Origin: Bacilli bacterium
Lineage (GTDB): Bacteria; Bacillota; Bacilli; Bacillales; Amphibacillaceae
Assembly: GCA_012518125.1 (NCBI GenBank)
Contig: JAAYTF010000035.1
Coordinates: 1 to 38,060 of the forward strand
Length of the DNA stretch: 38,060 bases
Direction of reading: 5' to 3'
The notes under the pieces are model-generated. The model was not told the origin of the DNA and ran no database searches. It saw only the letters and a list, made by a program, of their open reading frames with translations. Position numbers and translations under genes: made by a program. Shown piece after piece: positions 1 through 38,060 of this stretch (position 1 is its first letter; the number at the start of each line of letters is the position of its first letter).

Positions 1-202
1 GCCAACCGAATACGCCATCGATTTCACCAGTGTAAAAACCGATATACTTAAGGCGAGCTTGCAATTCGATGACGTCTTCGCCAAATGCCCCATGTTGGAT
101 CACTTGTTCGCTGAATGCCTTTGCTTCCCGATTGACCCCGGCCGGGAACAAAGAACAGACAATGATCAGAAACAACAAAAAGAGTACTCGTTTACCTTTC
201 AT
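1..202 (-). CDS. sleB: Spore cortex-lytic enzyme SleB, N-terminal part (3' end of gene lies outside the window)
   Basis: Reverse-strand reading from the ATG at 200-202 gives MKGKRVLFLLFLIIVCSLFPAGVNREAKAFSEQVIQHGAFGEDVIELQARLKYIGFYTGEIDGVFGW: signal peptide plus peptidoglycan-binding domain typical of SleB; GGAGG ribosome site upstream. Not in the supplied ORF track. Confidence 0.8.
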   Translation of the reverse strand, partial: MKGKRVLFLLFLIIVCSLFPAGVNREAKAFSEQVIQHGAFGEDVIELQARLKYIGFYTGEIDGVFGW

Positions 203-301
203 CACCATTACCTCCATCGAAGTTCTACGCTTATTTTTTGATGTACAATTGAATTTATACATTTCTCAACGAATCTTTAACGGACAATTCTCTCATGGAA
301 A

Positions 302-337
302 CCAATAAAAAAACGCCTTTCATCATTGAAAGGCGTT
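302..337 (-). terminator. Rho-independent terminator downstream of the glutamate dehydrogenase gene
   Basis: Perfect stem AACGCCTTTCA (312-322) / TGAAAGGCGTT (327-337), 4-nt loop, followed on the minus strand by a T run. Confidence 0.85.
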
Positions 338-349
338 CAATGGCTGTGT

Positions 350-1642
350 TTATACCCAACCGCGGTAGCGCGCTGCTTCGGCCATTTTTCTTACGCCGAC
401 CATGTATGCAGCCAAGCGCATATCTACGTTTCTCGTTTGCGCCGTATTATAAATCGTTTCGAACGCTTTTGTCATCACTTTGCGCAACTTTTCTTCCACT
501 TCTTCTTCGGACCAGTAGTAACCTTGATTGTTTTGCACCCATTCAAAGTAAGATACGGTGACGCCTCCGGACGACGCCAACACGTCTGGAACGATCAATT
601 TTCCGCGTTCCGTCAAAATTTTCGTCGCTTCGATCGTCGTTGGACCGTTTGCCGCTTCGACGATGATGTCCGCTTTAATGTTATGTGCATTTTCTTTCGT
701 AATCTGGTTTTGCACTGCGGCCGGGACTAAAATATCACAATCCAACTCCAACAATTCTTTGTTCGTAATCGTGTTTTTAAACAACGTCGTCACCGTGCCA
801 AAACTGTCGCGACGATCCAACAAATAATTGATATCCAACCCTTCAGGATCATAAAGCGCGCCATACGCATCGGAAATGCCGACGACTTTCGCTCCCGCTT
901 CATGCAAAAATTTCGCCAAATAGCTTCCGGCATTTCCGAAGCCTTGGATGACGACGCGCGAGTCTTTTATTTCCAAACCACGTTTTTTCGCCGCTTCTTC
1001 GATGCAAATCGTCACCCCTTTGGCCGTAGCCGTTTCACGGCCGTGCGAACCGCCGAGGACGATCGGCTTCCCGGTAATGAAACCAGGGTTGTTGAATTCG
1101 TCAATGCGGCTGTATTCATCCATCATCCAAGCCATGATTTGCGAGTTCGTGAAAATATCCGGCGCAGGAATGTCTTTCGTCGGGCCAACAAACTGGCTGA
1201 TCGCCCGTACGTAGCCCCTGCTTAAGTTTTCCAATTCCCGAAACGACATTTCCCTCGGGTCGCAAACGATGCCGCCTTTGCCTCCGCCGTAAGGCAAATC
1301 GACAATCCCCGCTTTGATGCTCATCCAAATTGCCAAGGCGTTCACTTCGTCTTCCGTCACGTTCGGGTGGAAGCGTACGCCGCCTTTTGTAGGGCCGACC
1401 GCATCGTTGTGCTGGGCTCGGTATCCGGTGAAAACTTTGACGGAACCATCATCCATCCTTACAGGGATGCGCACTTTCAACATCCTTAAGGAATCTTTCA
1501 ACAACTCGTAGACTTCATCAGGATATCCGAGCTTCTCCAGCGCTTCTTTGATCACTTTTCGCGTCGATTCTAGAAGATTTGAAGCGCTTGACTCACTTGA
1601 ATCGGTTTCGTTTTGAAAATGAGCGGTTTTGTCGGATGCCAT
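350..1642 (-). CDS. gudB: NAD-specific glutamate dehydrogenase (GudB/RocG family)
   Basis: 430 aa; GlyDH motifs VGPTKGGVRFHPNV, PYGGGKGGIVCDP, VVIQGFGNAGSYLAKFL. Confidence 0.9.
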   Translation of the reverse strand: MASDKTAHFQNETDSSESSASNLLESTRKVIKEALEKLGYPDEVYELLKDSLRMLKVRIPVRMDDGSVKVFTGYRAQHNDAVGPTKGGVRFHPNVTEDEVNALAIWMSIKAGIVDLPYGGGKGGIVCDPREMSFRELENLSRGYVRAISQFVGPTKDIPAPDIFTNSQIMAWMMDEYSRIDEFNNPGFITGKPIVLGGSHGRETATAKGVTICIEEAAKKRGLEIKDSRVVIQGFGNAGSYLAKFLHEAGAKVVGISDAYGALYDPEGLDINYLLDRRDSFGTVTTLFKNTITNKELLELDCDILVPAAVQNQITKENAHNIKADIIVEAANGPTTIEATKILTERGKLIVPDVLASSGGVTVSYFEWVQNNQGYYWSEEEVEEKLRKVMTKAFETIYNTAQTRNVDMRLAAYMVGVRKMAEAARYRGWV

Positions 1643-1697
1643 TTTTTTACCTCCTAAATATTTACATCGAACTGTCTATGATCAGCTTAATGAAGCA

Positions 1698-2627
1698 TCA
1701 TTTTTTTAACGTCAGCTGCACCAATCTTTCAACCATTTCGTCATAACTCATGTTCGCTGCTTTCGCGGAATCAGGGAATAAGCTTGTCGGAGTCATGCCC
1801 GGCAGCGTGTTCACTTCCAAAATGTACGGATACTTCCCGTCTTTTAATAAAAAATCGACTCGCGAATACGTTTCGCACCCTAAAACGCGGTGCGCCAAAA
1901 CCGCATATCGTTGGATTTGTTTCGTCAGCGCATCGCTGATGCGTGCAGGGATAATATGTTCGCTGCCGCCTTCACTATATTTTGACTCATAGTCGTATAT
2001 TTCATTCTTTGGAATGATTTCGATGATCGGCAACGCTTGTTCTTCACCTTTGTTCCCTAGAATCGGAACGGTGAGCTCCATGCCGTCGATATATTCTTCG
2101 ATTAAAATGTAATTGTCGCTTTCATAGGCTTTCTTCAGAGCTTCTTTCGTATCGGCAGCGTCTTTGACGATGGAAAGGCCGACCGTGGAGCCTTCCCGGT
2201 TCGGTTTGACGACAAATGGCGCTGTGAACGTTTCGTTTATTTTCGCGGCCAAACGATCAAAATCGCTATCTTTCGAAATGTAGTACAACTGCCCTTTCGG
2301 CGCGGGAATCTGATTTAATTGAAACAGTTGTTTCGCTTTATATTTATCCATTGCCAAAGCGGATGCTAATACGCCTGAGCCGACATAAGGAATTTCCAGC
2401 ATGTCGAGCATTGCTTGGATCGAACCGTCTTCGCCGAACTTGCCGTGTAAACCGATAAAGACTAAGTCGACGTCCAGTTGGATGATTTCTTCAAGTTTTT
2501 TCGGGTGAAAATCAATGCCAATGACGTCGTGTCCGTTATTTGTCAAAGCTTGCATGATTCCTTTGCTCGTGGAGATGGAAACTTCACGCTCTTTGGACAC
2601 ACCGCCATACAGTACCGCAATTTTCAT
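1698..2627 (-). CDS. ddl: D-alanine--D-alanine ligase
   Basis: 309 aa; MKIAVLYGGVSKEREVS N-terminus, VVKPNREGSTVGLSIV, LEVNTLPGMTPTSLFP ATP-grasp motifs. Confidence 0.93.
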   Translation of the reverse strand: MKIAVLYGGVSKEREVSISTSKGIMQALTNNGHDVIGIDFHPKKLEEIIQLDVDLVFIGLHGKFGEDGSIQAMLDMLEIPYVGSGVLASALAMDKYKAKQLFQLNQIPAPKGQLYYISKDSDFDRLAAKINETFTAPFVVKPNREGSTVGLSIVKDAADTKEALKKAYESDNYILIEEYIDGMELTVPILGNKGEEQALPIIEIIPKNEIYDYESKYSEGGSEHIIPARISDALTKQIQRYAVLAHRVLGCETYSRVDFLLKDGKYPYILEVNTLPGMTPTSLFPDSAKAANMSYDEMVERLVQLTLKK

Positions 2628-2746
2628 CGGTCACTCTCCTGTCTTACCGAAATTTAGTACCCAAAAAACATTCCTATTATTACTAATATCATATCACTTT
2701 TCGAAACGAGGTGCTATCTTATTTTCAATATATGTAGCCGACGAAT

Positions 2747-3061
2747 TTAGTAGAAGAACGTAAGTAGCGCTTCCCTGTTAAAGTAATAAACCAGACATAA
2801 AATGGCGATGACAAAAACGATGACGACAAACAGACGGACGGATGGCCGGGCGAGGCTGAATGAATATTTCCCTTTTTTATTCCCATGCACTTCCCGGCGC
2901 GGGGGTAGATTCAATACGTCAAGTTCTACGTATTCATCCCGTTTCATCTCTTCATCTTCCATCGGTTCTTTATCATCGGGTTGGTGATTGGCCACTTCTT
3001 GAAACAATTCCATCAATTTATCCGCTTGGTGGCGGCGATTGTGTCCATTCATTGTTTCCAC
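2747..3061 (-). CDS. Small single-pass membrane protein at the ypbE position (acidic cytoplasmic region, C-terminal TM helix, no LysM domain)
   Basis: 104 aa with one hydrophobic segment RLFVVIVFVIAILCLVYYF near the C-terminus; tightly linked to the downstream end of the CPBP protease/recQ genes. Confidence 0.6.
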   Translation of the reverse strand: METMNGHNRRHQADKLMELFQEVANHQPDDKEPMEDEEMKRDEYVELDVLNLPPRREVHGNKKGKYSFSLARPSVRLFVVIVFVIAILCLVYYFNREALLTFFY

Positions 3062-3062
3062 C

Positions 3063-3629
3063 TCACTTCGAAAACTTAACGTATAAACCTAGTAAAAAGT
3101 CAACGAGGAAATGAAACGTCATCGTAACGAGCAAATTGTTCGTCAATTCAAACAAATAACCGATTAAAAAACTCGTGACGATGATCATCAACAACAATAC
3201 CGGCTTCCTCAAATAACGCGTATGGACGATGACGAAAAGCCCGCTGGCGAAAAGATAACCGAATGTCGTTTGCAGCACGCCGCGAAAAAGAAACTCTTCA
3301 GAAATGGCGACGACAAGTGCGATGAAGAAGATGGCGGGGACCGATTGACCTTTGAACAATTTTTCGTTTATGCCACCATCATCGAAATGTTTTTTCGGCA
3401 CCCATTTCGACACGATGATTTCAACGACGACAAGCAACAATGCCATTAAGACGCCGTAATAAAATATGTCTGTTAAACGGAATTGGAACATCGCTTTCGT
3501 CGCTTCCCAATCACGGACAAACAAAAACCACAAGAAAATTCCGGTGAAAAAGAAGAATAATTGCGAATAGAAAACAGCTCTTGCTAATTCTTTCGATGAC
3601 AATTGTTTGACGATTTCTTCTTGGCTCAT
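3063..3629 (-). CDS. CPBP-family intramembrane metalloprotease (YpbD-like)
   Basis: 188 aa polytopic; EEFLFRGVLQ motif of CPBP/CAAX proteases; adjacent to recQ. Confidence 0.85.
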   Translation of the reverse strand: MSQEEIVKQLSSKELARAVFYSQLFFFFTGIFLWFLFVRDWEATKAMFQFRLTDIFYYGVLMALLLVVVEIIVSKWVPKKHFDDGGINEKLFKGQSVPAIFFIALVVAISEEFLFRGVLQTTFGYLFASGLFVIVHTRYLRKPVLLLMIIVTSFLIGYLFELTNNLLVTMTFHFLVDFLLGLYVKFSK

Positions 3630-3630
3630 T

Positions 3631-5169
3631 TCATTCCCCTACTTCTAATAATTTGGCTAATCGTTGTTTCCACGACTTTTCCGGATGCGTTTTCGGTTTT
3701 TTCGTTTCATCCATCCGTTTAAAAACGTCCGGCAAAGAAAGTCCGCAGACGCTGCAGCAATTTGCTTTTTCCGTTTCGGTTCTCCTCTGGAACCCTTTAT
3801 ACAATTCTTGACGCAAACAATGCTCGCTGTGGACGTAATGCAACATGTTCATCACATTCTTTTGTTTCACCCTTTTTCTTGCATCGATCAATTGTCTTAT
3901 CTTTGCCATTGTCCGTTTCCAAGATGCCTCATCGAAACAAACTTTGTTATCCTCAATTATACCATGAGTTTCAAAATGAAATTTTAACAATTTTATCTTC
4001 GTTTCATGAATATGTAACATTTCGCTTACATGGACGTAATCTTTGGGCAGTGGTTCATTTCTTTCATGCAAAATGTACAAAAAGTCCAGGAATTTGCGGA
4101 TTTCTTGCTCCGTCGGCAATTCACTTTCAATCAACTTAAAGGGTAGCTGTTGATCGCCTTCTTCAAACAATAAGATGCTAACGCTTTCTTTGCCGTCTCG
4201 AGCGGCGCGGCCAATTTCTTGAATAAACGATTCTTTGTCCGGTGGCATGTGGTAATGGATGACGAGACGGATGTTCGGTTTGTTGATCCCCATCCCGAAG
4301 GCGCTCGTCGCACAAATGATTTCTACTTGATCGTATAAAAATTGCTGCTGAATTTTCAATCGCGACTCTGGATCTAAATCACCGTGATAGTAGGCAATTT
4401 CACGGTCCGGCAACTGTTCCTTTAGCAAACGCGCCGTTTCTTCGGCCCGCTGTTTGCTGGAAAAATAAATGATCGTCGGAACGTCTTTTTGTCGCAAAAT
4501 TTCCACGAGACGCTCGTCTTTCGTTTTGTTTCGCTTTAGTTTTTCAACGACAAGCGCAATGTTTTTCTGTTCGAGCGGATATCGATGGACTTTCATTGCC
4601 GGCCGCTCCAATTGCTCGAGGATATCTTGTTCAATTTCCGCCGTGACCGTTCCGGAAAGCGCCAATAGAGGCGGATTTCCCAAAAGGTCGATCGCTAGTT
4701 TGAGGCGCAAATAATCCGGCCGGAAATCGTGGCCCCATTGAGAAATGCAGTGGGCTTCATCGATGACGAACAAGCTCACTTTACGTTTTTTAAGCGCGCC
4801 GATGATCTGTCGGTTTTGGAGCAACTCGGGGGACAGGTAGACGATTTTATACCGATGCAAATTTGTCAATATGTCGGTTCGTTCCTCATACGACAATAAA
4901 CTGTGGAGTGCGGCGACTTCTTTGAAGTGGAATGCTTTCGTTTCGCGCACTTGATCGACCATCAACGAAATCAGCGGGGAAACGACTACCGTCAAATCCG
5001 ACAGCAGACGACTCGGCAATTGATAACAGAGCGATTTTCCCGAGCCGGTCGGTAAAATCCCCAATACGTCGCACCCTTTTAGAACGTCTCCGATAATTTC
5101 TTTTTGACCAGGGCGAAACGAATCATATCGGAAATAACGTTGTAATTGTTTCGTTAAATAATCGCTCAT
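3631..5169 (-). CDS. recQ: ATP-dependent DNA helicase RecQ
   Basis: 512 aa; LPTGSGKSLCYQLP, VIDEAHCISQWGHDFRPDYLRL, SAFGMGINKPNIRLVIHY, QEIGRAARDGK. Confidence 0.93.
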   Translation of the reverse strand: MSDYLTKQLQRYFRYDSFRPGQKEIIGDVLKGCDVLGILPTGSGKSLCYQLPSRLLSDLTVVVSPLISLMVDQVRETKAFHFKEVAALHSLLSYEERTDILTNLHRYKIVYLSPELLQNRQIIGALKKRKVSLFVIDEAHCISQWGHDFRPDYLRLKLAIDLLGNPPLLALSGTVTAEIEQDILEQLERPAMKVHRYPLEQKNIALVVEKLKRNKTKDERLVEILRQKDVPTIIYFSSKQRAEETARLLKEQLPDREIAYYHGDLDPESRLKIQQQFLYDQVEIICATSAFGMGINKPNIRLVIHYHMPPDKESFIQEIGRAARDGKESVSILLFEEGDQQLPFKLIESELPTEQEIRKFLDFLYILHERNEPLPKDYVHVSEMLHIHETKIKLLKFHFETHGIIEDNKVCFDEASWKRTMAKIRQLIDARKRVKQKNVMNMLHYVHSEHCLRQELYKGFQRRTETEKANCCSVCGLSLPDVFKRMDETKKPKTHPEKSWKQRLAKLLEVGE

Positions 5170-6251
5170 CGTTTCTCTCCATTCGACCGGTGTCGTTTTG
5201 TCAAGGCGAGGCGAATTTGAAAATAGTCGATATCCTCGCCGACCGCTTCTTTGATCAATTTCAGTTTTCGCGTTTTCAACTTTTCAGCTGCCTTAAAAAT
5301 TTCATCCTGTTTTTCTCGGGAAACGAATGGTTCAATCGGAAAGTTATCATCGTGAAGGGCGATTTCGACGATATGGTCGTAAATCGTGTTCAATTTCAAC
5401 TTTCTCCGTTTTGCAATTTCCGCTAAAGGAAATCCTCGTTTGATGTATGATAATGTGATGTTTGCCGAATTTGTCAACGTTGTTTCGTTCGTCGCGTCGT
5501 TCAAGCCTTGGACAAACGAGGATAATAGAGGGTATTGTTTTGGGTATGCCGATAGTTCTTCCAGCATGAAATGGACGTAATTCATATGTAATAAACGGAT
5601 GTCGCTCACCGGTTTTTTCAAAGCGTTTGCCAATTGTTCAAACGTCAGCCCGATCTTTTCTGCCGTCGTGATTTGTCGGATGAACATCTCTGGATAAATG
5701 GGCGGCAATTTATCAAAAATGCGAACCAATTCTTCATACAATTGTTTCAATCGCACGTCATAGTTTTTTGGTTCTCGATGGAACAATCGTTTTGCCCAAT
5801 GCAACGTTTTCGGGTTTTCGACGATCGGAATATAGCGAAAGTTATGGTTTTTCGCGTTCGTCCACACTTGAATAAACAACAGCAGCCGTTCAAAAAAAGC
5901 GGAATCGATTTGGTGGAATTTCATCCCGTTCCAATAATATTTTGCCAAGTCGAATTTTTCCAACATCGTCTTTCCTTTGACGGTAACGACGAAGTGCTCA
6001 TGCGAAACATGTTCGATATAGCTATTTTCGTTCAACTGTTTCACCTGTTCGGCGAAGGAGCGTTTGTCAAGCGTTTTATATAAAGCGTAAAATCGCTCCA
6101 ATCCGTATAAATGTGCATCTTGGATCGTTTGGATCGATGGCTTGCCCAACAGCAAATGATAAATCGAATTGATCGTCCGCTCTCGATCGATCTGCTTCAG
6201 ACAATACAAGATGATCGCTTCCAACAACAAGGCGCTTCCCTCATTTTTCAT
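5166..6251 (-). CDS. ypbB: Helix-turn-helix domain-containing protein YpbB
   Basis: 361 aa; overlaps recQ start (ATGA); C-terminal HTH-like segment GFPLAEIAKRRKLKLNTIYDHIVEIA; canonical recQ partner. Confidence 0.8.
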   Translation of the reverse strand: MKNEGSALLLEAIILYCLKQIDRERTINSIYHLLLGKPSIQTIQDAHLYGLERFYALYKTLDKRSFAEQVKQLNENSYIEHVSHEHFVVTVKGKTMLEKFDLAKYYWNGMKFHQIDSAFFERLLLFIQVWTNAKNHNFRYIPIVENPKTLHWAKRLFHREPKNYDVRLKQLYEELVRIFDKLPPIYPEMFIRQITTAEKIGLTFEQLANALKKPVSDIRLLHMNYVHFMLEELSAYPKQYPLLSSFVQGLNDATNETTLTNSANITLSYIKRGFPLAEIAKRRKLKLNTIYDHIVEIALHDDNFPIEPFVSREKQDEIFKAAEKLKTRKLKLIKEAVGEDIDYFQIRLALTKRHRSNGEKR

Positions 6252-6261
6252 CCATTTTAAA

Positions 6262-6307
6262 ATTGTCGACGATAAGAAAGCGAATGAAACTTCCCATCGT
6301 CGACAAT
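6262..6307. repeat. Perfect 12-bp inverted repeat between resE and ypbB
   Basis: ATTGTCGACGAT (6262-6273) and ATCGTCGACAAT (6296-6307), 22-nt loop. Confidence 0.9.
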
Positions 6308-6310
6308 CGG

Positions 6311-8104
6311 TTAATTGGCGAGTTTTTTCTCTTTCGACTTCGTCTGCGGAATCGAAAAACTGAACGTCGATCCGACATTCACTTTGCTTTTTACAGAAAT
6401 GTTTCCCTTATGTGCATCGATGATATGTTTGGCAATCGCCAGCCCAAGACCGGTGCCTTTTTTCTTCCGGTCTCGTTTGCGCGATTTGTCCGCTTTATAA
6501 AAGCGTTCAAATATGAACGGCAAATCCTCTTCCGGAATGCCGCTTCCATTATCCTGCACTTCCATGTACAACCTTTCTTCATCGGAATGGACTTCAATTT
6601 GGACATAGCCGCCCGGCTTCGTATGACCGAGCGCGTTGCTGATTAAGTTTGTCAACACTTGATCGATCCGGTCCGGGTCGAATTTCGCGATTTTTTTCTT
6701 AATGTTTTTCTTCAAGCGTAGTTCGATTTTTTGTTCTTCGGCGTGGCCGACAAACTTCTTGTAAACCCGATCGATCAACTCTTCAACATCGACATTTTCA
6801 ATGTTCAACTCGATATGCCCCGCTTCGATGCGGCCTAAGTCCAACAATTCATTCACCAAGCGCTCCATCCGCAACGATTCTTCATGGATGATGGAAGCCA
6901 ATTCGTTTTTCTCCTCGACCGTTTGGGCGATATCGTCAACGATCGCTTCGCTGTAGCCGCGCAATAGGGCGATCGGCGTCCGCAATTCATGCGAAACATT
7001 TGCGATGAAGTCTTTGCGCAATTTATCCAATTTGTACTGTTCGGTCATGTCGCGCAGGACGGCGACAGCACCCCGGATATGGTCTTCATCAAACAACGGC
7101 GTGATGATCAACATCCAATGCCTGCCGTTCAAATCGACTTTCTCGATGATTTCATCTTGTTTGTCGATCACTTTCAACAAGATTTCCTTTAAATCTTCGG
7201 GGAGCTGTTTCACTTTCTTTTCGGCATTGATGTTTTTCGTAAAATACCAATCTTGGACGAACTGTTCCGCTGGGGGGTTGATGACGGTGATTTCGCCCGT
7301 CCGCGTCAACATGATCACCCCGTCCGCCATCGAATTGACGAGGCTGGACAACTGTTCTTTTTCTTGGCGCAACGCATTCATATGGAAATGGAGCTGTTTT
7401 CCCATCCGATTGAAGGTGACCGCCAGTTCGCCGATTTCGTCGTATGTCAAAACGGGCACTTCTTTTTCGAATTCGCCTTTGGCCAATCCACTCGCCGCTT
7501 CACGCATTTTGATAAGCGGCGCTGTGACGCGCGAGGATAAAAAGAAGGCGAAAATGGTCGTAAGGACGATGGCGATGCCGGCAGCAAGCACGATGATTTT
7601 TGTCGTTTGTGCTCGCGTCTCATTGATGACGCTTAATGATTGGAAAATAAAAATGCCGCCATCCATATGTTCAAAAGGCATGCCGACAACCATGATTTCC
7701 GTTGCATCATTTTCGATGCGGATCCGTTTATTGACGTTGTCGTTTTCTTGCAACACTTCTTCAATCAACGATTTGTATTCTGTTTCCAATAAATTTTCCA
7801 TATCATAAAGCAATAAACTGGAACTGTCGGATACCCATCTTGTGCCATCCGGAAAATAAATGATGACTTTGCTCGTCGGTTCTTTCACCGTTTCGATCAG
7901 TTCCAACAAAATATCGCGTTCTTCCGAGCGGTTGACGATTTTGGAAATGTTTTGCGCCGTGTTCATCAAATTTTCTTCCGCCTGTTTCACGTGGTAGTTT
8001 TCGAAAAATTCAAGCAACAAGATTGTCAGGATAAACAAGACAAAGGAAACTAGCAATAAAATGGTTACTGCTAGTTTCCCAACTACACTTCGCCAAAATT
8101 TCAT
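6311..8104 (-). CDS. resE: Two-component sensor histidine kinase ResE
   Basis: 597 aa; two TM helices, HAMP, PAS, FIANVSHELRTPIALLRGYSEA, GTGLGLAIAKHII; overlaps resD stop. Confidence 0.93.
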   Translation of the reverse strand: MKFWRSVVGKLAVTILLLVSFVLFILTILLLEFFENYHVKQAEENLMNTAQNISKIVNRSEERDILLELIETVKEPTSKVIIYFPDGTRWVSDSSSLLLYDMENLLETEYKSLIEEVLQENDNVNKRIRIENDATEIMVVGMPFEHMDGGIFIFQSLSVINETRAQTTKIIVLAAGIAIVLTTIFAFFLSSRVTAPLIKMREAASGLAKGEFEKEVPVLTYDEIGELAVTFNRMGKQLHFHMNALRQEKEQLSSLVNSMADGVIMLTRTGEITVINPPAEQFVQDWYFTKNINAEKKVKQLPEDLKEILLKVIDKQDEIIEKVDLNGRHWMLIITPLFDEDHIRGAVAVLRDMTEQYKLDKLRKDFIANVSHELRTPIALLRGYSEAIVDDIAQTVEEKNELASIIHEESLRMERLVNELLDLGRIEAGHIELNIENVDVEELIDRVYKKFVGHAEEQKIELRLKKNIKKKIAKFDPDRIDQVLTNLISNALGHTKPGGYVQIEVHSDEERLYMEVQDNGSGIPEEDLPFIFERFYKADKSRKRDRKKKGTGLGLAIAKHIIDAHKGNISVKSKVNVGSTFSFSIPQTKSKEKKLAN

Positions 8105-8826
8105 CCTTGATCTACCTCTAATTTATATCCGATTCCCCAAACGGTAACGATCATTTTCGCCGCTTCTTCCGATACGCTCGTCAATTTTTCACGCAGACGT
8201 TTCACGTGTGTGTCGACGGTGCGCAAGTCGCCGAAAAATTCATATTGCCACACTTCGCGCAACAAATCTTCACGGCGGAACACTTTGTCGGGAGATTTCG
8301 CCAAGAAGACGAGGAGTTCGTATTCTTTCGGCGTCAGTTGAATTTCCTTGCCGTTTGATGTGACACGGTAAGCGTCAAGGTCGATCGTCAAGTGTGGAAA
8401 TACGATCAAATTGTTCGCTTTGTTGGCAGTTCCTAATGAGGCGCTGCCGGTCCGTCTCAGAACGGCTTTGATTCGTAAGACGACTTCACGTGGACTGAAT
8501 GGTTTGACAATATAGTCATCGGCCCCTACCTCGAACCCTTGCACTCTGTTCGATTCTTCCCCTTTGGCCGTCAACATGATGATCGGTGTCATTTTTTCTT
8601 TGCGAATTTCCTCACAAACTTCTATTCCATCCATTTCCGGCATCATGATATCTAACAAGATGACGTCATAATCGTTATCTAGAGCCATTTTCAGCGCCGT
8701 TTTTCCATCTTCCGCTTCTTCGACAACAAAATTGTCGCGCTCTAGATACATGCGAAGTAGTCGTCTGATCCTTTCTTCATCATCGACGATCAGCACTTTC
8801 TTCCCTTCGCTTTTTTCTTCGCTCAT
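8101..8826 (-). CDS. resD: Response regulator ResD (OmpR/PhoB type)
   Basis: 241 aa; receiver domain VLIVDDEERIRRLLRMYL, VILLDIMMPEMDG, winged-helix DNA-binding C-terminus. Confidence 0.93.
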   Translation of the reverse strand: MSEEKSEGKKVLIVDDEERIRRLLRMYLERDNFVVEEAEDGKTALKMALDNDYDVILLDIMMPEMDGIEVCEEIRKEKMTPIIMLTAKGEESNRVQGFEVGADDYIVKPFSPREVVLRIKAVLRRTGSASLGTANKANNLIVFPHLTIDLDAYRVTSNGKEIQLTPKEYELLVFLAKSPDKVFRREDLLREVWQYEFFGDLRTVDTHVKRLREKLTSVSEEAAKMIVTVWGIGYKLEVDQG

Positions 8827-8905
8827 GCTTGTTCCTCCTTGCCAAATAATCTACAAAAAGAAGCATCATTCCCTAAATTTTTAAAAAATTGGCGTTAATT
8901 ATATA

Positions 8906-10087
8906 TTAAGCGTAAGAATGCAATCCGGCAAGCACTAAGTTGACGACGATGATGTTAAACATGATGATGCCAAAGCCGATCACCGCAAGCCAAGCCGATT
9001 TTTCGCCATGCCAACCTCGCGACAAGCGCAAATGCAAGAAAGCGGCATAGAAAAACCACGTGATCAGCGCCCACACTTCTTTCGGATCCCATCCCCAGAA
9101 ACGGTCCCAAGCAATTTGCGCCCAAATTGCCGCAAAAATGAGACCTCCTAAAGTGAAAAGCGGAAATCCGATGGCAACGGAACGGTACGTAATTTCATCG
9201 AGCATGTCCAATTTAATATGTTTCAAGAATGGCTGGATCCAAGCCGAGACGCGTTTTCGCATGATGAGCCGGGCGATCAAATAGAAGATCGTTCCGAAAA
9301 TGACGGACCAAATGACGGTGTTGAATTTGCGTGGCGCATCTTTGCCTTGCATCCAACCTGGCGTTTCAATCAGAGGTTCCATTTGGTTTTCCTGCAACGC
9401 AACGCCTTCTTTCGGACCGGCAATTGGCGGCATATGGTATTCTACTTCGACCGACTGATTGTTTTCAATGTAAGCAAATGATGCGCTGTAATCGAGCGCT
9501 TTAAATAAAACGGTTGAAAAGACGAAACCGATGACCAAAAAGATGGCATACATGACCAATTCAAGCCAAAACGTCCGCTTTGAACGTCTCGACTGATCGA
9601 CGGCCTTGAGCAAATAAATGATTCCTGTGACGAAACTGATCGCCAAAATGCCTTGTGCGATCGAAACGGTAATGACGTGCAAATACAGCCAATGACTTTG
9701 CAGCGACGGAACCAACGGTGTAATTTCCGTCGGGAACATGCTCGCATACGCTAGCAGCACCAATGCCGTCGGTACGGCGAACAACCCAAGGATGTCGATG
9801 CGGTAAATCAAATATAAGATGATGAACGCCAACACGACGCTGATGCCGAGAAATGTGACGAATTCGAACATGTTGCTGACCGGTGCATGGCCGCCGGCGA
9901 TCCATCGCAAAATAAAGTAGACGATATGGGAGATGAACCCTAAAACCGTGATGATAAAACCAATTTTCCCGGATTTGTTCTGTTTTTCTTTACTTTTTTT
10001 ATCGCGGATGGTATTGCCAAAAAACAAGGTCGCGATTAAATATAAAACGATGCCAATCACGTAAAATGCCGCGATGCTTCCACTCAT
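8906..10087 (-). CDS. resC: Cytochrome c biogenesis protein ResC (CcsA/CcsB-type)
   Basis: WDPKEVWALITWFFYAAFLHLRLSRGW WWD-type motif; start placed at internal Met (MSGSIAAFYVIG) behind GAGAGAGG-like ribosome site instead of the ORF-track start at 10186, which overlaps resB. Confidence 0.9.
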   Translation of the reverse strand: MSGSIAAFYVIGIVLYLIATLFFGNTIRDKKSKEKQNKSGKIGFIITVLGFISHIVYFILRWIAGGHAPVSNMFEFVTFLGISVVLAFIILYLIYRIDILGLFAVPTALVLLAYASMFPTEITPLVPSLQSHWLYLHVITVSIAQGILAISFVTGIIYLLKAVDQSRRSKRTFWLELVMYAIFLVIGFVFSTVLFKALDYSASFAYIENNQSVEVEYHMPPIAGPKEGVALQENQMEPLIETPGWMQGKDAPRKFNTVIWSVIFGTIFYLIARLIMRKRVSAWIQPFLKHIKLDMLDEITYRSVAIGFPLFTLGGLIFAAIWAQIAWDRFWGWDPKEVWALITWFFYAAFLHLRLSRGWHGEKSAWLAVIGFGIIMFNIIVVNLVLAGLHSYA

Positions 10088-10103
10088 TTCCTCTCCACCT
10101 CTC

Positions 10104-11771
10104 TCATTCTTGTGTAGCTGTTTGTTCCACTTTTTCCAAGTCTTCCTCTTCTTGGTCGACAACCATGTTAATTTCCGTGCCTTCAAGCGCTTTTTCGATG
10201 TCGCGCTTGATGCCGAACCAGTTTTTGTTCGTATGAGCGGCTAACAGCAATGTACCTTCTTTTTCATTGATCCAAACACGTCTATGCTGCCAGTACATGC
10301 CTTGAATGACACCGATCATGAATATCGCCGCACCGACGACGAAAATCGGCAACGTCAAATCTTTTCTCACCGTCAATCCACTTGCATAATGCGTCGAAAA
10401 ATCCGTGATGCCTAAACGGTACTTGTTTTCCCCCGTCGGGTCGATATTTCTGCCGATCCCGATGAAACTCACTTCCGGTTCATCGCTGTCAGGCGGATAA
10501 ACACGAAAGACGAAAGCCGGGTTTTTCGGGAATTTCGATTGTGTCGTCGGTTCGCCGTCTTGTAAGATGTAATCCGGAAAATATTGGCTGATTTCAACTT
10601 TAAAGCCGTTTTCCAATTCATACGTTTCCTCTGGCGACATCAGATCGACCGTAAATTCGCCGAACGATTTTTCTTCATCGTTCGCCGCGAAGATACCAAA
10701 TGTCATCGTCGAAAATTCATTTTCTTGATAACCAGATTGATATAAGCGGTAGCCGTCGAATTTTAACGGTTCATTCATACGGATGGCATCTTCCGTCACT
10801 TTTTCCAGTTCAGGTTCTTGACCCGGGATCGTTTCGCCTTTGACTTTATAGATGACGACGTCCGTTTGGTAATTTTTTACGACGAGCTGGCCCATCCGCT
10901 CCATCGCTTCTTTGTATCTTTCATCGTCCTCATCGTAATATTCCAAATGGAATTTCTTGTTTTCTATGTAATATTGTCCATCGGTGCTCGGGATGACTTT
11001 TCGCTCCCCTTCCCTCACCCAAACGTAATCGTCGATGAACATAAATGGCGTCATCCTTAAAAGAGCAGCGATCAAAATGATGATCAATCCGATATGGTTG
11101 ACGTAAGGACCCCAGCGGGAAAATCGGTTTTTTTCGGCCAATACTTGTCCATCTTGTTCGAAAATTTTATAGCGCATGTTTTTTAAATTTTCGACGACCT
11201 TCTTTTTATCTTCCGGGGAGAAGTCAGGCGTTTCGCTGAATAAACGTTGACGCGATAAAAATGAATAATGGCGCTTCGGTTTTTGGATTTTCAACGCCCG
11301 GTAAAGGGGAATGAAGCGGTCCAAACTGCAAATGACGAGCGAAACACCGATCAATGCGATCAAAATCATGTACCACCATGAACTATACAATTCATGGAAA
11401 CCGAGTTGATAATAAATTTTGCCCAAAATGCCGTACGTCTCTTCATAATAGACGCTCGGATCACGGTTTGGCGCATTCGCCGGAATATACATCGCCTGCG
11501 GAAAAATCGTGCCGATTCCGGATGCAATCAGTGCAATGACGATCAAAATGACACCGTTTCTCACCGATGAGAAAAAGTTCCATATTTTATCGACGATCGT
11601 TCGATTGTACGTGAGCGAACGTCTCGCCGAACCTTCGTAGCGCATGTTCAACAATTTCGACTTGTCATTGCCATCAAGATGTTGGTTTTCTTCGATCGGC
11701 TTTCCGCACGATTCGCACAAAATCGTGCCTTCCGGGTTAAAATGGCCGCATTCGCATTTCAGTTTATTCAT
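10104..11771 (-). CDS. resB: Cytochrome c biogenesis protein ResB
   Basis: 555 aa; N-terminal zinc ribbon KCECGHFNPEGTILCESCGKP and ResB membrane domain (FFSSVRNGVILIVIALIASGIGTIFPQ). Confidence 0.92.
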   Translation of the reverse strand: MNKLKCECGHFNPEGTILCESCGKPIEENQHLDGNDKSKLLNMRYEGSARRSLTYNRTIVDKIWNFFSSVRNGVILIVIALIASGIGTIFPQAMYIPANAPNRDPSVYYEETYGILGKIYYQLGFHELYSSWWYMILIALIGVSLVICSLDRFIPLYRALKIQKPKRHYSFLSRQRLFSETPDFSPEDKKKVVENLKNMRYKIFEQDGQVLAEKNRFSRWGPYVNHIGLIIILIAALLRMTPFMFIDDYVWVREGERKVIPSTDGQYYIENKKFHLEYYDEDDERYKEAMERMGQLVVKNYQTDVVIYKVKGETIPGQEPELEKVTEDAIRMNEPLKFDGYRLYQSGYQENEFSTMTFGIFAANDEEKSFGEFTVDLMSPEETYELENGFKVEISQYFPDYILQDGEPTTQSKFPKNPAFVFRVYPPDSDEPEVSFIGIGRNIDPTGENKYRLGITDFSTHYASGLTVRKDLTLPIFVVGAAIFMIGVIQGMYWQHRRVWINEKEGTLLLAAHTNKNWFGIKRDIEKALEGTEINMVVDQEEEDLEKVEQTATQE

Positions 11772-11793
11772 GTCATATCCCTCATTCAGTCGG

Positions 11794-12360
11794 TTATGGT
11801 TGGATCATTTGGAAATATTCTTCGAGTTTCTCCAGCGTCAATGCCCCTTCCACTTTTTCGACAATGATTCCTTCAGGATCGATGAAAAACGTGCTCGGGA
11901 GCGGTTTTACTTTATATAAATCCATGACGTCATTATTCTTATCGTGAACGACCGGGAACGTCAAATCGTGTTTGTTGATGAATTTATGGATGACGAGTTC
12001 GCTTTGGTCGAGATTAACGGCGACAATTTCGATGTCGTCTTTATATTTCGGATAAAGCGACTCCATGTAAGGCATCTCTTTTTCACACGGCGGACAATAC
12101 GTTGCCCAGAAGTTCAACATGACGCCTTTGCCACGCAAGTCGCTTAGACGGACCGTTTCCAGTTCGTTATTTTCATTGATTTGCACCAACTCGAAGTCAG
12201 GGGCTTCATCACCCGCCCGATAAACTTCTTTGTCGCGGTTGAAATTGGAAATCAACGCAAATAGCAATGCTCCTACTAAAATGGCTAAAACGACGGACCG
12301 ATAAAAAAAACGTCGTTTCATTTTATCATGTTTTTTTCTGCGCGCTTCCTCTAAACTCAT
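11794..12360 (-). CDS. resA: Thiol-disulfide oxidoreductase ResA
   Basis: Thioredoxin-like motif WATYCPPCEKEMP, N-terminal membrane anchor; start placed at MSLEEARRKK. Confidence 0.92.
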   Translation of the reverse strand: MSLEEARRKKHDKMKRRFFYRSVVLAILVGALLFALISNFNRDKEVYRAGDEAPDFELVQINENNELETVRLSDLRGKGVMLNFWATYCPPCEKEMPYMESLYPKYKDDIEIVAVNLDQSELVIHKFINKHDLTFPVVHDKNNDVMDLYKVKPLPSTFFIDPEGIIVEKVEGALTLEKLEEYFQMIQP

Positions 12361-12390
12361 GCCGATCTCTCCTAAATGAATCATGATCAT

Positions 12391-13125
12391 TTATTCGATC
12401 TTTTTGTTGACAAGTTGAAGCAGGTCGTGCACTTCTTTCGGTTTCAACGGGCGATATTCGCCTGGCTGCAAATGGTCGAGCGTCAAAAAGGCGTACTTCT
12501 CTCTTTTTAATTTTAGAACAGGATGGCCAAGCGCTTCAAACAAACGTCGAATATGGCGGTTTTTCCCTTCATGCAACGTAACCTCCAACAGCATCGTCCG
12601 TTTTTTGCGGTCGACTCTTTTCACTTTGTACTTCGACACTTTCAATAATTCCCCGTCGACCTTGACGCCTTCAAGGAGCAAATCCCGTTTTTCCATCGGG
12701 ATGATGCCGTCGATTTTGACGATGTATTCTTTGCTTACATGAAATTTCGGATGCATCAATTTATAGGCGAAATCACCGTCGTTCGTCAACAACAATAAAC
12801 CGGAAGAATCATAATCGAGCCTTCCGACCGGATAGATGCGTTCCTCGACTTCCGGCATCAAGTCGATGACCGTTTTCCTGCCGCGGTCATCAGTGACGGC
12901 GGAAATATAGCCACGAGGTTTGTACAATAAATAATACACCTTTTTTTCACGTTCTAGCGGAATGCCATCGACCGTTATTTCATCTTTCGGCGACACTTTG
13001 ACCCCTAGTTCGGTCACGAGCTCGCCATTTACTTTTACTCTTCCTTCCAAAATCAACCGTTCGGCTTTACGCCTCGAAGTCAAACCGCTTTGGGCAATCA
13101 CCTTTTGCAGACGCTCTTTTTTCAC
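12391..13125 (-). CDS. rluB: 23S rRNA pseudouridine synthase RluB
   Basis: 244 aa; S4 domain RLQKVIAQSGLTSRRKAERLI, PVGRLDYDSSGLLLLTNDG. Confidence 0.92.
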   Translation of the reverse strand: MKKERLQKVIAQSGLTSRRKAERLILEGRVKVNGELVTELGVKVSPKDEITVDGIPLEREKKVYYLLYKPRGYISAVTDDRGRKTVIDLMPEVEERIYPVGRLDYDSSGLLLLTNDGDFAYKLMHPKFHVSKEYIVKIDGIIPMEKRDLLLEGVKVDGELLKVSKYKVKRVDRKKRTMLLEVTLHEGKNRHIRRLFEALGHPVLKLKREKYAFLTLDHLQPGEYRPLKPKEVHDLLQLVNKKIE

Positions 13126-13309
13126 CCTGCATCACCCTGCATGTTATATAATTACAGTCGAATCCTTCCTTTGCTAATAATAACATATTAAAATGTGATA
13201 AAGAAATCATTTGTATTTAATATCCATTATTATTAAAGCAATTTGTTAATAAACTTTGAATGATTAAAATTTTTCCGGCCAAGAATTTGTGAAATTTTTC
13301 ACACATAAC

Positions 13310-13337
13310 CAAAAAAAAGACCGGTTTTCAATAACCG
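13310..13337 (-). terminator. Putative terminator at the end of spmB
   Basis: CGGTT/AACCG stem (13322-13326 / 13333-13337) followed on the minus strand by TCTTTTTTTT. Confidence 0.6.
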
Positions 13338-13861
13338 AAAATTAACTTCGTCAGGACGATCGAGGCGATGATGCCGACAAGATCGGTGAGCAATCCCACC
13401 TTCAGCGCGTAACGCATCCGCGTGATGCCAACCGCGCCAAAATAGACGGTCAGCACATACAAAGTCGTATCGGTGCTGCCTTGCATCGTCGCTGCAAGCC
13501 GGCCGATGAATGAATCGGGCCCGTAATTTTGCGTCAATTCCGCCGTCAAACTTAAGGCAGCCGTACCGGAAATGGGCCGGATGATGCCTAAAGGGACGAT
13601 TTCCGGAGGGATGCCGACGAACATCAACGCCGGTTTAATCAATCCGATGAACGCATCCAACGCTCCCGAACTGCGCAAGATGGTGATCGCCACGAACATC
13701 CCGAGCAAAAACGGCAAGATGGAAAACGCCATGTTGATGCCGTCTTTCCCGCCTTCGACGAACAGTTCGTAAGTGGGGAGCTTTTTTTTCGTCGCAATGA
13801 GCAAAATGAGCAAAATGAAAAGCGGCAAGATCCACGTACTAAAAGTGGTTATCCATCCCAT
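13328..13861 (-). CDS. spmB: Spore maturation protein B
   Basis: 177 aa nucleoside-recognition/gate domain membrane protein; linked to spmA and dacB. Confidence 0.9.
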   Translation of the reverse strand: MGWITTFSTWILPLFILLILLIATKKKLPTYELFVEGGKDGINMAFSILPFLLGMFVAITILRSSGALDAFIGLIKPALMFVGIPPEIVPLGIIRPISGTAALSLTAELTQNYGPDSFIGRLAATMQGSTDTTLYVLTVYFGAVGITRMRYALKVGLLTDLVGIIASIVLTKLIFGY

Positions 13862-13886
13862 ACGGATTCACACCTTCAAAACAAAT

Positions 13887-14477
13887 TTATTTGTGCAACT
13901 TCGTTTTGTCGAGATGATAAAAGAGTCTGTCAAATAAAATCGCGGCTACCGTTGTGCATGCCGAAGCCAAGAGCGTCGTTCCGACAATTTCCGTCGGATT
14001 GGCTGAACCGTATTGCATGCGGATGGCGATGACCGTCGTCGGAATGAGTGTAAGCCCTGACGTATTCAAAGCCAAAAACGTGATCATCGAACGTGAAGCG
14101 ACATTCGATTGATTTAGCTTTTTCATTTCTTCCATCGCCTTTAGTCCGATCGGTGTGGCGGCGCTGCCCAAACCGAACATGTTGGCGGTCAAATTCGCCA
14201 AAATGTAGCCGATGGCCGGATGGTCTTTCGGCAATTCGGGAAACAAGCGTTCAACGATCGGCCGGAACAATTTGTTGAGCGCTTTTAAAATGCCGGCTTC
14301 CTCGGCGATTTTCATCATCCCCAACCAAAAAACGAGGACGCTGATCAAACTGAATGACAATTGCACCGCTTCTTGGGCGCTTGTAAAGAGCGCTTCGTTC
14401 ACTTCGTCCATCGTGCCGTTGAACATCGCATAAATGATGCCGATCAAGGCCATAACCGCCCAGATGTAATTGACCAT
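13887..14477 (-). CDS. spmA: Spore maturation protein A
   Basis: MVNYIWAVMALIGIIYAMFNGTMDEVNEALF..., ANMFGLGSAATPIGLKAMEEM; start placed at second Met. Confidence 0.9.
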   Translation of the reverse strand: MVNYIWAVMALIGIIYAMFNGTMDEVNEALFTSAQEAVQLSFSLISVLVFWLGMMKIAEEAGILKALNKLFRPIVERLFPELPKDHPAIGYILANLTANMFGLGSAATPIGLKAMEEMKKLNQSNVASRSMITFLALNTSGLTLIPTTVIAIRMQYGSANPTEIVGTTLLASACTTVAAILFDRLFYHLDKTKLHK

Positions 14478-14478
14478 C

Positions 14479-15570
14479 TTACGGATACCCCGCCATTTTT
14501 CCGATAACATCGCCCATTTGTTTCACAAAAAAGCGAAACAGCCCTTCATCGCGGTAAAGCGGCGCTTGGAATACTTCTTCGTCGCGCACCTGATAGACAA
14601 TTTTCCCGATCCGGGCTTCTTCATCATCGGCCCGCGACAAAACGACCTTTTTCTTCAAGTAAGGGATTTCTTCATCAAGCACGGGAATGATGACCGGCTC
14701 TTTCATGTAGGCGCTTAATTCCTCTTCAAAATCGACAAAAAAATCGTATGGGCCTTTGTCATCAAGCATACGGTTTTTCAACCGCTCAAACAACGATTCG
14801 TACATATGTATATGGTCGTTCCAATCATCCGGCGCATTGAGCGTCACGGCGATGAGCCTTACATCGTTTTTTTCCGCGGTCGTCACGAGCGTTCGCCCTG
14901 CTTTATTCGTATAACCCGTTTTTCCGCCCGTGCAATATGGATACAATCCGGTCAATAAACGATTTTTGTTGTACCAGCGATAGTCGCGTTGTTTCGATTG
15001 ATACGATTTTGTCGCTTGGATTTTTTGAAACGTCTCGTTTTCCATCGCATGGCGCATGAGGAGGGCGATATCGTACGCGGTGGAGTAATGATCGTCCTCA
15101 TCGAGGCCGTGCGGGTTTTTGAAATTCGTGTTTGTCATTCCGAGATACATCGCTTTTTGATTCATCAGAAAAACGAAACCTTCGACGCTGCCGGCGATAT
15201 GTTCTGCAATGGCGATCGCCGCGTCATTTCCCGAACGGAGCATCAATCCGTACAGCAAATCTTCCAAACTCATTTTTTCGCCTTCCCTTAAATAAATCGA
15301 TGAGCCGCTCGCCCTTGAAGCATTTTTGCTCACCGTCACTTCATCGTCCAAATCGCCGTATTCGATGGCGAGAAGCGCCGTCATCACTTTTGTAATGCTT
15401 GCAATCGGACGTTTTTCATGTGCATCTTTTTCAAACATGACTCGTCCGGTTTTTGCTTCCATCAAGACGGCATGTTGCGCCGAAACATTGATGTGGCTTT
15501 CGGCAAAAACAGTACGGTTCGATAAGAGGAGCAAGACCGATATGAAGACGATGGGCAGCAATCTTTTCAT
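14479..15570 (-). CDS. dacB: D-alanyl-D-alanine carboxypeptidase DacB (spore cortex)
   Basis: SxxK ASITKVMTAL, SGN motif RSGNDAA, KTG motif CTGGKTGYTNKAG; signal peptide after Met at 15570. Confidence 0.9.
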   Translation of the reverse strand: MKRLLPIVFISVLLLLSNRTVFAESHINVSAQHAVLMEAKTGRVMFEKDAHEKRPIASITKVMTALLAIEYGDLDDEVTVSKNASRASGSSIYLREGEKMSLEDLLYGLMLRSGNDAAIAIAEHIAGSVEGFVFLMNQKAMYLGMTNTNFKNPHGLDEDDHYSTAYDIALLMRHAMENETFQKIQATKSYQSKQRDYRWYNKNRLLTGLYPYCTGGKTGYTNKAGRTLVTTAEKNDVRLIAVTLNAPDDWNDHIHMYESLFERLKNRMLDDKGPYDFFVDFEEELSAYMKEPVIIPVLDEEIPYLKKKVVLSRADDEEARIGKIVYQVRDEEVFQAPLYRDEGLFRFFVKQMGDVIGKMAGYP

Positions 15571-15647
15571 AAAAAAATCCTCCCAAAAACGGTTTAGTAA
15601 AGTGTATGCTCGTTCATCCGACATATGAATGAGCAATACTTTACGTT

Positions 15648-16226
15648 TTAGGAGGATTCATGAAAATCGTTAAAAAACAAACTCGCCTCTTCGATGACCG
15701 TTTCTTTGTCGATTTCCTTCGGCAAAGGCGGCAGTTCATCGAGCGATTTCAAGCCAAAATACGTTAAAAACTCTTTGCTTGTGCCATATAAAACCGGACG
15801 GCCGACGGTGTCTTTCCTGCCGACTTTCTCGATCAAGGAACGGGCAAGCAGCGTCTGGATAGCATGATCGCTATTGACGCCGCGAATTTCATCGATTTCC
15901 GCTTTCGTGATCGGCTGTTCGTAAGCGATGATTGCCAGCGTTTCAAGGCTCGCTTGCGACATTCTTGAAGACCGGGGGGTTTCAAGCAAACGTTTATAAT
16001 ATTCATTATGTTCCGGTTTCGTCGTCAAATGGAACACTTCGTTCGATTGTACGATCATCATGCCGCGGTTTTCATGTTCATAATCGAACATCAACTCTTC
16101 AAGAATGTAAGCGATCGTTTCTTCATCCACTTCCGTGACCTTGCTTAACTGTTTCAGTGTGATGCCTTCATCTCCGGATGCGAACAACAACCCTTCAACG
16201 ATTCCTTTCAATTTGACACGGTCCAC
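15648..16226 (-). CDS. scpB: Segregation and condensation protein B
   Basis: 192 aa; LETLAIIAYEQPITKAEIDEIRGVNSD. Confidence 0.95.
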   Translation of the reverse strand: MDRVKLKGIVEGLLFASGDEGITLKQLSKVTEVDEETIAYILEELMFDYEHENRGMMIVQSNEVFHLTTKPEHNEYYKRLLETPRSSRMSQASLETLAIIAYEQPITKAEIDEIRGVNSDHAIQTLLARSLIEKVGRKDTVGRPVLYGTSKEFLTYFGLKSLDELPPLPKEIDKETVIEEASLFFNDFHESS

Positions 16227-16960
16227 TATGAGACTTCCTTTCTCGATACGTAAATCGCTTCAAAATGGTCCGCTTGATAACATTCAATTTTGTTCGCTTT
16301 CATGAGCTGCAAAATGGCAAGCAGTGTCGTTACAATATAAGGCTTCGATGGAAAAGGGAACAAATTTTCAAAAGGCACCGGACCATCCGTTTTTGAAACG
16401 ATTTTGATGATATCGTCCATCCGTTCTTCTATCGTCAAATTTTCCCGGTTTACCGTCGTTTTAAGTGGACGGTTCCACCGTTTTCGTTCGAACATTTTCT
16501 CGAGCGCTTTTAACATGTCATAAAGCGTCACTTCGCCGGAAATCGTTCCGGCTTCCTTCAACAAATGATCGAAATTTGCCGGAGGGCGCGTGTAAAGCTG
16601 GTTTTCTTCCAATTCTTTCTGCTTAAGGTGCATGGCCGCTTCCTTATATTTTTTATATTCGATCAACCGTTGAATCAATTGTTCGCGCGGATCTTCATCA
16701 TCTTCGCCGTCGAGTGTGACTTCCTTTTTCGGCAACAGCATCGAACTTTTTATTTCTAATAGCGTCGCGGCCATGACCAAATATTCGCTCGCGATATTCA
16801 ATTCAATCCGTTCCATCGCCCGGATGTAGGCGAGATACTGCTCGGTTATTTCGGCAACCGGGATGTCGTATATGTCGATTTCAAGTTTATTGACTAAATG
16901 AAGCAATAAATCGAGCGGCCCTTCGAACTGGTCCAGCTTCACTTCATAAATGTGGCTCAT
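16226..16960 (-). CDS. scpA: Segregation and condensation protein A
   Basis: 244 aa; VKLDQFEGPLDLLLHLVNKLEIDIYDIPVAEITEQYL. Confidence 0.95.
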   Translation of the reverse strand: MSHIYEVKLDQFEGPLDLLLHLVNKLEIDIYDIPVAEITEQYLAYIRAMERIELNIASEYLVMAATLLEIKSSMLLPKKEVTLDGEDDEDPREQLIQRLIEYKKYKEAAMHLKQKELEENQLYTRPPANFDHLLKEAGTISGEVTLYDMLKALEKMFERKRWNRPLKTTVNRENLTIEERMDDIIKIVSKTDGPVPFENLFPFPSKPYIVTTLLAILQLMKANKIECYQADHFEAIYVSRKEVS

Positions 16961-17024
16961 CTTAATCCTCTTTCGTAAATGATCAACTATTACAATTATA
17001 CGAGGTTTTGATATGTTTGCCTAT

Positions 17025-17052
17025 ACAATAATTATATTCGCCTCATACGCTA
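17025..17052 (+). promoter_or_regulatory. Putative SigK-type promoter for the YjcZ-like micro-ORF
   Basis: AC (17025-17026), 17-nt spacer, CATACGCTA (17044-17052), matching AC-N16/17-CATANNNTA. Confidence 0.5.
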
Positions 17053-17098
17053 TTACTGTAGAAGATACATTTAATTGACGAATAAGGAGGAATTACGT

Positions 17099-17191
17099 AT
17101 GAGTAGAACATATCAGGGTTATGGCTCCAGCTTTGCATTGATCGTCGTCTTGTTCATCCTTCTCATCATTGTTGGGGCAGCGTGGTTCTAA
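17099..17191 (+). CDS. YjcZ-like small hydrophobic sporulation protein (30 aa)
   Basis: MSRTYQGYGSSFALIVVLFILLIIVGAAWF with AAGGAGGA ribosome site; Gly/Tyr-rich N-terminus plus single TM typical of the family. Only clear plus-strand gene in the window; below the ORF-track cutoff. Confidence 0.85.
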   Translation: MSRTYQGYGSSFALIVVLFILLIIVGAAWF

Positions 17192-17235
17192 TATATCGTT
17201 TGGGCGGCACTGTTTCAAACTTCATAGGCAAGAAA

Positions 17236-17267
17236 ATAAAAACCAGCATGCTTGCTGGTTTTTATTT
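17236..17267. terminator. Bidirectional terminator between the YjcZ-like gene and ribT
   Basis: AAAACCAGCA / TGCTGGTTTT stem flanked by A-rich and T-rich tracts on both sides. Confidence 0.8.
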
Positions 17268-17624
17268 TTCAAGATCGTTTTTACATTTGTCGAAAAATTG
17301 CTTCGTTTGCTCATTTCCGCCGACATCGTATTTGTCGCCGTAAAGTTTGATGATTTCATCAACCATTTTACGGCCGATGCCCATGTTGCGGAACGATGGA
17401 TTGACGGAAATGTGTTGGATGACCGCTTTGATGCCATTTTCGATGCGGACACCGATGACCCCGACGATATCGTCGTCGTATTTCCATAAATATAAATGCC
17501 AATCGTCATCGGTTTCGTATTTTTTAATCGTTTCTTGCAATGATTTCACATCGTTGTCATCGGGCATGAAAGACAATAAACCCATGGCAATTTTCTCTTG
17601 ATTTTTCTTATATCGTATTAACAT
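17262..17624 (-). CDS. ribT: GNAT-family acetyltransferase RibT
   Basis: ISVNPSFRNMGIGRKMVDEIIKLY acetyl-CoA-binding motif; position next to scpA matches ribT; start placed at MLIRYKKNQEKIAMGLLSFMP. Confidence 0.75.
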   Translation of the reverse strand: MLIRYKKNQEKIAMGLLSFMPDDNDVKSLQETIKKYETDDDWHLYLWKYDDDIVGVIGVRIENGIKAVIQHISVNPSFRNMGIGRKMVDEIIKLYGDKYDVGGNEQTKQFFDKCKNDLEK

Positions 17625-17693
17625 AATAAACTCCTCGTTAAGATTTCGAATCATGAATGATTCTTGATGATGATCGTTGTCTATGCCAAGTGG

Positions 17694-18161
17694 TCAATGG
17701 AAAAACAACGCTTTTACGATCGCGTATCCGTCGGAATGCCGCGATTTCCATTTAAAAGGCAGCAAATTGATAATTCCGATCCATATGTTGAACAAAAACA
17801 TCAAATAGATGACAAAACTTGGCATGGCCAACTGATGGACAGCATAAAAGCATAAGCCCAAGACGAGGCTGTTGAGCGGACCCATCATCGAGACGATCAC
17901 GATTTCCCGCCTCGACAGCGAATCGTTCTTTTTCGTTTCGGTTAAACTATGGACGAAAAAGATGCGCCTCACATCAAATGTCATATTGCCAACATTCAGG
18001 CGGAAAAGCGGTTTGCCAAGTCCGAGTGTCACCGTGATATGCGTCGCACGGACGAGTTTTCCTCCGATGACATGGCCCAACTCATGCCAAAACAGGCTTA
18101 AAGGAACCATTACGACGATGAAAACAAATAGGCTCAAGTGATCACCCGTTTGCTTATTCAT
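17694..18161 (-). CDS. Small site-2-protease (M50)-like membrane metalloprotease
   Basis: HELGH zinc motif ([15 protein letters not shown]) and [15 protein letters not shown]-terminal motif; ATGAATAA overlap with the ppiB stop. Confidence 0.7.
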
Positions 18162-18597
18162 CAAATACGACGATTTCTTTAATGACATCTCCTTGATTCA
18201 TGCTTTTTACATGTTCGATGCCTTTTGTCACTTGGCCAAAAACGGTGTGCACCCCGTCCAGATGCGGCTGCGGTTCGTGCACGATGAAAAATTGGCAGCT
18301 ACCCGTGTCTTTTCCAGCGTGCGCCATTGAAATCGCACCTTCGACATGTTTGTGCGGGTTTCCTTCCGTTTCGCATTTGATCGTGTAACCTGCGTTTCCG
18401 GTGCCATCGCCGATTGGGCAACCGCCTTGACTCACAAAGCCTGGAATGACGCGGTGAAACGTCAATCCGTTGTAGAACTTATCGTTCGCCAATTTCTGGA
18501 AGTTTGCCACCGTGTTCGGAGCCGCATCTTCGTACAATTCAAACTCGATTTTATTGCCATTTTCCATTAATATATAACCTGTTTTCATCTTATACAA
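18154..18597 (-). CDS. ppiB: Peptidyl-prolyl cis-trans isomerase (cyclophilin)
   Basis: 147 aa; [50 protein letters not shown]. Confidence 0.92.
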
Positions 18598-18653
18598 CTC
18601 CTTGGAAATCTTAACGATATTTTACAAAATTCAGTTCCGATAATCCAGAAAGT

Positions 18654-19961
18654 TTATCGATACGGCAAATCATTCTTTATTATATCATCTAACGTTTCCC
18701 TTTTAACAACCAATTTTGCGTTTCCATCTTCGACAAAGACGATGGCCGGCCTGCGCAGGCGATTGTAATTGCTAGCCATGGAATACCCGTACGCCCCGGT
18801 GGAAAAAACCGCTAAAAGGTCGCCGTGTTCGACGCTTGCGACCGGCAAATCCCAAATGAGCATATCGCCTGATTCGCATGCCTTTCCCGCGACAGAAACG
18901 GTTTCCACCGGCTCATCGAGCGCCTTGTTGGCGATCACTGCTTCATATTTTGCATCGTACAATGCCGGTCGTATATTGTCCGCCATGCCGCCATCGACGG
19001 ATATGTATTTTCTGACCCCTTCAATATGTTTCATCGAACCGATGCGATAAAGTGTAATGGCGGCATTGCCGACGATCGCCCGGCCCGGTTCAAGCCAAAT
19101 TTCCGGCATCGGCATATTTATGCGTTTCGCTTCTTCTGCCACTGCTTTTGCGATCGCTTTTACGTACGCCTCGTTTGCCAGCGGCAAATCTTCTTTCGTA
19201 TATCTTATGCCGAAACCTCCGCCCAAGTTAATGACTTCTGCTTGATACCCTTTTTCTTTATACCATTTTTCAAGTGCGGCAAACAACAATTTCACTGCCA
19301 ATGTAAAACTTTCTGTCGTAAAGATTTGCGAACCGATGTGCGTATGAATGCCGCGCAAGTTTAAATACGGGTGTTGATGGAGCCGTTTGAACGCTTCATC
19401 TGCTTGTCCGTTTTGGATGTTGAACCCGAATTTCGAATCTTCATTCCCGGTCATGATATAACGGTGGTTCCCCGATTCGATCCCCGGCGTCAAGCGGATC
19501 AACACATTCATCGTTTTCTTCTTCTTTTTTAAAATGTTTTCCAACAATTCAATTTCATAAAAGTTGTCGATGATGATCGTTCCGATGTTATAATCGACCG
19601 CCATTTCCAGTTCTTCGACACTTTTGTTGTTTCCGTGAAGTTGGATTTTTTCGGGTGGAAAATCGGCCTTTATCGCCGTGTACAATTCTCCGTCGGAAAC
19701 GACGTCGAGCCCGAGTCCTTCTTCTTCGATCACTTGAATGATCGCAAGTGAAGAAAATGCTTTGCTTGCGTATGAGACTTTCGCTTTTACGTTTAATTGT
19801 TTAAACGTCTCCACGAACGAACGGCAATTTCTCCGGATCCGTCCGACGTCGTATACGTACAACGGCGTCCCGAATTGCTCCGCTAATTCCACCGTATCCA
19901 CTCCGCCAATTTCGAGATGGCCTTTATCGTTAACGCTGAAATGATGATGTTCAACAACCAT
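18654..19961 (-). CDS. lysA: Diaminopimelate decarboxylase
   Basis: 435 aa; SYASKAFSSLAI PLP-lysine motif, EVINLGGGFGIRY, EPGRAIVGNA. Confidence 0.95.
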   Translation of the reverse strand: MVVEHHHFSVNDKGHLEIGGVDTVELAEQFGTPLYVYDVGRIRRNCRSFVETFKQLNVKAKVSYASKAFSSLAIIQVIEEEGLGLDVVSDGELYTAIKADFPPEKIQLHGNNKSVEELEMAVDYNIGTIIIDNFYEIELLENILKKKKKTMNVLIRLTPGIESGNHRYIMTGNEDSKFGFNIQNGQADEAFKRLHQHPYLNLRGIHTHIGSQIFTTESFTLAVKLLFAALEKWYKEKGYQAEVINLGGGFGIRYTKEDLPLANEAYVKAIAKAVAEEAKRINMPMPEIWLEPGRAIVGNAAITLYRIGSMKHIEGVRKYISVDGGMADNIRPALYDAKYEAVIANKALDEPVETVSVAGKACESGDMLIWDLPVASVEHGDLLAVFSTGAYGYSMASNYNRLRRPAIVFVEDGNAKLVVKRETLDDIIKNDLPYR

Positions 19962-20086
19962 AAGACTTTCTCACCAAACTTCTTTCGATTTTTAGTTTAT
20001 TCAATAGAAATAATTTAACATAATAAAGCGGAAAACGAAAGCATCATCTCGAAAATATTCCACTGCCAAGCTTGATTTTTAAGCCT

Positions 20087-21544
20087 TCACGATTGGCGGT
20101 ACATATCTTTCGGACGGACGATGCGCGGCCGCCTTTTGTCCAAATTGATCGGAATGCGGAAGAGGAAGCGGAACATCGCCGGCAAGTTGAACGGAATTAG
20201 CGGCCACATATATGGAATTTCCAACGTCTTCAACTGGACCAAAAACAACACCGACAACGTGCAGCTGATTAAAAAGCCGTTTACGCCGAAGAAAATCGTC
20301 ATGATCAAGATGAACATTTTCATGATTTTATTGGCGACGCTCAATTCATAACTAGGCGTGACATAAAAACCGACGGTGCTGATCGCCACATAAAGGATGA
20401 CTTCCGGGCTGAACAAACCGACTTGAATGGCGATATCCCCGATCAACACCGCCGCAATCAAACCGAGCGCCGTCGCAAGCGGCGTCGGCGTATGGATGGC
20501 GGCCATCCGTAAAAATTCCACACCGACATCCGCCAAAATGAGCTGCAAGCCGATCGGCACATTCCCTTTTTCTTTCGGGCCGATATACGATAACGATTCG
20601 GGAAGGAGCGACGGCTCTTTTACAAACAAATACCAAACCGGAACCAACAAAATCGACGCCAACACGGCGCTGATCCGTATCCAGCGTATGAACGTCCCGG
20701 CGGCAGGCGTTTGGCGGAATTCTTCCGCATGTTCCAAATGGTCGAAATACGTCGTCGGCAGCATGATGACATTCGGCGACGTGTCGACGATCAAGATGAC
20801 ATATCCCGACAAAATGTGATGTGCCGCGACATCTGGCCTCTCGGTATAGCGGACGATTGGGAATGGATTCCACCCGTCTTTGAAAAACAGTTCCGTCAAA
20901 GCTTTATCCGCCATGACAATTTGGTCAATCTCGATTTCTTGCAATTTCGATTTCACCAATTTTACGAACTTTTCATTTGCGATCGAATCGATGTAACTGA
21001 TGCATATTTCCGTTTTCGAACGCTTTCCGACTTTGACGATTTCATTGCGCAAACCTTTATCTTTGATGCGACGGCGAATGAGGGCCGTGTTTGAAACGAT
21101 ATTTTCGGTGAAACCGTCCCGCGAGCCGCGGATGACGCGCTCGGTATCCGGTTCTTCTGGCTGTCTGCCCGGGTACATGCGGACATCGACGACATACGCT
21201 TCATCCTCGCCGTCGATGAAGATGACGATCAACCCTGAAAGCAACTCATCGGTCGCTTTGTCCAAAGCTTGCTCCGGAGTTACTTGCAGGTTGACGAGGC
21301 GATTTTTTATGATTTCGACGACTTTTTCTTTTTCCACTTCGTCGTCGTTGATCGAAACGAGTGTTTTCAACAATTCGATCACCGTCAAATCATCGACGAG
21401 CCCGTTGACAAAATAAACTTGGACTTTGCGGTCGAGGACGACGATTTCCCGAAACCCCAAGTCGAACGATTTCGTCGCACCCACTTCGTTTATCATATAT
21501 TCGGCATTTTTTTCCAATTGCTTCTGTACGAAATAATACGTCAT
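20087..21544 (-). CDS. spoVAF: Stage V sporulation protein AF (GerA-family-like)
   Basis: About 485 aa; GerA-like core VDTSPNVIMLPTTYFDHLEHAEEF, LRMAAIHTPTPLATALGLIAAVLIGDIAIQVGLFSPEVILYVAISTVGFYVTPSYELS; start at third codon Met behind AGGGG. Confidence 0.85.
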   Translation of the reverse strand: MTYYFVQKQLEKNAEYMINEVGATKSFDLGFREIVVLDRKVQVYFVNGLVDDLTVIELLKTLVSINDDEVEKEKVVEIIKNRLVNLQVTPEQALDKATDELLSGLIVIFIDGEDEAYVVDVRMYPGRQPEEPDTERVIRGSRDGFTENIVSNTALIRRRIKDKGLRNEIVKVGKRSKTEICISYIDSIANEKFVKLVKSKLQEIEIDQIVMADKALTELFFKDGWNPFPIVRYTERPDVAAHHILSGYVILIVDTSPNVIMLPTTYFDHLEHAEEFRQTPAAGTFIRWIRISAVLASILLVPVWYLFVKEPSLLPESLSYIGPKEKGNVPIGLQLILADVGVEFLRMAAIHTPTPLATALGLIAAVLIGDIAIQVGLFSPEVILYVAISTVGFYVTPSYELSVANKIMKMFILIMTIFFGVNGFLISCTLSVLFLVQLKTLEIPYMWPLIPFNLPAMFRFLFRIPINLDKRRPRIVRPKDMYRQS

Positions 21545-21555
21545 CACCATTACCC

Positions 21556-22008
21556 CTAGGATGAAATAATGAATTGTTTAATAATCTCATTCAAAAACAG
21601 CCACTGTATGAGCGATCCGAAAATTTTACCTAGAACGATGGCCATAAGTAGCATCAACATGTATCTTTCCAAATGAAGGCGTCTTGCAAGCAGTGGAAAT
21701 ACGTTCAACACTTCAACCAATGCCGCTGCGAGCATGCCGTTGAAAATGCCGTGAAAAAATCCCCAAAACACTAAAGCGAACGGCGTGAAGTTCGTATGAT
21801 AATCGAAAAATGAAAAAACCGTGCCCGTAAAAACACCGAGCATGAGCGAACTGATCAAATACGTCACAAATCTGCGCAGACGGATCAGTTGAACCATCCG
21901 TGGAATGACGCCCAAAACGATCATCAAACCGATGTAGACGCCACCGAACAAAAATCCACTTGAAAAGCCGACGAGCGCTTCCAGCAATTTAAAAATGACG
22001 TCTGTCAT
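21556..22008 (-). CDS. spoVAB: Stage V sporulation protein AB
   Basis: 150 aa polytopic protein (GFLFGGVYIGLMIVLGVIPRMVQL); directly downstream of spoVAA. Confidence 0.85.
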   Translation of the reverse strand: MTDVIFKLLEALVGFSSGFLFGGVYIGLMIVLGVIPRMVQLIRLRRFVTYLISSLMLGVFTGTVFSFFDYHTNFTPFALVFWGFFHGIFNGMLAAALVEVLNVFPLLARRLHLERYMLMLLMAIVLGKIFGSLIQWLFLNEIIKQFIISS

Positions 22009-22606
22009 CGTTCAAATCGTTTTCGTAATGACGAATATACTCGTCGATGTCTTGTTCGTATTTGAACAACTCGATTTCAAGTGGACTTGGTTCTTCATTG
22101 ATGCGCTTTTTAAACCAATGATTCAGAAACAAAACCATGCCGATGCCGAGGCCGATCGAATACGGGATTTGAATCCATAACGGTTGGGACGTCCGTTCAC
22201 CGGTGAAAATATAATGGATCGTTTCGTGCACTTCCGGCATGCCGACATCGTAATGAAAATTCATGATCGACATCGCCGTGCCGATGAATAAGACAACCCA
22301 AACGACAAAAACGAACACGACAGAAGGTTTAAACTTCCTCGATTCGACTTGTATGATCGTTTCTGTCGGTCCGACCAATTCGAATTCAACATCGGGAAAA
22401 ACTTTTTGCAAGATTGAAAGCAATAAGAACCCTTCGATGACGATAAATTCACCGTCTTTTTTTGTTACGGTATGGATGCTAACCTTCTGAAACTTTTGTT
22501 TGATGTCCTCTGGAGCTTGGATAAACGCAATATCGCCTAATTTCAGCTCGTCAGCATATTTCGCTTTCACTTTTTTTTGCATTCGCACATAAACCCGAGT
22601 CATCAT
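21989..22606 (-). CDS. spoVAA: Stage V sporulation protein AA
   Basis: 205 aa; VYVRMQKKVKAKYADELKLGDIAFIQAPEDIKQK..., two TM helices; overlaps spoVAB. Confidence 0.85.
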   Translation of the reverse strand: MMTRVYVRMQKKVKAKYADELKLGDIAFIQAPEDIKQKFQKVSIHTVTKKDGEFIVIEGFLLLSILQKVFPDVEFELVGPTETIIQVESRKFKPSVVFVFVVWVVLFIGTAMSIMNFHYDVGMPEVHETIHYIFTGERTSQPLWIQIPYSIGLGIGMVLFLNHWFKKRINEEPSPLEIELFKYEQDIDEYIRHYENDLNDDRRHF

Positions 22607-22706
22607 GTAGATTCCTTTCTCGATAGAGTAAGCCGTGTAAATAGTTTTGGCAAAAAAACTTCAATTATGTATGGCAGGCGCAAGCAATCAGCTTGCAAAC
22701 CAAGAA

Positions 22707-22751
22707 AAAATCCTTAAAAACCCAATTTCGAATTGAGTTTTTAAGGATTTT
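22707..22751 (-). terminator. Strong terminator at the 3' end of the WxL cassette
   Basis: AAAATCCTTAAAAAC (22707-22721) / GTTTTTAAGGATTTT (22737-22751), 15-bp perfect stem, T run on the minus-strand side. Confidence 0.85.
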
Positions 22752-22771
22752 GCGGCACCGAGCGCGCCATT

Positions 22772-23794
22772 TTAGGATTCTTGCGCTTTTTTCAGCTTGC
22801 GGATATAGATGAGAAGAGCGATGATGATAATAAGTAAAATGGATGTCGATGTAAGGACGAATCCGTTTAAATTTACTTTGTCATCTTCCAGTTTCACCGC
22901 CTCTTTATTGATGGTGGCAGCTTCGTTTTCTTCTATTGTGAATGATTCCTCCCAATTCCAACGACTCGTTTCGACTTTTGCTTCAACGACGGCCGTGTAA
23001 CTGCCCGGTTCCAACTTTTGATTGTCCCAATCGATGACGAAATCGATCGTCGTGTATGGCGCCATGCTGATTTGTTCTTTCATTTTCTCCTTCACAGGTT
23101 CCGTTTTGTCCGATTGATAAATTTTTGCATCGATGGCCAAACCTTCGACGATATTGGGAGAACGGTTTTCCAACGTAATGACGTTTGCCGTCCGATGATT
23201 GACGAGTTCCGCTCTTACACCTTTCAACTGTAAATCGATCGGGATTTCTTTGTCAGATTGCGAAAGGACAACACCAATCACGTACGCGTAGCGGTTTTGA
23301 ATGGATACACCTTCCGTTCGTTTGTCGTCCGCCTCTTTTTCAAAATGCAACCCTCCTAAAATGACACCGTCAAATGGTTGATCAGGCATTTGTAATTCGG
23401 CGAATGCTTTTATGCTGCCCTTTGGCGGCACGACGACCGTTTCTTCTCTAAATTGGAGCACTTCTGTCAATTGCAGTACGTCATCGTCCCAATGTTTTTC
23501 CATATCTTCATAAACGATTAAACCATTTTCGTTTGTCGAACTGTTCCGGACGGATAAATGGACCGTGATCGGTTTTGCTTCATGATTAAAAATTTCCGTT
23601 TCCAACAACTGCTGATCATTCGGCTTCACGCGCAAGTTGAAATAGGAATGCCCATTTTCAATTTGGTTTTCCGGCAATATTGCTCTGACGGAATAACCGA
23701 CATCTCCCTCTTCGGCGGAAGCAATCATCGGTAAGGAAAGAACAAAGCTGAAAAGCGCCACGCTCAAAGCGAACCATATCAAACTTTTTTTCAT
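22772..23794 (-). CDS. WxL-interacting protein (DUF916/DUF3324: WxL peptidoglycan-binding domain plus C-terminal TM anchor)
   Basis: Signal peptide; VGYSVRAILPENQIENGHSYFNLRVKPNDQQLLETEIFN...; KPITVHLSVRNSSTNENGLIVYE; C-terminal TM STSILLIIIIALLIYIRKLKK; next to two WxL-domain genes. Confidence 0.85.
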   Translation of the reverse strand: MKKSLIWFALSVALFSFVLSLPMIASAEEGDVGYSVRAILPENQIENGHSYFNLRVKPNDQQLLETEIFNHEAKPITVHLSVRNSSTNENGLIVYEDMEKHWDDDVLQLTEVLQFREETVVVPPKGSIKAFAELQMPDQPFDGVILGGLHFEKEADDKRTEGVSIQNRYAYVIGVVLSQSDKEIPIDLQLKGVRAELVNHRTANVITLENRSPNIVEGLAIDAKIYQSDKTEPVKEKMKEQISMAPYTTIDFVIDWDNQKLEPGSYTAVVEAKVETSRWNWEESFTIEENEAATINKEAVKLEDDKVNLNGFVLTSTSILLIIIIALLIYIRKLKKAQES

Positions 23795-23821
23795 GCGCCT
23801 TCTCCTTCTAAACGTGAAAGC

Positions 23822-24532
23822 TTAAAAACCAGGTGCATCATGCAATGTCCATGTGATCGTTGCTTGGTGGTCTCCAACCGTTGCGGCACCAGCTGGTATT
23901 TCCAACGTTACACTGTCGTTTACATTCGGAACTGACGGATTTACCGGAAACCAACGAGTAATCCATGTCCCGAGTCCTTCGTTTTCTTGAGCGTTCACGA
24001 CGATTTCCGCTGCTCCACCCGCATATAAGGCAACCGGATCGTTTGCGGTCGGTTCACCGCCGGTCGTCGTGGAAATGACCGATCCGTTTTTCAACGTCAA
24101 AACGGCTCCTGGCAGTGTCGTTTCGGTTTCATTGGCAAACGCGGACAATTGTGCGGTCACGTGCCAGCCGTCCCCGGTTCCGCGCCGGTCCGTCACTTGG
24201 ATGAACGGACGCAAAACGGTCGATTCATAAATGGTCGCCTCGCTTTCGATCGAATGCGAACCAAAATCAAGGGAAGATACGTAGTCCAATGTCAACGGTC
24301 CGGCGTCATTTGTCGGATCGTCACTCGGGTCTCCCGGCTCTACGCCTGGTTCAAAAGGTTGTGTCGGGTCTGTCGGATCGAGCACCGGGGGAGTGCCTTC
24401 GCCGGGCACAAATGTGATTGAAGCATTTGAAGTAAACGAACTTTGAGCAAAAGCCTTTGCCGCAGAAAACAATGCAAACGGCGCAAGAAGCAATACACTT
24501 AACATGAACAAACCAATTTTTCGTTTCATCAT
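23822..24532 (-). CDS. Small WxL-domain surface protein
   Basis: Signal peptide, Pro/Asp-rich linker PPVLDPTDPTQPFEPGVEPGDPSDDPTN, LDYVSSLDFGSHSI, GDGWHVTAQL and terminal HQATITWTLHDAP WxL signatures. Confidence 0.9.
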   Translation of the reverse strand: MMKRKIGLFMLSVLLLAPFALFSAAKAFAQSSFTSNASITFVPGEGTPPVLDPTDPTQPFEPGVEPGDPSDDPTNDAGPLTLDYVSSLDFGSHSIESEATIYESTVLRPFIQVTDRRGTGDGWHVTAQLSAFANETETTLPGAVLTLKNGSVISTTTGGEPTANDPVALYAGGAAEIVVNAQENEGLGTWITRWFPVNPSVPNVNDSVTLEIPAGAATVGDHQATITWTLHDAPGF

Positions 24533-24564
24533 TTTTCCTCCTATGTTTGATTGACATTTTTTTC

Positions 24565-25995
24565 TTAAGGCGCATCAACTAACGTCCAAATAATTTCGGT
24601 TTGATAATCACCAACTTTCACTTCATTCGGCTTGACAAAAATGAGCGGCCCTTCCTCCCGTTGCCAAGTCAACTCGGTAATCGGGTTTTCTTTCGTCGTG
24701 CCGGAAAAAATTGTCGCCGTTTCTTCGGTGAGGGTTATTTCCATTCCCTCTTTCAAACGGAACTTCAAAGCATCCGGCAACATTTCCGATTCGTCCGTCG
24801 TCGACGTAAGCGGCCGCGACAATTTCGCCTCCAACCTCCAAGGAGCATCATAACCTCTCGTATCTTGAATCGATATGGAAAATGGATCTTCTTTTCGGTG
24901 TGCATATAGCGGCGCGTACGGAATTGACGTCGTTTCAAATGAAATGGTTTCCGGTGCCTGATGAAACTGGAGCGTGCCCGTCCACGCCAATTGACCGATG
25001 GCAAGCGGATCGTCCAATATGCTCAAGTTGATGATTTGTTTTGTCGCTTGGCTCACAAATGTATAGCTTCCGGAAGGGGTGTAGGGAATGTATGGGAGCT
25101 CCATATGAAGGTCAAATCCGTAATACGTATAGTTTAATAAGTTCAAACTGAGCAATTGATCGAAGCGTATAACGACTTGATTGCCAACAATTTGAATTTC
25201 ATCCGTGTCAAACTCTCCTGTAGCGCGAATCTCGATCCCTAACAATCCTAAACCAGGAACGTCATAAAACGCACGCATGTTTTCTTGTGACATGATTTCG
25301 ACGATCGGCTGCGGCATTAGAAAAATGATATATGTCGAAGAAATGAGGTTTAAATTGATCAAACCTTCTCCGCGATAGTGCAAAACGACAATTGGTTTCC
25401 CTTCTTGGTTATAGGAAAGTGAGGCATTGAGCGTCGGATTGTTCAAGACGGTTACTCCGAGCAAGCCTTGTTGCGGGGTGATCGATTGCTGGGGCTTTGT
25501 TTGTTGAACAGTACGTTCAGCCATCTCTGGTTGTCCCATTTCGCCGTTGGTTCGACCGTTTTCATGCGGCGACGATGTGTTCGTTTCCATCATTTGCTCC
25601 TCATCTGGATTCTTTTTATCCTCTACATCGGTTTCGTCTTGTTCCTGGATATTCATTTCCCTGTCTAATGCAAAATCCAAAGTTTCATCTGTAAGTACGG
25701 CATCGTCTCTCTCGGTTTCAACTTCATTTTCATTGGTTTGGTCCCTTTTCGTATTTTCATGACTTGTTAAAACCTCAATTTCAAAATGTAGATTCTGCTC
25801 GTCGTATAAAAGGCGTTCGTTTACATCTATATCGACGGTATGCTCTTCGTCTTCAACCAGGCTCAACTCCTTTCCTTCCGACTTTGCGCGATCATCATCC
25901 AATGCGGATTGGTTCGCATAAATCGGTTCGTGGAAAAGCATGGTAAACAGGAGCAGGCACATCGAGAGAAATAGGGATTTGCGAAACGTAACCAT
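24565..25995 (-). CDS. Large WxL-domain surface protein with acidic low-complexity region and uncharacterised N-terminal module
   Basis: Signal peptide MVTFRKSLFLSMCLLLFTMLFHEPIYA; acidic Glu/Asp/Asn-rich region; C-terminal DAPWRLEAKLS and DYQTEIIWTLVDAP WxL signatures; GAGGAG ribosome site before ATG at 25995 (the ORF-track start at 26010 is a TTG inside it). Confidence 0.85.
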   Translation of the reverse strand: MVTFRKSLFLSMCLLLFTMLFHEPIYANQSALDDDRAKSEGKELSLVEDEEHTVDIDVNERLLYDEQNLHFEIEVLTSHENTKRDQTNENEVETERDDAVLTDETLDFALDREMNIQEQDETDVEDKKNPDEEQMMETNTSSPHENGRTNGEMGQPEMAERTVQQTKPQQSITPQQGLLGVTVLNNPTLNASLSYNQEGKPIVVLHYRGEGLINLNLISSTYIIFLMPQPIVEIMSQENMRAFYDVPGLGLLGIEIRATGEFDTDEIQIVGNQVVIRFDQLLSLNLLNYTYYGFDLHMELPYIPYTPSGSYTFVSQATKQIINLSILDDPLAIGQLAWTGTLQFHQAPETISFETTSIPYAPLYAHRKEDPFSISIQDTRGYDAPWRLEAKLSRPLTSTTDESEMLPDALKFRLKEGMEITLTEETATIFSGTTKENPITELTWQREEGPLIFVKPNEVKVGDYQTEIIWTLVDAP

Positions 25996-26041
25996 CGCGA
26001 TTCTCCTCAAAATTTACTAAAAAAATTTAAAAAATCTGTCA

Positions 26042-26073
26042 AAATATGATATAATTTTGTTTTTATCATATTT
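26042..26073. repeat. Inverted repeat in the leader of the WxL cassette (candidate operator)
   Basis: AAATATGATA (26042-26051) / TATCATATTT (26064-26073), 10-bp perfect arms, 12-nt spacer. Confidence 0.6.
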
Positions 26074-26163
26074 CTTCTTTACCATATAAATCGATAAAAA
26101 AGGAATGTTATTTTGACAATTAGTTACCGAAAAATTACAAAATGTAAAATCGTCCGCAAAAAA

Positions 26164-26191
26164 AGAAATCCAGCTTTAAATCTGGATTTCT
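26164..26191 (-). terminator. Terminator of the spoIIA/sigF operon
   Basis: AGAAATCCAG / CTGGATTTCT stem, 8-nt loop, followed on the minus strand by TTTTTTT. Confidence 0.85.
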
Positions 26192-26224
26192 CTCATCTCG
26201 CATTTTCATTTTCCCAGTTTCACA

Positions 26225-26989
26225 TCAGCCACTCATCTGTTCTTTCATTTCTTGCAAAATTTTCTTTTCCAAGCGCGACACTTGCACTTGGGAAATCCCC
26301 AAACGGCGCGCCACTTCCGTCTGCGTTTGATCTTTATAATAGCGCAAATAGACAATTAATCTTTCTCTTTCTGTTAAGCTATTAATCGCTTCTTCCAATG
26401 ATAATTTATCAAACCAATAGCGGTCTTCATCGGCAATTTGATCGAGCAATGTGATTGGTTCGCCGCCGTTTTCATAGACGATTTCATGGATGGAATGCGG
26501 ATTGCGCACCGCTTCCTGCGCTTGAATGATTTCTTCAGGCGCAACATCGAGCGCCGCTGCGATTTCCGAAATCGTAGGCGAACGTTTTAATTGTTTCGTC
26601 AATTCCTCCTTTTTACGTTTCACCTTGTTGCCTAATTCTTTCAACGTGCGACTCACTTTGATCGTTCCGTCATCGCGGATGAACCGTTGAATTTCACCGA
26701 TGATCATCGGAACCGCATACGTGGAAAAACGGACGTCATATGATAAGTCAAATTTGTCGATCGCTTTCAATAAACCGATGCTGCCAATTTGAAACAAATC
26801 ATCCGGGTCATAGCCCCGATTGATGAAGCGCTGCACGACCGACCAGACGAGTCGGACGTTCTTTTCCACCAAGTAATCGCGCGCTTCCTGGTCGCCTTGC
26901 TGGCTACGTAAAATCAATTCCCGCACTTCATCGTTCGAGAGATGGCGGTTTTCCTTATCGTGCATTTGCAAATCGCTCATGGTTTTCAC
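26225..26989 (-). CDS. sigF: Forespore sigma factor SigF
   Basis: 254 aa; DDLFQIGSIGLLKAIDKFDLSYDVRFSTYAVPMIIGEIQRFIRDDG, GISQVQVSRLEKKIL. Confidence 0.95.
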   Translation of the reverse strand: MKTMSDLQMHDKENRHLSNDEVRELILRSQQGDQEARDYLVEKNVRLVWSVVQRFINRGYDPDDLFQIGSIGLLKAIDKFDLSYDVRFSTYAVPMIIGEIQRFIRDDGTIKVSRTLKELGNKVKRKKEELTKQLKRSPTISEIAAALDVAPEEIIQAQEAVRNPHSIHEIVYENGGEPITLLDQIADEDRYWFDKLSLEEAINSLTERERLIVYLRYYKDQTQTEVARRLGISQVQVSRLEKKILQEMKEQMSG

Positions 26990-27433
26990 CTAATGGCAAA
27001 CCGTTTTTACTTGATGGAATTGTTTTTTCATCGTGACTGTAGTCCCTTTCCCCACTTCCGATTCCACGACGAGTTCATCGGTGAAACTTTCCATGATCGA
27101 AAATCCCATGCCCGAGCGTTCCAATTCCGGTTTTGACGTATATAACGGTTCTTTCGCCAAAGCGACGTTCTCGATGCCGACCCCTTCATCGCGGATCGTC
27201 AATTCGACGACATTTTCGTCCAAAATTTTGCAATGGATCGTAATCCAGCCGTCCTCCCGCTCTTCGTAGCCGTGGATGATCGCATTTGTCACCGCTTCGG
27301 AAACGACCGTTTTCAATTCCGTCAATTCATCCATCGTCGGGTCGATTTGCGCCACGAACGAAGCGACTGTCGAACGGGCGAACGATTCATTTTTGCTGAC
27401 ACTTAAAAATTTCAATTCCATCTCATTTTTCAC
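26990..27433 (-). CDS. spoIIAB: Anti-sigma F factor SpoIIAB
   Basis: 147 aa; [45 protein letters not shown]. Confidence 0.95.
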
Positions 27434-27783
27434 GATGCCACCCCCAAAGATAATAAAGCGTCCTCTTCATTTTCTTCGATGCGGACAACTTTCACCAAAC
27501 CGGACATCGAAAACAACCGATCGATATAACCATGTACACCGCAGACGACGAACTCCCCTCCCTTGGTCATCACTTCCTTGTAGCGGCCTAATATCACACC
27601 GATACCCGAACTGTCCATAAAGGTCACTGCATCCATATTTAAAATGACGTGCTTTAAGTTTTCGTCATGTAAATAACGCTGCCATTCGTTGCGCAAAATC
27701 GTCGCTTCATGATGGTCGATTTCACCTTTTAAACGGACGACTAACACATTATCCCGCAGGATGAACTCTTTTTCTAACATCAT
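27430..27783 (-). CDS. spoIIAA: Anti-anti-sigma factor SpoIIAA
   Basis: STAS domain [20 protein letters not shown]; start placed at MMLEKEF behind AGGAGG. Confidence 0.93.
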
Positions 27784-27813
27784 GACATTCCTCCTTTTCT
27801 TCGTTGTATGTTC

Positions 27814-27844
27814 ATTTTCGATATCAGGGAGCCAAATACCTTTC
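27814..27844 (-). promoter_or_regulatory. Putative SigH promoter upstream of spoIIAA
   Basis: On the minus strand AAAGGTATT, 12 nt, ATCGAAAAT; compare RnAGGAwww-N11/12-RnnGAATww. Confidence 0.45.
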
Positions 27845-27865
27845 ATTAGACAAAACTAGACGAAA

Positions 27866-29041
27866 TCAATCATATTTCACAATCGACCACATAGCCCGTT
27901 TCATCAAAGCAACGATCGAACCGAATTCGATCTCTTCGGAAGCGTAAAGCGGCGACTCATATACCGTTTCGTCATTGGTTCGGATGACGATCATACCTAC
28001 GGCTTCGTTCTTTTTGATCGGCAACGGTTTATCGAACAGTTTTATTTCCGTCGTATACGCCACATCTTTTTCACCTTTTTTCTTTAACAGGCTGATCGGT
28101 TCGCTCGTTTTCAAGTCGTATGCATATTTTTTCGTTTTCATATGTTTGAATTGGCCGACAGTTTCGCCTTTTTCAAAAATCTTTTCCGTTTCAAAATGGC
28201 TGAAGGCATAATCGATTAAACGCATCGACATTGCATTTCGTTCTTTAGCGGAGTCGGCTCCCATTATGACGGAAATGACGCGCATGCCATCTTTTTTTGC
28301 CGTTAGGGCCAAACAATACTTCGCTTCTTTCGTATATCCCGTTTTCAATCCGTCAACGTAAGGGGAAAAACGGACTAATCGATTCGTATTGACAAGCCAA
28401 AATTCGTTTTCCTCTCCTTTGCGCAAGTAATCTTCGTAAATTGAAGTGAATTTCGTAATATCTTCATATTTCAACAACGCTTTTGACATCAACGCCATGT
28501 CGTAGGCGGTCGTATAGTGGTTTGGCGCAGGGAGTCCGGATGCATTGGCGAATGACGTATTTTTCAAACCCAACTCTTCCGCTTTCTCGTTCATTCGTTT
28601 GACGAACGCGGTTTCACTTCCCGCAATCCTTTCGGCCAAAGCGACGCTCGCGTCATTGGCGGAAGCGATTGCCACCGCCTTGATCAAATCTTCGACGGAC
28701 ATTTGTTCACCTTCGGCCAAAAACACTTGCGACCCGCCCATCGATGCCGCATTTTCACTGACCGTCACCATTTCATCCAACTTCAACTTGCCTTCAGCGA
28801 TCGCCTCCATGACCAAAAGGAGCGTCATCACTTTCGTCAAACTTGCCGGTGGCAGTTTTTCATGCGCATTTTTTTCATACAAAATCGCTCCGGTATCGCG
28901 CTCGATCAAAATCGATGCTCGGGCGTTTTCCGTCAATTTCAATTCATCTTCCTTTTCCGTGGCGAACACTTTAAAATTAGCATTTAGTATGAAGGAGAAA
29001 AAGATGGTGAAACTAATGGTTATGTAGAAAAATTTTTTCAT
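27866..29041 (-). CDS. dacF: D-alanyl-D-alanine carboxypeptidase DacF
   Basis: 391 aa; ASLTKVMTLL, ASANDAS, VDGLKTGYTKEAKYC; upstream of spoIIAA as in the spoIIA operon. Confidence 0.93.
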   Translation of the reverse strand: MKKFFYITISFTIFFSFILNANFKVFATEKEDELKLTENARASILIERDTGAILYEKNAHEKLPPASLTKVMTLLLVMEAIAEGKLKLDEMVTVSENAASMGGSQVFLAEGEQMSVEDLIKAVAIASANDASVALAERIAGSETAFVKRMNEKAEELGLKNTSFANASGLPAPNHYTTAYDMALMSKALLKYEDITKFTSIYEDYLRKGEENEFWLVNTNRLVRFSPYVDGLKTGYTKEAKYCLALTAKKDGMRVISVIMGADSAKERNAMSMRLIDYAFSHFETEKIFEKGETVGQFKHMKTKKYAYDLKTSEPISLLKKKGEKDVAYTTEIKLFDKPLPIKKNEAVGMIVIRTNDETVYESPLYASEEIEFGSIVALMKRAMWSIVKYD

Positions 29042-29153
29042 GTGATTCCCTCCAAAAAACGTATGTATTATTTAGCTTTCCCAATGTCTTTAAATTTATA
29101 ACCGTTTTTTCTACCATGTCTAACAGTTTAAAAGAATAAAAACAAATAAAATA

Positions 29154-29177
29154 ACCCGCCGCATTAACGCGACGGGT
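29154..29177 (-). terminator. Terminator of pdp
   Basis: ACCCG-CGC / GCG-CGGGT hairpin followed on the minus strand by T-rich tract. Confidence 0.75.
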
Positions 29178-29191
29178 ATACGTTTGTCATA

Positions 29192-30487
29192 CTATTTGAT
29201 GACATCGATGATCAATGGTTTCCCTTTCTTTTCAACGCTGATTTGTATGCTGTTTTCTATTATTTTTTTGATATGACGGATGTTTTCGTCGTTGGCATGA
29301 ATCGTACACAACACTTCGCCCTTTGTGACACGATCGCCCACCTTTTTATGCAAGTACAGTCCGACGCTCAAATCGATCACATCGTCTTTCGTCCGTCTGC
29401 CGGCGCCTAAGAGCATCGACGCCCGGCCGAGTTCGTCGGCGGCAATCTCCGCGACATAACCTGCCTCTTTCGCAAATACATCAATTTGATAGGTTGCCTC
29501 TTTGAACGATAACGTATCGATTACTTCGGCATTGCCCCCTTGCGCTTCGACGAGACGTTTAAAGTATTGTAACGCTTTTCCGTTTTCGATGTTCGTTTTT
29601 AACATCGCTTTTGCTTCTTCGAGGCTGTCGGCCTTTTCGCCTAGTACGACCATGTGAGCACCCAATTCCAACATCAGTTCCGTCAAGTCTTTCGGGCCTT
29701 CCCCTTTCAGTGCGAGGATCGCTTCTTTTACTTCCAAGGCGTTTCCGATGGCAAAACCGAGCGGTTCATCCATGTTGGTAAGCAGCGCAACCGTTTCTTT
29801 ACCGACGTTTTTTCCAATTTCGACCATCGTCTTTGCCAGCTTTCTTGCACTATTGACGTCTTTCATGAATGCACCGCTGCCAACTTTGACGTCGAGGACG
29901 ATTTTGTCGGCGCCCGATGCGATTTTCTTGCTCATGATGGAACTCGCGATTAAAGGGATCGAATTGACGGTGGCGGTGACATCTCGCAAACTATACAATT
30001 TTTTGTCAGCCGGAGCTAGATTTTCCGATTGGCCGATGATTGCGAGCCCGATGTCATTTACTTGTCTGATGAATTGTTCTTTCGTCATTTCGACGTTGAA
30101 CCCTTCTATCGCTTCCAATTTGTCGATCGTGCCGCCGGTATGCCCCAACCCCCGGCCGCTCATTTTCGGAATCGGCACACCGCAAGAAGCGACCAACGGG
30201 ATCAGGCAAAGCGTCGTTTTATCGCCCACGCCGCCGGAAGAGTGTTTGTCGACTTTGACTCCGTCGATTTCACTCAAATCCAACATGTCGCCCGATCGGG
30301 CCATCGCCATCGTCAAATGGGCGCTTTCTTCATCGTCCATTCCTTGAAAATAGATGGCCATAAGCAGCGCACTCGCTTGATAATCGGGAATTTCGCCATT
30401 CGCATATCCGTGGACGAAAAAGTCGATTTCCGCTTTTGCAAGCGGGTATCCGTCACGCTTTTTTACGATGATGTCATACATGCGCAC
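29192..30487 (-). CDS. pdp: Pyrimidine-nucleoside phosphorylase
   Basis: 431 aa; [60 protein letters not shown] start. Confidence 0.95.
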
Positions 30488-30594
30488 GATGAATCACCAG
30501 CTTCCTTATTCGTTCATGCAGAGGGACGGTGACGTTAACGATGTACGTCCATCTGTTAAATTTCTATATGAAACAATGAATCTTGATTTTCGAA

Positions 30595-30636
30595 AAACCA
30601 TAAACGGTGCAAATGTTTAAGCATCACTTATGGTTT
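30595..30636 (-). terminator. Putative hairpin/terminator downstream of the osmoprotectant ABC cassette
   Basis: AAACCATAA (30595-30603) / TTATGGTTT (30628-30636) with TTTTTCG on the minus-strand 3' side; long 24-nt loop. Confidence 0.45.
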
Positions 30637-30779
30637 GGAAAATTGTTCCGTTTTATGGCCGAGGATTACAGCGCCATGTTCTCCCAAAATTCAACCGATT
30701 GGCTAATGACAGCAATCTGAACTTCCACCGTTGAACGGTACCAGTTTGTCCCTTGTCTTTCCCTTCATCATTTTACCAT

Positions 30780-31679
30780 TTATTTTTCGATGATTCCTTT
30801 TTCAATCAAAAATTCCCGTGCGACATCTTCCGGTTTTTCTTTATCGATGTCGACGCGCGCATTCATCTTCAACATATCTTCTTCACTGATTTGCCCCGCT
30901 AGATGATTCAACGCTTTTTCCAACTCAGGGAATTTTTCGAGCGTCTCCATTCTGACGATTGGCACCGCATCATATACAGGGAACAGATGTTGATCGTCCG
31001 TTACCGTTTTAAACGCGAACAATTGGATCCTGCTATCCGTTGTAAAGGCCGGAATGACATCGACTTCACCATTTTTTAAAGCATCGTACATGATGTTGGG
31101 GTCAAGGCTTTTCGTATCCGCAAATTCAAACGGATAGACTCTAACCAAATCGTCGTAACCTTCTCCCTTTCGTTCATAAAACGCGTGCGGTGCACCAAAG
31201 ACCAATTCTCTTTCTTTGGAAATTTCCGCCAGCTCACTAATCGTTTCCGCCTCAAAATCGCTGTCGCCACGAAAGGCCAACGCGTAGGCATTTTCAAAGC
31301 CGAGCGGTTCGAGCCAAGTGACGTTGAACCTTTCTTCATAACCTGCTTTGACGCGTTCATAGACGCTTTCCGGACTTTCTCCCGGTTCGCTTTCCAACTG
31401 CAATACATCCATGAGCCCTGTGCCGGTATATTCGACGTAAAGGTCGATTTCCCCTTTTTCGATCGCTGGCGTCAAGATCGAAACTTCACCCAAACCTTCT
31501 TTGTAGACGACGTGATAATCCGTTTTATCTTCAATCACATAACCTAACAAGTACGGCAAAATATATTGTTCCGTCCATGGTTTGCCGCTGATGATGATTT
31601 CCTCGTTTTTTTGGCTGCAGCTTCCCAACAAGAACAAAAATGAAACAACTGTCACAAATAAAAGATGTTTTTTCATCAC
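30780..31679 (-). CDS. Osmoprotectant (glycine betaine/choline/carnitine type) ABC transporter substrate-binding lipoprotein
   Basis: 299 aa; lipobox FLLGSC; SGKPWTEQYILPYLLGYVIEDKT, GEIDLYVEYTGTGLMDVL of the OpuAC-type fold. Confidence 0.88.
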   Translation of the reverse strand: MMKKHLLFVTVVSFLFLLGSCSQKNEEIIISGKPWTEQYILPYLLGYVIEDKTDYHVVYKEGLGEVSILTPAIEKGEIDLYVEYTGTGLMDVLQLESEPGESPESVYERVKAGYEERFNVTWLEPLGFENAYALAFRGDSDFEAETISELAEISKERELVFGAPHAFYERKGEGYDDLVRVYPFEFADTKSLDPNIMYDALKNGEVDVIPAFTTDSRIQLFAFKTVTDDQHLFPVYDAVPIVRMETLEKFPELEKALNHLAGQISEEDMLKMNARVDIDKEKPEDVAREFLIEKGIIEK

Positions 31680-31687
31680 AATCTCCC

Positions 31688-32329
31688 TTATATTTTTAAT
31701 CCTTTCGGCGTGACGCCTTTTTCGACGAGCTTCAACAACACATCAAACAAAATGGCCAACAGCGCAACCGGCACTGCCCCGGCGATGACGAGCGCGTTAT
31801 TGTACGATTGCAGACCGCGGTAAATGATGTCGCCTAAACCTCCGGCACCGACGAACGTCGCCAGTGTCGCAATGCCGACGGTGAGCACCGTCGCCGTGCG
31901 GATCCCAGCCATGATGAATGGCAAGGCGATCGGTAGTTCGATTTTAAACAGCACTTGATTCGGCGTCATCCCCATGCCGCTTCCCGCTTCGATGATTGCC
32001 GGATCGACGCTCGTAATTCCGGTGTAGACGTTGCGCACGATCGGCAACAATGCGTAAATGACGAGTGCGACGAGCGCCGTCTTCGAACCGATGCCGATGA
32101 TTGGAACGAGGAACCCGAACAACGCTAAGCTCGGAATCGTCTGCAATATCGCCGTGACACCGATGATCGGTTCGGCCAGCTTCCGGTATTTCGAAACGAA
32201 CAATCCGAGCGGCAAGGCGATCAAAACCGCAATGGCCAATGCAATAAACGAAAGGAAAATATGTTGCAAAAACGCATCGACGATCAAATCTTGACGATCG
32301 CGGATCGTATCGATTAATACATTCATCAT
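31688..32329 (-). CDS. Osmoprotectant ABC transporter permease
   Basis: 213 aa; ILQTIPSLALFGFLVPIIGIGSKTALVALVIYALLPIVRNVYTGI, EAGSGMGMTPNQVLFKIELPIALPFIMAGIRTA. Confidence 0.9.
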   Translation of the reverse strand: MMNVLIDTIRDRQDLIVDAFLQHIFLSFIALAIAVLIALPLGLFVSKYRKLAEPIIGVTAILQTIPSLALFGFLVPIIGIGSKTALVALVIYALLPIVRNVYTGITSVDPAIIEAGSGMGMTPNQVLFKIELPIALPFIMAGIRTATVLTVGIATLATFVGAGGLGDIIYRGLQSYNNALVIAGAVPVALLAILFDVLLKLVEKGVTPKGLKI

Positions 32330-33312
32330 TCGAATCCTTTCACCCCCGTGATGGCTTTCAACAAATCGGCCGCATGGACGTAGCCGATCACTTTCTCATC
32401 TTTCCGTTTTACTTCTAGGGCATGTTTGTCCTCTTTCTCCAAAAGACGGACCGCTTCCTTGATCGATGCCGTGTCGAGGACGGAAGTGTACGGCTCGATT
32501 GGATTGCGTTTGAAGACGTGTTTAAATTCACGGATCGGCCTTTCTGCAACCGGCCACATATTTTCGAGCCGTTTTTCACCGATAAATTCACGGACGAAAG
32601 CATTTTTCTGCCGTTTGATCAGTTCTTCCGGCATTGCCATTTGTTCGATTTTTCCATCGCGCATGATGATGATGTAATCGGCGATATCGAGCGCTTCATC
32701 CATATCGTGCGTGACAAAAACGATCGTTTTATGAATTTTTTGCTGCAACAATTTCAGTTCATGTTGCAATTGTTCCCGGCTGATCGGGTCGAGCGCGGAA
32801 AACGGCTCATCCATCAAAATGATGTCCGGATCGCCGGCAAGCGCCCGGATGACGCCGACACGCTGCTGCTGTCCGCCGGAAAGTTCGACGGGATATTTGT
32901 GCATGTATGTTTCGGGGGGCAAATTGACCATTTCCAAAAGTTCCTGCACCCGCTGTTTCGTCTTTTTTTTGTCCCAGCCGAGCAAATTCGGCACGAGAGC
33001 GATATTTTCTTCGATCGTCATATGCGGGATGAGCCCGATTTGTTGAATCACATAGCCGATCGATCGCCTCAGTTCGACGACGTTCATTTTACTTACCGGT
33101 TTATCGTCGATGAACACTTCGCCTTCCGTCGGATTTTCCAAGCGGTTGATCATCCGCATCAACGTCGTTTTCCCGCTTCCTGAGGGGCCGATAATGACGG
33201 TCAGCTTATTTTTTGGTATGTCAACCGTGATGTTTTTAAGGGCTTCCGTTCCGTCTTTGAAACGTTTCGTTACCCTTTCAAAGCGAATAATTTTTCCCAC
33301 TCCCTTGTCCAC
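32326..33312 (-). CDS. Osmoprotectant ABC transporter ATP-binding protein (ProV/OpuCA-like, C-terminal CBS region)
   Basis: GPSGSGKTTLMRMINRLENPT, LSGGQQQRVGVIRALA, ILMDEPFSALDP, CBS-like C-terminus; start codon uncertain (GTG). Confidence 0.9.
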   Translation of the reverse strand: MDKGVGKIIRFERVTKRFKDGTEALKNITVDIPKNKLTVIIGPSGSGKTTLMRMINRLENPTEGEVFIDDKPVSKMNVVELRRSIGYVIQQIGLIPHMTIEENIALVPNLLGWDKKKTKQRVQELLEMVNLPPETYMHKYPVELSGGQQQRVGVIRALAGDPDIILMDEPFSALDPISREQLQHELKLLQQKIHKTIVFVTHDMDEALDIADYIIIMRDGKIEQMAMPEELIKRQKNAFVREFIGEKRLENMWPVAERPIREFKHVFKRNPIEPYTSVLDTASIKEAVRLLEKEDKHALEVKRKDEKVIGYVHAADLLKAITGVKGFE

Positions 33313-33354
33313 TACAATTTTTAACCATTTTATTAAAAAATGGGGAAAATAAAA

Positions 33355-33392
33355 ACCATAGTGTCTTATTTTGTCAAAGACGACTATGGTTG
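33355..33392 (-). terminator. Terminator downstream of deoB
   Basis: AACCATAGTGTCTT / AAGAC-G-ACTATGGTT stem with a T run on the minus-strand side. Confidence 0.8.
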
Positions 33393-33467
33393 AACGTTAT
33401 TGTAACATATCCAACATGATATATCATTAATTTTTAACAAATTTTCGGCTCGTTGTCAACCTGCCTT

Positions 33468-34646
33468 TTATTTTATATCGGATAAGAAGCTTTGACCGAA
33501 CGGGGGCATTTGGACGTTGAAGTTGTCGGCGATCGTTGCGCCGACATCGGCGAATGTATCCCGGACTTGCCATTTTCGGCCCAACCCAATGCTAGGCGTA
33601 TATACCAACAGCGGCACGTATTCCCGTGTATGGTCGGTGCCGTGAAACGTCGGGTCGTTGCCGTGATCGGCGGTAATCATGACTAAATCATTTTTGTTGG
33701 CGATTGGCAAGAAGTTTGCCAATTGCTCATCGAAACGTTCAAGCGCCTTTTTATACCCTTCCGGATTGCGGCGATGACCGTACTTTGAGTCAAAATCTAC
33801 TAAATTCAAAAAACATAATCCGGAAAAATCTTTCTTTGCCACATCCATCAGCTTGTCCATCCCATCATCGTTGTCTTTCGACTTGATCGCTTCGGTGATG
33901 CCTTCGCCGTCAAAAATGTCGTAAATTTTGCCGATGGAAATGACATCAAAGCCGGCATCTTGCAAGAAATTCAACACCGTCGGCTGAAAAGGTTTCACCG
34001 CATAATCTTTGCGGTTTTCCGTTCGGACGAATGCCCCGGGTTTTCCGATGAACGGTCTTGCGATGACGCGGCCTACCAAATAAGGCTCCTTTAACGTCAA
34101 CTCTCTTGCCATCTCAGAAATTCGGTACAATTCGTCAAGCGGGACGATGTCTTCGTGGGCGGCAATCTGCAAAACCGAATCCGCCGACGTATAAACGATG
34201 ATGGCGCCCGTTTCCATATGTTCCAAACCCAGTTCTTCGATGATTTTCGTCCCGGAAGCGACTTTGTTGCCGATCACTTTCCGCTTTGTGCGGCGTTCGA
34301 GTTCAGCGATCAACGATTCGGGAAATCCGTCCGGAAACGTGCGGAACGGCTCGGTGATGCGGAGCCCCATCAACTCCCAATGTCCGGTCATCGTATCTTT
34401 GCCAACGGAAGCTTCCTGCATTTTCGTGTAGAACGCTTTCGGTTCGTCCACTTTTTTTACCCCTTCGATCGGGGCGATGTTGCCCAATCCTAACGCTTCT
34501 AACTGCGGCAATTCGAGGCCGCCCGCCCATTTTGCAAGATTGCCGAGCGTATTTGCCCCTTCATCGCCGTATAATCCTGCATCCGGCGCTTCGCCGATTC
34601 CGACTGAATCAAGCACGATGAGGAAAACGCGTTTAAATCGATTCAT
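33468..34646 (-). CDS. deoB: Phosphopentomutase
   Basis: 392 aa; [56 protein letters not shown]. Confidence 0.95.
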
Positions 34647-34661
34647 CTTTGCTTTAGCTCC

Positions 34662-35570
34662 TTACTTCTTTTTTTGCGCACGTGGATGAAACTGTTTGTA
34701 AGCATCTTTCAATCTCGTCTTGGAAACGTGGGTGTATATTTGTGTCGTCGAAATGTCCGAATGGCCCAACATTTCTTGAACCGAACGCAAATCGGCACCA
34801 TTTTCCAGCAAATGCGTGGCAAACGAATGGCGTAGCGTATGCGGGGTGATCTCTTTGTTCAACCCTTGTTCGCGGGCGATTTTTTTGATCAGCTTCCAAA
34901 ATCCTTGGCGGCTGATCGGTTTGCCATGATGATTCACAAAGAGTTTCGTTTCATGCGGATTTTTTTTCACCAACACCGGGCGCGCGTGGCGCAAATATGT
35001 CTCCATTGCTTCGATCGCCACTTTGCCGATTGGGACGATCCTTTCTTTGCTCCCTTTTCCGACACTGCGGACAAACCCCATCGACAAATGGATGTCGTTC
35101 ATCTCCAAGTTGATGAGCTCGGAAACTCTGAGCCCCGTTGCATACAAAAGCTCCAACATCGCTTTGTTGCGGATGGAAAGCGGCGAATCTTCCTTTATAT
35201 CCAGCAATTTTTCCACTTCGCCGACGGAAAGCACGTCAGGCAGCGTGCGCCCTTTTTTCGGAATTTCAATATGGATGCTGACGTCGGTGGAGACGATTTG
35301 GTCGTTTGTCAAAAATTGATGAAATGAACGGATGGACGAAATCATCCGGGAAATGGAAGCTGTGGAACGGTCTTTTTCCTTCAACGTTTGCAAAAATTGA
35401 ATAATATGATGCCTGTCCACTTCATTCCAGTCTTTGATCTGTTTCGACTTGATAAACTCCAAATATTGCAATAAATCGCGGCGATACGAAAGAATCGTAT
35501 TTTCCGCCAAACCTCGTTCGATCTTTAAGTAGTGCAAATAATCGGTCAATGCTTCATTGAGCATCCTCAT
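34662..35570 (-). CDS. xerD: Site-specific tyrosine recombinase XerD
   Basis: 302 aa; [55 protein letters not shown]. Confidence 0.94.
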
Positions 35571-35779
35571 TCTCCTATTCGTAAAAAATCGTACAAATGA
35601 TCGATGATGTCATGTTCCTCCAAAAACACTTTCACCGCTGTTCCTTCCGGTTCATCGTAACGATGGTAGTAATCGTATTCATAATGAATCGCCCGTAACG
35701 CCAAATAAAATAACAATGTACAGCACAAAAATAAAATACATAGTTTAAAGATGTTGAAAATGTAGCGTCGCATCGGCAT
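35567..35779 (-). CDS. yqzK: YqzK-like small membrane protein (DUF4227)
   Basis: 70 aa, one TM helix; position between fur and xerD. Confidence 0.7.
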
Positions 35780-35930
35780 ATCCCTTTCTGCTTAGAGCGT
35801 TTTATTAGAAAGATATGCCAAACGGACAAAAAAATATACGTGCGTGAAAAGAATTTCACACCTCTACTATATTATTGCAAAACGCTGTTCGTCAACTTCA
35901 CATCGCCCGGTGGCATTTGAACCAAATGAA

Positions 35931-35963
35931 AAAGTTCCTCTTTTAGTCAAAAAGAAGAACTTT
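35931..35963 (-). terminator. Terminator downstream of fur
   Basis: AAAGTTC-c-TCTT / AAGA-a-GAACTTT hairpin with short T run on the minus-strand side. Confidence 0.6.
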
Positions 35964-35967
35964 CGCC

Positions 35968-36441
35968 TTAATCTATTTTAACTTTTTTGCGTGATTTCAA
36001 CGCCGCTTCTTGACAGTTTTTACAGACGCCATGGAATGTCAAACGATGATCCTTTACACGAAATTGCCACTTTTCTTCAACAATTTTTTCAACATCGACC
36101 AACAAATCTTCAATGATTTCTTCCACCGAACCACATTCCATACAAACTAAATGATGGTGGAAATGGTCGATGCCTTCTTTACGTAAATCATAACGGGCTA
36201 CTCCATCGCCAAAGTTAATCTTATCGACGATCCCTAATTCCGTTAATAAATCGAGTGTCCGATACACGGTCGCTAAACCGATTTCGGGCGCTTTCTCTTT
36301 CACAAGCAAAAACACTTCTTCCGCGCTTAAATGATCTTCTTCCCGTTCCAACAAAACAGTTAATGTCGCCTCGCGCTGCGGTGTCAGCTTATATCCTTGT
36401 GCATGGAGTTCCTTTTTTATTTGGTTGATTCGCTGTCTCAT
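35968..36441 (-). CDS. fur: Ferric uptake regulator Fur
   Basis: FUR-family sequence GYKLTPQREATLTVLLE, DHFHHHLVCMECGSVEEI, CKNC; start placed at MRQRINQIKK behind GGGGGTA because the ORF-track start (36495) lies inside the promoter. Confidence 0.93.
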   Translation of the reverse strand: MRQRINQIKKELHAQGYKLTPQREATLTVLLEREEDHLSAEEVFLLVKEKAPEIGLATVYRTLDLLTELGIVDKINFGDGVARYDLRKEGIDHFHHHLVCMECGSVEEIIEDLLVDVEKIVEEKWQFRVKDHRLTFHGVCKNCQEAALKSRKKVKID

Positions 36442-36466
36442 GGAAATACCCCCATCTTCAATTCTT

Positions 36467-36495
36467 ATTATATGTTTCCATGAAACAACTGTCAA
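36467..36495 (-). promoter_or_regulatory. Consensus SigA promoter of fur with an internal palindrome
   Basis: Minus strand TTGACA (36490-36495), 17-nt spacer, TATAAT (36467-36472); spacer contains TGTTTC-N3-GAAACA (36473-36487). Confidence 0.8.
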
Positions 36496-36544
36496 AGTAA
36501 AATCATTTTAATTTGATAAAAATTCGCAAAAAAATGAAATCGGT

Positions 36545-37180
36545 TCATTGATTGAACGATTGGACCGTGATTTTGAACGCCTCATAACTGACGAACGTTT
36601 CCAACAACGAGCCGAACAAAGCGGTGATGCACAATGCGATGAACACCGTAACGTATTGTAAAAACGGCTTTGTTATCGAGATGGTGGAAGACCTGGCGAT
36701 AATTTTTTGAAACAGTAATAAGGAAAATATATTCGCCATGCTGGCCGCAACGATGTAAACCGGGATGATGATCACGTTTTGCGGCGCAATCGATACGGTC
36801 GCCAATATGAGCCCTTTCAATCCGAGTTGATTGACGATGAAACCGACGGAAAAACCGATGACGAGCCCTTTCAAAAACACGAGCAACCAAACAAGCGGCA
36901 GGCCGATGATCGTCAATCCTAACAAACCGAGCAAAATTAAATATTGCAAATGAAAAGTGAAACTTTTTTTGAACAAATCGATGCTGACGATCGGATCGCC
37001 TTCGTCAATCCGCTGAAAATATTGATTAATCTGGAAAAATAAATCTTGTTTCTGGACGAACGTCATCGAATTGACGACGATGGCGCCGAAAACGATGCCG
37101 GTAACGAGCAATGACGTCATGAACAAATAGACGGTGATGTTTGCTTTTACATGATCGACAAAAATTCGTTGATCCATCAA
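36545..37180 (-). CDS. spoIIM: Stage II sporulation protein M
   Basis: 211 aa polytopic; FVKANI..., LLGLLGLTIIGLPLVWLLVFLKGLVIGFSVGFIVNQLG; located between fur and yqxK as in Bacillus. Confidence 0.9.
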   Translation of the reverse strand: MMDQRIFVDHVKANITVYLFMTSLLVTGIVFGAIVVNSMTFVQKQDLFFQINQYFQRIDEGDPIVSIDLFKKSFTFHLQYLILLGLLGLTIIGLPLVWLLVFLKGLVIGFSVGFIVNQLGLKGLILATVSIAPQNVIIIPVYIVAASMANIFSLLLFQKIIARSSTISITKPFLQYVTVFIALCITALFGSLLETFVSYEAFKITVQSFNQ

Positions 37181-37255
37181 CTTCGTTATCCTCCAAAAAA
37201 CGTCGTAGTAATATGTATGAAGGATAACCGGTTTTCATGCCAAAACTCGTCCAAA

Positions 37256-38060
37256 TTATTCGATGACCCGTCCGTATTTGCCGCCGCCGCCCGCATCGAT
37301 GGCAACTTTCCCGTTTCGCATGGCGATGATGGAAGCGGCGATTTTTTCCGAAACGACGCCCAACAATTGCTCGTAAGATGCGTGATGGATGACGTTCATT
37401 TCCGTTCCAAATTTCAAGAGCAACCGTTCCCGCGTCTTTTTGCCGAGTCCCGGTATATATTCCAAAGGTACTTGATAAATGTAAGGCGGGCGTTTCGGGC
37501 GTTCCGTCCGCTCTGATTTCAACTGTTGGATTCGGTCGTAGACCCCGTTTACAATCCGGGGCGAATGACACACCGGGCAATGTTGCGCTTCGAACGGTGC
37601 GGGGCGAAAACACGACTGGCATACGGTGCGATAATACTTTCCGAGGCGGGGATCCATTCCGTAGTTGGCGACGATGCCCCGGCCTCCTTGTCCGCGCAAA
37701 CTGAAGGCGAACTCTTGAAAATTGACATCTTTCAATTTTATTTTCTGATATTCCCTGCCGATTTTCAGCAACGAGTGGCTGTCCGAATTCGTCAAATACG
37801 TATAACGATGCAATTCTTTCACGTTGTCGGCCATGTGGGTATCGGAACTTAAGCCAAGTTCGATCGCGTCAATTTTTTCGGGATCGAGCACTTCAGCGAG
37901 CGACTTTTGCACGCCACGTCCATATAAACTTTTAAAAGGAGTAAAGACATGTGCCGGAATGAACAAACCTTCAAGCTCACGCGCCATCTTTTGCAGCGTC
38001 CGGCCGGTTTCGTAGACGCGTTGTGAACTTAAGCGGATATTTTTCATCCGGCGTTTAAGC
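37256..38060 (-). CDS. yqxK: Endonuclease Q / YqxK-like PHP-domain protein, C-terminal part (5' end outside window)
   Basis: TYLTNSDSHSLLKIGREY, zinc-ribbon CQSCFRPAPFEAQHCPVCHSP, helix-hairpin-helix PLEYIPGLGKKTRERLL; frame remains open to the window edge. Confidence 0.8.
   Translation of the reverse strand, partial: LKRRMKNIRLSSQRVYETGRTLQKMARELEGLFIPAHVFTPFKSLYGRGVQKSLAEVLDPEKIDAIELGLSSDTHMADNVKELHRYTYLTNSDSHSLLKIGREYQKIKLKDVNFQEFAFSLRGQGGRGIVANYGMDPRLGKYYRTVCQSCFRPAPFEAQHCPVCHSPRIVNGVYDRIQQLKSERTERPKRPPYIYQVPLEYIPGLGKKTRERLLLKFGTEMNVIHHASYEQLLGVVSEKIAASIIAMRNGKVAIDAGGGGKYGRVIE

Follow-up and report, generated by a model that had tools for sequence, protein, structure and literature searches.

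A minimal WxL surface-protein operon located between sigF and spoVAA in a Bacillales genome

Gene content and limits of the operon

The window analyzed is the whole contig JAAYTF010000035.1 (38,060 nucleotides, assembly GCA_012518125.1), from a bacterium of the Amphibacillaceae. It carries three consecutive genes that encode a large WxL protein, a small WxL protein and a WxL-interacting protein (WxLIP), all on the same strand, with intergenic gaps of 32 and 27 bases and a ribosome-binding site in each gap (Table 1). A terminator-like hairpin stands at each end: the upstream one has a folding energy of −18.7 kcal/mol (z −4.3) and is followed by a run of T residues, and the downstream one has a folding energy of −22.4 kcal/mol (z −5.2). 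The sequence favours the ATG at 25995 as the start codon for the large WxL protein over the listed TTG at 26010, because the TTG overlaps the ribosome-binding site.

Both flanks were identified by profile searches. The gene upstream matched the TIGR02885 equivalog model of SigF with 366 bits (cut-off 321), and the gene downstream matched PF12164, the SpoVAA model, with an E-value of 5.9e-16. The order upstream of the cassette is dacF, spoIIAA, spoIIAB and sigF, and downstream it is spoVAA, spoVAB, a spoVAF-like gene, lysA and ppiB. The initial annotation had described three consecutive minus-strand WxL, WxL and WxLIP genes, forming a complete and self-contained minimal locus lodged between the sigF and spoVA operons. 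The domain matches of all three genes, the hairpin at each end and the identity of the flanks bear this out, and the limits it gave, 22707 to 26191, are the exact outer limits of the two hairpins. No fourth gene encoding an LPxTG partner (CscD) was found between the hairpins, a repeat search revealed no convincing border repeats or mobile element around the cassette, and no tRNA or Rfam matches were obtained in the window.

Table 1. Features of the WxL operon and its flanking genes (positions in the window).
Feature	Position	Strand	Basis
WxL operon, order large WxL, small WxL, WxLIP, hairpin to hairpin	22707-26191	minus	
Terminator-like hairpin at the end of spoIIA (sigF), bounding the cassette upstream	26164-26191	minus	inverted repeat, fold
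Leader, A+T-rich, presumed promoter region of the operon	25996-26163	minus	sequence
Large WxL protein, 476 aa	24565-25995	minus	PF13731 at cut-off, homologues
Small WxL protein, 236 aa	23822-24532	minus	PF13731
WxLIP (DUF916/PGBD, DUF3324/HBD, C-terminal transmembrane helix), 340 aa	22772-23794	minus	PF06030, PF11797
Strong terminator-like hairpin ending the WxL operon, before spoVAA	22707-22751	minus	21-bp stem, U-rich tail
sigF flank, forespore sigma factor, last spoIIA gene	26225-26989	minus	TIGR02885
spoVAA flank, opening the local spoVA operon	21989-22606	minus	PF12164

Two further observations concern the downstream side. The spoVA genes of this genome are split, with spoVAA, spoVAB and spoVAF at 20087-22606 of the window and two genes of the SpoVAC/SpoVAEB family on another contig (C188). 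A gene for a short M50-type (site-2-protease-like) membrane peptidase (17694-18188) adjoins ppiB.

The encoded proteins and known WxL systems

Inspection of the sequences revealed hydrophobic N-termini and AxA-like cleavage sites in all three proteins. The small WxL protein, which consists of a putative signal peptide, a short Pro/Asp-rich linker and the WxL domain, matched PF13731 over residues 30-234 (E = 3.9e-48, 164.7 bits). Its two motifs are WHV at 123 and WTL at 228, so that the tryptophans lie 105 residues apart; the published spacing for small WxL proteins is ∼106 residues (PMC9772566). It shares 49-52% identity with the small WxL proteins of relatives. The WxLIP matched PF06030 (WxLIP_PGBD) over residues 34-153 with an E-value of 7.9e-32 and PF11797 (WxLIP_HBD) over residues 161-297 with an E-value of 5.7e-41, and its C-terminus is hydrophobic in sequence. 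A homologue of solved structure is EfmWxLIP1 of Enterococcus faecium (PDB 9I1Y, E = 2.5e-28). Identity to relatives is 32-43%.

The large WxL protein scored barely above the cut-off of PF13731 (25.2 bits against 25). Its motifs are WRL at 386 and WTL at 470, 84 residues apart (the published spacing for large WxL proteins is ∼68 residues; PMC9772566), and the protein ends in WTLVDAP. Because both W-x-L motifs are present and four other species have large WxL proteins that align with its C-terminus, its predicted membership of this class is secure despite the marginal Pfam score. The protein comprises a putative signal peptide, an acidic linker, an N-terminal beta domain of ∼160 amino acids and the C-terminal WxL domain. 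The N-terminal domain (residues about 178-340, window 24976-25464) has no Pfam model. In an iterated profile search it was also present in the large WxL proteins from Salinicoccus, Bhargavaea and two species of Oceanobacillus. These matches point to a conserved domain without a name in Bacillales large WxL proteins. An AlphaFold2 model of the large WxL protein is all-beta (pLDDT 75, pTM 0.51). Foldseek matches of this model were generic beta-sandwich proteins with TM-scores near 0.3 or below and were not used for assignment.

The operon was compared with the csc clusters of Lactiplantibacillus plantarum, the WxL loci of E. faecium and the elr locus of Enterococcus faecalis. They have the same adjacent genes (CscA/WxLIP, CscB/small and CscC/large), two W-x-L-type motifs per WxL protein, and a WxLIP built of DUF916, DUF3324 and a C-terminal transmembrane helix. 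Unlike the csc and elr clusters, the operon lacks CscD, a common partner reported to be useful but not essential (PMC9772566), its large WxL protein has the unnamed N-terminal domain, and its site is the sigF-spoVAA interval. The module shares gene order and N-domain family with those of Salinicoccus hispanicus, Bhargavaea massiliensis, Oceanobacillus senegalensis and O. halophilus; Bhargavaea, however, has an additional WxL gene past the WxLIP gene, and the large WxL proteins of Salinicoccus and Oceanobacillus carry additional repeat domains. Bacillales contributed 96 of the 938 WxL sequences in a count of 2022 (PMC9772566), and csc clusters were reported in 2006 in Bacillus cereus, B. thuringiensis and a B. 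anthracis plasmid (PMC1534035). The latter clusters, likened here by description, likewise belong to endospore-forming Bacillaceae and lie on the chromosome or on plasmids; the available portion of that report does not mention adjacency to sigF. In the literature on WxL proteins together with sigF or spores we found nothing on point. By its sequence the operon is identified as a minimal WxL (Csc) cluster of the published kind, of a known family, at an unusual address. Pseudogracilibacillus, the genus to which the source genome probably belongs, gains a complete WxL operon with it.

Occupancy of the sigF-spoVAA interval

The distance between the profile matches of sigF and spoVAA was compared across the 142 family genomes in which the two share a contig and a strand (the value for genome G001 was taken from a separate search). 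The median is ∼218 bases, and the 3636 bases found here are the maximum. In the four congeners that cover the region, 109-396 bases separate the two alignments. WxL genes occur in 15 of 161 family genomes and a WxLIP above cut-off in 16 of them, a patchy distribution, and none of the 161 has another WxL or WxLIP gene near sigF. A WxL cassette at this site was not found in any other tested genome; the site is not conserved.

Long intervals elsewhere contain other genes: an IS110 transposase in one genome (G104), a DDE transposase in another (G117), an octopine-dehydrogenase-like gene in a third (G030) and, in four genomes of one other genus, spoIIP, which encodes a sporulation wall hydrolase. 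Since long gaps hold different genes in other genera, these data support the view that the gap is a tolerant intergenic site of which the WxL operon is one of several occupants. The spoIIA-spoVA interval, usually about 100-600 bases, accepts inserts of quite different genes, and the spoIIP case indicates that sporulation genes too can occupy it. In all four spoIIP loci the gene lies on the strand opposite to sigF.

The initial annotation had proposed that a self-contained cell-surface module, a candidate for a previously undescribed system, was inserted into the sporulation region. Comparison of the sigF-spoVAA content upholds the unusual position and the absence of the cassette there in relatives. 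The novelty of the system is not supported, given the Bacillus csc clusters reported in 2006 and the unrelated genes that fill the slot in other genera.

Elsewhere in the window, a three-gene OpuC-like osmoprotectant ABC transporter (30780-33312) lies between drm (33468-34646) and a pyrimidine-nucleoside phosphorylase gene (29192-30487). In four congeners the latter two genes are directly adjacent; therefore the transporter is a second lineage-specific insertion in the backbone.

Relatives, origin and likely role of the module

Among the closest WxLIPs of named genomes, those of a Pseudogracilibacillus metagenome-assembled genome (G004) and of Bacillus sp. B15-48 are 44% identical to the window protein. 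Over the best segment, identity is 46% with B. massiliensis, 40% with S. hispanicus and 37-42% with O. senegalensis and O. halophilus. The order large WxL, small WxL, WxLIP is kept in Salinicoccus, Bhargavaea and both Oceanobacillus genomes, where neither sigF nor spoVAA lies within ∼7 kb of the module. Among the best 80 WxLIP loci of named genomes, neither sigF nor spoVAA was present in the fetched flanks, and one Paenibacillus locus had a distant spoVAF/GerA-like gene. A SigF match above cut-off was obtained in the two Oceanobacillus genomes and in Bacillus sp. B15-48; Bhargavaea scored just under it (310 bits), and the best match in S. hispanicus reached 177 bits. The three-gene module is therefore not confined to genomes with a SigF match above cut-off.

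In the WxLIP tree the window protein groups with those of Pseudogracilibacillus, Bacillus sp. B15-48, Bhargavaea and Salinicoccus. Lateral transfer of the cassette is plausible, though not proven, because this group spans three families but its support is weak (84/51). Base composition does not set the cassette apart as a recent acquisition, since its third-codon G+C (0.484) is just slightly under that of its neighbours (0.49-0.67). Relatives of the WxLIP were present on 106 plasmid records, mostly from Enterococcus, none of which reached 60% identity. No near-identical copy of the cassette was found on plasmids, and no relatives of the WxLIP were found on viral contigs. The matches in phage records came from Listeria and Enterococcus only, with no annotation among the matches listed; these were left out of account, as carry-over of host DNA into the records is possible.

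The reading that we favour, with a probability of about 0.8, is that a canonical minimal WxL surface-display operon entered, or stayed in, the tolerant spoIIA-spoVA gap. It is most likely a module for surface adhesion, inherited laterally or sporadically, that acts on vegetative cells. The three proteins would be secreted via their putative signal peptides and build a WxL complex at the cell surface. By analogy with characterized systems, the DUF916 domain of the WxLIP, a putative peptidoglycan-binding domain, would be expected to bind and stabilize the WxL domain, and the N-terminal beta domain of the large WxL protein, together with the DUF3324 domain of the WxLIP, would face outward and bind a surface, a glycan or the host. 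The operon would have a promoter of its own, and terminators on both sides would insulate it, so that the neighbouring sporulation genes would be bystanders. The sporulation neighbourhood of the operon is then probably incidental for sporulation biology.

An origin within the lineage, in which an old inherited Bacillales module was relocated in the chromosome, would differ from the favoured reading in origin and not in function. We regard it as a fair possibility, though less likely than not. It is in line with the base composition of the cassette, close to that of its neighbours, and with the small WxL-WxLIP pair that G004 carries elsewhere, on a short contig of 3712 bases (51% and 44% identical, respectively). 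However, G004 is the one congener of six with a WxL gene (G006 has a WxLIP alone), and the nearest relatives are scattered across Bacillaceae, Caryophanaceae and Staphylococcaceae. Neither direction, relocation or gain from outside, is firmly supported. That the cassette stems from a different organism of the same sample and was misjoined during assembly is very improbable. The draft assembly is fragmented (195 contigs), and no other tested genome has the cassette at this site. Against a misjoin, conserved sporulation genes flank the cassette on either side, well inside a contig of 38 kb; its two limits coincide with intergenic hairpins, there is no break in composition, and contamination is 0.01%.

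The proposal of a previously undescribed forespore or spore system is not supported. In this reading the products would form a wall-binding complex of the forespore or spore, with the operon under SigF/SigG or the mother-cell factors SigE/SigK and the adhesin on the spore cortex or surface. The sole evidence for such a role is the position between sigF and spoVAA, a slot that a sporulation gene, spoIIP, fills in another genus. Several results speak against it. A terminator-like hairpin stands between the operon and each of its two neighbours, sigF and spoVAA, and relatives do not share the site. Moreover, Bhargavaea, Salinicoccus and Oceanobacillus have the same gene order at places where neither gene is near, and among them S. 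hispanicus has a SigF match below cut-off. Eight sigma-factor consensuses were sought ahead of the operon, and none, those of SigF, SigG, SigE and SigK included, scored above dinucleotide shuffles. This test had little power, because the control regions ahead of dacF, spoIIAA and spoVAA, known sporulation genes of the window, were equally silent. We consider a spore complex very unlikely, and likewise forespore or late sporulation control of an operon whose products would coat the spore or the germinating cell with an adhesive layer bound to the wall. If true, this would be the first WxL system to take part in sporulation and would tie a complex of the gut-adhesion type to spores.

Upstream of the large WxL gene, a 13-nt inverted repeat was observed at 26042-26073 (AAATATGATATAA / TTTTATCATATTT). 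It folds weakly (z −2.1) and is a possible operator.
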